From Hungatella effluvii (GTDB lineage Bacteria > Bacillota > Clostridia > Lachnospirales > Lachnospiraceae): DNA of 64,000 nucleotides. The notes below the pieces were generated by a model. It saw only the letters and a program-made list of their open reading frames with translations, did no database searches and was not told the origin of the DNA. Where the stretch lies: the NCBI RefSeq assembly GCF_003201875.1, contig NZ_QJKD01000015.1:1-64000 (forward strand), given 5' to 3'. The position numbers and the translations under genes were made by a program. Shown here one piece after another: positions 1 to 64,000 of this stretch. Every line of letters begins with the position of its first letter. The first letter of the stretch is position 1.

Positions 1-139
1 CTGAATTTTCTCATTCAAAGCCATCAAACAATGGCTTGTTTTATTAGAATTTTCAGGGTTTTACATACTGTTCAATCTTCTGTTTTCAAAGTGCTGTGCG
101 CATCTAACTCCGGGATAACATGTCCGGCGTAAACGCTAG

Positions 140-228
140 CGCAGAAGGAGGGATTTGAACCCTCGCGCCGCTACTAACGGCCTACTCCCTTTCCAGGGGA
201 GCCCCTTCAGCCGCTTGGGTACTTCTGC
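140..228 (-). tRNA. tRNA-Ser (anticodon GGA)
   Basis: The minus strand folds as a class II tRNA: acceptor arm GCAGAAG/CTTCTGC with discriminator G, D-arm, an anticodon arm CTCCC-CTGGAAA-GGGAG giving anticodon GGA (reads UCC/UCU), a long variable arm and the T-arm GGTTCAAATCC. The CCA end is not encoded. It lies 48 bases from a second tRNA-Ser on the same strand, so the two are probably co-transcribed. Confidence 0.96.
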
Positions 229-276
229 AATTAGCTGATTTAATTTCTATATGAAATTCAGCGGCAAACCTGCCAA

Positions 277-362
277 CGGAGAGGATGGGATTCGAACCCA
301 TGCGCCCTTGCGGACAAACGGTTTTCAAGACCGCCTCGTTATGACCACTTCGATACCTCTCC
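277..362 (-). tRNA. tRNA-Ser (anticodon UGA)
   Basis: Minus-strand class II tRNA: acceptor GGAGAGG/CCTCTCC with discriminator G, anticodon loop CTTGAAA giving anticodon TGA (reads UCA and related codons), long variable arm, T-arm GGTTCGAATCC. No CCA is encoded. It lies upstream of tRNA-Ser(GGA), and the pair covers two serine codon boxes. Confidence 0.96.
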
Positions 363-714
363 AAACGTGCTTTTCTATTTTAAGGGATAATCGCGCTTTT
401 GTCAAGCACTTTTTTTCTCTTTTTTTCAACCTCTGGAAGGTTTTAAAAGCGGGTTGCCATCAGAAGCAACTCGGCTAGTTTACCATTGTTTTTACAATCT
501 GTCAACAGATTTCAACAAATTTTTCCAGTTTTTTTATTTTCCGTGTTTTACCGCCATTTCCAGCCCGTCAGCCGGTGCATTTACCAGTGTCTCACAGCGT
601 AATTACGGCAGTCCGGAACAAAAGCGGGGGACTGTGATCTGGGAATCCGATCATCTGCATCCGGTGCGCTTTTGTTCCGGCGCTTTGCCCTTATCTATCG
701 CGGGTGACGAACGA
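363..714. other. Intergenic stretch with one inverted repeat
   Basis: No convincing gene. Long open frames on the plus strand here continue antisense through pcp and lack family-like sequence. The main structure is a perfect 14-base inverted repeat, CCGGAACAAAAGCG at 613-626 and its complement at 667-680, separated by 40 bases, just downstream of the pcp stop codon. There is no T-run after it on the minus strand, so it is not a typical intrinsic terminator; it may stabilise the pcp mRNA end or be a palindromic repeat. Confidence 0.6.
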
Positions 715-1359
715 TCAGTGCGTCTCACCGGCGCTGACACGGTCTGCCACTTTTTCGTCCACGATCGCCTCAATTGCATACTCAATCGATTTTTCGATTG
801 CCTCAAGGGTCATGGATGGCGTTCCCGCTGCCTTGTCAACTACCTGGCCGCTAGCGTATGGTACGTGAATAAAGCCGGCGCGGATATTGGGATAGCGCTT
901 CGCACACATATAAAGAACATTATACATCACTGCATTGCAGACATAGGTTCCTGCTGTATAGGAGATCGAGCAGGGCAGACCATGCTCCCGGACATTCTGC
1001 ATCATGGCCTTGACCGGCAGAGACGCAAAGTAAGCGTTCTCTCCGTCAGACTGAAGCAGCTCGTCCACCGGCTGCTCTCCCTGGTTGTCCGGAATTCTCG
1101 CATCTGCAAAGTTAATAGCCACCTTCTCAATGGTGACGCTGGCTCTTCCGCCTGCCTGGCCTACGTTCAGAACCACGTCAGGCTGATGCTGCCGGATTCC
1201 CTCTTCCACAGACGGGCCGCATTTAGAAAATACCGTGGGTATCTCCAGCTTGATGATCTCCGCACCATGTATGGTGTCTGGAAGAAGCTTCACCGCCTCA
1301 TACGCCGGATTTACTTTTTCTCCCCCAAAGGGGTCAAAACCTGTCACTAAAATCTTCAT
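715..1359 (-). CDS. pcp: Pyrrolidone-carboxylate peptidase (pyroglutamyl peptidase I)
   Basis: Cytoplasmic cysteine peptidase (family C15) that removes N-terminal pyroglutamate from peptides. The 214-residue length matches the family. Visible marks: N-terminal [13 protein letters not shown], the catalytic-Cys region [11 protein letters not shown] (about residue 142), and IHVPY containing the catalytic His (about residue 166). It lies downstream of the M29-like peptidase and the DUF969/DUF979 membrane pair on the same strand. Pcp with DUF969/DUF979 is a recurrent neighbourhood in Firmicutes, which suggests the membrane proteins move the pyroglutamyl substrate or product. The start is the first ATG with the family N-terminus. 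A 165-base palindromic element separates it from the preceding gene. Confidence 0.95.
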
Positions 1360-1427
1360 GTTTTATTCTCTCCATTTTTCTTAAGATATACAGAAACAGT
1401 TATGGGAATCACACTTCCCGGCCCTGT

Positions 1428-1592
1428 CTAGTACTGCATTGCGTAAATTCCTGTGATATAGCACTCGCTATCTACGCCAGGAGCACGCCCGCGAAGCTAA
1501 CCGTAGGATCCACTACGCCGTCGCTCCGCGGACGCACACCTGACGCAGATATCAAGCACTATATCACAGTTATTTACGCAATGCAGTACTAG
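1428..1592. repeat. Long palindromic element, family B, copy 1
   Basis: The terminal 21 bases (1428-1448 and 1572-1592, beginning CTAGTACTGCATTGCG) are perfect inverted repeats. Pairing continues imperfectly through nearly the whole element (CTGTGATATAG with its complement, then ATCTACGCCAGG with a near-complement) to a centre near GGATCC. A second copy lies at 29465-29630. The right end supplies the TAG stop codon of the M29-like peptidase gene. No open frame is present, so this is a non-autonomous or structural repeat. Confidence 0.85.
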
Positions 1593-2572
1593 AAAAACAC
1601 AGGTTCCGGTATGATAATTCTCCCCTGCTGAATCAGCTGGCGGTTGTCCGCAAAGAGGTTCGGTTCCCTCGCTACCAGATCAAAATGGCCGTTCGCCTCA
1701 TGGTTTCCGCCCAGCGCGATATTTCTGCCCAGGCCGATATGGAACGTACCGTAGGCGGACTCGTCCTCAATGTAACACCGGCCGGCGCACTGGGAGTAGG
1801 AATTTAAACCGATCCCCAGCTCGCCCGCCACATAGATTCCGGAATCGTGATAGCCTTCCATATACTCCTTCAGGCGTTTACCTGTGGGAGTCTCCTCGAT
1901 CTCCACGATTCGTCCCTCTTTGAAGACGACCCGGGTATCTTCCCTGGCCGCTCCGATATAGCCCAGAGAACCGTCGATCACCATCGTTCCATTGGTACCG
2001 CATTCCTCCACGGGAATATAGACCTCTATGCTGGCCGAGGAAAATCCGCCTCCATCTGCAGTTACCCCGTTGAAAAATCCGGGCATTCTTCCTCTCTTCA
2101 TCAGGGTCAGGTCCGTTCCCGCATCCGTCTTGATCTGGATGTGGGACGAGGACTTTAAGTATTTCATAATTACTTCTGCTGTCAGTTTCGACTTCTTAAC
2201 GTCCATTTTCAGGAAATCAAAGGTCAGCATGGATTGTCCGTTATTGGTGGAAAGGGGCAGAGAGAGAAACTTTGCCCGGCGCTTTATCACATTTCTGGCC
2301 GCCTTCGTCGTCACAAGGCTGTACTCCGTAGCCGCAAGCACCGCGTTGTAAGAATCAAAGATATCGGGATGCTGGTCAAAGAAGACGCCCACATGCTGTC
2401 CCTGACGTTCTACCAGCAGAATACTGACCGCGTGGGTGCGTTTTTCCGCCTGACGCTTTAATACCTCCGCTTCGGCCATGTTCTTCTCCCCTGCCACGAT
2501 CATGAGGCGGTCCCAGGGCTTCAGCTTCAGCCACCGGTTAATAATAATTTTTGCTCCTTCTTCCAGTTCCAT
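1589..2572 (-). CDS. M29-family-like aminopeptidase (AmpS/PepT-like)
   Basis: 327 residues resembling the COG2309 leucyl aminopeptidase/aminopeptidase T group, cytoplasmic metallo-enzymes. The C-terminal third has the conserved metal-binding style: ELGIGLN, an acidic stretch IEDESAYGTFHIGLG and GGNHEANGHFD, which provide Glu/His/Asp ligands. It sits between a DUF979 membrane protein and pcp, so it could trim peptides that pcp then unblocks, or the reverse. The last residues PVFF and the TAG stop lie at the edge of palindromic element B, so the native C-terminus may have been altered by the insertion. Some members of this fold are not peptidases (NicX-like dioxygenases), so the substrate is uncertain. 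Confidence 0.75.
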   Translation of the reverse strand: MELEEGAKIIINRWLKLKPWDRLMIVAGEKNMAEAEVLKRQAEKRTHAVSILLVERQGQHVGVFFDQHPDIFDSYNAVLAATEYSLVTTKAARNVIKRRAKFLSLPLSTNNGQSMLTFDFLKMDVKKSKLTAEVIMKYLKSSSHIQIKTDAGTDLTLMKRGRMPGFFNGVTADGGGFSSASIEVYIPVEECGTNGTMVIDGSLGYIGAAREDTRVVFKEGRIVEIEETPTGKRLKEYMEGYHDSGIYVAGELGIGLNSYSQCAGRCYIEDESAYGTFHIGLGRNIALGGNHEANGHFDLVAREPNLFADNRQLIQQGRIIIPEPVFF

Positions 2573-2606
2573 GTGCTCTACGTTCCATTTCTCTATGTTC
2601 TGATTT

Positions 2607-3551
2607 TTAGTGCAGCGCGATCATATAGATAATCTGAACGACAATCATAATGAGCGCTACGACGATCTGATTCTTGATTACGCCAAAACGGTTCTTCATA
2701 TCCAGGATAGCTACCGGCACAATGTTGAAATTGGCCGCCATCGGTGTCAGCAGCGTTCCGCAGAAACCGCAGGTTAAAGCTATCATGCCGATTACCACCG
2801 GATCCGCGCCGTAGTTTAAGATACAGGGCGCTCCGATGCCGATCGTCATAACCGTGATCGCTCCATAAGCATTGCCCATAATGGCCGTAAATAATACCAT
2901 GCCGATGGCAAATACAATAATTCCTATGGTTACATTTCCCGGAGGGACGATACCTGAGACAATCTTTCCGATTACCTCACCTACGCCGGCGGCCGTAAAC
3001 ACGCCTCCCAGTGCTCCCAGCAGCTGCGGCAGCATACAGAGCGGTCCCATCATGGACAGGAAACGCTCGGAATCCTTGAGAAACGTAGAAGGACGGTTGT
3101 CCTTCGAATAAGCCATTAACAGGAGGATAGAGATGATAACGCCGACAGCGACACCCACCAGAGCGCTGATCTTGGTCAGCAGCGCGAAGGCCAGAGACAT
3201 CACACCCATAGTCAGAGCCGGAAGGAAAATCTTCATGCCGATTTTCTCATACTGCTTCCTTGAATATTCTTTTGTCGGAATCGTCTGTTTTCCAACTTTT
3301 ACACGTTTGAAGATAGCCGGGATGATCATGATGATGACGAGAGTTCCCGATACCTTGGTGGGAAGCCAGTGGCCGAGAGCACATACGATACCGAAGGATG
3401 TCCAGAATACAAACGTTCCGTAGCGGGCCGGGTTCTCTTTGTCCAGTAAATTCTTAACGCCTGCGTAAATGGTAATCAGGCCGATGATGATATATACGCA
3501 CTCCAGCAGCTTACTGCTGAGTGAAATTGCTGAATCCATAAAAAATGACAT
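2607..3551 (-). CDS. DUF979 family membrane protein
   Basis: 314-residue polytopic membrane protein with about eight hydrophobic segments, matching the DUF979 (COG3817) family in length and in its position next to a DUF969 protein. No enzyme motif is visible. It begins 17 bases after the DUF969 gene ends, with AGGAGGTAGTCACTC before the ATG. The two proteins probably act together as a transporter-like complex in the cytoplasmic membrane. The neighbouring pcp and M29-like peptidase suggest a peptide or pyroglutamate substrate; this is inference from context only. Confidence 0.85.
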   Translation of the reverse strand: MSFFMDSAISLSSKLLECVYIIIGLITIYAGVKNLLDKENPARYGTFVFWTSFGIVCALGHWLPTKVSGTLVIIMIIPAIFKRVKVGKQTIPTKEYSRKQYEKIGMKIFLPALTMGVMSLAFALLTKISALVGVAVGVIISILLLMAYSKDNRPSTFLKDSERFLSMMGPLCMLPQLLGALGGVFTAAGVGEVIGKIVSGIVPPGNVTIGIIVFAIGMVLFTAIMGNAYGAITVMTIGIGAPCILNYGADPVVIGMIALTCGFCGTLLTPMAANFNIVPVAILDMKNRFGVIKNQIVVALIMIVVQIIYMIALH

Positions 3552-3568
3552 GAGTGACTACCTCCTGG

Positions 3569-4267
3569 TTATGATTTTCCTTTTTCTGATCTGCCGGATT
3601 TTAAATATTTCTGTCTGAGACGCTTGTCCTTCAGAGTGAAATAGATGCAGGCGACGACAAGCGCCGTCAAAGCCACCGGAATCTCCACCTTGGCCAGATC
3701 GATGAGCTCTACTTCATAACCCAGTCCCTTTAATGTACCCTGGACGAGAAGTCCGCCGGAACCGCCTACAAACAGGACCTGGAAAAAGAACCAGCTGATG
3801 TTCTCCATAGCGGAAGCCATTCCCTTCGCCTCTTCTATGTAGTCCTCATCCGCAGGCTCGTCATCTTCGGAGATGGCGCCTTCCGCCATAGGCAGAAGTA
3901 CCGGACGTATAAAGCCGGCAACACCGCCGAATCCCACGTTAAACGCACCAAAAAAGGAACGCATGGCTCCATAGATGCATACAAGCTTTCCGACGGTCAC
4001 ATTCTTGAATTTGCGGATAAAGTCCGCGGCCGCCTCACGAAGCCCGTTGCGCTCCAGCGTTCCGGTCACAAGTAAGATAATAATAAAAATAGCCATGCTT
4101 CTGTTTGATACAAAATTGCTTCCCAGGTTTTCCAGCAGTCCGCCTACTCCCAGTCCTCCGACGAGAGCCGTGGAAACAGCTGCCAGAAAGATGATCAGAA
4201 TAGAATCCAGCTTTAATGCAAAGCCGACAATGACGATTACAATTCCGATAAGTTTCAGATACTCCAT
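3569..4267 (-). CDS. DUF969 family membrane protein
   Basis: About 232 residues starting MEYLKLIGIVIVIVGFALKL, a hydrophobic N-terminus typical of DUF969 (COG3819), with five to six membrane segments and an acidic loop (EDDEPADEDYIEEA) near residues 140-155. The start was chosen at the ATG seven bases after AGGAGG; an adjacent ATG three bases upstream is equally in frame, and a longer frame extends farther upstream without a ribosome site. It is the first gene of the DUF969-DUF979-M29-pcp operon, which has a good promoter at 4331-4359. Confidence 0.85.
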   Translation of the reverse strand: MEYLKLIGIVIVIVGFALKLDSILIIFLAAVSTALVGGLGVGGLLENLGSNFVSNRSMAIFIIILLVTGTLERNGLREAAADFIRKFKNVTVGKLVCIYGAMRSFFGAFNVGFGGVAGFIRPVLLPMAEGAISEDDEPADEDYIEEAKGMASAMENISWFFFQVLFVGGSGGLLVQGTLKGLGYEVELIDLAKVEIPVALTALVVACIYFTLKDKRLRQKYLKSGRSEKGKS

Positions 4268-4330
4268 CATACTACCTCCTAAATATAGTTTTCCCCACAC
4301 GCAGCTTAAGCGCGCGATCGTTATCTTTCT

Positions 4331-4359
4331 ATTATACAGTAGCGAAGGGGGTTTTTCAA
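4331..4359 (-). promoter_or_regulatory. Promoter of the DUF969-DUF979-peptidase-pcp operon
   Basis: On the minus strand, -35 TTGAAA (4354-4359), a 17-base spacer and -10 TATAAT (4331-4336) match the vegetative sigma consensus closely. It lies about 65 bases upstream of the DUF969 start. Confidence 0.75.
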
Positions 4360-4449
4360 CCGGAATACCAGCGCCGCTCCACCGTCTTTTCGGGATTCGC
4401 GTCGGTATTTCCCCCTCCTTATCACAATTCGGAGCAGGGAAAAACAGAA

Positions 4450-4523
4450 AAAGATATCCACAGAATACATTCTGAAAGAGCCGTAAACTTCTCTCTCAGT
4501 AGATATTCTGTGGATATCTTTTA
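4450..4523 (-). terminator. Large hairpin / terminator with perfect 19-base arms
   Basis: AAAAGATATCCACAGAATA at 4450-4468 is exactly complementary to 4505-4523. On the minus strand the hairpin is followed by TTTTTCTGTTTTT, so it can terminate the small gene at 4576-4845. The arms are unusually long for a terminator and the loop is 36 bases, so it may also be a palindromic repeat. Confidence 0.65.
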
Positions 4524-4575
4524 CCTGCTGAAATCTCCCCAAAATGCATACGAGGGGGGCGTTTTCATTTTCTCA

Positions 4576-4845
4576 TCACCTCTGACTGTTCTTCTCAAGG
4601 CGTATCACCAGACCTTTTTTGGCCTCTGTTGATGTGGAATACTCCGTCTTTTCGCCGGTAATATAGTAGATTGCATCATTCCAGGTCTCTGTGGTATATT
4701 CCTCGGCTGGAATCTCGTCAAGAGCGGCGCGGCATTGGAACCTGCGTTTCGTTCCGCGTAAATCGGATAAATACTGGCAGCCCATTCTGGAACTTAACTG
4801 CTCCAGCAAATCAGTTCTGTCACTTCCTTCCCGTATTTTTTCCAT
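4576..4845 (-). CDS. Small hypothetical protein (89 aa)
   Basis: I do not recognise this family. The protein is soluble and highly charged, starts MEKIREGSDRTDLLEQL, and has an acidic centre (IPAEEYTTETWNDAIYYITG) and a basic C-terminus. An AGGAG lies nine bases before the ATG and a strong hairpin follows, supporting a real gene. It is divergent from the XRE regulator at 5029, with three copies of an 8-base palindromic motif between them, so it may be that regulator's target. Confidence 0.6.
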   Translation of the reverse strand: MEKIREGSDRTDLLEQLSSRMGCQYLSDLRGTKRRFQCRAALDEIPAEEYTTETWNDAIYYITGEKTEYSTSTEAKKGLVIRLEKNSQR

Positions 4846-4942
4846 TGTTTCACGCTCCTATTCATTCGTTATTCCGGTGCATTTTGAGAAATGTGTTCGC
4901 ATCATACATTTAATACTCCATATGGTTAATAATATTGTAATC

Positions 4943-5002
4943 AATGCAATATGTCAAGTGAGGGATTGCATTATTTGCCACATATATTTCATTGAATGCA
5001 AT
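4943..5002. promoter_or_regulatory. Candidate XRE operator cluster
   Basis: Three perfect 8-mers AATGCAAT/ATTGCATT occur at 4943-4950, 4965-4972 (inverted) and 4995-5002 in the intergenic region between the divergent small gene and the XRE regulator. Such a cluster just upstream of a helix-turn-helix gene is a reasonable autoregulatory operator. Binding is inferred. Confidence 0.45.
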
Positions 5003-5028
5003 ACTATGAAACTGGAAGGGGGTATTTT

Positions 5029-5352
5029 ATGTATATCGACTTCAATTTTGCAAAACGTCTTTCTGAGCTGCGGACACAAAAAGGCGTATCCGCACGGGAC
5101 ATGAGTCTGTCACTGGGCCAGAACCCCACATATATCCATAAAATAGAAAATGGGACCTCTCTCCCATCCATGATGGGGTTCTTTTATATATGTGAGTATT
5201 TAAACATCGAACCCTCCGACTTTTTTGCTGTGGAGAGACCCTGTCCTGCCAAACTAAAAGATATTATGGAAGATGCACAGCACTTGAATCGTGAGCAGCT
5301 GGATCATCTACATCTCCTGATAAAGGATCTGTTGAAGGCAGGGCAAAAATAA
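5029..5352 (+). CDS. XRE-family helix-turn-helix transcriptional regulator
   Basis: 107 residues: an N-terminal HTH_3/XRE domain (about residues 6-62, with RLSELRTQKGVSARDMS and the recognition-helix region QNPTYIHKIENG) and a short C-terminal helix region (LNREQLDHLHLLIKDLL) that could dimerise. The start is the ATG after GGAAGGGGGTATTTT; the frame extends 11 codons farther but without a ribosome site. A terminator follows directly. The likely targets are its own promoter and the divergent 89-residue gene. Confidence 0.85.
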   Translation: MYIDFNFAKRLSELRTQKGVSARDMSLSLGQNPTYIHKIENGTSLPSMMGFFYICEYLNIEPSDFFAVERPCPAKLKDIMEDAQHLNREQLDHLHLLIKDLLKAGQK

Positions 5353-5362
5353 GCCGCAAAAA

Positions 5363-5398
5363 GAGCTTGACTGGTATCACCCGGTCAAACTCTTTTTT
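5363..5398 (+). terminator. Intrinsic terminator of the XRE gene
   Basis: Stem GAGCTTGAC / GTCAAACTC followed by six T's, 10 bases after the XRE stop codon. Confidence 0.8.
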
Positions 5399-5425
5399 CT
5401 GTCCGTACTCTTTTTTTATTGTCAG

Positions 5426-6145
5426 CTAAATCATATGATTTCTTCTCAGCAATACCTCCGCCAGATCCATGTCCTCCGGCGTGGTCACCTTGATATTGGA
5501 ATAGTCGCCGCGGATCAGCTTCACCTTCCGGTCCGTCATACTCTCCACGACCATGGCGTCGTCCGTCACTCCGGTCTGATACACTTCCGATGAAAGCAGC
5601 TTCGAGTAAGCGCTGAAGATCAGGCTGTAATCGAAGGCCTGGGGCGTCTGAATCTGCCAGAGACGGCTTCTGTCGGGTGTCATGACGGCAAATTCATCGT
5701 CATCGGACATTTTCACCGTGTCCTTCACCGGCATTCCCACCACGCAGGCACCGTAACGGCCGGCTCCCTCTATAGCCGCGGAAATAATCTCACCCGTGAC
5801 ACAGGGCCTTGCGCCGTCGTGGATCAAGACAATATCACAGTCTGTCACCGCCTTCAGCCCCTCAAACACGGAGTGATACCGCTCTCTGCCGCCCTCCGTG
5901 ATCTTACTGACCTTTTGAAAGCCGAATCTCTCCACAATCTCTGTTCTGCAGTACCCGGTCTCTCCCCGTCCGGTGACGAGAATAACCTGCTTTACCGGGC
6001 TGTCTTCAAATGCTTTTAACGCATAATAAATAAGAGGCTTTCCCCCCAATTCCAGATACTGCTTCTGAATATCGCTTTCCATGCGCGTTCCTTTTCCGGC
6101 AGCCAGAACGATGGCCGCCGTATTTTTGCATTCCCGCATCTCCAC
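5426..6145 (-). CDS. ispD: 2-C-methyl-D-erythritol 4-phosphate cytidylyltransferase
   Basis: Third step of the non-mevalonate isoprenoid pathway: transfers CMP to methylerythritol phosphate. The 239-residue protein has the nucleotide-binding loop AAIVLAAGKGTRM (with K27-like Lys in IQKQYLEL), the GGRERYHSV region, HDGARPCV and the C-terminal GDYSNIKVTTPEDM, all typical of IspD. The start is a GTG four bases after AGGAGG; an ATG two codons later is also possible. It follows tsaD on the same strand and probably shares its transcript. Confidence 0.95.
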   Translation of the reverse strand: MEMRECKNTAAIVLAAGKGTRMESDIQKQYLELGGKPLIYYALKAFEDSPVKQVILVTGRGETGYCRTEIVERFGFQKVSKITEGGRERYHSVFEGLKAVTDCDIVLIHDGARPCVTGEIISAAIEGAGRYGACVVGMPVKDTVKMSDDDEFAVMTPDRSRLWQIQTPQAFDYSLIFSAYSKLLSSEVYQTGVTDDAMVVESMTDRKVKLIRGDYSNIKVTTPEDMDLAEVLLRRNHMI

Positions 6146-6192
6146 GTATCCTCCTCCTTCTTTCAGTCCCTGGTTCCGGCTCTATTCGCCGT

Positions 6193-7230
6193 TTAACGTT
6201 CTCCCAGCTTCAGGTTCGGCACTGCGTTTAAATCCCAGCCCGCCCTGGCGCCGCCCATGTATTCATAATAGGCCGCAACGCCGATCATGGCGGCGTTGTC
6301 CGTACAGTAAATGGGGGATGGATAATAGAAATCAATTCCCGCCTTGCTGCACGCCTTCTTCATTCCCTCACGAAGAGCGGAGTTGGATGCCACGCCTCCG
6401 GCGATCGCCACCTTGTGAAATCCGTATTCCTTCGCCGCTGCTATCGTATGGCTCACCAGCACATCCACAACCGCGTTCTGGAACGAGGCTGCCAAATCGG
6501 GAACATTGATCTCCTCCCCCATCATCTTCGCATGGTTGATGTGATTCAACACGGCCGATTTGAGGCCGCTGAAGCTGAAATCGTAGACGTTGGCCTCCAC
6601 CTTTGCCCTCGGGAAACGGATGGCCTGCGGATTGCCCTCTTTCGCTGCCTTATCGATCTTCGGACCGCCCGGGTATCCCAGTCCCACAGCCCTGGCCACC
6701 TTGTCGAAGGCCTCTCCCGCCGCGTCGTCTCTCGTTCTGCCCAGGATCTCGAACTCACCGTAATCCTTCACTACAACGAGGTGCGTATGGCCGCCTGAGA
6801 CAATCAGACACATAAAGGGCGGTTCCAGCTCCGGATGTTCGATGAAATTGGCGGAAACGTGCCCCTCGATGTGATGGACTCCGACCAGCGGCTTCTTAGC
6901 CGCATAGGCGATGGCCTTTGCCTCGGCTACGCCCACCAAAAGCGCGCCTACCAGGCCTGGCCCGTAGGTCACGCCGACAGCGTCCATCTCCTCCAGTGTC
7001 ATCCCCGCTTCTGAAAGGGCCGCTTCCACCACCTGGTTAATCTTTTCAATATGTTTCCTCGACGCGATCTCGGGCACCACTCCGCCATAGATGGTGTGGA
7101 GTGCGATCTGGGAGGAAATGATGTTGGACAGCACTTCCCGGCCGTTCTTCACCACCGCCGCCGCGGTCTCATCACAGGAGCTCTCAATCGCCAGTATATA
7201 GACATCTTCCTCAGTATGATTCTTTTTCAT
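6193..7230 (-). CDS. tsaD: tRNA N6-adenosine threonylcarbamoyltransferase
   Basis: Catalytic subunit that transfers threonylcarbamoyl to A37 of ANN-decoding tRNAs, working with TsaB and TsaE encoded about 2.5-3.5 kb away. Visible: [12 protein letters not shown] at the N-terminus, the metal-binding HHIEGH, the phosphate loop SGGHTHL, and [10 protein letters not shown] near the C-terminus. The start chosen is MKKNHTEED, nine codons after the first in-frame ATG, because the earlier ATG follows a palindromic repeat and has no ribosome site. About 345 residues, the usual length. Confidence 0.96.
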
Positions 7231-7261
7231 TTCATTTGCCTCATCAATCTTCATCAAATTC

Positions 7262-7347
7262 GTAACGGTTCAGCCGTGCATCTTCATGTTTTCGAAAAGC
7301 ATGAAAACATGAAGCCCGTACATACTGCCGCACGGCTGAATCGTTAC
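7262..7347. repeat. Nested palindromic element, family A
   Basis: Outer arms GTAACGGTTCAGCCGTGC (7262-7279) and its complement with one mismatch (7330-7347); inner perfect arms CTTCATGTTTTC (7282-7293) and 7303-7314. It fills the gap between rnz and tsaD and its end overlaps the rnz TAA stop codon. There is no run of T's, so a classical terminator is unlikely; it may fold in mRNA to separate or stabilise the two messages. Confidence 0.75.
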
Positions 7348-8249
7348 TCAAATTCCAGTTCTACGGTCCATGCGTCCTTCGCCGCCTTTGCCCGCGGAAA
7401 GATCTCTCTTACCTTGTCCATAAACTCCTCAGGCCTCGTCAGGGAGGGACTGTAATGGGTCAGCCACAGCTGCTTCGGATTCGCTTCCTTCGCCAGCCTG
7501 GCCGCCTCGTAAAAGGTCATGTGCTTGTATTCCCTGGCCTTGGCCTCCTTGCCGTCCTCGCCGTACATGCCTTCACAGATAAAGAGATCCGCATCCTTCG
7601 CATATTCGGCAATCACCGGAACCGGTCTCGTATCGGTACAGTACGTAACCTTTAAACCTCTTCGCGTCGGGCCCAGAACCATGTCCGGTGTAAAGACCTT
7701 TCCGTCCTCTTCCATAGTCTCTCCCCGCTGCAGACGGCTCCAGAATTTCTGAGGGATCTCATACTCTTTCGCCCGTTCCACATCGAAACGGCCCGTTCTC
7801 GGAATGGAAATGGAATATCCGTAGCAGACCACATTGTGATTCACACGGTACGCGTCAATCACGTAGGGCCCCATCTTAAGCTGTTCTCTCGGCTCACTCA
7901 GCTCGATGAATTTCAGCTCAAAGGGCAGTTCCGGTGCAATCACGCGAAGCGCCGTCACCACCCGCTCCAGCCCCCTGGGGCCGATCATGGTCAGGGGTTC
8001 TGTCCGTTCCGCGTTTCCCATGGTTAAAAGAAGTCCCGGCAGACCGCTGATGTGGTCCGCGTGGTAATGAGTAAAGCAGATGACGTCAATCGGCTTGGGG
8101 CTCCATCCCTTTTCCTTCAGCGCAATCTGCGTTCCCTCGCCGCAATCGATTAAAAGGCTGCTTCCATCACAGCGCGCCATCATGGAAGTCAGCCACCGAT
8201 ACGGCAGAGGCATCATACCTCCCGTGCCCAGCAAACATATATCTAACAT
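7344..8249 (-). CDS. rnz: Ribonuclease Z (tRNA 3'-processing endonuclease)
   Basis: Metallo-beta-lactamase-fold enzyme that cuts tRNA precursors after the discriminator base when CCA is not encoded, as for the two tRNA-Ser genes in this window. 301 residues, with the zinc motif FTHYHADHISGLPG (about residues 60-72), CTDTRPV and the later zinc ligand LTHYSPS. The N-terminus LDICLLGTGGMMP is typical. The stop codon lies within the arm of palindromic element A. Confidence 0.93.
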   Translation of the reverse strand: MLDICLLGTGGMMPLPYRWLTSMMARCDGSSLLIDCGEGTQIALKEKGWSPKPIDVICFTHYHADHISGLPGLLLTMGNAERTEPLTMIGPRGLERVVTALRVIAPELPFELKFIELSEPREQLKMGPYVIDAYRVNHNVVCYGYSISIPRTGRFDVERAKEYEIPQKFWSRLQRGETMEEDGKVFTPDMVLGPTRRGLKVTYCTDTRPVPVIAEYAKDADLFICEGMYGEDGKEAKAREYKHMTFYEAARLAKEANPKQLWLTHYSPSLTRPEEFMDKVREIFPRAKAAKDAWTVELEFE

Positions 8250-8399
8250 AGACAGATCCTCGTTTCTTTCATTATTTATTTCAGTCCATCTTTCGGATCA
8301 CGAATCCAAAAGGACACAGCAACTGCGCTGCCGCCTAACCGAAATCATATCACAGGTTGGCATAAATAATCAAGAGGTCTTTGTCCGGCCGGACTTCAC

Positions 8400-8802
8400 T
8401 CATTTTTCCTTCATCATGATGTATTCCGTTATTCCATCTCTGTAAAGGCCGGGAATCTCTCCCGCCTGCCGATAGCCATTTCTTTCATAAAAACGCTTTG
8501 CTTCCGGATTGAAATCTGCAATGCCAAAGAGTCCGTCAAGCCGGACTCGCGCGCCGGAGCGCGGTCGCTTCAGCGGCTATATTTCATTTCCTAAGCGCGG
8601 AGTGCGCATACCCGATAAAGCGGGGCACGCTGTCCCCCGGAGGGTTTTTGTTTCATAGGACGAACTTTCCTGTGAAATAAAAATAGTTTGTGAGCATCGG
8701 CACAAACTATATTTTCCAGGTAATCTATTAACTTTCTGCCAATCCCCTCAGTTACCGGACCGCGCCGGGAAAACTTCGTTTATCCTGTTTTCCAACGCCT
8801 CC
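8400..8802 (-). pseudogene. GNAT acetyltransferase, interrupted and frameshifted
   Basis: Two pieces of one GNAT domain are readable on the minus strand. The upstream piece (about 8684-8760) encodes the acetyl-CoA binding helix region GIGRKLIDYLENIVCADAH; the downstream piece (8400-8528) encodes DFNPEAKRFYERNGY and ends ITEYIMMKEK-stop. Removing 8529-8683 rejoins them in frame (HKL-FGIADF). The N-terminal part is also damaged: the frame upstream of GIGRKL meets a stop, and another frame carries EALENRINEVFPAR. Boundaries are approximate. No functional product is expected. Confidence 0.7.
8529..8683. repeat. Palindrome-rich insertion element, family E, inside the GNAT gene
   Basis: A 155-base segment interrupts the GNAT reading frame and is flanked by AAA on both sides (8526-8528 and 8681-8683), a possible short target duplication. 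It has a hairpin at each end: GAGTCCG/CGGACTC at 8529-8548, and TTTCATAGGA paired with TTCCTGTGAAA near 8651-8677. The interior is GC-rich with further small palindromes (GGGGCACGCTGTCCCC). No open frame. The form resembles REP/BIME-like elements moved in trans by a TnpA-type enzyme. Confidence 0.65.
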
Positions 8803-8813
8803 TGTATACAGCC

Positions 8814-8911
8814 CCATGGCTTCCGTGCAGTCCGGAGAGGGGTATGAACAGGAGCGAAGATGATTTCTTTTACCTGTCTATCCCCCGCTCTGGACTGCAC
8901 GGAAGCCATGG
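8814..8911. repeat. Palindromic element, family C
   Basis: Perfect 20-base arms CCATGGCTTCCGTGCAGTCC (8814-8833) and its complement (8892-8911), with further imperfect pairing inside (GGGGTATGAACAGG against CCTGTCTATCCCC). It begins 21 bases after the stop of the 80-residue gene and precedes the GNAT remnant. No T-run follows on the minus strand. Confidence 0.75.
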
Positions 8912-8932
8912 AGCGTTACCATTCTTACCTAT

Positions 8933-9175
8933 TCACAGAAATTCCTTCTGCTCCTCCACGTCCACTGGAAGCTTAAACTCACTGATTACTACATCATAAC
9001 ACGGTTCACATAAATCAAAATGGTGAATCTCCCCATCCTTTTCCGAAAAAAAATCCCACGCATGATTGATGCTTAAAACACCTTCCCTCACGATTCCATC
9101 CACTACAATCAATTTCTTGCCGCAGCAGTTGCATACAACTGCCTCCAGCTGGCCGCCGCTTGTGTACTTTCTCAT
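8933..9175 (-). CDS. Small putative zinc-binding protein (80 aa)
   Basis: I do not recognise a named family. It has two cysteine pairs, CNCCGK (about residues 15-20) and CEPCYD (about 56-61), spaced like a small zinc ribbon, between which lies a hydrophilic region with aromatic residues (SINHAWDFFSEKDG). Such proteins often act as regulators or protein adaptors, but no partner is indicated. It stands alone between the broken GNAT gene and rimI. Acidic C-terminus. Confidence 0.7.
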   Translation of the reverse strand: MRKYTSGGQLEAVVCNCCGKKLIVVDGIVREGVLSINHAWDFFSEKDGEIHHFDLCEPCYDVVISEFKLPVDVEEQKEFL

Positions 9176-9302
9176 CCTACTCTCACCTTTCTTTTTCGCA
9201 CTTTCCGGATTTCTCCAGTTCGCCGCTGTCTGATTTTGCAGATGCGAAAAGGAGCATCCTTACCGGATACCCCTACATTATAAACGGTGCCATGGTGAAA
9301 TT

Positions 9303-9755
9303 TTAGTGGTAAATGTTTGAAATCTCACGGTTCCACATGATCACAGCATCTTCCTTTGGGTCCCTGTAATAATCACTGCGGAGGCACTCCTCTTTAAAAC
9401 CATAGGATTTATATAGGCTTCTGGCCGGTGTGTTGCCTTCTCTCACCTCCAGAGTGATGGCTGTCACCCCATTTTTTCTGGAATTTTCGACCACGCCATC
9501 CATCAGTTTCTTCCCATACCCGAGACCCCTTAAAGGCGGACGCACGCCGATCCGGAGAAGTTCTGCCTCGCCTGCAATGGTGCGGAACACACAGTATCCG
9601 GAAGCCTCATCCTCCTCTTCCAGAATCAGCCATGTATCCAGTCCCGTGCGGTGGGAATCCAGAATCATCTCCGGCGTCCACGGATCGCTGAAACACTGCG
9701 TCTCCATCTCAGCGACACAGTCCATATCCGTCTCCGGAATCATTTCTCTAAGCAT
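9303..9755 (-). CDS. rimI: Ribosomal protein S18 alanine N-acetyltransferase
   Basis: GNAT-fold enzyme of 150 residues that acetylates the N-terminus of S18. Visible: ETQCFSDPWTPEMI near residue 18, acetyl-CoA loop VRPPLRGLGYGKKLMDG (about 72-88), and ARSLYKSYGFKEE with RSDYYRDPKEDAVIM at the end, characteristic of RimI. It is last in a tsaE-tsaB-rimI run, a common bacterial arrangement. GGAGAG lies before the ATG. Confidence 0.92.
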   Translation of the reverse strand: MLREMIPETDMDCVAEMETQCFSDPWTPEMILDSHRTGLDTWLILEEEDEASGYCVFRTIAGEAELLRIGVRPPLRGLGYGKKLMDGVVENSRKNGVTAITLEVREGNTPARSLYKSYGFKEECLRSDYYRDPKEDAVIMWNREISNIYH

Positions 9756-9791
9756 ACAACCGCTCTCCTTTGTCCACGCTCCAGTACTGTA

Positions 9792-10505
9792 TCACAGGAA
9801 ATTATGGGGCGCAGTGCCAGCTTCCCGTTCCCGCTCAGCCTGGGGCTTTCTCAAGTAATCCGGCGCGTGTTCTTCAGCCGTCTCGATTCGCCCTTCTTCG
9901 TAATAGATACAGCCCAGAGCCGCCACAGCCGCGGCCCTCTGCCTGTTGACATGCGCCGGAGCAAATGAAAACGGGACGGTCATGCGTTCCGCGATCCGCT
10001 CTCTGTAAACGGGAACTCCGTCTCCCAGGAACACCACCCGGGTTTCCATGTTGTTTAATTCATCCACCAGTTCATCGATGTCCATGGCGCACTGCTCCCT
10101 GACAGCCGTAAATCCCTCCCGGTTGTCATAGATACCGGTGTAGACCTGGTTTCTTCTGGCGTCCATGATCGGGCAGACCAGGCCGCCGTAGCCGTACATG
10201 CCGTACGCCATACCATCTACCGTCGGGATATGGATAAGCGGCTTCTTAAGCGCCAGCCCAAGCCCCTTCCCTGTGGCGGAACCGATACGGAGACCGGTAA
10301 ACGATCCCGGTCCGCCGGACACGGCAATCGCATCTACGGTTTCTAAATCGAGCTCCACCATGCGGACAATCTCATCCAGCATGGGTAAAAGTGTCTGGGA
10401 ATGGGTTTTCTTAAAATTCACCGTATATTCCGCTGTCACCACACCGTCCGTCACTACGGCCACCGATGCCACCAGCGACGAGCTCTCTATCCCTAATATC
10501 CTCAT
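9792..10505 (-). CDS. tsaB: tRNA threonylcarbamoyladenosine biosynthesis protein TsaB
   Basis: Non-catalytic partner of TsaD with the same ASKHA fold; about 237 residues. Visible: MRILGIESSSLVASVAV, the conserved AVSGGPGSFTGLRIG (about residues 61-75) and VCPIMDARRNQVYTGIY. It overlaps tsaE by four bases (ATGA), so translation is probably coupled. Together with tsaE and the distant tsaD it completes the t6A tRNA-modification set. Confidence 0.95.
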   Translation of the reverse strand: MRILGIESSSLVASVAVVTDGVVTAEYTVNFKKTHSQTLLPMLDEIVRMVELDLETVDAIAVSGGPGSFTGLRIGSATGKGLGLALKKPLIHIPTVDGMAYGMYGYGGLVCPIMDARRNQVYTGIYDNREGFTAVREQCAMDIDELVDELNNMETRVVFLGDGVPVYRERIAERMTVPFSFAPAHVNRQRAAAVAALGCIYYEEGRIETAEEHAPDYLRKPQAEREREAGTAPHNFL

Positions 10506-10930
10506 TCCAGTCCCTCCACAGTAATCCTTCTGTAATCAAATCCTTTTTCCAAATCCTTTTCGATCTTCACCGTGATCACATCCTCCGGCAGAATTTCCTC
10601 AATCAGGCCGCCCCATTCCACCAGGCTGACGCCGTCTCCGTAGAAACAGTCCTCATAGCCGATCTCGTCCATCTCGCTGACATCACCGATCCGGTAAACA
10701 TCAAAATGGTAAAACGGCATCCTGCCGTCGTCATACTGCTTGACGATGGTAAAGGTCGGGCTGTCCACCGGTCCTTCCACACCGAGACCGTCGGCAAATC
10801 CCTGCGTAAATACAGTCTTTCCAACTCCCAAATCACCGTTTAAACAGTATACGGAAGACGGCTTTGCCGCCTCCCCCAGCCGTCTGCCAAGGGCATACGT
10901 CTCTTCCGGTGTCCATGTCTCTGTTACCAT
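10502..10930 (-). CDS. tsaE: tRNA threonylcarbamoyladenosine biosynthesis protein TsaE (ATPase)
   Basis: 142-residue P-loop ATPase that drives turnover of the TsaB-TsaD complex. Walker A is NGDLGVGKTVFTQGFADGL (about residues 32-50); the SPTFTIVKQY switch and HFDVYRIGD motif follow, then LVEWGG with the conserved EW. First of the tsaE-tsaB-rimI operon, overlapping tsaB at ATGA. Confidence 0.95.
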   Translation of the reverse strand: MVTETWTPEETYALGRRLGEAAKPSSVYCLNGDLGVGKTVFTQGFADGLGVEGPVDSPTFTIVKQYDDGRMPFYHFDVYRIGDVSEMDEIGYEDCFYGDGVSLVEWGGLIEEILPEDVITVKIEKDLEKGFDYRRITVEGLE

Positions 10931-10971
10931 TTATTCTTTCCTCCATACCGTTTTACCGGCCCTGCTGCCTC

Positions 10972-11529
10972 TTATATCTTCTTTCTCCGCTCCGCCGGCA
11001 GGCTCTCCCGGAACAGTTCCGACAGCGCCTCTCTCTTCTCCCCTGTAATGGAATCCGGGAGCAGATACGCGTGTACCTTGTCCATGTATACAATCATCAT
11101 TCCCCGGATCCGCTCCACCCGTCCGATGTTCTCCCAGATGAGCTCCAGACGCTCCGTTCCCTGAGTCACGACGACGCCTTCCCTGCTGAAGGAAAGGTTC
11201 ATCGGATTCTGGATAACCGGACTCTTAGACTGCCTGGCCGCCTTCAGATACAGGAGAAATGGCTGCCACACAGTGAACATCAGCGCGCAGATAACAAGCA
11301 GCGCCCGGTACATCGCCGTGTTGGACCCCCAGGTGGTAACCAGCAGAAAGATGGCCGCCAGGCTGAAAATCACATTGAATATGCCCAGCATTCCTTTGTT
11401 GGAGTGGTACAGGGAAAATTTCCATAAGTCCTTAGCGCTCAGCTTCACCGTAAATGCCACCGGGTCTGTCTGTACCATTGGCTTCTGTTCCATCGGCTCC
11501 CGCTCCATTGGTTCCTGTTCCATACGCAC
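10972..11529 (-). CDS. YcxB-like membrane protein with N-terminal short repeats
   Basis: 185 residues. The first 20 are a near-tandem repeat (MEQEP / MEREP / MEQKP) built from 18-base DNA units, each carrying an ATG, so several starts are possible; the first is given. Two membrane segments follow (about residues 47-65 and 70-92), then a soluble C-terminal domain with WENIGRVERIRGMMIVYM, the pattern of YcxB-like proteins. Function is unknown. It starts three bases after tex ends, so it is probably in the tex transcript. Confidence 0.7.
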   Translation of the reverse strand: MRMEQEPMEREPMEQKPMVQTDPVAFTVKLSAKDLWKFSLYHSNKGMLGIFNVIFSLAAIFLLVTTWGSNTAMYRALLVICALMFTVWQPFLLYLKAARQSKSPVIQNPMNLSFSREGVVVTQGTERLELIWENIGRVERIRGMMIVYMDKVHAYLLPDSITGEKREALSELFRESLPAERRKKI

Positions 11530-11532
11530 CTC

Positions 11533-13674
11533 CTATAATTTCATCGTCAGCGCGATACGTTTTTTTGCCACGTCCACACTGATCACCTTGACTTCCACGA
11601 TATCTCCGACACTGACCGCTTCCAGTGGATGCTTGATAAATTTTTCCGACATCTGCGAAATGTGGACCAGTCCATCCTGATGAACTCCGATATCCACAAA
11701 TGCGCCGAAATCGATGACATTTCTCACCGTGCCCTTTAACACCATGCCCGGCTGTAAATCCTTCATATCCAGCACATCCGTGCGCAGGATCGGCTTCGGC
11801 ATCTCATCTCGCGGGTCACGGGCCGGTTTTTCCAGTTCTTTTACGATATCCTGAAGGGTAATCTCTCCGATTCCCAGTTCCTCAGCCAGCTTTTTATAGC
11901 CTGTAACCTTCTTGCCGATTCCCTTGATCCCGCCGTGAGCCAGCTCGGCCACGTCGTAGCCCAGCCTGTCCAGCAGCTTTCCGGCCGCCTCGTAGCTCTC
12001 CGGATGCACGCTGGTGCCGTCGAGAGGATTCCTGCCTCCCTGGATTCTCATGAAGCCCGCGCACTGCTCGTACGCCTTCGGTCCCAGTTTCGCCACCTTT
12101 AACAGCTGGTTTCTGGACGTAAAGGCCCCGTTTTCTTCCCGGTACGTCACGATATTCTTAGCAATCGTCTTCGTGATTCCGGAGATGTATTCAAGCAGCG
12201 AGGCCGAGGCGGTGTTTAAATCCACACCAACCCGGTTTACGGCGGTCTCAACGACTCCCGTCAGTGCTTCGCTCAAATGCTTTTGATTCATATCATGCTG
12301 GTACTGTCCCACCCCGATTGACTTGGGATCGATCTTCACCAGCTCCGACAGCGGATCCTGAAGCCGTCTCGCGATGGAGACCGCACTCCTCTGTCCCACG
12401 TCAAACTGCGGAAACTCCTCTGTGGCCAGCTTGCTGGCTGAGTATACGGAAGCGCCCGCCTCATTGACGATAATATACTGAACCGGCTGCTGCAGTTCTT
12501 TTAACAGATCCACAATAATCTGTTCCGACTCCCTGGAAGCCGTTCCATTTCCCACGGAAATCAGGGAAACGTTGTATTTTTTAATCATCTTCTTTAAGAT
12601 GACCTTTGCTTCCTCAACCTTGTTCTGGGGCGCAGTCGGATAGATGACCACGGTATCCAGCACCTTTCCTGTCTCGTCCACCACGGCCAGCTTGCATCCG
12701 GTACGGAACGCCGGGTCCCATCCCATGACGACGCGGCCCACGATTGGAGGCTGCATCAGAAGCTGCTCCAGGTTCTTTCCGAACACCCTGATAGCGCCGT
12801 CCTCCGCCTTCTCCGTCAAGTCGTTTCTGATCTCCCGCTCGATCGCAGGCGCGATCAGACGGTCATAGCTGTCTGCCACCACTTCTCGTAAAATGGGCGT
12901 GGTATTGGGGTTGTCCTTTGCGATCACTTTCTTTTCCAGAAAGCGGATGATCTGTTCCACAGGAGCCAGCACCTTTACAGTCAGAAACTTCTCTTTTTCC
13001 CCACGGTTCAGGGCCAGAATCCGGTGGCCCGCCGTCTTCTTGATGGTCTCCTCGTACTGATAGTACATCTCATAGACCGACTCCGCCTTCTCGTCCTTTG
13101 CCACCGACTGGAGGCTGCCCTGGCTCATCGTCGTCTTTCGGATATATGTCCGGTATTCCGCATTGTCGGAGATCCGCTCCGCCAGAATATCCTTGGCTCC
13201 TTCCACGGCTTCCTCCGCCGTGGCGACGCCTTTCTCCTCGGAGATATAATCCCTGGCTGCATCGATAACAGAGCCTTTTATCTGCTGAAGCAGGATTAAA
13301 TCTGCCAGCGGTTCCAGCCCTTTTTCCTTGGCTATGGTCGCCCTCGTCCTGCGCTTCGGGCGGTACGGACGGTATAAATCCTCCACAGCCACCAGTGTGG
13401 CTGCCGCCAGAATCTGCTGTTCCAGTTCCGGAGTCAGCTTTTCCTGCTCGCGGATCGAAGAAATCACCTGCTCCTTCTTCTCTTCCAGATTGCGCAGATA
13501 GCGCAGTCTCTCATCCAGATTCCTCAAAACCTCGTCATTCAATGATCCGGTCGCTTCTTTTCTGTATCTGGCAATAAACGGGATCGTGTTGCCCTCGTCG
13601 ATCAGTTTGACAGCCGCTTCCACCTGGCCGCGGCCGATTCCCAGTTCTTCCTGTAGTGCCCTGATAATATCCAT
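11533..13674 (-). CDS. tex: Tex-family RNA-binding transcription accessory protein
   Basis: About 713 residues: N-terminal helix-turn-helix-like region, a YqgF-like RNase H fold in the middle (MGWDPAFRTGCKLAVVDETG; SVGNGTASRESE), two helix-hairpin-helix motifs (VDLNTASASLLEYISG; QLLKVAKLGPKAYEQCAGF) and a C-terminal S1 domain (GMVLKGTVRNVIDFGAFVDIG). This is the standard Tex order. The start MDIIRALQEELGIG was chosen because AAGGGG precedes it; an in-frame extension of 11 codons lacks one. Acts on RNA/ribosomes in the cytoplasm; precise role in Clostridia unknown. Confidence 0.94.
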   Translation of the reverse strand: MDIIRALQEELGIGRGQVEAAVKLIDEGNTIPFIARYRKEATGSLNDEVLRNLDERLRYLRNLEEKKEQVISSIREQEKLTPELEQQILAAATLVAVEDLYRPYRPKRRTRATIAKEKGLEPLADLILLQQIKGSVIDAARDYISEEKGVATAEEAVEGAKDILAERISDNAEYRTYIRKTTMSQGSLQSVAKDEKAESVYEMYYQYEETIKKTAGHRILALNRGEKEKFLTVKVLAPVEQIIRFLEKKVIAKDNPNTTPILREVVADSYDRLIAPAIEREIRNDLTEKAEDGAIRVFGKNLEQLLMQPPIVGRVVMGWDPAFRTGCKLAVVDETGKVLDTVVIYPTAPQNKVEEAKVILKKMIKKYNVSLISVGNGTASRESEQIIVDLLKELQQPVQYIIVNEAGASVYSASKLATEEFPQFDVGQRSAVSIARRLQDPLSELVKIDPKSIGVGQYQHDMNQKHLSEALTGVVETAVNRVGVDLNTASASLLEYISGITKTIAKNIVTYREENGAFTSRNQLLKVAKLGPKAYEQCAGFMRIQGGRNPLDGTSVHPESYEAAGKLLDRLGYDVAELAHGGIKGIGKKVTGYKKLAEELGIGEITLQDIVKELEKPARDPRDEMPKPILRTDVLDMKDLQPGMVLKGTVRNVIDFGAFVDIGVHQDGLVHISQMSEKFIKHPLEAVSVGDIVEVKVISVDVAKKRIALTMKL

Positions 13675-13954
13675 GTTTTTCCCCTTATGTCTTAATACTT
13701 GACTCAATTTAATTATTATAATTCATACAGGAAGGTTATGCAAGACGGGATTTGACAGGATCTGGGATATCCTGATTATTAATCTCTTCCTCCTGTAAAA
13801 ACCGGTTTTATTTTTATGAAAAATCTGATATACTGATTTTATTCTATTTCTTTTCTGCTCAGGCAGAATCATACAGCTGTTTCTACAGTTGTCTTTCTGG
13901 AGGTTCTTCCGGATAATCCTGTTTAACCAATTAAATACTAAGGAGGCTCAACTT

Positions 13955-14917
13955 ATGACTGTTAGAATAAGTCACCGTTATGGCGAGATGAGTATGAATG
14001 AGAATGCAATCCGTAAACTGGCGGACAGCAACGAACGGCTGAACATCCGTTTGATCAATGATTTTGCATTTAAGACTACGTTTCATAATAAGGCTGCATT
14101 GACTGGTCTGCTCAGTGCACTGCTGGATATCGATCCTGCCGATATCCGCGAATTAGAGATCAGGGACTCATTTCTTCCGGGCGAATACGCTGAAGATAAA
14201 GAAGGCATACTGGATGTCAAACTTCTATTGAACAGGGACCGAAAAATTAATATCGAAATTCAGGTTCTGCCATTTGCCAATTGGGAAGAAAGAAGCCTGT
14301 TTTACCTGTCGAAGTATTTTGTTGAGGGTTTGGAAAAGGGAACTCCATACAAAATGCTGGATGCCACCATTCATATCAGCATTCTGGCCTTTCCACTGTT
14401 TGAGGATGGAACCTGGTACTCGGTTATCGAATTCCGGGACAGAAAAACGCACCGGTTATATAGTGACAAAATGAGCCTGCGCGTGTTACAATTAAGCCAG
14501 TTATCGAAGGCAACACCGGAAGAACGGAAGTCGGAAATCTATGCATGGGCACAGATGATTTCTGCTGATGATTGGGAGGTGCTTAAGAAAATGGCAGAAA
14601 GAAATGAGTATATGAAAGCAGCTGTAGATGAATTAGAAAAAATTAATGCCGAAAAGGAAAAACGTTACCACTACCTTATGCGCGAGAAACGGGAACACGA
14701 TGAAGCGACCATACGTGATTATGAAAGAGGCCGGGGGCTTGCTCAGGGTAAAGCGGAATCTGTTCTGGAACTTCTGGAGGAATTTGGGGAAGTGCCGGAA
14801 CAGCTGCGTGCTTCTGTTTTAGGACAGCATGACATGAATACCCTGAAGGCATGGCTTAAATATGCCGCCAAAGCGCAATCTCTGGAAGATTTTATAAACT
14901 GTATACAGCATAGATAA
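13955..14917 (+). CDS. Rpn/PD-(D/E)XK nuclease family transposase-like protein
   Basis: 320 residues of the PDDEXK_2 / Rpn recombination-promoting nuclease type. Nuclease core: LNIRLINDFAFKTTF, ILDVKLLLNRDRKINIEIQVL (D...ExQ catalytic pattern; about residues 90-110) and the following NWEERSLFYLSKYF. The C-terminal half is charged, coiled-coil-like (INAEKEKRYHYLMREKREHDE) and ends in a helical region. The start follows AAGGAGGCTCAACTT. It stands alone between tex and a small membrane protein and has its own terminator. The family is mobile and multi-copy in many Firmicutes; the DNA target is unknown. Confidence 0.85.
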   Translation: MTVRISHRYGEMSMNENAIRKLADSNERLNIRLINDFAFKTTFHNKAALTGLLSALLDIDPADIRELEIRDSFLPGEYAEDKEGILDVKLLLNRDRKINIEIQVLPFANWEERSLFYLSKYFVEGLEKGTPYKMLDATIHISILAFPLFEDGTWYSVIEFRDRKTHRLYSDKMSLRVLQLSQLSKATPEERKSEIYAWAQMISADDWEVLKKMAERNEYMKAAVDELEKINAEKEKRYHYLMREKREHDEATIRDYERGRGLAQGKAESVLELLEEFGEVPEQLRASVLGQHDMNTLKAWLKYAAKAQSLEDFINCIQHR

Positions 14918-14935
14918 ATACCACATGCCGGAATT

Positions 14936-14975
14936 GGGCTGTGACACAGATTTTATTTCGTGTCACAGCCCTGTT
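14936..14975 (+). terminator. Terminator after the PD-(D/E)XK gene
   Basis: Strong hairpin GGGCTGTGACA...TGTCACAGCCC followed by TGTTTC, 19 bases after the stop codon. Confidence 0.75.
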
Positions 14976-15131
14976 TCATCTGCCGGATATCATTTCCGAC
15001 AGTCAAATATTACCATTAGTCCCCCATGTATGCTGCCTCAATCTGGGGCCGCTCTGCCTTCCCTCCTACTGGACATGCGGCCATTTTCGTGCTACAATCA
15101 TACAATAGCATTCAGAAGAGGTACTTATACA

Positions 15132-15518
15132 ATGGAAGATAATAACAATAAAAACAACGGCCTGCTTCCGAATATGCCGTCACCAGGAACCCTCTGGGCC
15201 TCCTGGTCGGTATTTCTGGGCGGTCTGGGCCTTATAGGCAACTGCATGTGCGGTCCCATCTGGGGCCTTCCGGCAGGACTGACTCTCGGCCTTCTGGGAA
15301 TTGCCTGTGCCGTAGCGTCCAAAAAAGGAAAGCCGTTTACACAGCAGGCGCAGCTTGGGCTGATCCTGTCGATTCTGGCGGCGGTCTGCGGTCTGCTCAT
15401 GACATTCTTTATCATTATCGTTTACGATGTTATGGGGACTGACACCATGGCCGGCAAATATTTCCGTGATTTGATGGAAGCGCTGCAGAATCCGGCTGCG
15501 CTGTTTCCAACTCAATAA
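15132..15518 (+). CDS. Small membrane protein (DUF4190-like)
   Basis: 128 residues: polar N-terminus (MEDNNNKNNGLLPNMPSPG), then membrane segments around residues 22-55 (glycine-rich WASWSVFLGGLGLIGN and LPAGLTLGLLGIACAVAS) and 75-100 (GLILSILAAVCGLLMTFFII), and a short soluble tail. The arrangement of two Gly-rich hairpin segments around a KKGKP loop is like DUF4190 proteins. The start is the ATG ahead of this block; the frame upstream is not gene-like. TACAAT at 15094-15099 could be its -10. Function unknown. Confidence 0.65.
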   Translation: MEDNNNKNNGLLPNMPSPGTLWASWSVFLGGLGLIGNCMCGPIWGLPAGLTLGLLGIACAVASKKGKPFTQQAQLGLILSILAAVCGLLMTFFIIIVYDVMGTDTMAGKYFRDLMEALQNPAALFPTQ

Positions 15519-15540
15519 TCTCAGCGGATTTGCAGAAGAA

Positions 15541-15590
15541 AGAGCCCCTGGAAATTGGAAAGATAATATCCAATTCCCAGGAGCTCTTTT
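15541..15590. terminator. Bidirectional terminator
   Basis: AGAGCCCCTGGAAATTGGA at 15541-15559 pairs with 15569-15587; T's follow on the plus strand and CTTTCTTC on the minus strand. It lies between convergent genes and can serve both. Confidence 0.8.
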
Positions 15591-15608
15591 CATATGCTCC
15601 AGTACATC

Positions 15609-15971
15609 TTACTTCAGCAGCGGCAGCAAATCCACTCCGCGGAACACCAGCATGTAATTCTTGTAAAACCAGTTTCCCACCACAATACCCGCGCCGATCA
15701 GGATAAAGAGATTATACCGCCTGATATGCAGCCCCGGACGGTGAAAGACACGGGACGCGCCCCAGGATACCAGCTCCAGCAGAACGACGGCAGCCCCGTA
15801 GAGCACGAGAGGATGGTACTGAAAGCTCATGCGCAGATCGCCGTAGAGAAGTTCCCTCACGGCTCTCGTCCCCCCGCATCCCGGGCAGTACAGCCCGGTC
15901 AGCGAATGGAACGCGCAGGGCATTCCGATGCCCAGCAGTTTTTTTATAAAGCCAAAGACCTCATTAATCAT
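15609..15971 (-). CDS. DUF2752 family membrane protein
   Basis: 120 residues with the DUF2752 signature CPGCGGTRAV (about residues 29-38) between two hydrophobic helices, and two further membrane segments (LVLYGAAVVLLELVSW; YNLFILIGAGIVVGNWFY). The family is common but its role is not known. It begins 16 bases after lysC ends and is likely read through from it. Confidence 0.88.
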   Translation of the reverse strand: MINEVFGFIKKLLGIGMPCAFHSLTGLYCPGCGGTRAVRELLYGDLRMSFQYHPLVLYGAAVVLLELVSWGASRVFHRPGLHIRRYNLFILIGAGIVVGNWFYKNYMLVFRGVDLLPLLK

Positions 15972-15987
15972 TCTGACTCTGCCCTGA

Positions 15988-17196
15988 TCAGTCTGCTAAA
16001 TCAAACGCGTCATGGACGGTTCTCATGGCACGGTTCACGTCTTCTTCCGCGATGAGCACGGTAATTCTGATCTCTGACGTTGCAATCATCTTGATATTGA
16101 CATTGGCACTGTAGAGAGACTCAAACATCTTGGCGGCCACGCCCGGATTACTGGTCATCCCCGCGCCGATGATGGAGATCTTCGCCACGCCTTCCTCACA
16201 GGCAATGGTCTGAGCCGTAAGGACTTCCCGGTTTTCATTCAGCAGCGTCATGGCCTCCTGCAGATCCGTTCTCGCCACGGTAAAGGAGATATCCTTTCTC
16301 TCTTCCCGGCCAATAGACTGGATGATGATATCCACGTTGATGTGGTGTCTCGCCAGCAGGTTGAATATTTTAAAAGCGATACCCGGTTCATTCTTCACTC
16401 CGATCACGGAGATACGGGCCACATTCTTATCCGCGGCCACACCGCTAACCAGCATTCTTTCCACTTTTGTTTCCTCCTTGATGATAGTACCTTCCGCCCT
16501 CGTAAGGCTCGATAAGACCACTAACTGAACTCCGTACCGCTTCGCCATCTCGACGGAACGGTTATGTAATACCTTGGCTCCCAGAGAGGCAAATTCCAGC
16601 ATCTCGTCGTAGGATACCTCGGCAAGCTTTCTCGCATTGGGTACGATTCTCGGATCCGCTGTGTATACACCATCCACATCGGTGTAAATCTCGCAGGCGT
16701 CTGCATGGAGAGCCGCCGCAAGCGCCACCGCGGTAGTATCGGAACCGCCGCGTCCCAGAGTCGTTATGTCATCGTACTTGTTAATTCCCTGAAAACCGGT
16801 GATGATTACGATCTTTCTGGCATCCAGTTCATGGCGGATGCGCTCGGTATCGATCCGTTTTAACTTGGCCATGCCGTAGGCCGATGTGGTGTGCATGGCA
16901 ACCTGTGCTGCGTTTAAGGACACGGCAGGCACCCCCAGCGCGCTCATGGCCATGGACATCAGTGCGACGCTGGTCTGTTCTCCGGTGGCCAGAAGCATAT
17001 CCATCTCCCTCTTGGGGGGATTGGGATTGATCTCACGAGCCTTTGCAATTAAGCCATCCGTCGTCTTTCCCATGGCCGATAAGACGACCACGACCTCATT
17101 TCCTTTTTCATACTCCTCAATGCAGCGTCTTGCCACATTGTATATTCTGTCTTTATCCGCGACGGAACTTCCGCCAAATTTCTTTACGATTAACAT
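15988..17196 (-). CDS. lysC: Aspartate kinase
   Basis: First enzyme of the aspartate pathway (ATP + aspartate to aspartyl phosphate), cytoplasmic. 402 residues: kinase domain with KKFGGSSVADKDRI at the N-terminus, FQGINKYDDITTLGRGGSDTTAVALA and TDVDGVYTADPRI, then two ACT domains (from about residue 265; GIAFKIFNLLARHHINVD and GVAAKMFESLYSANVNI) for feedback by lysine and/or threonine. The start MLIVKKFGG was chosen over a 79-codon upstream extension because AGAAAGGA precedes it and the extension is the repeat-rich gap to hom. With hom and the ACT regulator it forms a threonine/methionine branch operon. No lysine riboswitch or T-box was seen before it. Confidence 0.96.
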   Translation of the reverse strand: MLIVKKFGGSSVADKDRIYNVARRCIEEYEKGNEVVVVLSAMGKTTDGLIAKAREINPNPPKREMDMLLATGEQTSVALMSMAMSALGVPAVSLNAAQVAMHTTSAYGMAKLKRIDTERIRHELDARKIVIITGFQGINKYDDITTLGRGGSDTTAVALAAALHADACEIYTDVDGVYTADPRIVPNARKLAEVSYDEMLEFASLGAKVLHNRSVEMAKRYGVQLVVLSSLTRAEGTIIKEETKVERMLVSGVAADKNVARISVIGVKNEPGIAFKIFNLLARHHINVDIIIQSIGREERKDISFTVARTDLQEAMTLLNENREVLTAQTIACEEGVAKISIIGAGMTSNPGVAAKMFESLYSANVNIKMIATSEIRITVLIAEEDVNRAMRTVHDAFDLAD

Positions 17197-17229
17197 GGAT
17201 GCGGTCCTTTCTGAAAACTTACGATTCAC

Positions 17230-17370
17230 GGCCAGTATCCCGCGAGGTGTTTTTTGTGAGTGAAGCGCAGCGGAAGTCACAGAAAACCCGAGGGCAGCAG
17301 CGCGAAACGGTGCTTTTTCCGTTTCTGTGCATCGCCACGCGTGTTGCTGGTCACGGAGTGAGCAGTAACA
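17230..17370. repeat. Hairpin-rich segment between hom and lysC
   Basis: The 178-base gap contains three adjacent hairpins: an imperfect pair near 17243-17290 (GTGTTTTTTGTGA against TCACAGAAAACCC), AAACGG/CCGTTT near 17305-17325, and GTTGCTG/CAGTAAC at about 17342-17370. The segment has no stop in the lysC frame but no gene-like sequence. It could be an intercistronic processing structure or a dispersed repeat; only one copy is in this window. Confidence 0.45.
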
Positions 17371-17374
17371 AACT

Positions 17375-18589
17375 TTATACTTCCGCTCTGATCCGCTGTC
17401 TGATTCCGGACAGCTCCTTCGCCTTCTTCTCATACTCCGCTTCCGTCATGACATCGGTCACCACAGCGAATTCGTCCATATGATCCAGCTCGATCACTGT
17501 GACATCTCCGAATACCTTTAAAACCTCCGCCAGACGCTCCTCGGCAATCCCCTTGATCCGGATAAAGAACCGGCAGGAAGACGTCTGGGTCGGGGCGATG
17601 GCAAGCCGGCTGTCATCCCAGCCCATCTCCACGTGGCGGTTTCTGTTCTGAACAGCTTCGATGATATCGGCGATCACTGCGCTGGCTGTCGGAAGCATTC
17701 CCGCGCCGCTGCCATAGAACATGGAGGTTCCAAGCATGTTGCCCTTCACCAGAATTCCGTTGAACACATCGCTCACAGAGTAGAGTGGATGGTCCTTGCC
17801 GATCATGACCGGCGCCACCCAGGCGTGAATCTCCCCAGCCTTTATGCGGCTGGAGCCAAACAGCTTCACGGAGGTTCCCATCTTCTCGGCATACTTAAAG
17901 TCCACGTCTGAGATCGAGGTGATGCCCTCCGTATGAATGTCTTCATAATCAACCTCATGGCCGGTCGCCATGGCGGTGAGAATCGCGATCTTTCTGCAGG
18001 TGTCGTGGCCTTCCACGTCGGCTTCCGGGTTTCTCTCGGCATAGCCTAAGTCCTGAGCCTCTTTTAAAGCGGATTCAAAAGTCTCTCCCTCTTTATCCAT
18101 CTTCGTTAAAATATAGTTTGTCGTACCGTTTAAAATACCGGTAATCTCCTCGATCTCCTCCCCCGCAAGAGAGGTGTACAGCGGACGGATAATCGGAATA
18201 CCGCCGCCCACACTGGCTTCGAAGAAGAAGTTGACGTTTTTCTCTCCGGCAATTCTTAAGAGCTCTGTTCCGTGTGCAGCGACCAGCGCCTTGTTGGAGG
18301 TGGCCACGTGCTTTCCCGCCTCTAAGCAGGCCTTCACGAAGGGATAGGCCGGATTCAGTCCGCCCATGGTCTCGATTACCATGGTAACCTCAGGATCATT
18401 CTCAATGACCGAAAAATCATGAACAATCTTATTCTCTACCGGTGTTCCCGGAAATTCTCTCAAATCGAGTACATATTTTACATTGACGGTATCGCCGGTC
18501 CTCTTTGTGATGGTTTCGCGATTCTTTTCCAAGATCTCTACCACACCGGAACCGATAGTGCCGTAGCCCATAACTGCAACATGAATCAT
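17375..18589 (-). CDS. hom: Homoserine dehydrogenase
   Basis: NAD(P)-dependent reduction of aspartate semialdehyde to homoserine. 404 residues: Rossmann motif VAVMGYGTIGSGVVEIL, catalytic-domain marks EASVGGGIPIIRPL and GILNGTTNYILTKM, the Lys/Glu-containing EAQDLGYAERNPEADVEGHD, and a C-terminal ACT domain (from about 330: SCRFFIRIKGIAEERLAEVLKVFGD written here in part as FFIRIKGIAEERLAEV). The ATG start at 18589 follows AGGGAG; a GTG three codons earlier overlaps the stop of the upstream ACT gene. Co-transcribed with the ACT regulator and lysC. Confidence 0.96.
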   Translation of the reverse strand: MIHVAVMGYGTIGSGVVEILEKNRETITKRTGDTVNVKYVLDLREFPGTPVENKIVHDFSVIENDPEVTMVIETMGGLNPAYPFVKACLEAGKHVATSNKALVAAHGTELLRIAGEKNVNFFFEASVGGGIPIIRPLYTSLAGEEIEEITGILNGTTNYILTKMDKEGETFESALKEAQDLGYAERNPEADVEGHDTCRKIAILTAMATGHEVDYEDIHTEGITSISDVDFKYAEKMGTSVKLFGSSRIKAGEIHAWVAPVMIGKDHPLYSVSDVFNGILVKGNMLGTSMFYGSGAGMLPTASAVIADIIEAVQNRNRHVEMGWDDSRLAIAPTQTSSCRFFIRIKGIAEERLAEVLKVFGDVTVIELDHMDEFAVVTDVMTEAEYEKKAKELSGIRQRIRAEV

Positions 18590-18594
18590 AATTA

Positions 18595-19038
18595 TCACTC
18601 CCTGGCTAATATTTTTACGTAGTGAACCCCGTGTTTCTCTTCCATGTCCTCTACCATCCTGGATACATTGCCCGTGCTTTCCAGGACTTCCACGCTTAAG
18701 GTCAGCGTAGCCACCCCATTTACCGGAATACTCTGATGGATCGTCAGGATATTGGCATGGTACACTGCCACAATATGCAGCAAATCGGATAATAATCCCG
18801 GCTCATCGTCCATCTGCATCACGAGTGTGATGGTCTTTCCCTTCGCGTTATCATAGAATGGAAAGATATCATCCTTGTACTTATAAAAAGAACTGCGGCT
18901 GATTCCCACACGGTCAGTCGCCTCCTGAACGGTTATGACTCGCTCTGATTCCAAAAGCTTCTTAGCCTCGACCACCTTCAGTAATACTTCCGGCACGGCC
19001 TTCTGCTTCACCACGAAATATTTGCTCTTTTCTTCCAT
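18595..19038 (-). CDS. ACT domain-containing protein (PheB/UPF0735-like)
   Basis: 147 residues. The N-terminal part contains a helix-turn-helix-like stretch (TVQEATDRVGISRSSFYKYKDDIF) and the C-terminal part an ACT domain (DDEPGLLSDLLHIVAVYHAN). This is the UPF0735 (YnzB/PheB) type often placed before hom or thr genes, thought to be an amino-acid-responsive regulator. The start MEEKSKYFVV follows AGAAGGGAAG; an in-frame extension of 29 codons lacks such a site. It ends five bases before hom. Confidence 0.88.
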   Translation of the reverse strand: MEEKSKYFVVKQKAVPEVLLKVVEAKKLLESERVITVQEATDRVGISRSSFYKYKDDIFPFYDNAKGKTITLVMQMDDEPGLLSDLLHIVAVYHANILTIHQSIPVNGVATLTLSVEVLESTGNVSRMVEDMEEKHGVHYVKILARE

Positions 19039-19143
19039 AAAAAAATATCTTCCCTTCTGTGTCCGCAATAGAAATACATCTGTGCTCATAGGGAAGATAT
19101 TATCATATTTATTCAGGGTATGCAACTATTTTTTATAAAAATT

Positions 19144-20257
19144 TTACATTTGTCCTGTGCTGATCCAGCGCAGGTAAGCGTAGATAAACAGATCCAGTGC
19201 TCCGTCCAGCACGCTGTTCACGTTGCCGGTCTCGGCATTGGTCCGGTGGTCCTTTACCATGGTGTATGGCTGCAGGACATAGGAGCGAATCTGGTTGCCC
19301 CAGCCGATCTCCGTCACGTCGCCGCGGATATCGGACAGCTTCTCCGCATTCTCCTGCTGTTTTAACAGATACAGCTTTGCCTTCAGCATCTGCATGGCCT
19401 TGTCCTTGTTCTGGAACTGGGACCGTTCATTCTGGCACTGCACCACGATTCCGGTGGGAATGTGGGTAATCCGGATAGCGGATGAGGTCTTGTTGATATG
19501 CTGTCCGCCCGCGCCGCTGGAACGGTACGTGTCGATCCTCAAGTCCTCTTCATTGATATCCACATCTAAGTCCTCTTCGATATCCGGCATCACATCACAG
19601 GATACAAAGGAGGTCTGACGCTTACCGGCCGCGTTGAACGGGGAGATCCGGACAAGCCTGTGGACGCCCTTCTCCGACTTTAAATATCCGAAGGCATTCT
19701 CTCCGTTGACCTGGATCGTGACCGACTTGATTCCGGCCTCTTCACCGTCCAGATAATCCAGCACTTCCACGGAATATCCCTTCTTCTCAGCCCAACGGCA
19801 GTACATGCGGTAAATCATGCTGCACCAGTCACAGGACTCGGTGCCGCCGGCGCCGGCATTCAGCCTTAAAATTGCGTTATCGCTGTCATATTCGCCGGAC
19901 AGAAGCGTGTTGATCCTCATCTCCTCCAGCTTATCCTTAAATTCCTTTAACATCTCTTCCACTTCGGGAACCACAGACGGGTCGTTCTCTTCATTGCCCA
20001 TCTCGATCATCACGCCGATGTCCTCAAACTGCTGCTCCAGGTCTTTATAGCCTTTTACAGTGTCTTTTAAGTTCTTCGCCAGCTGTACGATCTTCGTGGA
20101 CTTTTCCGGATCTTCCCAGAAGCCCGGTTCCTCCATGGATTTGTCAAGCTCATCAATCCTCTTTAACTTATTATCTAAGTCAAAGTGAATCCCTCACTTC
20201 CACTAATGGTTTTTCAAACGTAGATAATTCATATTTGTACTGGTCTAACTCTACCAC
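19144..20257 (-). CDS. prfB: Peptide chain release factor 2 (programmed +1 frameshift)
   Basis: Releases peptides at UAA and UGA. The gene is read as 25 codons from a GTG (MVELDQYKYELSTFEKPL by homology), then a +1 shift at CTT TGA C, then 345 residues in the main frame, 370 in total, normal for RF2. Main-frame marks: RLNAGAGGTESCDWCSM containing the GGQ-adjacent fold, and the catalytic loop RSSGAGGQHINKTSSAIR with GGQ. SPF-type recognition lies just before (RLVRISPFN). The internal UGA makes synthesis depend on RF2 level (autoregulation). A terminator upstream separates it from secA. Confidence 0.95.
20179..20194 (-). promoter_or_regulatory. RF2 recoding site
   Basis: Minus strand AGGGATTCACTTTGAC: the slippery CUU UGA C is intact. 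The internal Shine-Dalgarno-like element is AGGGA rather than AGGGGG and is one base farther from CUU than in Escherichia coli, so frameshifting efficiency could differ. Confidence 0.9.
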
Positions 20258-20291
20258 TGTGTCACCCACTTTCTTATAATTAATTTTATTT

Positions 20292-20334
20292 AAAAAGGGT
20301 CCAACCTGTATCCTTTCGTCGGTTGAACCCTTTT
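20292..20334 (-). terminator. Terminator of secA
   Basis: Minus strand AAAAGGGTTCAACC ... GGTTGGACCCTTTTT, 25 bases after the secA stop codon and upstream of prfB. Confidence 0.85.
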
Positions 20335-20358
20335 CATTCAAAAGAATAATACAGACGC

Positions 20359-22929
20359 CTATATCACCTTGCGGCCGCAGCACTGTTTATATTTCTTACC
20401 GGAACCGCATGGACACGGATCGTTTGGATAAATCTTGTTTTCCGCCCGCTTGGATGGCGCCTTGGCGGCGCTGTCGTCCTTGTTGGTCCCTGTTACCTTG
20501 GCCGCAGGCTCTCTCTCCACCTTCTGCTCGACACGGATATGCATTAAGATTCTCACCGTATCTTCGCGGATAGCTGCCGTCATCTCATCGAACATCTGAT
20601 AGCCGCTCATCTTATACTCTACCAGCGGATCTCTCTGGCCGTAAGCCTGTAAACCAATGCCCTGGCGCAGCTGGTCCATATCGTCGATATGGGACATCCA
20701 CTTGTTGTCGATGACCTTTAATAAGATGACACGCTCGATCTCACGGATCTGCTCCGCATCCGGGAACTCCGCTTCCTTCGTCTCGTAAAGCTTGATGGCT
20801 TCCTCTTTCAGCATATGCTTCAGTTCGTTCTTCTTGATCTTCTTATCTTCCGGAAGAACAACCGGCTTGATCGGAACGATCGGAAGAAGAAGCGTGTTCA
20901 GCTCGCCTAAATCCCATTCTTCCGGCATCTGCTCGTCAGTAATGGACAAATCGACCGCGTTCTCCACGATATCGGTCACCATCTTTAAGATTACGTCACG
21001 CATGTTGTCGCCGTCCAATACTTTCCGGCGCTCCGCATAAATGACCTCACGCTGCTCGTTCATAACCTCGTCATACTTTAACAGGTTCTCACGAATACCG
21101 TAGTTGTTGGTCTCTATCTTCATCTGAGCCTTTTCGATGGCATTAGAAAGCATCTTGTGCTCGATCTGCTCGCCTTCCGGCACGCCCAGCGCAGTGAACA
21201 TATTCATCAAACGCTCTGAACCAAAGAGTCTCATTAAATCATCTTCCAGGGAAATGTAGAATCTGGAAACACCCGGGTCGCCCTGACGTCCGGAACGCCC
21301 ACGCAGCTGATTGTCAATACGGCGGGACTCATGACGCTCCGTACCGATGATCTTTAAACCGCCCGCAGCCTTCGCCTCGTCATCCAGCTTGATATCGGTA
21401 CCACGACCGGCCATGTTGGTCGCAATGGTAACTGCCCCGTGAACACCTGCATCAGCTACAATCTCAGCCTCCAGCTCATGGTACTTGGCATTTAAAACCT
21501 TATGCGGAATGCCGCGGCGCTTTAACATGCCGCTTAACATCTCGGAGGTCTCAATGGTAATCGTACCTACAAGAACCGGCTGTCCTTTCTTATGCGCCTC
21601 TTCCACTTCATCACACACGGCTTTGAATTTTTCTTTTTTCGTCTTGTAAACCGCATCTTCCATATCAATACGGGCGATCGGCTTATTAGTCGGGATTTCA
21701 ATGGCATCCATACCGTAGGTGTTGCGGAACTCCTTTTCCTCGGTCAGAGCCGTACCGGTCATACCGGATTTCTTCGAATATTTATTAAAGAAGTTCTGGA
21801 ATGTGATCGTTGCAAGCGTCTTGCTCTCTCTTCTGACGTTCACGTGCTCCTTGGCCTCGATGGCCTGATGCAGGCCGTCGGAATACCGTCTGCCGGGCAT
21901 AATACGTCCCGTGAACTCATCAACAATCAGAACCTCGTCATCCTTTACTACGTAATCCTTATCACGGAACATCAGGTAATTGGCACGAAGAGCCAGGATA
22001 ATGTTGTGCTGAATCTCCAGGTTTTCCGGATCGGATAAATTTTCAATGTGGAAGAACTGCTCAACCTTGTCAACGCCCTGCTCGGTCAAGTTTACAACCT
22101 TGTCCTTCTCATCAACGACGAAATCTCCGGTCTCCTCGATCTCCTCGCCCATGATGGCCGCCATCTTGGAGAATTCTCCGGATGCCTCGCCCCGCTCTAA
22201 CTGACGGGCCAGAATGTCACAGACCTCGTAAAGCTTCGTGGACTTTCCGCTCTGTCCGGAAATGATAAGCGGTGTTCTTGCCTCATCGATCAATACGGAG
22301 TCCACCTCATCGATGATTGCGTAATCAAGTTCTCTCAATACCATCTGTTCTTTATAGATGGCCATGTTATCTCTCAAGTAGTCAAATCCAAGCTCGTTGT
22401 TCGTAACATAGGTAATATCACAGTTATAGGCTTCGCGTCTCTCATCCGAAGTCATGGAATTTAACACCACGCCTACCTTCAGTCCAAGGAATTCATGAAC
22501 TCGTCCCATCCACTCCGCATCACGCTTTGCCAGATAGTCGTTGACCGTAACGATCTGTACGCCTTTTCCCGCCAATGCGTTTAAGTAAGCCGGACAGGTA
22601 GACACGAGGGTCTTACCTTCACCTGTTCTCATCTCGGCAATACGTCCCTGATGGAGTACGATGCCGCCGATTAACTGTACACGGAAGTGTTCCATATCCA
22701 GGACTCGTCTTGCTGCCTCTCGAACCGTTGCATATGCCTCCGGCAAAATATCGTCGAGGGTCTCACCTGCTGCCAGCCTTTCTTTAAAAAGCCGTGTGTT
22801 GTCCCTCAGCTCCTCATCCGTCAGTGCGATCATCTTCGGACGGAGTGCCTCTATCTTATCTACAATCGGATTGATTAACTTTAATTCTCTTTCACTATGA
22901 GTTCCAAATACCTTTTGAACGAGGTTCAT
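20359..22929 (-). CDS. secA: Protein translocase motor ATPase SecA
   Basis: 856-residue ATPase that pushes preproteins through SecYEG. DEAD motor: [19 protein letters not shown] (Walker A, about residues 102-120), [13 protein letters not shown] (Walker B), then the second motor half with GRGTDIKL and [11 protein letters not shown]. The C-terminal zinc motif [13 protein letters not shown] is intact, so it should bind SecB-like or ribosomal partners through the SEC-C tail. Full length; ATG start. It is separately transcribed from prfB and is preceded by the 618-base DnaA-box region. Confidence 0.98.
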
Positions 22930-23155
22930 GATTCATTCTCCTACTCTTCTTACTAAATAAACACAGTATAATCCTGTATATTGTAGCACTAACTCATTTT
23001 TAATTCAATGAATTCATAAAAAATTAACATTCTGCTAATAGTTCGGACATTCTTCCACCCGCTTGGGGCGTCTGGCCGGCACCACAATTCGACAAAATCA
23101 ATGTATATTATGGTAAACCTGGCAAGTTGCACAAAAAATCTGTTCGATTTTCTAC

Positions 23156-23270
23156 TTATCCACATTATCCACATCTTTCTGTGCACATTTCCCCCATTTT
23201 TATCCCCACCCACAAACCCAATATTTAGGGCAAAAACGACTTATACACCGAGTTATCCACATTATCCACA
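23156..23270 (+). promoter_or_regulatory. DnaA-box cluster (two tandem doublets)
   Basis: Four perfect TTATCCACA boxes lie at 23156-23164, 23165-23173, 23253-23261 and 23262-23270, all in the same direction, as two abutting pairs. Two weaker matches sit between them, TTATCCCCA (23200-23208) and TTATACACC (23241-23249). The flank to the right is highly AT-rich. dnaA and dnaN are not nearby, so this is not assigned as the chromosomal origin; it may titrate DnaA or regulate secA or hpf. Confidence 0.7.
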
Positions 23271-23485
23271 TCTTTTCGCCGGAAATCCCCTTTTTCCACC
23301 AGACACGATTTTCCCTTTCAATTTTTGTGTACTTGTCATAAACTTACTTATTTCGACAAAAAATACAATTTTTCCCTTGACTTTTTTGTACCCCAATATA
23401 TAGTTTCTCAATATTTTGGGCATTTATAAGTAGAAACATTTTACAAAAAATTTAGATTAATTGTCTTGATATTTTCGTAACATAA

Positions 23486-23514
23486 TTGAATTTTTCAAAT
23501 AAATATGGTATACT
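23486..23514 (+). promoter_or_regulatory. hpf promoter
   Basis: -35 TTGAAT (23486-23491), 17-base spacer, -10 TATACT (23509-23514) preceded by TGG, 33 bases before the hpf start codon. Confidence 0.7.
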
Positions 23515-23547
23515 GATAACATCTCAAGAAAAAGGAGCTGAAGACTT

Positions 23548-24075
23548 ATGCGTTTTACAATTACAGGAAGAAATATTGAGGTAACACAGGGGTTGCGCGA
23601 AGCAGTCGAGGACAAGCTTGGTAAACTGGACCGTTTCTTTGCACCCGCGACAGAAGCTGTAGTAAGACTCAGCGTACAGAAAGATATTCAGAAAATCGAA
23701 GTAACAATTCCGGTGAAAGGACATATAATCAGAGCAGAAGAATCAAGCAGTGATATGTACGTATCCATCGATCTCGTAGAAGAGATCCTGGAACGCCAGT
23801 TGAAAAAATATAAAAACAAGCTGATTGATAAGAAACAATCCGCACCTTCCTTCTCAGAAGCCTTCTTACAGGAAGACGCTTCCGCAGAAGAAGAAATCCA
23901 GATTGTAAAATCCAAGAAATTTGCTGTAAAACCTATGGATCCTGAAGAAGCCTGTGTACAGATGGAGCTTCTCGGACACAACTTCTACGTATTCTTAAAT
24001 GCGGATACCGAGGAAGTGAACGTGGTTTATAAGAGAAAAGGCGGAACATACGGTCTCATTGAACCGGAGTTCTGA
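23548..24075 (+). CDS. hpf: Ribosome hibernation promoting factor, long form
   Basis: 175 residues. N-terminal HPF/YfiA domain (1-100: MRFTITGRNIEVTQGLREAVEDK) binds the decoding centre of the 30S subunit; the C-terminal domain (about 118-175: VKPMDPEEACVQMELLGHNFYVFLN) dimerises to join two ribosomes as 100S. Length and both domains match the Firmicutes long HPF. AAAGGAG precedes the start and an intrinsic terminator follows, so it is monocistronic. Confidence 0.97.
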   Translation: MRFTITGRNIEVTQGLREAVEDKLGKLDRFFAPATEAVVRLSVQKDIQKIEVTIPVKGHIIRAEESSSDMYVSIDLVEEILERQLKKYKNKLIDKKQSAPSFSEAFLQEDASAEEEIQIVKSKKFAVKPMDPEEACVQMELLGHNFYVFLNADTEEVNVVYKRKGGTYGLIEPEF

Positions 24076-24100
24076 TCGAAGATAAGTTTTAAGTAAGAAT

Positions 24101-24132
24101 AAGGGTTCCGGATATCCGGAACCCTTATTTTT
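24101..24132 (+). terminator. hpf terminator
   Basis: AAGGGTTCCGGATATCCGGAACCCTT followed by seven T's within ATTTTTTT. Confidence 0.9.
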
Positions 24133-24167
24133 TTACGTTTTGGCCTGTGCACTGGCCCGCGCTTCTA

Positions 24168-25853
24168 TCATTCCTCGAAGCTGGCGAAGCCGCCGTTATG
24201 GGTCTTCTTCGCCTGGTATAATGCCTCGTCGGCTGCCTTGAACAGTTCCGTGTAACGATCTCCCCGGCGGGCCGTCACCGCGCCGGCCGACAGCGTGATG
24301 GCCGGCATATTCCGCTTTTCCGCCTCTTTGGCAATCGATGCGTTGATGTCCTCCATAATGGTTCTGGCCACATCGTAATTATCCGTATTGGATACGAAGA
24401 TGGCAAACTCATCCCCGTGCAGCCTCGACGCAAGGTCCACGGTCCTGATACGTCCGATGATCATCTGCGCGGACAGCCTGATCACCTCGTCCCCGACGCT
24501 GTGACCGTAATTGTCATTGACGCGTTTGAAGTGGTCGCCGTCAATCATGATTAGAATTCCGCTGTCCTTCTCATCCATGGTATCCAGCTGCTCTCCCACC
24601 TCTTTCTGGAATGACTTGAAATTCATCAGGCCGGTTAGGTCATCGACCGCGGCCGCCTTCTGTGCGGCCGACAGCGCCAGTTCCAGCCGTTTCTGGATCA
24701 GCCCCATCTTCACGTAAGCCGCGCGCAGCTCCCGGTTTCTCAGTTCTCTTCCCACGCTGCCCAGAACGTAAATTAAGATCAGTTCTATCACCAGAAACGG
24801 TACCAGCCAGGTGCCGACAGTGGCCTTCAGCATGGTCACTTCCGGTACGAGAACCATCAGGCCGCAGCCCGCTGTCTGATGGTTATAGAGGTAGTACCGG
24901 TTTCCATCCATGGTGACCGGCTTCGCGGACCCGCTCAAATCACCGGAGGCCCCGACCCATTCGCTGAGCCTTTGGCGAAACTCCAGAAATGCAGCGGCCG
25001 AGTCCCGTTTTTCTTCTGCTTTGGAGATTTCTTCAGACTTGGCCGTGTCCCCTGTCCAGGCAGCGTCTTCTGTCCTGTCTGTGTCCTCTGCCCCGGCCGT
25101 TTCGGCGCCGCCATCCTTTTTCAGAGCCTCCAGCTCCACCTGGGCGTCTTCCATATTCTGCGCCGCCTTCTCCAGCGAAATCTGTAAGTTTCCGCCCAGA
25201 TAACCGGGTACCGTGCTGCCTACCACAGTGCCTGCGCCGTCATAGATCAGGATCTGTTCCTGCTCGAACTGCTCCATGGAGGAGACCAGATTCTGAATGT
25301 CCTCCATCTTGATGTCATAAGCGAAGACCGTTTCCCCATCGGCCTGCAGCTGCGAAATGGTCGTCAGAATATAGTGGTTGGCGTAACTCATGTAAGGCGG
25401 TGTGAAGACGATCTCCCCTTTGCCCGCCACAGCGTCCTGATACCATGGCCGTTCTGTTACCACATAACCGGAATCTTCATAGACGGAATAGGGCGTGTCC
25501 CAGCTGTATAAGTACTGCTCCTTATAATACATGTAAAGTCCGTCGTACGTCTCCCCCACGATATTGAGGAGAGAGGCATCCAGCCCTTTTAAATAGGCGC
25601 TTACGGAGTCCGGATCCGGCTCATGTTCGATTTCACGCGCCATCATGTGTGCAAAAAGCTGGAAGGAACGTTCATACGTCTCCATGATTCCTCCAAACTG
25701 TGCCTCCGTCTCGGCTGCCTGATCAAACAACTTCTGATTCACCGCCGCTTTTTCTCTCACCGCCAGAAATGCAATGGATATGAGGTTAACCACTAAAAAC
25801 ACCACCACAAAAACAATCTTCCGCCTCCATAACGACTGTTTTCCCCGCTGCAT
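24168..25853 (-). CDS. Membrane-anchored diguanylate cyclase with extracellular sensor
   Basis: 561 residues. Membrane helix near residues 11-30, an extracellular region of about 320 residues with Cache-like sequence (VVTERPWYQDAVAGKGEIVFTPPY, given here in part as RPWYQDAVAGKGE), a second membrane helix near 350-370, and a C-terminal GGDEF domain (about 395-561: DDLTGLMNFKSF). The signature is HGDEF (SRLHGDEFAIF) in place of GGDEF. An I-site RTVD lies five residues before it, suggesting c-di-GMP feedback. A Thr/Asp/Glu-rich low-complexity stretch (TAGAEDTDRTEDAAWTGDTA) interrupts the sensor near residue 250. Makes c-di-GMP if the variant motif is active. Confidence 0.88.
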   Translation of the reverse strand: MQRGKQSLWRRKIVFVVVFLVVNLISIAFLAVREKAAVNQKLFDQAAETEAQFGGIMETYERSFQLFAHMMAREIEHEPDPDSVSAYLKGLDASLLNIVGETYDGLYMYYKEQYLYSWDTPYSVYEDSGYVVTERPWYQDAVAGKGEIVFTPPYMSYANHYILTTISQLQADGETVFAYDIKMEDIQNLVSSMEQFEQEQILIYDGAGTVVGSTVPGYLGGNLQISLEKAAQNMEDAQVELEALKKDGGAETAGAEDTDRTEDAAWTGDTAKSEEISKAEEKRDSAAAFLEFRQRLSEWVGASGDLSGSAKPVTMDGNRYYLYNHQTAGCGLMVLVPEVTMLKATVGTWLVPFLVIELILIYVLGSVGRELRNRELRAAYVKMGLIQKRLELALSAAQKAAAVDDLTGLMNFKSFQKEVGEQLDTMDEKDSGILIMIDGDHFKRVNDNYGHSVGDEVIRLSAQMIIGRIRTVDLASRLHGDEFAIFVSNTDNYDVARTIMEDINASIAKEAEKRNMPAITLSAGAVTARRGDRYTELFKAADEALYQAKKTHNGGFASFEE

Positions 25854-25889
25854 ATGTAATATCCCCCTGTTATTTTTCCATTAAAACGC

Positions 25890-25925
25890 ACCAGATGCGC
25901 CTGAATAGAATCAGGCGCATCTGGT
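25890..25925 (-). terminator. trxB terminator
   Basis: Perfect 15-base arms ACCAGATGCGCCTGA and complement with a six-base loop, followed on the minus strand by GCGTTTTAA. It begins 12 bases after the trxB stop codon. Confidence 0.75.
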
Positions 25926-25936
25926 AAACGTCTGTT

Positions 25937-26857
25937 TTAAGAATTGACCGTAAGATAGCGTTCCACACTGGTGATTGCGTTTGCTCCATCCGCCACAGCA
26001 GTGGATACCTGTCTTAACTGTTTTGTTCTCACATCTCCGGCTGCGAAGATACCGGGAACCGATGTCTCACAGTCCTCTCCCGCCTTAATGTATCCGTGAT
26101 CCATCTCCACAAGACCGTCGAAAGCGCTGCTCTGCGGATGGATTCCCACCGCGATGAATACGCCGTCAACCGGAAGCTCATTGAAGGCTTCCGTCTTCAC
26201 ATTTCGGATTGTAATGGATTCCACCTGGTCTGCTCCGTTAATCTTCTCCACTACGGTATCCCACAGCACTTCCACATTATCCAGCGAGAACAACTGGGTC
26301 TGAAGAGTCTTGGCGCCGCGCAGTTCGTCTCTGCGGTGAATCAGATATACCTTTTTACACATTCTGGAAAGGAAGATCGCATCCTCGATGGCCACATCTC
26401 CGCCTCCGGTCACGGCTGTCACGCGGTTGCGGAAGAATGCTCCGTCGCAGGTGGCGCAGTATGACACGCCCATTCCGGTCAGTTCCTCTTCGCCCGGTAC
26501 CGCCAGCTTCCTGTGGCTGGCGCCGGTCGAGATGATGACAGTCCTCGTCGTATAGCTTTCCTCTCCGCAGGTTACGGTAAAGAGGCCGTCTGCCTTCTCC
26601 ACACGCACCACATCATCGGTCACGAATTCCGCGCCCAGTTTATCCGCATGCTCCCGAAACTTCATTCCCAGGTCGTATCCGTTGATTCCCGGAAGCCCCG
26701 GGTAGTTATCCACCTCGTAGGTGTTGAGCACCTGGCCGCCGCTGGCAACCTCTTTTTCAATGACAACGGTCTCCAGCTCCGCACGCTTGGCGTAGATCGC
26801 CGCCGTAAGTCCTGCCGGACCTGAACCGATAATTACCACATCGTAAATCTTTCCCAT
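25937..26857 (-). CDS. trxB: Thioredoxin reductase
   Basis: Cytoplasmic flavoenzyme that reduces thioredoxin with NADPH. 306 residues: FAD loop IIGSGPAGLTAAIYAKRA at the N-terminus, redox-active CATC in VSYCATCDGAFF (about residues 132-143), a second dinucleotide motif (VTGGGDVAIEDAIFLS; the second glycine pattern is somewhat divergent) and the FAD end motif GIFAAGDVRTKQLRQ. Stands alone with its own terminator. The NADPH-binding HRRDELRG segment is present. Confidence 0.96.
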   Translation of the reverse strand: MGKIYDVVIIGSGPAGLTAAIYAKRAELETVVIEKEVASGGQVLNTYEVDNYPGLPGINGYDLGMKFREHADKLGAEFVTDDVVRVEKADGLFTVTCGEESYTTRTVIISTGASHRKLAVPGEEELTGMGVSYCATCDGAFFRNRVTAVTGGGDVAIEDAIFLSRMCKKVYLIHRRDELRGAKTLQTQLFSLDNVEVLWDTVVEKINGADQVESITIRNVKTEAFNELPVDGVFIAVGIHPQSSAFDGLVEMDHGYIKAGEDCETSVPGIFAAGDVRTKQLRQVSTAVADGANAITSVERYLTVNS

Positions 26858-27105
26858 TTAATTTCCATCCTTCCTGTATCATTTCTTCCGCCGCGGTACG
26901 CAATCACACGATTCCGCCGCCGGGAATATTTGTCATGAAATAATTCATAGTCTCATTATATCGCACTCTCTTCTAAGTATGCAATGTTTTCTTTTGTGAC
27001 TAAGCCTCAAATCCTATTGAATTAAAAAATTACCTTTGGTAAAATAGAGGTGACGGAAGACGGGATTGATCCGGCTTACCTGGATTAAAAGAAAGGGTGA
27101 TTTTC

Positions 27106-27837
27106 ATGGCAAAAAAAACAGTGCTGGTTACGGGCGCTTCCAGAGGAATTGGAAAAGCCATTGCGGTAAAATTTGCAAAAAAAGGATATAATGTGGTAAT
27201 CAACTGCCTTCACAGCGAGGAGAGACTCCTGCAGACGAAAAAAGAGCTGGAATCGTATCAGATTTCCTGCCTCGCCTACATGGGAGACATGGGCGACATG
27301 GAGCAGTGCCGGATTCTGTTCGATCAGATCCGGAAGCAGTTTGGAACGCTTGACGTCCTGGTAAACAACGCGGGGATTTCCTATATCGGCCTCTTACAGG
27401 ACATGAGCACGGAATCCTGGGACCGGATCATACGGACCAATTTAACCTCGGTCTTCAACTGCTGCAAACTGGCCGTTCCCGGTATGGTGGAGAAGAAGCA
27501 GGGCAAGATCATCAACATTTCCTCCGTATGGGGCGTCTCCGGCGCTTCCTGCGAGGTCGCCTACTCAGCGACAAAGGGCGGAATCAACGCCTTCACTAAG
27601 GCGCTGGCCAAGGAACTGGCTCCCAGCAACGTCCAGGTGAACGCGGTTGCGTGCGGCGCCATCGATACGGAGATGAACCGTTTCCTGGAAGAGGACGAAC
27701 TCATCGCCCTGATCGAGGAGATTCCCGCCGGACGCCTTGGACAGGCGGAGGAAGTGGCCGATCTGGTCTACCACCTGGGATATAAGAATTCTTATCTGAC
27801 CGGTCAGATCATTGGGTTGGATGGAGGATGGATTTAG
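27106..27837 (+). CDS. SDR-family reductase (YmfI/FabG-like)
   Basis: 243-residue short-chain dehydrogenase: cofactor loop TGASRGIGKAIA, NNAG (NNAGISYIG), catalytic Ser in NISSVWG and YSATKGG (Tyr-Lys pair), and a C-terminal LTGQIIGLDGGW. In Firmicutes, similar single-gene SDRs are called elongation factor P 5-aminopentanone reductase (YmfI); FabG is the alternative, but no fab genes lie here. The start ATG at 27106 follows GAAAGGG; a GTG nine bases upstream is in frame. Own terminator follows. Confidence 0.85.
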   Translation: MAKKTVLVTGASRGIGKAIAVKFAKKGYNVVINCLHSEERLLQTKKELESYQISCLAYMGDMGDMEQCRILFDQIRKQFGTLDVLVNNAGISYIGLLQDMSTESWDRIIRTNLTSVFNCCKLAVPGMVEKKQGKIINISSVWGVSGASCEVAYSATKGGINAFTKALAKELAPSNVQVNAVACGAIDTEMNRFLEEDELIALIEEIPAGRLGQAEEVADLVYHLGYKNSYLTGQIIGLDGGWI

Positions 27838-27852
27838 AGGTGTAAGGGAAAA

Positions 27853-27892
27853 GGAGTACGGCGGCATATTATTTGCGCGGTACTCCTTTTTG
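27853..27892 (+). terminator. Terminator after the SDR gene
   Basis: GGAGTAC ... GTACTCC followed by five T's, 15 bases after the stop codon. Confidence 0.8.
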
Positions 27893-27914
27893 GTTAATTT
27901 TTATGTAACCCGTT

Positions 27915-28361
27915 TTACGCTAACTCCTTCTTTAAGTAAACCATATCCACAAGCTGTATCCCATCCTCAAACATCGGATGGTCATAGTTGTCTGTAAAAA
28001 AGTTATGAATCCTGTGAGAAAGGCAAAAACCATTCTTCTCGTAAAAATGCAGAATAAAAGGGAGATCGCCGGTTCCCACAATCATGGTCTTATACTTATC
28101 TTTATAAAATTCTGATATATACTGAATGAGCCTGCTGCCATATCCCTTACCGTGCCACGCTTCATATGTAGCGATATTTTTAAGTTCACATGTATCAGAG
28201 TTCTCCCCCGTGACCACGCATATGCTTTTCAAGCCGTTATCGTACAGGGCAAACAGATCTCCTCGTTCCAGATATTTATCTATCATGGATTCCTGCTCAT
28301 CCGCGAGCAGAAGCAAATCCATGAACTGTTTTTTATTTTCTTCTATGCGTTTAATTTCCAT
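27915..28361 (-). CDS. GNAT family N-acetyltransferase
   Basis: About 148 residues. Acetyl-CoA loop near [18 protein letters not shown] (about residues 68-85), then [13 protein letters not shown] typical of the last GNAT strand. The substrate is unknown; the C-terminal [19 protein letters not shown] is shared by several uncharacterised Firmicutes GNATs. The start chosen is the ATG after GAGGGAGTCC; a frame extension of four codons overlaps near the preceding stop. It directly follows the D-cysteine desulfhydrase-like gene (16-base gap) and is probably co-transcribed. Confidence 0.85.
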
Positions 28362-28377
28362 GGACTCCCTCATAAAC

Positions 28378-29442
28378 TCATTTGCTTAAGTCTCCAAGTA
28401 TCTCCTTCTCCGCAAATAACGCTGTGGCCCCGCCCGTATGCCAGAACACCACATTACTTCCTGCCGGAACCTTTCCGGTCCTGATGTAATCCAGCATGCC
28501 CGCAAAGGCTTTTCCCGTATAGACCGGGTCTGTGAGAAGCCCTTCCTTCACCGCCAGAAGCTTAATCGCCTCGGACGCCGCCTCGTTGGGAATCTCATAG
28601 CCGGGCAGATAATAGTTTAAATCTGTGCAAATATCCCGCTCCGCATCCACCGTGATTCCGGCTCCGATCAGCTTTAGGCTCTCATTGGCCAGAGCGGCCG
28701 TTCGCTTCGGATACTCCGGGTCCTTGGCGCTGACATTGATGGAAATGATCCCGGTCTCAGAACCGACCAGGTTCCGTCCTGCAGCCAGACCAGCCATCGT
28801 ACCGCCGGTTCCGGTAGCATGGAAGACGTAATCGGCCTGGATATCCATGGCGGACAGCTGCTTCTCCAGCTCCACGTATCCCTCGATGAATCCCACAGAC
28901 CCCACCGGACTGGCTCCGCCCATGGGTACCTCATAGCAGACGTGTCTGCCGGCTTCCTTATTTAAGCGGGCCATGTGTTCTCTCGCAAGAAAGACGGCCC
29001 GGTCTTCCGCCTCTTCCTCTGTCTCTCCCGCCTGAATCTCCACGATGTGAACCTCGGCGTCCATGATGCGGTCCAGAAGCAGGTTAGCCCTCAGATCATC
29101 CTCATCCGGCTTCACAATGGCGACCAGATACAGCACCGGTTTTAAACCGCAGCGCCGGCACGCGGCGGCCGTTTGCATGGCGTGGTTTGACTGGGTCGCC
29201 CCAAAGGTGAAGACGTACTCACAGCCGCGGCTCATGGCGTCCCCCATCAGATACTGGAGTTTGCGCACCTTATTTCCCCCGAACAGGCTCATGCCGGTAA
29301 AATCGTCACGCTTGATATAGAGGTTTACTCCCAGTTCCTTCGAAAGCCGGTCCAGCCGGTAAAACGGCGTCGGGAAAAATCCCAGTTCCGCCTTGGGAAG
29401 TTTTTCAAATAATTTCTCCGCTTCTTTTGCTGTCATACTCAT
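28378..29442 (-). CDS. dcyD: PLP-dependent D-cysteine desulfhydrase / ACC deaminase family enzyme
   Basis: 354 residues, fold-type II PLP enzyme. The PLP lysine lies in [14 protein letters not shown] (about residue 57), followed by [20 protein letters not shown] (Ser/Asn phosphate and substrate contact) and the glycine loop [11 protein letters not shown]. These match DcyD (D-cysteine to pyruvate, sulfide, ammonia); ACC deaminase is the alternative within the same family. The N-terminus [15 protein letters not shown] is typical. GGAAGGAGC lies before the ATG. The upstream palindromic element B separates it from the MATE gene. Confidence 0.85.
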
Positions 29443-29464
29443 TGCTTTTTTGCTCCTTCCATTT

Positions 29465-29630
29465 TAGCACTGCATTGCGCAATAAACTGTAAATATAGCA
29501 CCCGCTATCTACGCCAGGAGCACGTCCGCAAAGCTAATCGTAGCGTCCACTACGCCGTCGCTTTGCAGACGCACACCTGACGCAGATATCAGGCACTCTA
29601 TTCACATTTTATTACGCAATGCAATGCTAG
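29465..29630. repeat. Long palindromic element, family B, copy 2
   Basis: Same architecture as 1428-1592: imperfect terminal inverted repeats built on GCATTGCG, an internal CTATCTACGCCAGGAGCACG shared almost exactly with copy 1, and a GACGCACACCTGACGCAGAT right half. The right arm encodes the last residues and stop of the MATE transporter. 166 bases against 165 in copy 1. Confidence 0.85.
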
Positions 29631-30984
29631 CAATAATCTTTTTAAAAGATACGCTGAACATGGCCACGGTAACACAAACAGCGCAGAAATCTGCGACCGG
29701 TTCGGCTAAGAACACGCCCATAGTCTTATTCTCCATAAAACGCGGAAGAATAAAGATCAGCGGGATCAGTAAAAATACCTTGCGCAGCAGAGCCAGAAAT
29801 ACGGATACTTTGGCATTTCCCAGCGCAATAAAGGTCTGCTGGCAGGCCACCTGTGCACCGAACATCAGGGAAACCGCCATATAAATCCGGATCGCCCAGC
29901 GCGTATATTCCGTCAGCGCTGCATCGCTGGTAAAAATCATGATGAAAATCTGCGGGAAGAACATGGACAGCGCCCACAGAAGCGTGGAATAGCCAATACA
30001 GCAGAGGAACAGGATCTTAAACGTCTTCTTCACGCGGTCCGCGCTGCCAGCCCCGTAGTTAAAGCTGACGATGGGCTGGGAGCCCTGGGTCAGTCCCTGA
30101 AGAGGAAGCATGGAAAACTGCATGACACTGCTCAGTATCGTCATGGCGCCTACCGCCACGTCTCCGCCGTAGCGAAGCAGGGATGAATTGAAGCAGACGG
30201 ACAGGATGCTTTCCGTAAACGCCATGATAAACGGCGATGTTCCCAATGCCATACAGGGAAGAATAATGCCTGCCTCCAGCTTCAGGCTCTTCTTTTTGAT
30301 GCGCAGCGAGCTCTTCTCCGAAGTGAGGAAGCGCAGCACCCAGATGGAGGAGACCGCCTGGGAAAGAATTGTCGCCAGCGCGGCTCCCTTCACGCCCATA
30401 TTCAGACCGAATATAAAGACAGGGTCCAGAATGATGTTGCAGACAGCTCCGATCAGCACGGTATACATGCTGGTCTTGGCATAGCCCTGGGCAGTGATAA
30501 ATGCATTCAGCCCCAGCGCCAGCTGTACGAAAATGGTTCCCAGCGCATATATCTTCATGTAATCCCAGGCATACCCGATCGTATTTTCACTGGCGCCGAA
30601 CAACAGCAGGATGGAACGCCCGCAGAACAGGAAGACCGCAGTCAGGATCAGGGCAAGTACCACCAGCATCGTGGTACAGTTACCCAGAATCTTCTCCGCC
30701 TTCTCCTTCTCATTTCTCCCCATCATGATGGAGGACCGCGGCGCGCCTCCCATGCTGATAAAATAGGCAAATGCGGTGATCGCCATGATAACCGGCATCG
30801 TAACGCCGACTCCCGTCAGGGCTGCCGCTCCGACTCCGGGAATATGGCCGATATACATACGGTCAACCATGTTGTACATAACATTGATCACCTGTGCCGC
30901 AATAGCGGGCATAGACAGCCGGAAAAGCAGCTTTCCGACGCTCTCGGTCCCCAGTTCATTCTCTTTTCCTTTTTTTGGTTCCAT
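29602..30984 (-). CDS. MATE family efflux transporter
   Basis: 460-residue, 12-helix inner-membrane antiporter of the MATE superfamily. Marks: SVGKLLFRLSMPAIAAQVINVMY with a conserved N-terminus, GVGVTMPVIM, and the internal repeat half (QGSQPIVSFNYGAGSADRVKK). Exports cationic drugs or metabolites by Na+ or H+ exchange. It begins immediately after the marR stop codon, so the two form an operon driven by the promoter at 31479-31507. The last nine residues (SIALRNKM plus stop) are encoded by palindromic element B. Confidence 0.93.
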   Translation of the reverse strand: MEPKKGKENELGTESVGKLLFRLSMPAIAAQVINVMYNMVDRMYIGHIPGVGAAALTGVGVTMPVIMAITAFAYFISMGGAPRSSIMMGRNEKEKAEKILGNCTTMLVVLALILTAVFLFCGRSILLLFGASENTIGYAWDYMKIYALGTIFVQLALGLNAFITAQGYAKTSMYTVLIGAVCNIILDPVFIFGLNMGVKGAALATILSQAVSSIWVLRFLTSEKSSLRIKKKSLKLEAGIILPCMALGTSPFIMAFTESILSVCFNSSLLRYGGDVAVGAMTILSSVMQFSMLPLQGLTQGSQPIVSFNYGAGSADRVKKTFKILFLCCIGYSTLLWALSMFFPQIFIMIFTSDAALTEYTRWAIRIYMAVSLMFGAQVACQQTFIALGNAKVSVFLALLRKVFLLIPLIFILPRFMENKTMGVFLAEPVADFCAVCVTVAMFSVSFKKIIASIALRNKM

Positions 30985-31431
30985 TTATTTCATTCCTTTC
31001 AAGATATTGTCAAGATTCTGATTGATTACTTTAGTCGTACGCGCCATGGCCTCCATATCTTCCCGCGGTACGCCATCATACAGCTTTCCTGCAAATTCCT
31101 GGCGGCATTTTCTGAGTCTCGTCACAATGTCGTCGCTTTTCTCCGTCAGGGACAGATGAATGAGTCTCCTGTCCTTTAAATCCTTTCCCGCCTTTAGATA
31201 GCCTCTCTCGCACAGTGTCTCCACGGATTTCGCCACAAGCCCCTTGGAAATATTGCGGAAATGAGCGATATCCGACGCGCTGTCATAACCGGGATTGTTG
31301 GCCAGAAACATCAGTACCACAATTTCGTTGGGAGTAAAACAGTATTCCGCCACTTCCAGGGCACACAATTTCCTGTATACCTTGTCTATCTTTGCATAGT
31401 AGGCAAAGTAGCCCTCATCTTTCTGCTCCAT
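30985..31431 (-). CDS. MarR family transcriptional regulator
   Basis: 148-residue winged-helix dimer: dimer helices at both ends, recognition region SDIAHFRNISKGLVAKSVETL (about residues 57-76, here ending within 20 residues as ISKGLVAKSVETL) and the wing with DLKDRRLIHLSLT. It lies directly upstream of the MATE gene and probably represses the operon and responds to an exported compound. Two TTCA-N4-TGAA-type repeats lie just downstream of its -10. Confidence 0.93.
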   Translation of the reverse strand: MEQKDEGYFAYYAKIDKVYRKLCALEVAEYCFTPNEIVVLMFLANNPGYDSASDIAHFRNISKGLVAKSVETLCERGYLKAGKDLKDRRLIHLSLTEKSDDIVTRLRKCRQEFAGKLYDGVPREDMEAMARTTKVINQNLDNILKGMK

Positions 31432-31451
31432 GATTTCACCTTTCTAATATT

Positions 31452-31507
31452 GTTCATTTTTGAACTGTTCACTTTTGAATTATATACAAGAAATTCTCTT
31501 CTGTCAA
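31452..31507 (-). promoter_or_regulatory. marR-MATE promoter with overlapping MarR operator
   Basis: Consensus promoter on the minus strand: TTGACA (31502-31507), 17 bases, TATAAT (31479-31484). Two repeats GTTCATTTTTGAAC (31452-31465) and GTTCACTTTTGAAT (31467-31480) abut or overlap the -10, placed to block transcription when MarR binds. Confidence 0.75.
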
Positions 31508-31508
31508 G

Positions 31509-31570
31509 GAAAAAGACCCCGCCTTCCCGATACGGCCCATAAGCGAGGCTTCCACCGGGAAGACAGAGTC
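31509..31570 (-). terminator. Terminator of the UPF0339 gene
   Basis: Minus-strand stem GACTCTGTCTTCCCG/CGGGAAGGCGGGGTC with mismatches, then TTTTTCC. It lies immediately upstream of the marR promoter and insulates it. Confidence 0.7.
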
Positions 31571-31587
31571 TTCCTGTCACTGCTGTT

Positions 31588-31965
31588 TTATTGTATTTCG
31601 TCCATCTCCACTTCCGCGCTCGGGGCGTTTACCCTGACGCTGCGGATTCCGTTCCGGCAGCTGGCCTTCGCGGTGTATGCCTGGGATTCCAGGATCATCT
31701 GCCCGCTCTTTTCAAGGAGCCGGAAGCAGTATCCCCCCTTCTGCTCCTGGTAAATCTCAAATTTCGGATTCTTCTGTGCCAGATATCCTCTGACGGTCTG
31801 ATCTTCAATCTTCGCCGCCTCTGCGCACCGAATCACACTCTCGATTCCGTCCACGCATGCATCCTTTTTCGTATAGATCTCCGATGTCCCGATCGTCTCC
31901 CCGTTGGCGGCTTTTAAATGAAAATCGTAGCCGGAGTTTTTCCTGTAGATTACAAATTTCCCCAT
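31588..31965 (-). CDS. UPF0339 / DUF1508 family protein (two repeats)
   Basis: 125 residues made of two DUF1508 repeats: FVIYRKNSGYDFHLKAANGE (about residues 4-23) and FEIYQEQKGGYCFRLLEKSG (about 70-89), each followed by a YT-K-x-C-x-GI-SV ending. Tandem copies are typical of this small, YegP-like family. Function is unknown; associations with stress responses have been reported for some members. Separate terminator downstream. Confidence 0.88.
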   Translation of the reverse strand: MGKFVIYRKNSGYDFHLKAANGETIGTSEIYTKKDACVDGIESVIRCAEAAKIEDQTVRGYLAQKNPKFEIYQEQKGGYCFRLLEKSGQMILESQAYTAKASCRNGIRSVRVNAPSAEVEMDEIQ

Positions 31966-32088
31966 TACTGGACCCTCTTTCGTCCTTTTTTATGGGGATT
32001 ATAGCATACGTGAGCGAAGGCCAGCATCAATTTACAGAAAACAGCTTATTTTTACCATTTTGTTATCTTCCGCCCCTCGGAACAACTG

Positions 32089-32760
32089 TCACTCAGTGAC
32101 AGGTATACCGCCTCTGTCGATTCCCCATACCTTTCGCATTTCCATCAGCCGGTCAACCTGGCTTCCGTTCAGAGTACCGCTGCTTCCCAGCATTCTCAAA
32201 TACAGCTGAATTCTGGCGCACTGTTCCACGGATTCCATGAAATAAAAAGACTGGTAAACATCTTTCCCCCAACTCAGCGCCCCATGATTAGCCAGAAGCA
32301 CGGCGTTGTAATCATGAATAAACGGGGCAATGGATTCCGGTACTTCTTCAGTTCCCGGAAGGGCGTACGGTGCAACCGGGACCACCCCCACTGCCATCAC
32401 GGCTTCCGTTAGAATTGCCCGGTTTAAGGGAATTCCTGCCGCCGAAAACGCGGTCGCAAACGGAGGATGGAGATGCGTAACACCATGAATCTCCGGATCC
32501 TCCCGGTAGATTCTCAAATGCATCTTCATCTCTGAGGAAGGTTTCCCCTCTGTCAAAACTCTGCCGTCCAGCGATACCTTCACCATCATATCGTCCGTCA
32601 TATACCCTTTGGAGACACCGGAGGGAGTAATCAGAATCGTATCCGCTGAAATCCTGCAGCTGATATTGCCGTCATTGGCCGCAACATAGGCACGCTCATA
32701 AGAACGCCTTCCCAGGTCTGTCAGTACGCTCCTGGCTTCTTTTTCTGTCATATACCCCAT
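32089..32760 (-). CDS. Class II aldolase (L-fuculose-phosphate aldolase type)
   Basis: 223 residues, zinc-dependent aldolase/adducin fold. Marks: NDGNISCRI, ITPSGVSKGYM, SSEMKMHLRIY (catalytic Glu in SSE), THLHPPFATAF (metal His-x-His) and LLANHGALSWG (third His). FucA-type enzymes cleave ketose-1-phosphates to dihydroxyacetone phosphate and an aldehyde. Its operon contains an MtnA-family isomerase and a nucleoside phosphorylase, so 5-deoxyribulose-1-phosphate or 5-methylthioribulose-1-phosphate is the likely substrate. Last gene of a large operon; the stop lies in a CTGTCAC/GTGACAG palindrome. Confidence 0.9.
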   Translation of the reverse strand: MGYMTEKEARSVLTDLGRRSYERAYVAANDGNISCRISADTILITPSGVSKGYMTDDMMVKVSLDGRVLTEGKPSSEMKMHLRIYREDPEIHGVTHLHPPFATAFSAAGIPLNRAILTEAVMAVGVVPVAPYALPGTEEVPESIAPFIHDYNAVLLANHGALSWGKDVYQSFYFMESVEQCARIQLYLRMLGSSGTLNGSQVDRLMEMRKVWGIDRGGIPVTE

Positions 32761-32762
32761 AC

Positions 32763-33386
32763 TTACTGCCCTCCCATTTCTATTACATCCTTATTTCTTC
32801 TGAATCGTCCGATCAGCTCAATGGTGAACTGGATCATATAACCATTTACCAGCATGGAGACCACCGTGGCGCCTCCCAGCTTTCCTCCCAGAAGAAAACC
32901 GGTGATGGAAAGCAGAATATCGATGGTTATTCTTGTCACATTGACATTCTTTTTGAGCTTTCCGGATAAATACATCATCATAGCATCCATTCCTGCCTCA
33001 CCAAGCCCCGCCGCCACATACGTCCCGATCCCCACACCCAAGAGAATCAGACCAGCCAGCAGGCACAAAAGGCGCCCCGCCGCAGTTCCTTCTCCGGTAC
33101 AGATCACCGGGGAAAACCACTTGATAAATGCACCTACCAGCACGCTGTTTAAGATAGAACCGATTCCGATTCGCTTCCTGTCGATAAAGAACAGAAGGAT
33201 AATGATGGAAATCATCAGTACCTGAGATGTGGTTCCCAGAGACAGGTGCAGAACGCGTCCCAGCCCCGCCTGAAACAGTGACAGCGGGTCCAGTCCAAAG
33301 TCTGCCTGGACAAACAGATCAATGCTGGCTCCCATCATCATGGAACCAACGATGACCATCAGAATTTCTTTCCATTTTTTAATCAT
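32763..33386 (-). CDS. YczE/YyaS/YitT-like membrane protein
   Basis: 207 residues with about six membrane segments. N-terminal WKEILMVIVGSMMMGASIDLFVQADFGLDP resembles YczE-type proteins (shown in part). No solute or enzyme signature is visible. It sits between the aldolase and the cupin in the nucleoside operon, two bases from the aldolase gene, so it is expected to be co-expressed; its role could be efflux of an end product such as an aldehyde, but this is only inference. Confidence 0.7.
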   Translation of the reverse strand: MIKKWKEILMVIVGSMMMGASIDLFVQADFGLDPLSLFQAGLGRVLHLSLGTTSQVLMISIIILLFFIDRKRIGIGSILNSVLVGAFIKWFSPVICTGEGTAAGRLLCLLAGLILLGVGIGTYVAAGLGEAGMDAMMMYLSGKLKKNVNVTRITIDILLSITGFLLGGKLGGATVVSMLVNGYMIQFTIELIGRFRRNKDVIEMGGQ

Positions 33387-33395
33387 ATCGTGTCC

Positions 33396-33878
33396 TCATC
33401 GCGCAATGGCTTCGCCGCAGCGCCGTCTGATGGCAGCTTCAGCGTCCGGATATCCGGCGCACAGCGTTTCCATATCACCATGTTCGTAATCCTCCGGCAG
33501 ATACGCCGGGGCCATCGTCGTTCCCGCCAGACAGTATTTCCCGCCGTGAGCCACAACCGACCCCTGCCATACGCCTGCCGGGACACGAAACTGCGGGACT
33601 TCCCCATCAGACAGACGTGTCCCCAGAACTTTGATCTCCGATGTTCCATCCGGATACAGGAGAAGAAGCTCCAGCCCATCCCCCATATAGTAATGGTAGA
33701 TTTCATCGGTTTTCAGCCTGTGCATATGGGAAAAGGAGTGTTCCGTCAAAAGATAGTAGATGGAGCTGTAAGACTCCCTTCCTGCAGCGTCCTTCTCACC
33801 GGCATAGAGATACCGGTACATGCCGCCTTCTCCAGTAAGCGGTACGAGTTTCAGTTCCTTAATTATGGATTCTATCAT
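33396..33878 (-). CDS. Cupin (DUF985) family protein
   Basis: About 160 residues: single cupin barrel with SSIYYLLTEHSFSHMHRLKTDEI and YYMGDGLELLLLYPDG, a DUF985 (cupin_5) pattern with one possible metal ligand set His/His/Glu. The start MIESIIKELKLVPL overlaps the Gfo/Idh stop as ATGA. It may isomerise or bind a sugar. In this operon it is the gene least explained by nucleoside breakdown. Confidence 0.8.
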   Translation of the reverse strand: MIESIIKELKLVPLTGEGGMYRYLYAGEKDAAGRESYSSIYYLLTEHSFSHMHRLKTDEIYHYYMGDGLELLLLYPDGTSEIKVLGTRLSDGEVPQFRVPAGVWQGSVVAHGGKYCLAGTTMAPAYLPEDYEHGDMETLCAGYPDAEAAIRRRCGEAIAR

Positions 33879-34954
33879 TCGACCATAACCCACTTTCCAT
33901 TCGAATCCGCACTCTCAAGCATCGCATTACAGAGCTTCACAATATCCCTTCCCTCAAAAAAGGTAGGATAAACCGGTGCTTCCGACACACAGCCCCGCTT
34001 TACATCATCATAAAAGCTGTCCACAAGACTTCGGAAGGTATCCATAAAACCGTTGCCAAAACCGAAGATCTCCGAGTTCACACCGCTTCCCTTGACAGCT
34101 GTGTTCAGGATATTGTTGTCCTCTGAATTCCACCACAGATTCTTCTTTTCTCCTGTCACCTCCAGGGTGATCCGGTTGATTCTGCCCTGGGACACTTCTG
34201 ATAAGAGCACCGTTCCGATCGCTCCATTGTCAAATTTCAAATTAATGGCTGCCGCATCTTCGGAGCAGACCTCCATCGTCTCCGTCCGTGTTCCATCTCC
34301 GGAATCCGGATACATAATACGGTCTTCCACATACCGGTTCGGGTAAAAACGCCCGAAGTTAGCGGAAAGCGCCTTCACCTTCCGGCCGGAAATATACTGG
34401 GCAATATCCAGCCAGTGCGTCCCGATCTCCGTCACTGCGCGCATACGGCCCGCCAGAACCGTGTTGTATCGCCAGTCCACAGGCGCAGGAAATGCATTGA
34501 ACTCCTGCAAATAGTTACCGTGGATCACATTCACACGGCCGAATTCTTCCGATTCCACCAGTTTTCTTGCCTTCTGACATGCCATATGGAATCTGACGTT
34601 AAAATTAATTGCGCAGACCACTCCGCACTCTTTCGCACGCCTGGCCAGTTCCTCCGCCTGGCTGTCCTCAAAGCACAGAGGTTTTTCGCACAGCACGTTC
34701 TTCTTATGGTCCAGAAGCTTCATAACCATATCGTAATGGAGGTTCGGCGGTGTGCACACATGGACGGTTGTAATCTCATCATCGAAAAGAATGGAAGAAT
34801 CCGTTCCCCACTTTTCAATGGAGAATTCTTCGGCAAATGCCTTTGCCTTCTCCTCACTGACATCGACGATAGCTCCTATTAAAATTCCGCTGGCCTTCAG
34901 CGCTTCCGCATGGGTGTGGGCAATGTTGCCGGCTCCCCAGATTCCTGTCTTCAT
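33875..34954 (-). CDS. Gfo/Idh/MocA family oxidoreductase
   Basis: 359 residues: N-terminal Rossmann loop GIWGAGNIAHTHAEALKASG, the family EKP motif CEKPLCF with Lys catalytic (about residue 95-100), and a C-terminal alpha/beta domain with VTEIGTHWLDIAQYISG, containing the conserved GxHxxD-type segment. NAD(P)-dependent oxidation or epimerisation of a sugar or sugar phosphate. It follows the phosphorylase by 14 bases and overlaps the cupin gene; the substrate is unknown but is probably a product of the imported nucleoside sugar. Confidence 0.88.
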   Translation of the reverse strand: MKTGIWGAGNIAHTHAEALKASGILIGAIVDVSEEKAKAFAEEFSIEKWGTDSSILFDDEITTVHVCTPPNLHYDMVMKLLDHKKNVLCEKPLCFEDSQAEELARRAKECGVVCAINFNVRFHMACQKARKLVESEEFGRVNVIHGNYLQEFNAFPAPVDWRYNTVLAGRMRAVTEIGTHWLDIAQYISGRKVKALSANFGRFYPNRYVEDRIMYPDSGDGTRTETMEVCSEDAAAINLKFDNGAIGTVLLSEVSQGRINRITLEVTGEKKNLWWNSEDNNILNTAVKGSGVNSEIFGFGNGFMDTFRSLVDSFYDDVKRGCVSEAPVYPTFFEGRDIVKLCNAMLESADSNGKWVMVE

Positions 34955-34968
34955 ATGATTCTGCCTCC

Positions 34969-35700
34969 TTATACTTCCACCTTAATAATACTTTCCAGCG
35001 CAATTGTAATCTCATCTTCCACGGCCTTCGCCATCTTCTCCGGATAGTGATCAAACTCCTCGGAGCCTACAAATTCGAAGCATGGGCCATCTGCCGCTAC
35101 AATACAGCCGGATTTTATGCCTCTTACCGATGCGATAACAAAGAGGACCGATGCTTCATTTTCCATAGCCAGAACTCCGGCTTCCGAAAACAGCCGGTTA
35201 TTTGTAGGCATCAGACCGGTATAGAACAGACCCGATGTCGTGATGATTCCGGTTCTCGCTTCCGGATTAATTTCCTTTGCCGCTTCCTGCATGGCCGCTA
35301 CCACATCCATGGACGCTATCGCCGGATAGGAAATCGGAATAAACTGAGGAGTGATTCCGTCGTCCCGGCACGCGGCCGTGGCGATAATCAGCGCTCCCTG
35401 GGGCATATCTTTCTGTAAAGTTCCACAGGTTCCAACACGGATAATGACTTTTGCTCCGCCCAGAATCAGTCCTTCAAAGCTTACAGATGCTCCGTTTCCC
35501 CCCACGCCATGGGATGATACCGTCACAGGCACTCCCTTGTAGGTTCCGTTAAAGGTCCAGTATTCCCGGCTCTTTGCTACTACTTCCACGTTTTCCAGCC
35601 GTTTTGATATCTTTTCCGCCCGGGCGGGATCACCGCAGGCGATGACTCTCTCTGCAATTTTGTTATAGGGAATATCTATAATTGGTACAATCTTCTCCAT
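34969..35700 (-). CDS. Nucleoside phosphorylase (PNP/UDP type)
   Basis: 243 residues, NP-I family: GDPARAEKIS (phosphate loop GDPxR), IRVGTCGTLQKDMPQG, and LAMENEASVLFVIA (sugar-binding MExE). Cleaves nucleosides to base and pentose-1-phosphate. Resembles uridine phosphorylase/DeoD more than MTA nucleosidase, and phosphorolysis is consistent with the pentose-1-phosphate isomerase in the operon. The base specificity cannot be told from the sequence. Confidence 0.88.
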   Translation of the reverse strand: MEKIVPIIDIPYNKIAERVIACGDPARAEKISKRLENVEVVAKSREYWTFNGTYKGVPVTVSSHGVGGNGASVSFEGLILGGAKVIIRVGTCGTLQKDMPQGALIIATAACRDDGITPQFIPISYPAIASMDVVAAMQEAAKEINPEARTGIITTSGLFYTGLMPTNNRLFSEAGVLAMENEASVLFVIASVRGIKSGCIVAADGPCFEFVGSEEFDHYPEKMAKAVEDEITIALESIIKVEV

Positions 35701-35719
35701 TTTTTATCTTCCTTTCTCA

Positions 35720-36652
35720 TCAGGCCACTGCTGCTCTTCTCTTATCATTCATTTTTTTATAAGAGTAAATTACAAGTACAATTACTGTTACAATATACGG
35801 AATGGTGCTGACCAGCTCCGTCGGAATTCCCATATTCTGCGTTCCCGGATTGACCGCGAAGGCATCTGCAACTCCGAACAGCAGGCAGACAAGCAGTGTC
35901 GGCACCGGTTTGTTGCCTCCCAGCGAGGCGGCGGCAATCGCAATGAAGCCTCTGCCTGCCGTCATATCTTTTACAAAGTACGATACGTAACCCATGGACA
36001 TGTAGGCGCCCCCCATAGCTGCCAGCATGCCGCTGATTGCCAGAGCAATATATTTCACCTGCAGCACATGCACGCCCACAGACTCCAGCGCTTCCGGATT
36101 CTCGCCGCAGCTTCTGATATGAAGCCCCAGAGAGGTCTTATATAAGAATATACTGAGTACAATGATCAGCAAGACAGCCACATATGTCAGTACATTGTGC
36201 CCGGACACCACAGTTCCCAGGACCGGAATATCCTTAATCACAGGAATATTCACCTGAGGAAGCACACCGCTCTTTAAAGACGAAGATATCCCTTTCTCCC
36301 CTACCGCCAGATACAAAAGAAATACGGTTCCTCCAGCGGCCGTCAGGTTATAGGCAATGCCTGTGATGGTCGGATCTGTTTTTAGCTTAGTAACAATAAA
36401 GCACATTAAAATTCCCAGCAATGCGCCTACGACGACGGCCGCCGTAAAGCCGAGAAATGCATTGCCTCCAAACGCAGCGCTGGCTACAACGCCAATCAGG
36501 GCGCAGGTCAGCATCATTCCCTCAATTCCAATGTTTGTAACACCTGCTAAATCCGCTACCAGATAAGACATGGACGCATACAGAATCGGTGTCGTCATGC
36601 GGATGATCGAAAACAGGAAGCTGACCGATGTAACAATCTCCAATATTTTCAT
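35720..36652 (-). CDS. Nucleoside ABC transporter permease (BmpD/NupQ-like)
   Basis: 310 residues with about nine membrane helices and the conserved GVTNIGIEGMMLTCALIG near residue 37-54, plus a cytoplasmic loop with HIRSCGENPEALESVGV (EAA-like coupling). This is the short permease type of the BmpA/NupABC/YufNOPQ system. It partners the longer permease 12 bases upstream. Confidence 0.92.
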   Translation of the reverse strand: MKILEIVTSVSFLFSIIRMTTPILYASMSYLVADLAGVTNIGIEGMMLTCALIGVVASAAFGGNAFLGFTAAVVVGALLGILMCFIVTKLKTDPTITGIAYNLTAAGGTVFLLYLAVGEKGISSSLKSGVLPQVNIPVIKDIPVLGTVVSGHNVLTYVAVLLIIVLSIFLYKTSLGLHIRSCGENPEALESVGVHVLQVKYIALAISGMLAAMGGAYMSMGYVSYFVKDMTAGRGFIAIAAASLGGNKPVPTLLVCLLFGVADAFAVNPGTQNMGIPTELVSTIPYIVTVIVLVIYSYKKMNDKRRAAVA

Positions 36653-36664
36653 TTTGCTCCTCCT

Positions 36665-37726
36665 TTATGCGTCAGCCGCTTCTCTCGTCATTTTCACAGT
36701 CAGTTTCTTCTTATATCCGGCAAGGAAACCGGTAGCTGCAATCAGGATAATGATCACGCCCTGTATGATGGACACCACTTCATTCTGCACATCGGTTCCA
36801 CGGCTCATGATATCGGATCCGATTCTTAAATAAGCAAGAAGAAACGCTCCAACCGGAACAAACTTCGGGTTATTTCTCGCAATGATAGCGATGATCAGAC
36901 CATCCCAGCCATATCCTGACCGCCACTCCCAGTTAAAACGCTGCTGTGATCCCATCATATAGGCTGCTCCGCCCAGACCGGCAATGGCTCCTCCAATAAT
37001 CTGGGACAGGAGTATCGTCCCCGTCACTCCGATGCCAGAATACTTCGCAAAGTTTTTGTTCTCCCCACACATGCGGATGGCATATCCCCATTTTGTATGG
37101 TACAGGAACAGCCATGCAGCAATCACAAGGACCACCGCGATCACAAGTCCGAAATGGATACCTCTGGTAAATTCAAACAGCCTTGCCGTCTTCGCAAATT
37201 TCAGGGAAGCTACGTGTGTGCTCTTTGGGTCCTTCATATAAGTCTTTAAGAGGAAATCACCAATATAGAAGGTAATGTAGTTTAACATCAGAGAGGAAAC
37301 AATTTCGTTTGCCTCAAACTTCAGTTTTAAAATCGCCGGCAGAAATGCAATCAGTGCTCCGGCGGCAAGTCCTGCAAACAGGGCTGTAAAAGCATGAATT
37401 CCAGGTCCCATCTTAAGCAGGGTCGCCGCAAGGGCAGCCGCAAGACCTCCCGCATAGAACATGCCTTCCACTGCAAGGTTGTAAACCTTCGTCTGGAGAA
37501 TGAATGTAACCGCCAGTCCCGTGAACAGCAGCGGAGTCATAAGCTCAATAATATTGGCAATATAACGGAATGAAGTAAGCGGGGCCACAAAGAACTTGTA
37601 GATGGCCTCCAAAGGCTGACTGCTCACCAAAAAGATAATCACCACCGCAAATACAACGGCAATTCCGACAGCCAGAAGGGTTCTTAACAGTTCAAACCGG
37701 GACATGATTTTATTCTTATTCTTCAC
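36665..37726 (-). CDS. Nucleoside ABC transporter permease (BmpC/NupP-like)
   Basis: 353 residues with about ten membrane helices, opening with a longer N-terminal region than its partner. Marks: FILQTKVYNLAVEGMFYAGG and the coupling loop AIRMCGENKNFAKYSGI. Its start overlaps the ATPase stop by 11 bases, indicating coupled translation. Together with the second permease it forms the membrane channel. Confidence 0.92.
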   Translation of the reverse strand: MKNKNKIMSRFELLRTLLAVGIAVVFAVVIIFLVSSQPLEAIYKFFVAPLTSFRYIANIIELMTPLLFTGLAVTFILQTKVYNLAVEGMFYAGGLAAALAATLLKMGPGIHAFTALFAGLAAGALIAFLPAILKLKFEANEIVSSLMLNYITFYIGDFLLKTYMKDPKSTHVASLKFAKTARLFEFTRGIHFGLVIAVVLVIAAWLFLYHTKWGYAIRMCGENKNFAKYSGIGVTGTILLSQIIGGAIAGLGGAAYMMGSQQRFNWEWRSGYGWDGLIIAIIARNNPKFVPVGAFLLAYLRIGSDIMSRGTDVQNEVVSIIQGVIIILIAATGFLAGYKKKLTVKMTREAADA

Positions 37727-39284
37727 AGCAGGCCCTCCTTAAGTCTTCCTCCGACTGGTGCTTCACGCCGAGCATATAATATCCCAGCTCTTCTTCAGTC
37801 ATTTCCTTTGCCTGGGGGAAGTATCCTGATATTTTCCCCTGGCACATGACAATAATGCTGTCCGAAAGTTCCAGAATTTCATTCAAATCCGCGGAAACCA
37901 GAAGGACCGCGCAGCCTCTGTCTCGGATTTCCACAATTTTTTTGTGAATAAACTCAATCGCGCCCACATCGACGCCGCGCGTCGGCTGATCTGCAATCAG
38001 AATCGACGGTTCTGCAGAAAACTCCCGTGCTACGATCACCTTCTGCATATTTCCGCCCGACAGCATGCCTATCTCATCAAGAGGACTTCCGCAGCGAATA
38101 TCGTAATCACGAATCCCTGCCTCCACCCAGCGGTCGATCTTCTTTTTATTCAGAAACAGCCCGGAATTCACTTCTTCGGAATCACAGATACTGGAAATCA
38201 TATTTTCCCGGATAGTCACGTGTCCCGCGGCCCCATAGACCATGCGGTCCTCTGGAATATAGGACATCCCCTTTCGCCTGATCTCCTTGACGGAACAGCC
38301 CGCCGTCTGGTCCGTACCGATCATCACTTCTCCGTTTCGTTTGTCCAGATGCCTCATACCGGTAATCAGTTCCACCAGTTCTTCCTGGCCGCTGCCCTCC
38401 ACTCCGGCAATTCCCAGAATTTCTCCTGAGCGCACGGAGAACGAGACACAGTTAAGCACCTGTCTGCCCACCTCATTTTTACAGCTTAAATTCCGGACAG
38501 ACAGCCTCGTTTCCTTCGGTTTCGCCGGCCCTTTTTCCACCTTTAAGATAATGTCACGGCCCACCATCAATTTCGAGATGTCCTCCACTGTCAGACCTGT
38601 AACATCATAAGTACCCACGCCTTTTCCATGGCGCATAATGGTGATCCTCTGGCAGATCTCTTTTATTTCATTCAGCTTATGAGAGATAAAGATAATGGTA
38701 AGGCCCGATTCCTTCAGCTTGTTTAGCTGTTCAAACAGCTCCTCCGTCTCCTGAGGTGTCAGCACCGCCGTCGGCTCATCTAAAATAAGCAGCTTAACTT
38801 CACGGTACAGCGCCTTTAAAATCTCGACCTTCTGCTTCTTTCCAACCGATAAATCACTGACGGCTGCCGTCGGGTCCACATCAAACCGGAAACGCTCCGA
38901 AAGCGCTCTGGTAATTTCAACCGCCTTTTTCCGATCCAGAAAACCGTTCTTTTTCGGTTCCTTTCCCAGCACAATGTTCTCTGCCACGGTAAGGGAAGAC
39001 ACCAGCTTAAAATGCTGGTGCACCATCCCGATACCGAGACGCAGGGCATCATCGGAGGAAGCGATCTTCACCGGTTTTCCGTCCAGCTCTATCGTACCTT
39101 CATCCGGTTGTTCTATTCCGAACAGGATCTTCATGAGCGTCGATTTTCCGGCTCCGTTTTCCCCCATCAGGGCGTGAATCTCTCCTCTGTTTACAGAAAA
39201 ATCCACATGAGAGTTGGCCAAAACTCCGTTGCCGTATACTTTTGTGATGTTCTTCATGCTTAATATTTCTCTGGCCTGCTCCAT
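37716..39284 (-). CDS. Nucleoside ABC transporter ATPase (two ABC domains)
   Basis: About 522 residues with two nucleotide-binding halves: first with Walker A GENGAGKSTLMKILFG, signature LSVGKKQKVEI and Walker B LLILDEPTAVL; second with degenerate Walker A (AGVEGSGQEELVELI), signature LSGGNMQKVIVAREF and ILIADQPTRGVD. Fused architecture is typical of NupO/YufO. The start is the ATG after AGGGGTGATACGG. Energises nucleoside import. Confidence 0.95.
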   Translation of the reverse strand: MEQAREILSMKNITKVYGNGVLANSHVDFSVNRGEIHALMGENGAGKSTLMKILFGIEQPDEGTIELDGKPVKIASSDDALRLGIGMVHQHFKLVSSLTVAENIVLGKEPKKNGFLDRKKAVEITRALSERFRFDVDPTAAVSDLSVGKKQKVEILKALYREVKLLILDEPTAVLTPQETEELFEQLNKLKESGLTIIFISHKLNEIKEICQRITIMRHGKGVGTYDVTGLTVEDISKLMVGRDIILKVEKGPAKPKETRLSVRNLSCKNEVGRQVLNCVSFSVRSGEILGIAGVEGSGQEELVELITGMRHLDKRNGEVMIGTDQTAGCSVKEIRRKGMSYIPEDRMVYGAAGHVTIRENMISSICDSEEVNSGLFLNKKKIDRWVEAGIRDYDIRCGSPLDEIGMLSGGNMQKVIVAREFSAEPSILIADQPTRGVDVGAIEFIHKKIVEIRDRGCAVLLVSADLNEILELSDSIIVMCQGKISGYFPQAKEMTEEELGYYMLGVKHQSEEDLRRACCEE

Positions 39285-39303
39285 CCGTATCACCCCTCTG
39301 CGC

Positions 39304-40425
39304 TTATGGCTGAACTTCGCCCTTTAATGATGCGATTTCCTCATCTGTCATATCAAATGCACTTCTGATTTCAATTTTTCCGTCAATGATATTCTGCTTC
39401 GCTTCCGCTACCTTTTCTCTCGCTTCTGCCGGTACGTTCTTCTGATACCAGCTGTTGTCCGTGATTTCAATACAACCGTCGGACAGTCCATACGTCTTTA
39501 CTGTGCCGAATTCCAGTTTTCCGTCCAGATAATCGCCAACTGCCTTGTCAATGGAGATATCCACCCGTTTTAAGATAGATGCGTAGATAGCATCCGCCTT
39601 CTTTTCGTCACTGGAGAACAGTTCTGACTGATCCGAATCCGTCCCGATGGCGTGATTGCCGGTCTCCTTGGCCGCATCCAGAACGCCCAGACCCGCGCCT
39701 CCTGCCGCCTGAAATACGATGTCGGCTCCTGCGTTATATAATGCGATTCCGATCTCTTTTCCCTTGGCCGCGTCCGTAAAACTGTTCATATAGCCTGTGT
39801 TAATCTTGATATCCGGGTTTACCACCTTCGCACCTTCTATGTATCCTACCAGCCAGTCATTAATGAGGGGAATGTCAAATCCGCCGGCAAATCCCAGCTG
39901 TCCTGTCTTAGAAGCGGAGGCGCCCAGCACACCCGCCAGATAACCGCCTTCATAGCACTTATATGTCATGCAGTAAATATTGGAATTAGCTCCGTCGGAG
40001 AAATCCACACTCTCATCGTATAAGATAAACTTCTGATCCGGATACTCCTCAGCCGCTTCCTGAAGCGGCTGGGAGATATTGACGCCGCCCGTGATAATGA
40101 TGTCCCAGCCTTCATTAATAACGTCTTCCAGTGTGGCGGAATACTTGGTGATATCCGTTCCCATCTCCACAACCTTTGTGCTGGCACTGTAGTTCTCTTC
40201 GATCAGTGCCAGACCGGCATTGGCAGAATCAAAGAAAGACTTGTCTCCCAGAGTACCCGGAACGAGCAGAAGCACGCTTAAATCCCCGTCTTTTTTCTCA
40301 TCTCCGGCAGGTGTCTCTGTCGATACGCTCTCCCCAGCCGTATCTGATGTCTTTGCACCGCCGCATCCTGCAAGCAGTCCTGCCGTTAAAGCTGCCGTTA
40401 AACAGATTGCCCATACTTTCTTCAT
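39304..40425 (-). CDS. BMP-family nucleoside-binding lipoprotein
   Basis: 373 residues. Signal peptide with lipobox LLAGCGG (MKKVWAICLTAALTAGLLAG), then a periplasmic-binding fold of the basic membrane protein (BMP) type: LVPGTLGDKSFFDSANAGL near the N-terminus, IITGGVNISQPLQEAAEEYP, VLGASASKTGQLGFAGG and VFQAAGGAGLGVLDAAKETG. Anchored outside the membrane to capture nucleosides for the importer. The start follows AAGGAGAGAACAATC; a longer in-frame extension exists. Confidence 0.94.
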   Translation of the reverse strand: MKKVWAICLTAALTAGLLAGCGGAKTSDTAGESVSTETPAGDEKKDGDLSVLLLVPGTLGDKSFFDSANAGLALIEENYSASTKVVEMGTDITKYSATLEDVINEGWDIIITGGVNISQPLQEAAEEYPDQKFILYDESVDFSDGANSNIYCMTYKCYEGGYLAGVLGASASKTGQLGFAGGFDIPLINDWLVGYIEGAKVVNPDIKINTGYMNSFTDAAKGKEIGIALYNAGADIVFQAAGGAGLGVLDAAKETGNHAIGTDSDQSELFSSDEKKADAIYASILKRVDISIDKAVGDYLDGKLEFGTVKTYGLSDGCIEITDNSWYQKNVPAEAREKVAEAKQNIIDGKIEIRSAFDMTDEEIASLKGEVQP

Positions 40426-40459
40426 GATTGTTCTCTCCTTCTCCTTTTGCTGTATCTTA

Positions 40460-41233
40460 TCAGACACAGTGAATATGTTTGTTGTTCTTTCTGCATTCTT
40501 CCGTAAATTCTGTTACATACTCTTCTTCCGAAGCATCTACAATCAGCTCCGTAATCTCTTCCAGGTCACAGACCTTGTAAAAAGCTCTGCTCGCCAGCTT
40601 GTGATGATCCATCAGGAAATACACTTCCTCGCTGGCCTTAATCATCGCCTTCTTAACCTCTGCCTCATCTCTCGTGGCATCGGAAATACCATGCTTCTCA
40701 TCCACCGATTTGGAGGAAAGAAATGCCTTGTCCACATAATAATTATCCAGCATACGGACCGCCTCGATCCCTACCAGCGACATAGCGCTCTTTCTCAAAC
40801 TTCCTCCGATCAGGATCACGTCAATCTTCTCTTTGTCCTTCAGCTTCATGCAGATGCTGATGTTATTGGTGATCACCGTGGCGTGCACCTCTAAGTAATC
40901 CGCCATGGCATACACCGTGCTGCTGGCATCCATGAAAATGGATTCTCCTTCACCCACCAGAGATGCCGCGTATCTGGCGATCCTATCCTTCTCCTCTGCA
41001 TGAAACTTCACCCGCTTGTCCACCGGATCTTCATACGTGCCTCCCGGTATGCTTCTCGCGCCTCCCAGCACTCTCACCAGGCTGTTGTCCTCTTCCAGCT
41101 TCTTTAAATCTCTCCGGATGGTCATCTCAGATACCATCAGCGTATCCTTTAGATAAGTGATGTCCACGAACTCATTTTCCTTCACGTAATCCAGAATAAA
41201 CTTTTTTCTTTCTTCTGCGGTAAATGTCTTCAT
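40460..41233 (-). CDS. DeoR-family transcriptional regulator
   Basis: 257 residues: HTH (FILDYVKENEFVDITYLKDTLMVSEMTIRRDLKKLE, given in part as VSEMTIRRDLKKLEED) and a C-terminal sugar-phosphate sensor domain (IARYAASLVGEGESIFMDASSTVYAMA, in part GESIFMDASSTVYAMA; ILIGGSLRKSAMSLVG). DeoR proteins of this kind are commonly released by phosphorylated sugars; here ribose-1-phosphate-like or deoxypentose phosphates are likely ligands. The start is the ATG after GGAGGCAGGT. It is the second gene of the operon and probably autoregulated through the repeat at 42428-42466. Confidence 0.92.
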   Translation of the reverse strand: MKTFTAEERKKFILDYVKENEFVDITYLKDTLMVSEMTIRRDLKKLEEDNSLVRVLGGARSIPGGTYEDPVDKRVKFHAEEKDRIARYAASLVGEGESIFMDASSTVYAMADYLEVHATVITNNISICMKLKDKEKIDVILIGGSLRKSAMSLVGIEAVRMLDNYYVDKAFLSSKSVDEKHGISDATRDEAEVKKAMIKASEEVYFLMDHHKLASRAFYKVCDLEEITELIVDASEEEYVTEFTEECRKNNKHIHCV

Positions 41234-41311
41234 ACCTGCCTCCATTCATGTAAACGCCTGCATTTTGGCGTTTCCGGTAGAAATGAAAGGCAGCTTCCTT
41301 TCACCTCTTCC

Positions 41312-42361
41312 CTATTTTTTCATTAGTATCTCTAAGTTGTCACGGAAAGGAGGATACACAATTCCTTTCTCGGTTACAATGGCCGTAATATACTCGGCCG
41401 GTGTTACATCAAATGCCAGATTGTATGTCTTCACTTCCTTCGGGGCAATGTATTCCCCGTTAATGCGAAGGACCTCCTCCCTGCTTCGCTCTTCGATCGG
41501 GATCTCATTTCCGGTTGGACACTCCATATCAATCGTGGTTGTCGGCGCCGCGATATAGACCGGTACGTGAAACTGATTGGCCAGAACGCTGACACTGAAG
41601 GTTCCTATCTTGTTCGCCGTATCTCCATTAGCAGCTACACGGTCGCAGCCTACGATAAGAGCATTGATTTTCCCCTGTGATAAAACAACTGCGGCCATAT
41701 TGTCACAGATCAGCGTCACATCCACCCCGTGTTCTACCAGTTCAAAAGCGGTTAAATTGGCTCCCTGGAGCCTTGGTCTCGTCTCATCTGCAAAGGCTTT
41801 GATATTCATTCCCTTCTCCTGAGCCATATAGAACACAGACAGTGCGGTTCCATATTCTGATGTTGCCAGACTTCCCGCGTTGCAGTGGGTGAGAACAGTG
41901 TCCCCATCCTTTAAAAGGCTGAGCAGATTCGTTCCAATGTTCCGGTTTGTCTGCTTGTCTTCTTCATGAATCGCCACAGCTTCCGCTTCCAGTCCCTTCC
42001 TTACAGCCTCAAGAGGCTGTCCTTCACCGGTAAGCGCTTCTGCTCTCTCTACCATTCTGTCTACGGCCCACATTAAGTTCACCGCGGTAGGACGGGAAGA
42101 CTTTAAGTATTCTCCCTGCTCCCTGTAAAAATCCATAAACGCAGCCGTGTCCGTTCCATCAAAGGCATTGGCAGCCAACACCATACCGTATCCGGCCGAT
42201 ACGCCGATAGCCGGTGCGCCTCTGACTATCATGGTCTGGATCGCCTGATAGACATCCTCCAGGGTTTTACATGTTGCATATGTAACCGTATTTGGCAGGA
42301 GTGTCTGATCTAACAGAAGTAAATTCCCCTTCTCCCATTTTAATGTGATAATTTCTCTCAT
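41312..42361 (-). CDS. MtnA-family pentose-1-phosphate isomerase
   Basis: About 349 residues, the family that converts methylthioribose-1-phosphate (MtnA) or 5-deoxyribose-1-phosphate (DrdI) to the ribulose-1-phosphate. Marks: MIVRGAPAIGVSAGYG, catalytic-Cys segment VLTHCNAGSLATSEYGT, ADETRPRLQGANLTAFEL, and the catalytic-Asp segment VGCDRVAANGDTANKIGT. First gene of the operon behind a strong promoter. A true MtnA would normally be accompanied by mtnB/mtnC-type genes for methionine salvage; none are here, while a class II aldolase is, so the DHAP-shunt role is preferred. Confidence 0.9.
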   Translation of the reverse strand: MREIITLKWEKGNLLLLDQTLLPNTVTYATCKTLEDVYQAIQTMIVRGAPAIGVSAGYGMVLAANAFDGTDTAAFMDFYREQGEYLKSSRPTAVNLMWAVDRMVERAEALTGEGQPLEAVRKGLEAEAVAIHEEDKQTNRNIGTNLLSLLKDGDTVLTHCNAGSLATSEYGTALSVFYMAQEKGMNIKAFADETRPRLQGANLTAFELVEHGVDVTLICDNMAAVVLSQGKINALIVGCDRVAANGDTANKIGTFSVSVLANQFHVPVYIAAPTTTIDMECPTGNEIPIEERSREEVLRINGEYIAPKEVKTYNLAFDVTPAEYITAIVTEKGIVYPPFRDNLEILMKK

Positions 42362-42412
42362 GTTATTTCCCAATTCCTTTCCCTTTTGTTTGTTTCTAAC
42401 ATCTATATCGAG

Positions 42413-42441
42413 ATATTATCATATTAAATGTTTGAAGTCAA
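42413..42441 (-). promoter_or_regulatory. Promoter of the nucleoside operon
   Basis: Minus strand -35 TTGACT (42436-42441), 17-base spacer, -10 TAATAT (42413-42418), about 52 bases upstream of the isomerase start. Confidence 0.75.
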
Positions 42442-42466
42442 CATATATCTTGTTATTTTTAAACAT
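42428..42466. promoter_or_regulatory. Candidate DeoR operator
   Basis: Inverted repeat ATGTTTGAAGTCAACA (42428-42443) and TGTTATTTTTAAACAT (42451-42466), 12 of 16 positions matching, 7-base spacer. It overlaps the -35 of the operon promoter. Confidence 0.6.
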
Positions 42467-42627
42467 ATTTTTATAATAAGGGGATGGCCTATTGGGATAT
42501 TTTACCCTGTTTCAACAGAAATGGCAAGTTTTTTTGTTTGATTACCTCAAATTGGCAGGATTTGGTTGTTATTTTTTAACATTCATGTGTGAAGAGACAT
42601 CAGGCCAGATATCCCGTTCCCTCAGCG

Positions 42628-42679
42628 CGAAAAAAGCTGGCTGCCGAGAATCAATTCTTTGATTCTCAACAGTCAGCTC
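42628..42679 (-). terminator. Terminator of the scf-secDF-tgt-yajC operon
   Basis: Minus strand AGCTGACTGTTGAGAATC ... GATTCTCGGCAGCCAGCT followed by TTTTTTC, about 80 bases after yajC. Confidence 0.8.
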
Positions 42680-42757
42680 TTTACACTGATTCTTCTTTTT
42701 CAATTTTATATCTTGCTTTCATTCGCGCCCGGTCATTCCATCGAGTGCGGCTGCCTC

Positions 42758-43054
42758 TTAAACCTCTGGCTTCTCCACCTGAACGATGGCAGCCTTCTGC
42801 ATCGGAATTCTGCAGTTCTTGTTATTGCCGAACTCTACGATCACGGTATCATCAGTCATATCGATAATAACGCCATAGAAACCACTGGTAGTCAAAACGC
42901 TGTCACCAATAGCAATGCTTGAAAGCAGTTCCTGCTGTTTCTTCTTTTCCTTCTTCTGCGGTCTGATTGCAATAAAATACATAAAGCCGAAGATTACCGC
43001 GATATAAATAATCCAGAATCCCATGCCCATGCCGCCGCTGGTTGCTAATGCCAT
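42758..43054 (-). CDS. yajC: Preprotein translocase subunit YajC
   Basis: 98 residues: one N-terminal membrane helix (FWIIYIAVIFGFMYFIAIRPQKK) and a small soluble domain with IAIGDSVLTTSGFYGVIIDM, standard for YajC. Accessory subunit of the SecDF complex. Lies after tgt and secDF on the same strand, with a terminator downstream, and so is last in the operon. Confidence 0.95.
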   Translation of the reverse strand: MALATSGGMGMGFWIIYIAVIFGFMYFIAIRPQKKEKKKQQELLSSIAIGDSVLTTSGFYGVIIDMTDDTVIVEFGNNKNCRIPMQKAAIVQVEKPEV

Positions 43055-43108
43055 AAATCATTTCCTCCTTATATAACGATCCGCCGCCTCGCTACGGTAT
43101 CATTGTCC

Positions 43109-44251
43109 TTACTTCTCTGCTTGTACCGCCGTCATGCCGGCAAGCTTTTCCGCTTTGTACTCTGCATAACGGTGCTGTTCGATTGCGTCGCGAATCTCTT
43201 CCATCATTGTATTATAAAAGTACAAATTATGCAAGACACATAATCTCATCCCGAGCATTTCTTTTGCTTTTAACAAATGCCGGATATAAGCTCTGCTGTA
43301 GGAACGGCAGGCCGGACACCCGCAGCCCTCTTCAATGGGGAGGTGATCCAGCTCATACTTGGAATTAAATAAGTTCCGTTTACCCTGATTGGTATAGACA
43401 TGGCCATGGCGGCCGTTTCTGGACGGATAGACACAGTCGAAGAAATCCACGCCCCGGTCCACCGCCTCCAGGATATTGGCCGGCGTTCCGACGCCCATTA
43501 AATAGGTTGGCTTGTGTTCCGGAAGGTACGGCACGGTTTCATCTAAAATACGGTACATCTCCTCGTGGCTCTCGCCGACCGCCAGGCCGCCCAGCGCGTA
43601 TCCGTCCAAATCCATGGCGGAAATGGTCTTCGCGTGTTCGATGCGGATATCTTCATACGTTCCGCCCTGGTTGATGCCGAACAACAGCTGTTCCCGATTG
43701 ATGGTCTCCGGCAGGCTGTTAAGTCTGGCCATCTCTACCTTGCAGCGCTCCAGCCATCTGGTGGTCCGGTCAACGCTGTTCTGCATATATTCCCTGGTCG
43801 CCGGGTGGGGCGGACACTCGTCCAGCGCCATGGCGATGGTGGAACCCAGATTCGACTGGATCTGCATGCTCTCCTCCGGCCCCATGAAAATACGGTGGCC
43901 GTCGATATGAGACTGGAAGTAAACGCCTTCCTCTTTGATCTTCCTTAACCCGGTTAAGGAAAAGACCTGAAATCCGCCGGAATCCGTGAGGATCGGACGG
44001 TCCCAGTTCATGAACTTATGGAGTCCGCCGAATTCCCGGATCAACTTATCACCGGTTCTCACATGAAGGTGATACGTATTGGACAGCTCTACCTGGGTTC
44101 TGATCTCCTTTAAATCATCTGTGGAGACCGCTCCCTTGATGGCGCCAACCGTACCGACATTCATGAATACCGGAGTCTGGATGGTTCCGTGCACGGTGGA
44201 AACCTCCGCCCGTTTTGCACGGCCATCCTTAGCAATAATTTTATAATTCAT
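43109..44251 (-). CDS. tgt: tRNA-guanine transglycosylase (queuine tRNA-ribosyltransferase)
   Basis: 380 residues. Swaps guanine for a 7-deazaguanine precursor at position 34 of GUN-anticodon tRNAs. Marks: VFMNVGTVGAIKG, LTDSGGFQVFSL (general-acid Asp region), INQGGTYEDIR with second catalytic Asp segment GLAVGESHEEMYR, and the zinc site CGCPACRSYSRAYIRHL. Typical bacterial length. Confidence 0.97.
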   Translation of the reverse strand: MNYKIIAKDGRAKRAEVSTVHGTIQTPVFMNVGTVGAIKGAVSTDDLKEIRTQVELSNTYHLHVRTGDKLIREFGGLHKFMNWDRPILTDSGGFQVFSLTGLRKIKEEGVYFQSHIDGHRIFMGPEESMQIQSNLGSTIAMALDECPPHPATREYMQNSVDRTTRWLERCKVEMARLNSLPETINREQLLFGINQGGTYEDIRIEHAKTISAMDLDGYALGGLAVGESHEEMYRILDETVPYLPEHKPTYLMGVGTPANILEAVDRGVDFFDCVYPSRNGRHGHVYTNQGKRNLFNSKYELDHLPIEEGCGCPACRSYSRAYIRHLLKAKEMLGMRLCVLHNLYFYNTMMEEIRDAIEQHRYAEYKAEKLAGMTAVQAEK

Positions 44252-44260
44252 TCTGTTTCC

Positions 44261-46441
44261 TTACTTTGATTTTTTTGAGCTCTTCGCCGCTGCCTTAGCC
44301 GCTTTTTCAGCAGCCTTTTTCTCTTCCATATGCTTATTCTTGTAGATCGTCATCACATACCATAAGGAACCTGTGATGCAGACAGAAGAATACGTACCGC
44401 ATACGATACCAACCATCAGAGGAAGTGCGAACTCACGAATCGAGGACACACCGAGAATAAACAGTACGAATACCATGATGAACGTGGTCAAAGAAGTGTT
44501 GATACTTCTTGTAAATGTCTGTGTGATACTTAAGTTTACGATCTCGGAAAGCTCCATCTTGCTGTTCACCTTTAAATTCTCACGGATACGGTCGAAGATA
44601 ACGATGGTGGCATTGATGGAATAACCGACAATAGTCAGCATACATGCTATGAAGGTGGAGCCGACAGACCATTTTAACAGAGAATAGAAGGTCAGCACAA
44701 CGAGCACGTCATGAAGCAGCGCCAGTACGGCACTTCCTGCAAACTTGATATCTTTAAAACGGAACCAGATATACAGCAGCATACAGATGGTGGCGATGAT
44801 AACTGCGATAAATGCATCCTGCTTCATCTCCTTGCTGATCGCACCGGAGATGCTCTCCGCCGTGATCTTCTCGGCTTCTACGCCGAAATTATCGACCATT
44901 GCCTGGTCTAAGTTCTGTCTCTCTTCAACGGATAACGTCTTTGTCTTAATGATTACTTCGTTGGTTCCCGCAACCTTCTGCGTCTGAACCTGCGCGTCGC
45001 CGGTCACATTTTCAACCACCGGAACCACCTTGGAAGAGATATCCTCCAGTGACATATCCTCGTTAAATGTTACATTTGTAGAGGTACCGCCCTTAAACTC
45101 CATGCTGTAGTTTAAGACATCGCCGGTCTGTGTCTTGTTGACCACAAGGCCGCCAAGACCGATTACGATTACCAGTAAAGATACTGCAAACCAGATTTTC
45201 CTCTTTCCAAGGAAATCGATGGTCTTCTTGTCCGTCTTCGTTCCGTAGAACTTCGGATCCTGAAATCCCAAGTTAAACAGGGCATTCAGAATGAACTTGG
45301 TGATGAACAGCGCGGTGATCATGGATAACACGATACCGATGGCCAGCGTGGAAGCGAAGCCCTTAACAGTACCGGAACCTCTCCAGAACAGTACGCCGGC
45401 TGCGATTAAGGTGGTCACGTTGCCGTCGATGATGGCGGACAGCGCTTTGTTGAAGCCGGACTTGATGGCGGACTGAACCGTCTTTCCAAGGCCGATCTCC
45501 TCTTTGATACGTGTAAAGATAATAACGTTGGCATCAACCGCCATACCAATGGAAAGGATGATACCGGCCACACCCGGAAGTGTCAGGGTCACACTGAACG
45601 CGGAAAGCAGGATCAGGATCAGGCCTACGTATAAGGAAAGTGCGATCACGGCCGCAAGACCCGGCACTAAATATACAATAATCATGAATACGGCTACGAT
45701 GCCGAATCCGATTGCGCCCGCCTTTAAGCTGGTGGAAATGGCTTCCTGGCCAAGCTTAGCGCCTACAACGTTGGAACGAAGTTCTTCCAGCTCCAGGGAA
45801 AGGGAGCCGATACGGATAGTGGAAGCCAGCGTCTCCGCCTCTTCATAGGAAGTCATGCCGCTGATCTGGCACTGGCCCTGTGTGATTGGCTCATTAACGA
45901 CCGGGTTGGAGTAGATCTTGCCGTCATAGATGATGGCGATTCTCTTGCCCACGTTCTTTGTCGTCGCATCTGCGAATACGGTCTTTCCGTCGTCGGTAAA
46001 GGTTAAATCAACCATATACTTCTTAATGCCGTTTTCGTCGGTGATAACCGGCTTCGCGGTGGCAACCTGATTGCCGTTTAAGATGGTCTGCCCGGCTTCG
46101 TCGACGAAGATCAGGGAACCTGGCTTGCCCAGCTCTTCCAGGATCGCGTTGGCATCCGATACGCCTGGAATATCGACGTTGATACGGTTGCTGCCTTCCT
46201 GATAGACCTCAGCCTCTGTACTGTAGTTCTGAACCCTCTGCTGCAGTTTGTAAATGGTATCCGACATATCCTCGGCACTGGGGTTCTCTTCCTTTGCCTG
46301 GTACGTAATGCTGACACCGCCTGCCAGATCGAGGCCCAGCTTAATGTCATTCATGGTAGTATATCCGAAATATCCGAACAATCCTACCAGAGCCAGAGCA
46401 ATAATCAGCCCGATCAGGCCTTTGCCTTTGTTACTTTTCAT
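44261..46441 (-). CDS. secDF: SecDF protein-export membrane protein (fused)
   Basis: 726 residues: a single SecD-SecF fusion that uses the proton-motive force to complete secretion. SecD half with DIKLGLDLAGGVSITYQAKE (the D1 motif) near residue 30 and SecF half from about residue 415 (DFLGKRKIWFAVSLLVIVIG), 12 membrane helices in total. C-terminus is a Lys/Ala-rich tail (EKKAAEKAAKAAAKSSKKSK). First gene after scfB on this strand. Confidence 0.96.
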   Translation of the reverse strand: MKSNKGKGLIGLIIALALVGLFGYFGYTTMNDIKLGLDLAGGVSITYQAKEENPSAEDMSDTIYKLQQRVQNYSTEAEVYQEGSNRINVDIPGVSDANAILEELGKPGSLIFVDEAGQTILNGNQVATAKPVITDENGIKKYMVDLTFTDDGKTVFADATTKNVGKRIAIIYDGKIYSNPVVNEPITQGQCQISGMTSYEEAETLASTIRIGSLSLELEELRSNVVGAKLGQEAISTSLKAGAIGFGIVAVFMIIVYLVPGLAAVIALSLYVGLILILLSAFSVTLTLPGVAGIILSIGMAVDANVIIFTRIKEEIGLGKTVQSAIKSGFNKALSAIIDGNVTTLIAAGVLFWRGSGTVKGFASTLAIGIVLSMITALFITKFILNALFNLGFQDPKFYGTKTDKKTIDFLGKRKIWFAVSLLVIVIGLGGLVVNKTQTGDVLNYSMEFKGGTSTNVTFNEDMSLEDISSKVVPVVENVTGDAQVQTQKVAGTNEVIIKTKTLSVEERQNLDQAMVDNFGVEAEKITAESISGAISKEMKQDAFIAVIIATICMLLYIWFRFKDIKFAGSAVLALLHDVLVVLTFYSLLKWSVGSTFIACMLTIVGYSINATIVIFDRIRENLKVNSKMELSEIVNLSITQTFTRSINTSLTTFIMVFVLFILGVSSIREFALPLMVGIVCGTYSSVCITGSLWYVMTIYKNKHMEEKKAAEKAAKAAAKSSKKSK

Positions 46442-46459
46442 GACTTTTCTCCTTTAATT

Positions 46460-47854
46460 TTAGTCTTCAGCCAAAGCCGCTTTAATCATGATGGCGCATT
46501 CGATCCTCTTCTTCTGCATTGCGCAGCCGATGTCATACGCATCGGTAATGCTCCCATGGAAATTATAAGAATTGGCCGCGCAGCCGCCGCTGCAGTAGAA
46601 TCTCGCGAAACAATTCCTGCACTTGTCCTTCGCATAGACGTTGCAGAGTTTGAATTCATCGCGGATACGTTCGTTGGTCACACCTGTATCAACATTGCCG
46701 AGAAGGAATTCTTCCTGGCCGACAAACTGGTGGCAGGGATAAAGATCACCCCACGGAGTCACCGCTAAGTACTCCGTTCCGGAACCACAGCCTGAAAGCC
46801 TCTTGGCAACACATGGTCCCTGATTTAAATCGATGTTGAAATGGAAGAAGTTAAAGCCCCGTCCCTCTTTTTTCCGTTTGATGTACTCTTCGGCAAGATG
46901 GTCATACTCTTCCATAATCTGCGGGAGATCTTCCTCCCTGATGGCATACTCTTCCTCCGGCGCTGCTACCACCGGCTCGATAGACATGCTTCGGAATCCC
47001 AGATCCGCAAATTCCGTCACGTCTTTGGAGAAATCCAGATTATGACGGGTAAATGTTCCGCGGACGTAATAATCCCTGTCGCCTCTCATCTCGGCAAACT
47101 TCTGGAACTTGGGTACGATTAAATCGTAGCTTCCCTTTCCGCCCCGGAACGGGCGCATCTTATCGTTGACTTCCTTCCGGCCGTCGAGACTCAATACGAC
47201 GTTGCTCATCTCACGGTTGCAGTAATCCATGATCTCGTCGTTTAACAAAACGCCGTTGGTCGTCATGGTAAAACGGAAGTTCTTATTATATTCTTTCTCT
47301 TTTGAACGGCCGTATTCAACCAACTGCTTTACGACTTCCCAATTCATTAAAGGTTCGCCTCCGAAGAAGTCCACCTCTAAGTTTCTGCGGTTCCCGGAAT
47401 TCGCAATCAGGAAATCCAGCGCCTTCTTTCCCACCTCGAAACTCATAAGCGCCCTGCGGCCGTGATACTCGCCCTCCTCCGCAAAGCAGTACTGACAGGC
47501 AAGATTGCAGTCATGGGCAATATGGAGACAGAGCGCCTTGACTACGGTCTTCCGTTTCTTGAAATCCACCACGTAATCGTGATACTGGTCCGTGGTTAAA
47601 AGCTCTTCCGCGTCGATTAGGTACTGGATCTCATCCAAAGCCTCCTGTACCTCGGCTTCTCCATATGTAGGGGATAGACGCTCCATCACTTCCCGCGCCA
47701 CTTCTTCCGAAAGCTTCTCTGGTTCGGCAAGCTCCGGCACGCGCTCCGCCACAATCGCGACCGCGTCGTACATCACCGGATCGACGCTGTGAACAGAACC
47801 GCTGTTGACATCCATGATAATATGGAAGCCATTATTGATATATTGATGAATCAC
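46460..47854 (-). CDS. scfB: Radical SAM SCIFF maturase (thioether-forming)
   Basis: 464 residues: radical SAM motif CNLACQYC (CX3CX2C, about residues 115-122), then a SPASM domain with additional Fe-S cysteines (GCGSGTEYL, YPCHQF, CNVYAKDKCRNCFARFYCSGGC). It introduces Cys-to-carbon thioether crosslinks in the SCIFF peptide encoded just upstream. An N-terminal RRE-like region with VNSGSVHSVDPVMYDAV fits peptide recognition. GTG start after AAGGAGAACATTTCA. This pair is nearly universal in Clostridia and immediately precedes secDF here. Confidence 0.96.
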   Translation of the reverse strand: MIHQYINNGFHIIMDVNSGSVHSVDPVMYDAVAIVAERVPELAEPEKLSEEVAREVMERLSPTYGEAEVQEALDEIQYLIDAEELLTTDQYHDYVVDFKKRKTVVKALCLHIAHDCNLACQYCFAEEGEYHGRRALMSFEVGKKALDFLIANSGNRRNLEVDFFGGEPLMNWEVVKQLVEYGRSKEKEYNKNFRFTMTTNGVLLNDEIMDYCNREMSNVVLSLDGRKEVNDKMRPFRGGKGSYDLIVPKFQKFAEMRGDRDYYVRGTFTRHNLDFSKDVTEFADLGFRSMSIEPVVAAPEEEYAIREEDLPQIMEEYDHLAEEYIKRKKEGRGFNFFHFNIDLNQGPCVAKRLSGCGSGTEYLAVTPWGDLYPCHQFVGQEEFLLGNVDTGVTNERIRDEFKLCNVYAKDKCRNCFARFYCSGGCAANSYNFHGSITDAYDIGCAMQKKRIECAIMIKAALAED

Positions 47855-47923
47855 TGAAATGTTCTCCTTGTCTTAACGATATTTTAACGCCATAAACGAG
47901 TTTTGGGCAGACAAGCGAAGTAA

Positions 47924-47955
47924 CCCCTACCGTCCTTACGACCGTAGGGGTCTTT
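47924..47955 (-). terminator. Stem-loop between scfA and scfB
   Basis: CCCCTAC ... GTAGGGG stem with a GGTCGTAAGGACG-type loop. On the minus strand only TTACTT follows, so it is probably a partial terminator or mRNA stabiliser that lowers scfB expression relative to scfA. Confidence 0.5.
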
Positions 47956-47983
47956 TCACTCATCTGCCTCATATTCCGGCATA

Positions 47984-48130
47984 CTATCTATTGCTGTTCT
48001 CGCAGCTCTGGTTGCCCACCGTACAGGATGTCTTGCAGGCTGACTGACAGGAAGTCTGGCACTCGCCACAACCGCCTTTTTTCATAGATTCCTTTAATGT
48101 GCTGGAATTTAATGTCTTAACGTGTTTCAT
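47984..48130 (-). CDS. scfA: SCIFF ranthipeptide precursor (six cysteines)
   Basis: 48-residue precursor peptide: N-terminal MKHVKTLNSSTLKESMKKG leader followed by a cysteine-rich core CGECQTSCQSACKTSC and a last Cys before SENS-type end (six Cys, residues 21, 24, 28, 32, 36, 43). The radical SAM maturase is the next gene. AGGAGG lies seven bases before the ATG and an almost perfect promoter is at 48165-48193. The product's function is still debated; it is proposed to act in quorum sensing or metabolism. Too short for many gene finders. Confidence 0.96.
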   Translation of the reverse strand: MKHVKTLNSSTLKESMKKGGCGECQTSCQSACKTSCTVGNQSCENSNR

Positions 48131-48164
48131 TCTTACACCTCCTGTATTTACCTAATTCTTTGAG

Positions 48165-48193
48165 ATTATACCACATGTTTTTAAGGAGTGCAA
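48165..48193 (-). promoter_or_regulatory. scfA promoter
   Basis: Minus strand TTGCAC (48188-48193), 17 bases, TATAAT (48165-48170), about 35 bases before the start codon. Confidence 0.85.
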
Positions 48194-48211
48194 GGTAAAA
48201 CGCCCCCGGGA

Positions 48212-49615
48212 TTACGGGGATTTTCGAATTCCCTCCTGATTTTTCACGCCCAGAAGGCCGATTGCAAATACCACGGCAAGACAGATTCCAAATACCAGAT
48301 AGATCCTGCTGAGCGACTGTTCCATAGGGGCACCGCTGTTTAAGAATGCTCCTGCAACCGCGCCGCAGATCGTTCCGCCGGCGGATCCCGCAAATGCGAT
48401 CATTCCCTGGGCAGCGCCGTAGTTTTCCTTCGGCATCGTCGTCTGGAGGAACGGCGTGTTGATTACCTGGTCGCAGGCGTAGGCCACACCGCCCAGCAGC
48501 GTCATTCCATAGATTACCAGTACGGAGGAATCCGGTTTTAAGAAAAATGCCCATACTAGCAGCGGAATGGCACCGCCCAGTCCCATAATCATGTAGGCGG
48601 TCCGGTAGTTCTTCCTGCTTTTTGCGATAAACATTCCCACAAAGGATGCGAGCACCGCGCTGCAGATTGTCTGCGGCATGCTCAGGGTAGAGCTGACGGT
48701 GGCGGACACATTCATGACATTCTGGGCGAACAGCACAATGTAGGCGCTGGCCGTCACCACATACATGGTAAAGAGCAGATGGCAGATCCATGCGATCCGA
48801 AATTCCTTAAACCGGAACAGTTTTACGGAAATCACCGGATTCTCCGCCCGGTACTCATAAATAACCAGCGCGGCCAGCCCCAGAATTCCTACTGCCAGCA
48901 GAGCCATGCCCAGAGGAGATTTTCTTGGAAACATGACATTTCCAAAATTCAGGTAGGCGACCAGAGAACAGATACTCACAATCAGAAGAATCAGTCCGGC
49001 AAAGTCCACCTTACTTCCCGTATGTACCGCCATCTTTTTATTGGGATAACACGTTACATAAATGGCGATTACCACGATTCCCAGCGGAATTCCCACAAAG
49101 TAGGCAGCCCGCGCCATTCCCGCATCGGCCAGGATTCCGGCCAGCAGAGGCCCGGCCAGCATGCCGACAGCCGATGCCGTAGCCAGATATCCATAGTATT
49201 TTGGCCGCTCCTTCATGTCGGTCACATCCGCAATGATGGAGAACGCGGATGAGATGAAGAAACCGCCGCAGATGCCGCTTAACCCCCAGCATACCAGGAG
49301 AACCCATCCGGTCCGCGCCAGGCCGCCTCCGGCCACACAGACCAGATACGCGGCCAGAGAAATGACGGTCAGCCATTTACGTCCCAGCGTATCGCTGAAT
49401 TTCCCCGCCACCGGGGACGCGATCATGAGTCCCACGGAGCTGAATACCGTGACTACTGCGTAGATGCTCATAGCGTTAATTTCCGTCAGGAGTCTCGGCA
49501 GCGCCACACCGCACCCCAGATTGATCACCATGTAGTTAAAATACATGATAATACAGGCGGCGATTACCAGCCCCTTTTTTCTATTATCCAGCTCTATATT
49601 CACATTGCCAGCCAT
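48212..49615 (-). CDS. MFS transporter (14-helix, BaiG-like candidate)
   Basis: 467 residues, 14 predicted membrane helices, MFS signature GKFSDTLGRKW between helices 2 and 3. The 14-helix DHA2-like form includes drug exporters and the bile-acid importer BaiG. It lies 28 bases after an SDR that resembles 7-alpha-hydroxysteroid dehydrogenases and near a BaiCD/BaiH-like flavoenzyme, so transport of the same substrate is plausible. An efflux role remains equally possible from sequence. Confidence 0.8.
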   Translation of the reverse strand: MAGNVNIELDNRKKGLVIAACIIMYFNYMVINLGCGVALPRLLTEINAMSIYAVVTVFSSVGLMIASPVAGKFSDTLGRKWLTVISLAAYLVCVAGGGLARTGWVLLVCWGLSGICGGFFISSAFSIIADVTDMKERPKYYGYLATASAVGMLAGPLLAGILADAGMARAAYFVGIPLGIVVIAIYVTCYPNKKMAVHTGSKVDFAGLILLIVSICSLVAYLNFGNVMFPRKSPLGMALLAVGILGLAALVIYEYRAENPVISVKLFRFKEFRIAWICHLLFTMYVVTASAYIVLFAQNVMNVSATVSSTLSMPQTICSAVLASFVGMFIAKSRKNYRTAYMIMGLGGAIPLLVWAFFLKPDSSVLVIYGMTLLGGVAYACDQVINTPFLQTTMPKENYGAAQGMIAFAGSAGGTICGAVAGAFLNSGAPMEQSLSRIYLVFGICLAVVFAIGLLGVKNQEGIRKSP

Positions 49616-49642
49616 AAGTTTTCCTTCCCCCTTCTCCGGATT

Positions 49643-50434
49643 TTATGCTTTCCCTGACATGCTGCCGGCGTAATCAGCTCCCGGCAGCGTGTAGCCGCCG
49701 TTGACTAACAGGCACTGTCCCGTAATGAAGGAGGCTTCGTCGCTGGCAAGGAAGAGAGCGGCATTGGCCATATCTTCCGGCTCCGCGACGCGTCCCATCG
49801 GAACGGCTCTGGCATACTGCTCCACAAATTCCGGAGGCAGCACCTTGACAGCGTCTGTCTTCGTAAATGGAGGCATAACGGCATTGCAGCGCACGTTCTG
49901 GCGGCCGTACTGGATCGCGATGTGCTCGGTAAGCGCATTTACCGCTGTCTTGGCGATTCCGTACCAGCTTCTGGTCAGCTGAGGTACTACCGCGGTCTCA
50001 GAGGATATATTGACAATGCTTCCGCCGCCTCCCGCGATCATGTGCGGAATCGCATACTGAGCGCACAGGGCTGTGACAATGGTATTGAACTCAAATGCCT
50101 TTAAGATGGCTTCCATATCACTCCCGACAATATCTTTGTTTCCCGGCTTCACGCCGCCGCCTAAATTATTGACCAGAATATCGATGCGCCCCTCCGCCTC
50201 GTATACCTGATTTACCATGGGTTCGATCGTCTCCAGAATATCTCCGTCGAAATAGACTGCCTTGACCCGGCGTCCCAGTGCATTGTGGGCATCCGCGATC
50301 TCCTGGCCCGCGTCCATACGGCGCACAGCCATGTACACGATGGCTCCCTCTTCGGCAAAGCGGTCGGCAATGGCACGGCCAATTCCTCTCGTACACGCGG
50401 TAACAATGGCTACTTTATCTTTAATTCTGTCCAT
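49643..50434 (-). CDS. SDR oxidoreductase, 7-alpha-hydroxysteroid dehydrogenase-like
   Basis: 263 residues: cofactor loop VTACTRGIGRAIADRFAEEG, NNLGGG in place of NNAG, NISSETAVVP, and YGIAKTAVNAL (Tyr-Lys). The sections EEGAIVYMAVRR, RIDILVNN, AIPHMIAGGGGSIVNISS and IQYGRQNVRCNAVMPPF recall the clostridial NADP-dependent 7-alpha-HSDH group from memory; this is not a database result. Start MDRIKDKVAIVT follows AGGAAAAATAAT. Could act on a bile-acid, steroid or other hydroxyl. Confidence 0.75.
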   Translation of the reverse strand: MDRIKDKVAIVTACTRGIGRAIADRFAEEGAIVYMAVRRMDAGQEIADAHNALGRRVKAVYFDGDILETIEPMVNQVYEAEGRIDILVNNLGGGVKPGNKDIVGSDMEAILKAFEFNTIVTALCAQYAIPHMIAGGGGSIVNISSETAVVPQLTRSWYGIAKTAVNALTEHIAIQYGRQNVRCNAVMPPFTKTDAVKVLPPEFVEQYARAVPMGRVAEPEDMANAALFLASDEASFITGQCLLVNGGYTLPGADYAGSMSGKA

Positions 50435-50481
50435 ATTATTTTTCCTCATTTCTCTAATTAATGTTGAAAAGCTCTATTTTT

Positions 50482-52461
50482 CTACAGGCCAAGCGCCGTA
50501 TAATATCCGGCCGACGAAGAAGCGGCAAAGCTGTCCGGCTTATCGCTGTCGCCGATGTTATAGAATTCCGGCACCAGGCTCTTTAAGCGCCCGCAGAGCT
50601 CATTATTGGGCTTATCGCCAATGCTGATCAGCACATCATCGCACACGATCTCCGTTTTCTTTCCATCCTTCTCTTCGATTACGACTCCGTTATCGGTAAT
50701 CTCACGACAGGCGCACTCCATATAGGTTTTCAGTTCGTGTCCCTTCAAATGGCCCATCAGTATGGACCGTGTGGTCGCGGCCATCTTGCCCGCAAGCGTA
50801 TCGAGCATCTCCACGATCGTCACCGTCTTCCCTTGCTGAAGCAGAAGCTCGGCTGTCTCGCATCCCACGACGCCGCCGCCGATGATTACAATATGGCTGC
50901 CAACCGTTTTACCCAGAAGAACCTCTTTCGCACTGGAAACTATGGGTTTCTCAAATCCCGGGATCGGAAGCACCGCCGGACGGACGCCACAGGCCCAGAT
51001 CACCGCATCCGGCTTCCGGGATGCCACATACGCTTCATCTGCCGTTGTATTCAGCAGGACTTCCACGCCGTTAAGCGCCAGCTGCTTCTCATAATAGGGA
51101 TACAGCTGTTTTAAGTTATCCTTATATGGCGGCGCCACTGCGTAATCCAGCTGGCCGCCAAGATGGTCATTCTGCTCCACCAGCGTTACTTTGTGGCCTC
51201 TCCTCGCAGCTGTTCTCGCAGCTTCCATTCCCGCGATTCCTCCGCCGACCACGAGCACCTTCTTTATCACTGCCGCCGGTTCCATCGTGTAGTCATTTTC
51301 CCCGTTTCCAAGCACCGCGTTGCAGGAGCAGCGGATATGGCGGTTATAGGAAAGCTGGTCATCGGCACACAGATTGCATCCGATGCAGGGGCGCGCCTCC
51401 CCGCAGCGGTCCTGCTCCATGTATTCCACAAGGTGCGGCTCTGCTAAAAGACCGTGTCCCATAAATATAAAGTCACATTTCCCTTCCGCCAGGGCCTCCT
51501 CGGCCAGTGACGGCAGATACGTGCGGCCTCCTCCGATAAACACAGGATCTTTCTTTTCTCCCGGCATGGAGAGAACCGCCTTTCTCACAACTGCGGAAAG
51601 GCCCAGCATACGTCCCGGCTTATCCGCCGTACTGGGGATATCGTCGATATCGGGCACCGGCTTCCAGGAGCCGCCCATGACCTCGATGCCGTCGGCTCCC
51701 GCAGTCAGGAACTTATTGGCGTAGAACATCCCCTCTTCCATGGTGATTCCGCCCTGTTCTCCGGCCTCCATCACCGCCTGCTTTACAACGAGGCCAAAAT
51801 CCGTACCGCAGGCTTCCCTGATTTTCCCGATAATATTCGTATAGAACCGGCTTCTGTTCTCCGGGTTTCCGCCGTACTCGTCGGTTCTTATATTGGCGGT
51901 GGAGGACAGAAACTGCTGGCCCATGTAATATCCGCAGGCGTGAAGTTCCACTCCGTCGAAGCCCGCCTTCTGCGCCCTGACAGCCGCAGCTGCGTATTTG
52001 TCCTCAATCGTGCGGATCTCTTCGATGGTAAGTGCCCGCGGCTCCTCATTGCCGAATCCCATCATATAGGAAAATGGCATTGCCACGGCGGAAGGACCTA
52101 CCGGCTGCGCCCCGATATTTTTCCTGCGTGCACCGCGTCCCGTGTGGCTGATCTGCAGAAAACATTTTGCCCCCTGTGCGTGGATGGCCGCTGCAAGCTT
52201 TGCAAGTCCAGGTATGTATTTGTCGTCATCCGCCACCAGCATGTTCACGGTGTTTAACCCCAGAGGCGTGTCTACACAGGTTACCTCGATGATGATTAAT
52301 CCGACTCCGCCCTTCGCCCGCTCCACGTAGTGATTGATGATGGCGTCATTGACAAAGCCATGATCCGACATGTTGGTCCCCATCGCAGACATGACGGTGC
52401 GGTTGCGCACCTCTACAGAACCGATCTTACCAGGTGCAAAAATGTGTGGATAGTGATTCAT
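50482..52461 (-). CDS. BaiCD/BaiH/FadH-like flavin-iron-sulfur oxidoreductase
   Basis: 659 residues: N-terminal Old Yellow Enzyme barrel (VRNRTVMSAMGTN; GFDGVELHACGYYMGQQFLS with His/Tyr active site; WKPVPDIDDIP), Fe-S cysteines ARPCIGCNLCADD and RHIRCSCNAV (about residues 350-380), and a C-terminal FAD/NAD domain with two dinucleotide loops (VVGGGIAGMEAARTA; IIGGGVVGCETAELL). Family members reduce C=C bonds in dienoyl-CoA, bile-acid intermediates or other enones. With the SDR and MFS genes it forms a three-gene operon divergent from TetR. Confidence 0.88.
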   Translation of the reverse strand: MNHYPHIFAPGKIGSVEVRNRTVMSAMGTNMSDHGFVNDAIINHYVERAKGGVGLIIIEVTCVDTPLGLNTVNMLVADDDKYIPGLAKLAAAIHAQGAKCFLQISHTGRGARRKNIGAQPVGPSAVAMPFSYMMGFGNEEPRALTIEEIRTIEDKYAAAAVRAQKAGFDGVELHACGYYMGQQFLSSTANIRTDEYGGNPENRSRFYTNIIGKIREACGTDFGLVVKQAVMEAGEQGGITMEEGMFYANKFLTAGADGIEVMGGSWKPVPDIDDIPSTADKPGRMLGLSAVVRKAVLSMPGEKKDPVFIGGGRTYLPSLAEEALAEGKCDFIFMGHGLLAEPHLVEYMEQDRCGEARPCIGCNLCADDQLSYNRHIRCSCNAVLGNGENDYTMEPAAVIKKVLVVGGGIAGMEAARTAARRGHKVTLVEQNDHLGGQLDYAVAPPYKDNLKQLYPYYEKQLALNGVEVLLNTTADEAYVASRKPDAVIWACGVRPAVLPIPGFEKPIVSSAKEVLLGKTVGSHIVIIGGGVVGCETAELLLQQGKTVTIVEMLDTLAGKMAATTRSILMGHLKGHELKTYMECACREITDNGVVIEEKDGKKTEIVCDDVLISIGDKPNNELCGRLKSLVPEFYNIGDSDKPDSFAASSSAGYYTALGL

Positions 52462-52494
52462 ATAAAACCCTCCTTAAGTGTATTATGTCATACC

Positions 52495-52529
52495 CCTCTC
52501 TTCACAAAGAGAGGTAATCCTGTTATAAT
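52495..52529. promoter_or_regulatory. TetR operator and tetR promoter
   Basis: Perfect palindrome CCTCTCTT-CACA-AAGAGAGG (52495-52514). It overlaps the -35 (TTCACA, 52501-52506) of a promoter with a 17-base spacer and -10 TATAAT (52524-52529) reading toward tetR, and lies just upstream of the divergent flavoenzyme. Confidence 0.75.
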
Positions 52530-52570
52530 AAAATACTGAACATGAAATTATACAGAAAGCGGGTAATCAC

Positions 52571-53191
52571 ATGAGCCTTCGCCAGAAAGAAAAATCTGAA
52601 ATGACCCATCAGGAGATAAAAGCCGCCGCTCTCCGGCTTTTCCTGGAAAATGGATATAAGAATACAAGCGTTCAGGACATCGTTACGGAATCCGGTTATT
52701 CCATCGGCTCCTTCTATAACCACTACAAAACAAAGCGCGACGTTCTGGCTGATATCTGGAATGAACACGCCATCGCATTTATCTCTCACTCTATTGATGA
52801 GATGAAAGCCATACGCACACCGGAGGAGCTGGCCGACTATCTGATCGATAACTCCAACGCCTTCGACCGGGACGAAAAAACCATCAGCCTGGCGAAAGCC
52901 GCGCAGGAAGACCTGGTCACCGTCGGCAAAAACTATGAGGGGGTCCGTGATATCTCCCAGCTTTACTTAAAAGAGATCGCCTCCGTTCTTCGTATCTTCT
53001 GCCCTCATACAGATGAGGTCATCCTTCTGTCCCACGCCAGCGTCCTGGATTCGATCCAGTACTCCCACTCCGAGGTTACGAGAAAGAAAGTAGGATATTT
53101 CTTTGACGATGACACGGTGAAACGCGATATTCTGCTTCTTATGAATGCCTGGATTCAGGAAGACATACAGGGCATGAAAGAAGGCAGATAA
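52571..53191 (+). CDS. TetR family transcriptional regulator
   Basis: 206 residues: N-terminal HTH (AALRLFLENGYKNTSVQDIVTESGYSIGSFYNHYKTK, in part SGYSIGSFYNHYKTKRDV) at residues 16-60 and a divergent ligand-binding C-terminal domain. Divergent from the flavoenzyme-SDR-MFS operon with a palindromic operator between, so it probably represses that operon and responds to its substrate. Confidence 0.92.
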   Translation: MSLRQKEKSEMTHQEIKAAALRLFLENGYKNTSVQDIVTESGYSIGSFYNHYKTKRDVLADIWNEHAIAFISHSIDEMKAIRTPEELADYLIDNSNAFDRDEKTISLAKAAQEDLVTVGKNYEGVRDISQLYLKEIASVLRIFCPHTDEVILLSHASVLDSIQYSHSEVTRKKVGYFFDDDTVKRDILLLMNAWIQEDIQGMKEGR

Positions 53192-53204
53192 AAGGCGGCA
53201 GAGA

Positions 53205-53235
53205 AGAGTTCCCCTGGAGGAGCTCTTTATTTTTG
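53205..53235 (+). terminator. tetR terminator
   Basis: AGAGTTCC...GGAGCTCT stem followed by TTATTTTT, 13 bases after the tetR stop codon. Confidence 0.7.
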
Positions 53236-53493
53236 TCTTGAAACTGAACATATTCTTTTTATGAATATATTCAGTTTTAGAATACATTCACTTTTTGAGA
53301 ATGTCAATAATTTATCAATATTTTCTTCGGGAATCATGCATATTTTCCCTTATGCACAATTCTGCAGCTAATTTTTTGTGCATTTTGCGATAGATATCGT
53401 TTATGTCGGATAAAATCTAAGCCAGATACGGCTTGCACCGGATTCAGTCTGCACAGAGAAACCTTTGCCAGTAAAGATGTTCCACGAAAACAG

Positions 53494-53541
53494 AAAACCG
53501 GATTTATCAGGATCTCACTCAATCCCGATAAATCCGGTTTT
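53494..53541. repeat. Perfect 15-base inverted repeat
   Basis: AAAACCGGATTTATC (53494-53508) and exact complement (53527-53541), 18-base loop. TTTTCTGTTTTC follows on the minus strand, so it could terminate the 706-residue gene at 53624. Confidence 0.6.
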
Positions 53542-53623
53542 CTGTAATTTCTATTTCTCAGAAGATACAAGTTCTGCCGCACTCTCAGCCCCACTCTCTG
53601 CCGCACTCACCCATCACTCACCA

Positions 53624-55744
53624 TCACTCTTTAACCACACGAAACGCCTCGTCCAGCGCCTCTGCTCCATGAAACCCGACAAATTCCTCCGGCACGGGCA
53701 TTTTCGTCATATGCCCCACAAGCTCCACCCATTTTTCCATCTGGAACACGTAGCTGCTGTCCTTCCAGATCGCCTCCGCCTCCTCTTTGGAGATATCCAT
53801 ATATTTCAGCAGATCCTCCGGGAAGTTCTGTTCCTTGCCGTAGATCTGAAATTCCGACTCAAGAATCCACGGCCCGTTGGCCGCGGCCCTCTCATACGCA
53901 TGTTTCTGATCCGCGTCAGAGTAGGCCACCATCAGTAAGTCTCCGTCAAACTCATCGTAAAGGATCACCTCCGACTGAAAGATGCGCGCCACCGCCTTCG
54001 CCGCCTCCCTGGTACAGTTCTGCTGGAGTGACGGACAATCAATCCCCAGCCACTTGCTTTCCGGCGCTCTGACCGCCAGGGCGTCTCCTGACGCAGGATA
54101 GGCGCCATTACGGATCTTCTTCACTTCCCTGAGCTTCTCCGCGATCTCCTCATCACTCATGGCATGATCCATCAGGACGAGACAGCTGGTCATATAGACA
54201 TTGTCGCCGTAGTATCCGTGAAATATCTCCTCTTCCATGGTTCTGCAGATTCCCACCGACGTATCGGCGGCCCGGAAGGAATCCCGTACTGCTCTTGCCG
54301 TCTGCAGGCTCACATCATCTTCACGCTCCGGCGTAATGCTCAGGGAATAATACCGTTTCGGTCCGTAGACATCGAGTCCGATCACGTGCCGGACGCCTTC
54401 TCCGCCTTTGCTCCGGATTTCACGGCTCACGACCGTCCAGTCCCCGGATTTTTCCAGGTTATAATCGATCACCTCCACCTCCGAATCGAAGGCCGCGGCG
54501 CCCCCGTAAGTCTTGGCGATATATTCCGCCTTTGACTTCGGCAGCATCTCCGTTACGTCATCCCCTTCATATGCACTGGACAGCCCGCCTGTCACACTGA
54601 CCTGTCCCCAGTCCGAACGCAGGGCATCGTAAGAATTATACTGATCCTGACTGATCTCCCAGCCGCCCCCGGGAAGGGTGATCCGGTAGAACATTGACGA
54701 AGATACAAAGGTGCCATCCTCCGTAACTGCATCAAATACCGCGTCATCCGGAATAACTACGAGCAGATCACTGCCGCTTACTTCTTCGGAATCAGCCACC
54801 CTCTCTCCGGAGCCTGTCATCGGTGCTCCAAAAACTGACGTTTTTATTCCTCCGCTCCCATTAACACCATTCAGCGCCCCTAAAATCATGGCGCCTGCTG
54901 CCACCGCCGCCACACAGCATATCGCCGCCTTCCCCGGCATATTCCATCTCACCATAAGCGGCACAGACTTCTTTTTCAGGCGAAACGCGGGATTGTTGAA
55001 TCGGCATCGGGCGTCACAGACACGCATCAGCGCCTCGGCCCCCTCCATTCCTCCCAGCGCGGCAAGAGGCAGCAGCAGGCCGTCCCCCTCTTTTTCCGCA
55101 AGATACAGCGTCTGTTTTGTATAAAATGCACCGGTGATGTTCTCATAAGGATGAATCACAGCCGCGCGTTCCGTGATTTCTATCAGACCTCTCCGTCCTG
55201 CTGCCACCATCTGCTCCCCGATCATGCGGTACGGAAATGTGCCCAGCTTCCTTAAGTGTTCCATCTCCCTTCTGCTAACGCGCAAAAGGCCATACTCTGC
55301 CTTCACTTCCTCAATCTGCCTGATATACCGGCAGGGTGCAAATCTGCTGTCCGCGCAGATATCGGCCGCCTCCTGAAAGGAGATCCGCATCTTCCCCATT
55401 TCCTTAATCCGGCGTTCAAAATCCCCCCGCCACGCGTTTGCCTCTTCTACTCTTCCCAGCAGGCGCTTCGGCACCGCCCAAAAGCGCATCATATCGTAAA
55501 ATACGAAAAGCGTTTCCAGCTCGTAAAGCCGCTCTATGGCGCCGTACAGAATATATGCTTCACACGCCCCACTCCTGGCATGGATTATCTCTTCCTTCAC
55601 GGTCATCTCAACCGGTTCCTTCAGGCAGGAAAAATCATTTCTTCCCGGCCTTGCTTTTCGCAATTTCACATACGTTCCGTGAAACCAATGGATAAACTCT
55701 TTGTACTCTTTATCACTCAGCTCATAAGTCAATTTATCGTTCAT
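53624..55744 (-). CDS. Large single-membrane-helix protein of unknown family
   Basis: I do not recognise this 706-residue protein. Residues 1-265 are cytoplasmic-like, rich in charged helices (KEYKEFIHWFHGTYVKLRKARPG). A single membrane helix (AAICCVAAVAAGAMILGAL) lies near 275-293, and about 410 residues follow, presumably outside, acidic with repeated aromatic patterns and two similar-looking beta-rich sections. No signal peptide, catalytic motif or anchor was found. AGGGGG precedes the ATG. It could be a sensor or cell-surface protein. Only broad parallels (stage-specific clostridial membrane proteins) can be suggested. Confidence 0.7.
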   Translation of the reverse strand: MNDKLTYELSDKEYKEFIHWFHGTYVKLRKARPGRNDFSCLKEPVEMTVKEEIIHARSGACEAYILYGAIERLYELETLFVFYDMMRFWAVPKRLLGRVEEANAWRGDFERRIKEMGKMRISFQEAADICADSRFAPCRYIRQIEEVKAEYGLLRVSRREMEHLRKLGTFPYRMIGEQMVAAGRRGLIEITERAAVIHPYENITGAFYTKQTLYLAEKEGDGLLLPLAALGGMEGAEALMRVCDARCRFNNPAFRLKKKSVPLMVRWNMPGKAAICCVAAVAAGAMILGALNGVNGSGGIKTSVFGAPMTGSGERVADSEEVSGSDLLVVIPDDAVFDAVTEDGTFVSSSMFYRITLPGGGWEISQDQYNSYDALRSDWGQVSVTGGLSSAYEGDDVTEMLPKSKAEYIAKTYGGAAAFDSEVEVIDYNLEKSGDWTVVSREIRSKGGEGVRHVIGLDVYGPKRYYSLSITPEREDDVSLQTARAVRDSFRAADTSVGICRTMEEEIFHGYYGDNVYMTSCLVLMDHAMSDEEIAEKLREVKKIRNGAYPASGDALAVRAPESKWLGIDCPSLQQNCTREAAKAVARIFQSEVILYDEFDGDLLMVAYSDADQKHAYERAAANGPWILESEFQIYGKEQNFPEDLLKYMDISKEEAEAIWKDSSYVFQMEKWVELVGHMTKMPVPEEFVGFHGAEALDEAFRVVKE

Positions 55745-55845
55745 GTAAAATCCCCCTGGTAAATTAACTTCATTATAAGCAAAAATTTAGGCAAATACCA
55801 TACTTTCTTTCAAACGCTCGCCAGAAATGCAGAATGTACCCACAC

Positions 55846-55910
55846 AAAAGGACCAGTAAGGAAGAACCGGCAGCCGAAGCTCCCGCTGATATTCTTCCAA
55901 AACTGGTCCT
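55846..55910 (-). terminator. Terminator before the 706-residue gene
   Basis: Minus strand GGACCAGT...GGAAGAA... with complementary TTCTTCC and ACTGGTCC, followed by TTTTGTG. It ends the upstream (sugar transporter side) transcript. Confidence 0.7.
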
Positions 55911-55923
55911 GTCTTCTTTTCGA

Positions 55924-56028
55924 TTATTTCCGCACGTTTCTCAGCAAAGAGAGGATCTCCTCCCTCTCCGGCATGGATGGCGCCGTCCCGATCCGTCCAC
56001 TTCCAAAAACCAATGCTTTCCTTCCCAT
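55924..56028 (-). CDS. Possible 34-residue peptide
   Basis: Reading frame MGRKALVFGSGRIGTAPSMPEREEI..., 34 residues, with AGGAG eight bases before the ATG and a terminator after the stop. It begins 33 bases downstream of the 331-residue gene, so it may be translated from the same mRNA. No family is known and chance cannot be excluded. Confidence 0.3.
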   Translation of the reverse strand: MGRKALVFGSGRIGTAPSMPEREEILSLLRNVRK

Positions 56029-56061
56029 ACCGGTTCTCCTGTCACTCTTCCCTGAGAAATT

Positions 56062-57057
56062 TTACTTCCTGTCTCCATTTTTACATTCCTGAACCAGAAT
56101 GCCCTTGATCAGCTCCGTTCCGCGTTCCTTCGGACAGCTGCATAGAATCCGGACCGCCTGCATCAGGAGTCCAAGTCTCTCTTCGGGCCGATCCGTAAAC
56201 TGGTCCTTCACCCGGCAATAGGCGTACATAAAGCGGCTGCATTCCGGTTCTCCCATGCCGATATCCTCCACCGACATGATGACGATCCGTTCCCAGAGAT
56301 ACGCCTCCATCTCACTGCCGCTTAGGAATGCCTCGTACGCCAGCATCAGCGCTTCCCGCTCCAGCGCCCGGCGGATGCTCTTTTGAAACGCCGACTGAAG
56401 GAGCTCCAGATTGAGACCATGAGGCGATTCCATCTCATAGAAATGATTATAGGCGTCCGAACGGAACGGCCTCGGATGTTCCCCGCCGTAAATGGGCGTC
56501 AACAGCTCAATCAGCCGTTTTTTATACGGCTCCGCTCCCTCTGCCTCCGGCACCACTCTGCTCCCTCCATCGGGATACAGGAAATCCAGCGGCGTATGGC
56601 CCAGTTCCCTTCCCGCATGGTTGTGGTGATCCTTCGCAAAATCAGGAATCTCCGCGTACACGCCGGCCTGACAGGAATCCCGGACTCTTTTAATCTCCGC
56701 CTCCAGAGACGGCTCCTTCTCACAGGCGCACAGATACCGGATGGCCTGGATAAAGCTCAGCGCCTGCATTCCGCCCGCGTCCGGCATATACGGCTCCGTG
56801 TGATAGCAGATGCATCTCAAATTGTATACATAAGCCAACGCTCCCGGCTCCGCCAGACCCACGGCACAGACTGCCGCCGTCTCCAGCTGCTTCCACAGTT
56901 CCTCCAGCATGACCGGACTCGTTCTGTATAGATCAAAAGCGGTGGAAACCGCCTCATCCGTATCCCCCTTCAGGATATCGTTATACAGCTTCTCAAACGC
57001 GGCGCCCACGTTCATCCCGCCTCTCGTTTTGTATTCTGTTATTTTAATCCTGTCCAT
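56062..57057 (-). CDS. Protein resembling the RarA/MgsA C-terminal domain, no ATPase
   Basis: 331 residues. The stretch SIRRALEREALMLAYEAFLSG and LWERIVIMSVEDIGMGEPEC resembles the C-terminal oligomerisation domain of RarA (MgsA) recombination factors, but the AAA+ ATPase half is missing: there is no Walker A motif and the first 190 residues are unrelated. Start MDRIKITEYKT follows AAGGAGATACAG. Located just after a sugar permease, so it is likely co-transcribed, but its link to sugar use is unknown. Could be a stand-alone binding domain. Confidence 0.6.
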   Translation of the reverse strand: MDRIKITEYKTRGGMNVGAAFEKLYNDILKGDTDEAVSTAFDLYRTSPVMLEELWKQLETAAVCAVGLAEPGALAYVYNLRCICYHTEPYMPDAGGMQALSFIQAIRYLCACEKEPSLEAEIKRVRDSCQAGVYAEIPDFAKDHHNHAGRELGHTPLDFLYPDGGSRVVPEAEGAEPYKKRLIELLTPIYGGEHPRPFRSDAYNHFYEMESPHGLNLELLQSAFQKSIRRALEREALMLAYEAFLSGSEMEAYLWERIVIMSVEDIGMGEPECSRFMYAYCRVKDQFTDRPEERLGLLMQAVRILCSCPKERGTELIKGILVQECKNGDRK

Positions 57058-57150
57058 CTGTATCTCCTTCATCCTTCTCCGTTTTTTCTGCTCATCACGT
57101 TCTGGTGCTCATCCCCATTTACACCTTCTGTTACTCCTTTACACCCTCTG

Positions 57151-57984
57151 TTACCCTTTTACAACGCCGCTGCAGATGCTGCTCTCCACCTTCTCCTGCG
57201 CAATCAGATAAAAGACGACCGTCGGAATAATGCTGATTACAATCGATGCAAAGCTCACGGCGTACAGTGTACCGAAATCCCCTTTCAGGTTTAACAGCGC
57301 CACCGATATGGGTTTTAACTGCGGCTTCGTTATCAGGACGTTGGCAATCGGCAGTTCGTTATAGATAAACAGAAACGATGTTATTGCACACGTGGAAAGG
57401 GCCGGCTTCGCCACCGGAACGATGACCCTCAGAAGCGTCTGAAACAGGGAAGCGCCGTCTATCATGGCCGCCTCGTCCAGCTCCTTCGGGATTCCTTCGA
57501 TGTACCCCTTCAGAATAAAAAACACCATCGAAAGATTGATTCCGGCATAAATGACCATCAGCACAAACAGATTATTCCGCTGTCCGATGGCGCTGACCAT
57601 CTGGACAATAGGAACAATGGCGCTCTGAATCGGTATCATCATGGCCGCAATCAGGAAAAGCGTCACCCCCTCACTTCCCGGTATCCGCTTCCTGGCCGTC
57701 ACATAGGCGCCCATTATGGATACACCCAGCATCAGGCAGATCGATCCGGCCGACAGGAGAAGCGAGTTGGCGGTGGCCCGCAGTATGTGGACCATCCTCT
57801 CCGCAGATATATAGTTGTCCAGCCCAAACCGCTGCGGCAGCGCGAAGAAATCGGCAAATATGGTCTGGTCGTCCTTAAAAGAGGACAGTATCGCAAAGTA
57901 AAGCGGAAAAATCGTGGTAATCAGCCATATGCCCGCGGCGCAGGCATAGATGAGCCCGCCCGGTGTAATTTTTCTCTTTTTCAC
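57151..57984 (-). CDS. Carbohydrate ABC transporter permease (MalG/LacG-like)
   Basis: About 277 residues, six membrane helices, with the EAA loop EGIPKELDEAAMIDGASLFQTLL-type coupling helix (shown in part PKELDEAAMIDGASLFQ). CUT1 family. GTG start after AGGGGGAAAACC; a longer frame starting at TTG overlaps the previous gene. Partner of the next permease and the binding protein at 58904-60307. No ATPase gene is nearby; CUT1 systems often share a distant MsmX/UgpC ATPase. Confidence 0.92.
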   Translation of the reverse strand: MKKRKITPGGLIYACAAGIWLITTIFPLYFAILSSFKDDQTIFADFFALPQRFGLDNYISAERMVHILRATANSLLLSAGSICLMLGVSIMGAYVTARKRIPGSEGVTLFLIAAMMIPIQSAIVPIVQMVSAIGQRNNLFVLMVIYAGINLSMVFFILKGYIEGIPKELDEAAMIDGASLFQTLLRVIVPVAKPALSTCAITSFLFIYNELPIANVLITKPQLKPISVALLNLKGDFGTLYAVSFASIVISIIPTVVFYLIAQEKVESSICSGVVKG

Positions 57985-57994
57985 GGTTTTCCCC

Positions 57995-58885
57995 CTATTC
58001 TCCTGCCCGTTCAGCAAACACGCGGTTCGTCACGACCGTGATCACGAGGCAGAGCACAATCATAATCACAGCGATGGCGTTGGCATATCCGAATTTACTG
58101 TAGGTAAATGCATTCTTATACAACAGCGTATTAGGCACATCCGTGGCATACCCCGGGCCGCCGCCCGTAAGTCCCATGATAAAATCAAAGACCTTGAACG
58201 CGCCTGTCAGCACAAATACCACCACGATCTTAAAGGTCGGCTTCAGCTGAGGAAGGGTGATATAGATCAGGCGCTGCCACGGAGTAACGCCATCCATGGC
58301 CGCCGCCTCATACACGTCTTCTGAAATAGCCGCCATGCCCGAGGAAAAGATAATCATCTGAAATCCCACGTTGCTCCACATGTTCACCAGCGCCACTCCC
58401 CACATGGCGGTGTGAATGTCGTTAAACAGATTAAAATGCTCCGCGATCCCCAGCTCCTTTAACAGCACCGGGACAGGACCCTGTCCCGGCAGCATGATAA
58501 AGGTAAACATCAGGCAGATGGCGATTCTGTTGATCACGACCGGCAAAAAATAACACGTTTTAACAAATCTGATTCCAAAAAACTTTTTGCTCACTACCGT
58601 CGCCAGAAACAGCGAGACGGGAATTGTCACAAACAGGCCTGTCACACACAAGATTCCCAGATTGATAAACGCCGTCTTAGTCGTATAGTCCTGGAAAAAT
58701 GTCACGTAATTTCCGATTCCCACAAACCGGTACGGATCGGTGGGAATCCCGTTCCATTCGAAAAACGATGTGAACACCATGTTGCCGAGCGGATAGATAA
58801 TTACGAAGGTGTAGAGCAGGAGAACCGGAGCGATCATAAAAAATGCTTCCGGCCGGTACTTTTTGCCCCGGACTTTTATTAACAA
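57995..58885 (-). CDS. Carbohydrate ABC transporter permease (MalF-like)
   Basis: 296 residues, six membrane helices, EAA loop ISEDVYEAAAMDGVTPWQRL (about residues 190-209). Partner of the MalG-like permease. TTG start after GGGGGATCGAT. It follows the solute-binding protein by 18 bases. Confidence 0.93.
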   Translation of the reverse strand: MLIKVRGKKYRPEAFFMIAPVLLLYTFVIIYPLGNMVFTSFFEWNGIPTDPYRFVGIGNYVTFFQDYTTKTAFINLGILCVTGLFVTIPVSLFLATVVSKKFFGIRFVKTCYFLPVVINRIAICLMFTFIMLPGQGPVPVLLKELGIAEHFNLFNDIHTAMWGVALVNMWSNVGFQMIIFSSGMAAISEDVYEAAAMDGVTPWQRLIYITLPQLKPTFKIVVVFVLTGAFKVFDFIMGLTGGGPGYATDVPNTLLYKNAFTYSKFGYANAIAVIMIVLCLVITVVTNRVFAERAGE

Positions 58886-58903
58886 ATCGATCCCCCGCCT
58901 TTC

Positions 58904-60307
58904 TTACTGCGGAAACAGTTTTGCGTACTCTGTGTCGAGTGTCTTTGCGATATCTTCCACCGGCCGCTCCACAAACATGGTCTGAAGCTCCGTATTCGTA
59001 ATATTAATCACGCTGGCATCGTCCAAATAGGCTGCCATAATATCGGTTGTATCACTTCTCGTCGCATACCCCTCCATAAAGGTCTTCATGGGATTCGGAG
59101 ACTTCGACGCGTCGTAATCGATATCCACCGGATAGACGCCTCCTCCGGCCACTTCCGCATATCCATCAAAGGTCTCCTTGGAGAGCATGAAGCTCATCAG
59201 CTTACAGGCCGCGTCATACTCCGGCGTACCCGGTTCCGCGGAAATACAGAAGCCCTCGCTGGTGGAAGCAAACCAGATGTCCTTATTCTCCGGCGCACTC
59301 TCGAGATACGGGAAATTGACGCAGTCAATCTGATCCGCAAAATCCATTCCGTTGAAACGGTCGAAGTAGTAGCTGGCCGTAAAAAGCATGGCGATCTTTC
59401 CTTCGCCGAAGGATGTGATATTATTCTCTACCTCATAGGAGATCGCATCCCTGCCGAATACGCCTGCATCGATGAATTCCTTCATTTTATTTAACACGGC
59501 CATCATCTCGGGATCACTCCACTTCACCTCATGGTTGATAAATCTGTCCCTGAATTCCAGGCCGTTCATGCGGACCGCCAGTTCGCTGAAGAAACGGCCT
59601 AAATCGGCTTTCGTCTTTGCAGCCATGGAGAACGGAACGATCGATGGATCGGCTTCTTTTAATTTCTCCGTCATCGCCAGCACATCTTCCCATGTCTTCG
59701 GTGTCTCGATTCCATGCTCTTTTAACAGCTTCGTATTGACATAGACAGGGGAACCGATAACGGAATTCGGCACTCCGTATATGCCTTCCAGCCCTTTCCG
59801 TTCAAAGGAGAAGGATCCGAAGACACCTTCATCTGCAGGTCCGGTCCAGTCAGCCGATTCGATCATGGGCGTCAGATCCTTGATGACACCGTTTTTCGCC
59901 CAGTCGTAATGCGGGAACGCGTCGGAACAGATAAAAAGTGTTGGCGGGCTGCCTGCTGCGACAGACGCCTTTAAGCTGCTCTTATACGATTCCGCGTCGG
60001 CGATCGATACATCCTCCACCTCGATATCCGGGTTAGCCGCCCGGAATTCCTCCAGCTTCTCCATGTAATACTTGGCACGCGGCAGCTCCGGATTCGTAAA
60101 ACGCGATAAATAGGAAATCTTCACCTTCTCCCCCGCAGCCTGGCTCTCCTTGCCATCCGCAGACGCTTTCGTCCCCTCCTCCTGCTTTGCCTCGCTGGAG
60201 ACGGCCGCTGCCGATGTGTCCTTCACTTCCGTGGTCTTCTGGCTGCATCCGGCCACCGCCGCTGCCATGGCCGCTGTCAGAAACAGCGCTGTCATTCTTT
60301 TCTTCAT
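58904..60307 (-). CDS. Extracellular sugar-binding lipoprotein
   Basis: 467 residues, CUT1 solute-binding protein. Signal peptide with lipobox AAVAGCSQ, then a Ser/Glu-rich linker (about 25-55), and the binding-protein fold with VKISYLSRFTNPELPRAKYY, GTKASADGKE linker, and SYEVENNITSFGEGKIAMLF (in part). Captures an oligosaccharide at the outer face for the two permeases downstream. Divergent from the histidine kinase of the two-component system, which probably controls this operon. Confidence 0.93.
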   Translation of the reverse strand: MKKRMTALFLTAAMAAAVAGCSQKTTEVKDTSAAAVSSEAKQEEGTKASADGKESQAAGEKVKISYLSRFTNPELPRAKYYMEKLEEFRAANPDIEVEDVSIADAESYKSSLKASVAAGSPPTLFICSDAFPHYDWAKNGVIKDLTPMIESADWTGPADEGVFGSFSFERKGLEGIYGVPNSVIGSPVYVNTKLLKEHGIETPKTWEDVLAMTEKLKEADPSIVPFSMAAKTKADLGRFFSELAVRMNGLEFRDRFINHEVKWSDPEMMAVLNKMKEFIDAGVFGRDAISYEVENNITSFGEGKIAMLFTASYYFDRFNGMDFADQIDCVNFPYLESAPENKDIWFASTSEGFCISAEPGTPEYDAACKLMSFMLSKETFDGYAEVAGGGVYPVDIDYDASKSPNPMKTFMEGYATRSDTTDIMAAYLDDASVINITNTELQTMFVERPVEDIAKTLDTEYAKLFPQ

Positions 60308-60526
60308 AAGTAATCCCCCTTCTTCTTCACTTGTTTGTTTTTTACTTACTAAAGCTTATCATAAGCGGCGCTCCGCTCCCATAGTTCTTTTTGAGTTTTT
60401 ATCTGGAAATTTTTGCACATACGGCATTCCGCTGCGTTCCCCCCTGCATACCTGCTGGCCGAAACTCCGTGCCCTGCATGTAATATTTTGTCATATCTGG
60501 ACTTTTTTGCTTTTCCTGCGTCCATG

Positions 60527-60555
60527 TTGACTTTGCAAAACCCGTGCAGTATCAT
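60527..60555 (+). promoter_or_regulatory. Promoter of the two-component system
   Basis: -35 TTGACT (60527-60532), 17-base spacer, -10 TATCAT (60550-60555), 41 bases before the GTG start. Confidence 0.6.
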
Positions 60556-60595
60556 TTCCTTATTAACATTGTGTACCACGGATAAGGAGGTTTTC

Positions 60596-62356
60596 GTGAC
60601 CGGAAAAGGATATTTTTCAAGGCTGGAGTCAAAATTCACCTTTATGTACACCATCATTCTGATCGTTGTTATCACCTGCATCGCGTGTTCCATCGGACAG
60701 TACAGCAATTCCATCCTGAAAAAGAAGTCGCTGGACAGCTGTATCCAGAAGCTGGACTTTGCCGGAGAACGCTTCGAACAGATACTCGACCGAATTGAAA
60801 ATGAATCGCTGCTTCTGACCCTGAACCAGGCCGCCCGCTACGAGGCGGCAAAGAAAGAGGACAATTCCCCCTATGAGGAACACATGGAGGCGGCCTCCTT
60901 TTCCTCCTATCTCGTGGAATTTCTTTCCACCCAGAGCGCGGTGGAATCCATCAGCTACTACAGCTGGGATGGCTCCTTCTTTTATCAGGACAACTACGGG
61001 GCGCAGCCCTCTGTCAAAATCGAGGTGCCCCAGGAGGTCCGGGAGGAATTCTTCCATTCTTCAAAAAAATCTTTCTGGTATATCCACGAGCCAGCGGCCC
61101 CGTATCCAGGAGGCAATTTAACCTTTACCTGTTTAAAGAAATCCTTTGCCTTCACCGGCGAACCTCTGGGATTTTTTGCGCTGACCGTGTCGCCGTCCCA
61201 GATCCGCGAGATCTACAACGGCTTCTTCTCAGAGGATGAAATCTTCATGATCACAGATAAAAACGGACTCATCTGCGCCGGTACCAAAGACGGCATGCAG
61301 GGAAATATGGTGACGGACGTCTTTGCGGACGGCGCTCTCTTAACGACAGGCAGCACCATCACACTGGATTCCACCAGGTATTTATGCACCTTCCAGCCGG
61401 AAAAGGACCTAAACCTGTTCGCCCTCACGCCGGAATCCCTGGTCTACCATGATTCCCGGTCTCTCGTGTCCGTTATCCTTGCCATCGGGATTATTTCCAG
61501 CATTTTTACATTCTTTCTGTTCCGGTACTCCACCAGAAAGATCATGCTCCCGGTCAACCAGATCATCTCCAATGTCCGTTCCATGTCGGACGGCGACTAT
61601 GGCGTGCGGATCTCCACCCAGGAGGGGCGTACCGATGAAATCAGCCTGCTGGCCGGGCAGATCAACCAGATGGCCAAAAACACCCAGGACCTGCTGTCCC
61701 GCGTCCACCGTGAAAATGAACGAAAGCGGCGCTATGAGCTCTCCTATCTCCAGCTTCAGATGCAGCCTCATTTCTTATACAATACGCTGGAAACGCTCTG
61801 CGGCATGATCGAGATGAACAATAAGAGCGAGGCCATCGGCCTTGTCAGCCTTATCTCCAGCTTCTACCGGGACACGCTGGGCAAAGGCAAGGAGATCATC
61901 ACGCTGGAGCAGGAATTAAAGATCACCTGCGGCTACTTAAAGATCATGCAGAAACGGTATCCGGGCTGTTTCTATTTTGAGACCAGCCTGGAGCCGGAGG
62001 TTCTCTCCTGCAGCATTCCGAAGCTCACACTCCAGCCCCTGGTGGAAAATTCCATCATTCACGGTCTGCAGCTGTTCACCTCGGACCGGGCGGGTCTGAT
62101 TACGATCACCGGGTATCAGGAGGACTCCCTCATCTGCCTGCGGATCGCGGACAATGGAAGCGGAATGGACGAGGAGACCGTCGGCCGGCTGAACAGCCAG
62201 ATATTTTCGGAGGAACGGAGTTCCTTCGGAATTCAGAGTATCAAGAAACGGCTGAAGCTGTACTTCGCCGTGGCAGACATCCTGGTTACTTCCCGGATTT
62301 CAGAGGGGACCGTCATCACGATACGGATCTCACAGCAGCCGGAACCTCCCCTTTAG
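60596..62356 (+). CDS. YesM-type sensor histidine kinase
   Basis: 586 residues: membrane helix near 15-35, extracellular sensor of about 250 residues, second helix near 290-312, HAMP-like linker, His_kinase region with the phospho-acceptor His in QMQPHFLYNTLETLCGMI, and a HATPase with VENSIIHGLQL and DNGSGMDEETVGRL. Pairs with the YesN-like regulator next door (14-base gap). GTG start after AAGGAGG; the frame extends 61 codons upstream without a ribosome site. The sensor probably detects the sugar carried by the divergent ABC system. Confidence 0.93.
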   Translation: MTGKGYFSRLESKFTFMYTIILIVVITCIACSIGQYSNSILKKKSLDSCIQKLDFAGERFEQILDRIENESLLLTLNQAARYEAAKKEDNSPYEEHMEAASFSSYLVEFLSTQSAVESISYYSWDGSFFYQDNYGAQPSVKIEVPQEVREEFFHSSKKSFWYIHEPAAPYPGGNLTFTCLKKSFAFTGEPLGFFALTVSPSQIREIYNGFFSEDEIFMITDKNGLICAGTKDGMQGNMVTDVFADGALLTTGSTITLDSTRYLCTFQPEKDLNLFALTPESLVYHDSRSLVSVILAIGIISSIFTFFLFRYSTRKIMLPVNQIISNVRSMSDGDYGVRISTQEGRTDEISLLAGQINQMAKNTQDLLSRVHRENERKRRYELSYLQLQMQPHFLYNTLETLCGMIEMNNKSEAIGLVSLISSFYRDTLGKGKEIITLEQELKITCGYLKIMQKRYPGCFYFETSLEPEVLSCSIPKLTLQPLVENSIIHGLQLFTSDRAGLITITGYQEDSLICLRIADNGSGMDEETVGRLNSQIFSEERSSFGIQSIKKRLKLYFAVADILVTSRISEGTVITIRISQQPEPPL

Positions 62357-62370
62357 AAAGGATTTATCAT

Positions 62371-63954
62371 ATGACCTATCAATTCTTAATCGTCGATGAC
62401 GAGTACTTTGTCAGGCAGCGGATCAGGCTCTGTATTCCTTGGAAGGAGTACGGCTTCGAATGTGCCGGCGAGGCTGCCAATGTCGATCAGGCCCTTCGTT
62501 TTCTGGAGGCGACACCTGTCGATCTGGTTATCCTGGACATATCCATGCCGGGCGCCAACGGGCTGGAGCTTCTCCGCATGATGAAGGAACAGAACAGCCA
62601 GATTAAATTCATCATCCTGTCAGGCTTCGCCACCTTCGAATATGCCAGACAGGCCATCGCCTGCAATGTGACCAATTACCTGTTAAAGCCGATCGACACG
62701 GACGAGCTGATCCGGTCCATCACGGAAATCAGGGAGACTCTCGATAAGAACAACCACTTAAAGCAGGAGCGGCTGGCCTGGCAGGAGGCGAGGCTCATCG
62801 CGGAACACGCGGAAAAGAGCACATTTTTCCAGAACATTTTCTCCGGCCATACATCCGTTTCCGAGAGCGCCCAGTTAAGAGAATTCGGAGTGCTTCAAGA
62901 CGTCCCCTGCACCGTTATCGTCTCAGACGGCCGGCCCAAGGTTATTCACAGCCTCTCCTGCCAGGAGCGCGCCGCCTTTCAGACAGCACTGGGCAACCTC
63001 TCCGGCTGCCTTCTGTCCGGCAAATCCGGATGCATACAGGTGACGGATGCATACAGCCATCAGGTCCTTATCCTTCCGCAGGCGCAGCTGCCCGCCGGAC
63101 CGGATCATTTTCTGGAACGCTTATCCTCCGCTGCCCGGGAGAATTTTTCCAGAGACATCGTGTGCGGCTACGGATATGGTAATGACGGCCTGGCACCCTC
63201 GATCCATTCCGCCTACCAGACTGCGCTTCAGTTCTTCACCTTCCGGACCGTCTATGAATCGGATGGCGGCTCCTTTCACACCCGCCTCCCGGAAAAACAG
63301 GCCCTGGAACAGCTGAACACCGCCATACGCGGAATCTCCTGCGGCCTTTTAAAGAAGGATCACGAATTCATTGTAAGCAGTCTCCGCTCCGCCTTTCAGA
63401 TCATCGGACAGGAGCAGTTCTCCCTGCCTGCGCTGGAATCCGCCCTCTCCGCCCTGCTCTCTGCGGCCATCGAGTACGCAGTCCACAACGAAATCGGGCT
63501 CTTCCAGGAAGACTGCGGCTCCGCCTACACCGCAGCGGGAATCATCTACCATGGATGCAGCCTGGGAGAAATCGAGGAGAAGTTTACAAATCTCTTTCTC
63601 TCCCTGCCCGGCAGCCAGGAACTGGACGATATCCCCATGATTCAGCGAATCGTGGTCCAGGCGGCGGAACTGATCGAACGCGAATACAGCAATGCGGACA
63701 TGGGACTCCAGTATATCGCATCGGCCCTGCTAATCAGTCCCGCCTATCTAAGCCGCAATTTCAAGCGGATCCGGAAGTACTCCGTCATGCAGTACATTAC
63801 GAAATGCCGCATGGAACACGCCTGGGACTTACTTGCAGGCGGCCGCCTCTCCATCGCAGCCGTGGCAGAAAAGACGGGTTACCAGGACGCCTTTTACTTT
63901 TCCAAATGCTTTAAACGGTATTTCGGAATATCGCCTTCGCAGGCTGACCGATAA
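62371..63954 (+). CDS. YesN-type response regulator with AraC output
   Basis: 527 residues: receiver domain (1-120) with acidic pair DDEYFV, phospho-Asp in LVILDISMPG and Lys in LLKPIDTDE; a middle region of about 290 residues; and a C-terminal AraC helix-turn-helix pair (about 430-527: SADMGLQ-type helix SPAYLSRNFKRIRKYSVMQY, TGYQDAFYFSKCFKRYFG). Activates its target, probably the divergent carbohydrate transporter operon. The last 46 bases of the window after its stop hold no recognisable gene. Confidence 0.94.
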   Translation: MTYQFLIVDDEYFVRQRIRLCIPWKEYGFECAGEAANVDQALRFLEATPVDLVILDISMPGANGLELLRMMKEQNSQIKFIILSGFATFEYARQAIACNVTNYLLKPIDTDELIRSITEIRETLDKNNHLKQERLAWQEARLIAEHAEKSTFFQNIFSGHTSVSESAQLREFGVLQDVPCTVIVSDGRPKVIHSLSCQERAAFQTALGNLSGCLLSGKSGCIQVTDAYSHQVLILPQAQLPAGPDHFLERLSSAARENFSRDIVCGYGYGNDGLAPSIHSAYQTALQFFTFRTVYESDGGSFHTRLPEKQALEQLNTAIRGISCGLLKKDHEFIVSSLRSAFQIIGQEQFSLPALESALSALLSAAIEYAVHNEIGLFQEDCGSAYTAAGIIYHGCSLGEIEEKFTNLFLSLPGSQELDDIPMIQRIVVQAAELIEREYSNADMGLQYIASALLISPAYLSRNFKRIRKYSVMQYITKCRMEHAWDLLAGGRLSIAAVAEKTGYQDAFYFSKCFKRYFGISPSQADR

Positions 63955-64000
63955 TTTTCTATGAATAACCCCCTCTCCCCCAGAATATACTGAACCAGAA

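What the first reader, a model, noticed from the sequence alone, without database searches (positions are those of the whole stretch)
1428..1592. Full-length palindromic repeat, two copies, each creating the 3' end of a gene
Copy 1 here and copy 2 at 29465-29630 are each about 165 bases and palindromic almost throughout. Copy 1 supplies the M29-like stop codon; copy 2 encodes the last nine residues and stop of the MATE transporter. A mobile element that lands at 3' ends and repairs or replaces them is unusual. The transcript would form a stem of up to about 80 pairs.
Basis: partly seen in the sequence, partly recalled or inferred. Interest (0 to 1): 0.65.

Follow-up and report, generated by a model that had tools for sequence, protein, structure and literature searches.

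The report
Mobile RNA-like hairpins in gut bacteria
The two palindromes are copies of a small jumping hairpin scattered through the genome of a gut bacterium; it alters the ends of genes only as a side effect of where it lands, and its odd feature is that it folds almost perfectly only as the RNA (or single strand) of one of its two strands.

Summary
The palindromes are real: two of at least 30 full-size (159-167 bp) copies in this 6.86-Mb genome. The core also occurs in 15 named assemblies. A congener shows mobility: at 26 of 43 own sites that I aligned it lacks the element. 14 have no gap within 3 nt of the junction, so no target duplication; insertion looks blunt at YY^RR, mostly CT^AG. Copy 2 replaced the last eight MATE residues. 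Copy 1's stop survives when the flanks are joined, so it need not come from the element. A mechanism that repairs 3' ends is not supported.

The surprising part: 61 copies covary over 71 pairs, yet mismatches on one strand are mostly G.T/G.U (mean 10.4), rarely A.C (1.0). That strand's RNA folds better in 61 of 61, -114 versus -79 kcal/mol. F2, a family with unrelated arms but similar size, sites and apical motif, shows the bias in 19 of 19; family F3 does not. I infer a hairpin element acting as RNA or single-stranded DNA, moved in trans by an unidentified enzyme.

The parts
1428..1592 (-). Copy 1 of the palindromic element (F1 family); sense (better-folding) strand is minus; flanking YY/RR dinucleotides included, element proper 1430-1590
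29464..29630 (-). Copy 2 of the element; sense strand minus; element proper 29466-29628
1502..1519 (-). Apical motif GGCGTAGTGGATCCTACG of copy 1, similar to the apical motif of families F2 and F4
29539..29556 (-). Apical motif GGCGTAGTGGACGCTACG of copy 2
1589..2572 (-). M29-like peptidase gene; its TAG stop lies in the CTAG at the junction with copy 1 and is kept when the flanks are joined
29602..30984 (-). MATE transporter gene; its last eight residues SIALRNKM and its stop are read from copy 2. Without the element the flanks read KMEGAKKQ and stop; the congener has RMEGGKK and stop at the same place
28378..29442 (-). PLP-dependent enzyme gene downstream of MATE; in the joined-flank reading the MATE stop overlaps its start (ATGA)
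715..1359 (-). Pyroglutamyl peptidase (C15) gene on the other side of copy 1

Best explanation
The two copies belong to a non-autonomous mobile element, F1, about 161 bp between its flanking YY and RR dinucleotides and palindromic end to end. Shown: it is dispersed, absent from the same sites in a congener, and at 14 clean sites inserted without target duplication. Shown: the pairing of one particular strand is kept, with conserved G.U wobbles, while the DNA duplex stays an imperfect palindrome. Shown: a second family (F2) with unrelated arms has a similar size, the same YY^RR flanks, the same strand bias and a similar apical motif; F4, of which I tested two copies, looks alike. Inferred: the working form is a ~160-nt hairpin of that strand, more likely RNA than single-stranded DNA, recognised through the apical motif by one enzyme that acts in trans on these families. 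Inferred: the DNA mismatches spare the element the instability of long perfect palindromes (established knowledge, not tested). The effect on MATE and on other gene ends is a by-product of landing in CTAG-like sites downstream of genes.
For: At least 30 full-size copies in G000; 5 matches in congener G001 and 2 in G016, the only others among 61 genomes searched, G000 included; 59 stretches in 15 assemblies. Empty sites: 26 of 43 own sites aligned in G001, 14 without a gap within 3 nt of the junction. Covariation: 42 of 71 pairs with changes on both sides; 498 such cells against 151 +/- 12 in shuffles (0 of 500 as high) and 64-87 when partners are slid. Strand bias: F1 61 of 61, F2 19 of 19; F4 copies L191 and L122 have G.T 8 and 6, A.C 1 and 1. 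F2 flanks: left YY 18 of 19, right RR 19 of 19. The sense strand is that of the upstream gene in only 10 of 29 copies (p = 0.14), which argues that the fold serves the element and not a host 3' UTR.
Against: No enzyme was recognised next to any copy, and Y1 and reverse-transcriptase genes of the genome carry no similar hairpin in the flanks fetched. DNA folding parameters also favour the sense strand (-59.6 against -43.0, lower in 61 of 61), so RNA is not separated from single-stranded DNA. 12 of the 26 aligned sites have indels at the junction or larger differences, so bluntness is not shown for them; in 3 of the 14 clean ones (L019, L022, L041) a gap lies 4-6 nt away. At the 14 clean sites the four junction bases differ from the congener far more than their neighbours do (22 of 56 against 38 of 280, p = 3e-5): the terminal dinucleotides may be altered or supplied on insertion, or CTAG is short-lived (0.22 of expectation in the window). 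F3 does not show the wobble bias (G.T 2 and 3, A.C 3 and 3), though its sense strand still folds somewhat better. Copies share ancestry, so counts of copies are not independent events.
Confidence: 0.6

Rival explanations
1. Single-stranded DNA transposition in trans by a Y1 (HUH) transposase of the IS200/IS605 or RAYT kind: one strand folds, is cut after a pyrimidine dinucleotide at both ends and is joined into a single-stranded target, hence no duplication and strand-specific structure.
For: No target duplication at 14 sites; strand-specific fold also with DNA parameters; Y1 transposase genes exist in the genome.
Against: The Y1 matches (4, at 3 places; two with a stop inside, one split in two) carry no similar hairpin in the ~1.5 kb fetched on each side. 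Both flanks are constrained (YY and RR), which a one-sided Y1 target does not predict. Conserved wobbles at fixed pairs look more like RNA.
Confidence: 0.27
2. Retroposition: the hairpin is transcribed and copied into DNA by a host reverse transcriptase, a bacterial counterpart of SINEs.
For: Sense RNA folds at -114 on average, 71 consensus pairs, fixed G.U wobbles; no target duplication, some sites with small deletions. The genome has two reverse transcriptases. The smaller has close homologues (E < 1e-30) in 5 of 14 tested genomes with F1 or F2 and in 0 of 16 for which searches listed neither.
Against: That reverse transcriptase lies behind a conserved retron-type leader (my reading), so it already has a template of its own; the correlation is confounded by descent, and 9 of the 14 genomes lack a close homologue. 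No promoter, tail or priming signature was shown. A symmetric blunt YY^RR site is not typical of target-primed copying.
Confidence: 0.25
3. Ordinary MITE: an internally deleted DDE insertion sequence (for example IS630- or IS5-like, both recalled as using CTAG-type sites) moved by the parent's transposase.
For: Terminal inverted repeats, CTAG-like sites, deletion derivatives of 30-74 bp with the same ends.
Against: No target duplication at the 14 clean sites; CC..GG flanks exclude a TA or CTAG duplication there. No longer element with these ends was seen. The structure covaries through the whole length, which a deleted transposon would not keep.
Confidence: 0.12
4. A host-conserved RNA or terminator at gene 3' ends.
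For: Strong conserved hairpin; 29 of 30 copies have at least one gene 3' end beside them by rough ORF calls.
Against: Sites are empty in the congener; the strand of the fold is that of the upstream gene in only 10 of 29; no Rfam family at its threshold.
Confidence: 0.03

Closest known systems
Rickettsia palindromic elements (RPE)
   Same: 105-150 bp palindromes with long RNA stem-loops, several families, dispersed, also inside reading frames (passages of PMC2229807, and PMC10969869)
   Different: Here blunt insertion at YY^RR and a strand-specific wobble bias are shown, and a similar apical motif occurs in families with unrelated arms; I held no RPE sequences to test for the same bias
ERIC/RU-1 and YPAL/RU-2
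   Same: Repeats of 127 bp (ERIC, abstract in the listing) and ~168 bp (YPAL, passages of PMC2229807), found between genes
   Different: The review says most such repeats, ERIC included in its table, have TA ends and target duplications, and YPAL duplications of 3-26 bp; none at the 14 clean sites here
REP/BIME with RAYT (Y1) transposases
   Same: Palindromes that fold as a single strand; IS200/IS605 transposases make no larger target duplication (passages of PMC2817692)
   Different: REPs are 20-40 bp (abstract of PMC3733652) with a GT(A/G)G head; these are ~161 bp with no such head, and no Y1 gene carries a similar hairpin here
IS110/IS621 with bridge RNA
   Same: A structured RNA and a CT core (passages of PMC11208160)
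   Different: No recombinase gene in the element; a nearly fully paired hairpin instead of target- and donor-binding loops; both flanks constrained

Membership tests
MITE of a DDE insertion sequence | Target-site duplication | tested here: not met
   14 of 26 aligned sites have no gap within 3 nt of the junction when flanks are joined without any duplication; the other 12 are undecided
MITE of a DDE insertion sequence | A parental insertion sequence with the same ends | tested here: not met
   Hits to the end pattern in G000 that I read are palindromes or remnants; no convincing long partner in the fetched flanks of 12 lone ends, about 2.5 kb for most. A diverged parent is not excluded
MITE of a DDE insertion sequence | Terminal inverted repeats | tested here: met
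REP/RAYT | 20-40 bp palindrome with GT(A/G)G head | tested here: not met
REP/RAYT | Associated Y1 transposase flanked by the repeat | tested here: not met
   4 PF01797 matches at 3 places, none with a similar hairpin in the flanks fetched
Rickettsia palindromic elements | Dispersed ~100-150 bp palindromes, also within genes | tested here: met
   (works alike; slightly longer; descent not claimed)
Rickettsia palindromic elements | Sequence or structural homology to an RPE family | not tested
   No RPE sequence was fetched; a primary paper is not held
Rfam families | Match at the curated threshold | tested here: not met
   Window at gathering: two tRNAs only. Permissive search of copy 1: best weak matches are generic hairpins such as mir-1956 (E 0.034) and RT-13 (E 0.14, 19.6 bits against 69.1); one F2 copy: nothing better than E 8
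Retroelement | RNA intermediate copied by a reverse transcriptase | not testable with these tools
   two reverse transcriptases in the genome, neither with an element in its fetched flanks

The most novel reading that the evidence does not exclude
A superfamily of bacterial short retroposons: ~160-nt hairpin RNAs with unrelated arms but a similar apical recognition motif, copied into DNA and inserted bluntly at YY^RR by a host reverse transcriptase acting in trans, with G.U wobbles that make the RNA a nearly perfect hairpin while keeping the DNA palindrome imperfect and stable.
Probability: 0.22. Interest if true: 0.9.

Novelty: new variant of a known kind. Interest (0 to 1): 0.6.

Why it matters
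A 2007 review seen in passages says that small bacterial repeats are thought to move by transposases but that there was no experimental support (PMC2229807). This system offers several families per genome, insertions with readable empty sites, and a strand-specific structural signature which says that the moving or recognised form is one strand, probably RNA. That makes the mechanism testable in gut anaerobes, and the wobble test can be applied to RPE, ERIC and other older repeat families. The elements also change protein C-termini and separate neighbouring genes, as at MATE.

Tried and rejected
Linked enzyme: clustering of 2,323 ORFs around copies gave clusters led by ordinary families; Pfam on 9 cluster representatives gave transporters, regulators, a kinase, an aminotransferase-type regulator and a Uma2-type nuclease with HTH. 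A further cluster, seen in 4 loci, is AAA-ATPase_like plus PDDEXK_9 nuclease; I recall such genes as common in these bacteria and did not test it as the enzyme. Clusters below the top 40 were not read. A conserved TATAACCC flank looked like the end of an insertion sequence but is the end of palindrome F4. In G203 an F2-like copy lies just upstream of the retron-type reverse transcriptase, between a conserved leader and the gene; G203 had 229 first-look candidates, so I treat it as chance.

Asymmetric target: at 11 oriented clean sites the congener has YY on the 5' side in 11 and RR on the 3' side in 8 (read). I first took this for priming (notebook), but filled F2 copies show both sides constrained, and I dropped it.

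Vehicles: exact core and F2-end patterns gave 0 stretches in viral contigs and copy 1 had no match in plasmids; exact patterns miss diverged copies.

Limits: the family-wide flank search scored only 2 candidates per genome; searches scored 40 of 53 and 40 of 86 candidates in G000. Two further sites (L028, L053) had weaker G001 matches that I did not align. Gene contexts rest on a longest-ORF model; in 6 of 30 copies (L003, L014, L016, L021, L027, L033) a neighbour ORF overlaps the element by 111-165 nt and may be spurious. The genome is flagged 10% contaminated.

Print: six searches listed nothing that I recognised as these repeats; the library holds open-licence papers only, and of most listed papers I saw title and abstract start only.

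Full report
Observation. Copy 1 (1428-1592) and copy 2 (29464-29630) are palindromes with arms of 71 and 70 nt, 82% and 79% complementary, 25 nt apart. Read from the + strand they fold far better than shuffles.

Copies. A search of the window's own genome found 30 places with the core (40 of 53 candidates scored), 159 to 167 bp long. The inner part matches copy 1 best; the outer arms come in at least four types: 21 copies like the window's, 4 with AGTGCCGCCGGAC-like ends, 4 with AGTGCCTCCCGG-like ends and 1 with GGACAGAATTGC ends. 13 shorter derivatives of 30 to 74 bp keep the same ends. Congener G001 has 5 matches, some partial, and G016 has 2; no other of 61 genomes, G000 included, had one. 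An exact core pattern found 59 stretches in 15 named assemblies, most labelled Hungatella, Lachnospiraceae, Clostridiaceae or Clostridiales. Viral contigs and plasmids gave none.

Mobility and insertion site. I joined the flanks of 43 own copies, 30 full-size and 13 short, elements left out, and searched G001. I aligned 26 across the junction; G001 lacks the element at these. 14 of 26 have no gap within 3 nt of the junction (6), which leaves no room for a target duplication; in 3 of them a gap lies 4-6 nt away. The other 12 have indels or larger differences. One G001 copy against the empty site in the own genome shows a 3-base difference. Filled copies have YY on the left and RR on the right: among 66 rows, five of them misread ends or broken contigs that I kept in the count (L003, L026, L068, L105, L109), the outer bases are C 61 and T 56 on the left, A 53 and G 59 on the right. 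CC..GG flanks rule out a TA or CTAG duplication at those copies. At the 14 clean sites 22 of 56 junction bases differ from G001, against 38 of 280 within 3-12 nt (p = 3e-5). Either terminal bases change on insertion, or CTAG is short-lived: the window has 7 CTAG, 0.22 of the second-order expectation, 3 of the 7 being element ends; in other own regions, chosen for their elements, it is 59 against 106 expected.

The two genes. In G001 the MATE protein ends FKKILARMEGGKK. The window flanks joined without copy 2 give [14 protein letters not shown], with a stop that overlaps the start of the next gene; with copy 2 it ends FKKIIASIALRNKM. So copy 2 replaced eight residues and separated two overlapping genes. 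For copy 1, joined flanks keep the same TAG, and G001 has no match to the M29-like protein, so creation of the stop is not shown.

Placement. By a longest-ORF model 25 of 30 copies lie between genes on the same strand, 4 between convergent and 1 between divergent genes; expected shares by intergenic length in the window are 0.62, 0.20 and 0.18 (p = 0.014, 0.49 and 0.03). 10 of 30 contain the upstream gene's stop within ~35 bases, 4 of these in the CTAG itself. This fits avoidance of promoters and a CTAG-like site, with no need for a 3'-end mechanism.

Structure. 61 full copies from this genome, G001 and the named assemblies were aligned in one orientation; of the 62 coordinates, L102 was left out and L003 re-bounded. 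The consensus has 71 pairs. 96.0% of cells pair, 42 pairs have changes on both sides, and 498 cells have such changes against 151 +/- 12 in shuffles and 64-87 with slid partners. The structure was predicted from this same alignment, which favours it over the slid versions; copies are related, which weakens the shuffle control.

Strand bias. Seven pairs are mostly the same wobble, UG or GU in 47 to 57 of 61 copies, at columns 36-133, 37-132, 40-129, 51-118, 58-111, 59-110 and 62-107, and an eighth (48-121) in 32. Over whole arms the sense strand has 10.4 G.T and 1.0 A.C oppositions on average, G.T ahead in 61 of 61. Its RNA folds at -114.4 on average against -79.0 for the other strand, better in 61 of 61. 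Arm-to-arm gene conversion would remove such mismatches and does not explain them. DNA parameters give the same sign (-59.6 and -43.0), so single-stranded DNA remains possible. The sense strand is that of the upstream gene in only 10 of 29 copies (p = 0.14).

Other families. F2 (ends AGAGCGTGTTTGAAAA) has at least 11 places in this genome and F4 (ends AGTAT.ACC) at least 3 (40 of 86 candidates scored). F2 ends were also listed for at least 12 other genomes of the family. Of 19 F2 copies caught by a pattern of both ends, 18 are 162 bp and 1 is 161; the left flank is YY in 18 of 19 and the right RR in 19 of 19. Their sense strand, set by the apical motif, folds at -102.1 against -66.0, better in 19 of 19, with 7.8 G.T and 1.2 A.C. 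F2 and F4 carry an apical motif like F1's, GGCGTAGTGG..CTACG, on the sense strand; that pattern has 26 matches in the genome and its reversed control none. F3, with a related-looking apical stretch, does not show the wobble bias in the two copies tested.

Enzyme. No transposase was recognised among genes that recur beside copies, though one recurrent family carries a nuclease domain and was not tested further. PF01797 gave 4 matches at 3 places, none with a similar hairpin nearby. PF00078 gave 2 reverse transcriptases: one of group II intron type and one next to an EPSP synthase gene, neither with an element in its fetched flanks. The latter has close homologues (E < 1e-30) in 5 of 14 genomes with F1 or F2 and 0 of 16 for which searches listed neither. 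In G000, G001, G203 and G277 it follows what I read as a conserved retron leader, and related genomes may share it by descent, so this is a lead and no more.

Conclusion. A mobile, non-autonomous hairpin element with a one-strand structure that is kept, and duplication-free insertion at YY^RR. RNA as the working form is my preference, single-stranded DNA the close rival. Comparison with RPE, ERIC, YPAL and REP rests on review passages and abstracts and shows similar kinds but not this set of features; six searches listed no paper that I recognised as describing these repeats.

Noticed in passing
L031 4859-5024; L102 4177-4342; L222 1235-1558: F2, a second palindromic family (CTAGAGCGTGTTTGAAAATT ends), listed for many Lachnospiraceae genomes and often beside F1 copies
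   Followed up: partly
L191 (minus strand), L122, L078, L260: F4, a third palindromic family with AGTAT.ACC ends and a similar apical motif
   Followed up: partly
L039 and L107: F3, palindromes with GCGGAGTGG / GCGATGCGGTGG apical stretches that lack the wobble bias
   Followed up: partly
L292 1335-1499: An F2-like copy lies between a conserved retron-type leader and the start of a retron-type reverse transcriptase in G203
   Followed up: partly
L290 1228-2500 minus; also L291, L292, L293: A chromosomal retron-type locus (leader plus 342-aa reverse transcriptase), beside an EPSP synthase gene in the own genome, with homologues in several genera
   Followed up: partly
L021 1499-1665: An F1 copy appears to interrupt an AraC-type regulator; the joined flanks read through in frame
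   Followed up: partly
L076 1757-3493 minus; L065, L068, L103: An AAA-ATPase_like / PDDEXK_9 nuclease gene family recurs near F1 copies in 4 loci; not tested for any link
   Followed up: no
window 8811-8914 and 4449-4522: Two further inverted repeats (42-nt and 32-nt arms) of unknown nature
   Followed up: no
window 1-64000: CTAG occurs only 7 times, 0.22 of the Markov expectation, the most avoided 4-base palindrome here
   Followed up: partly
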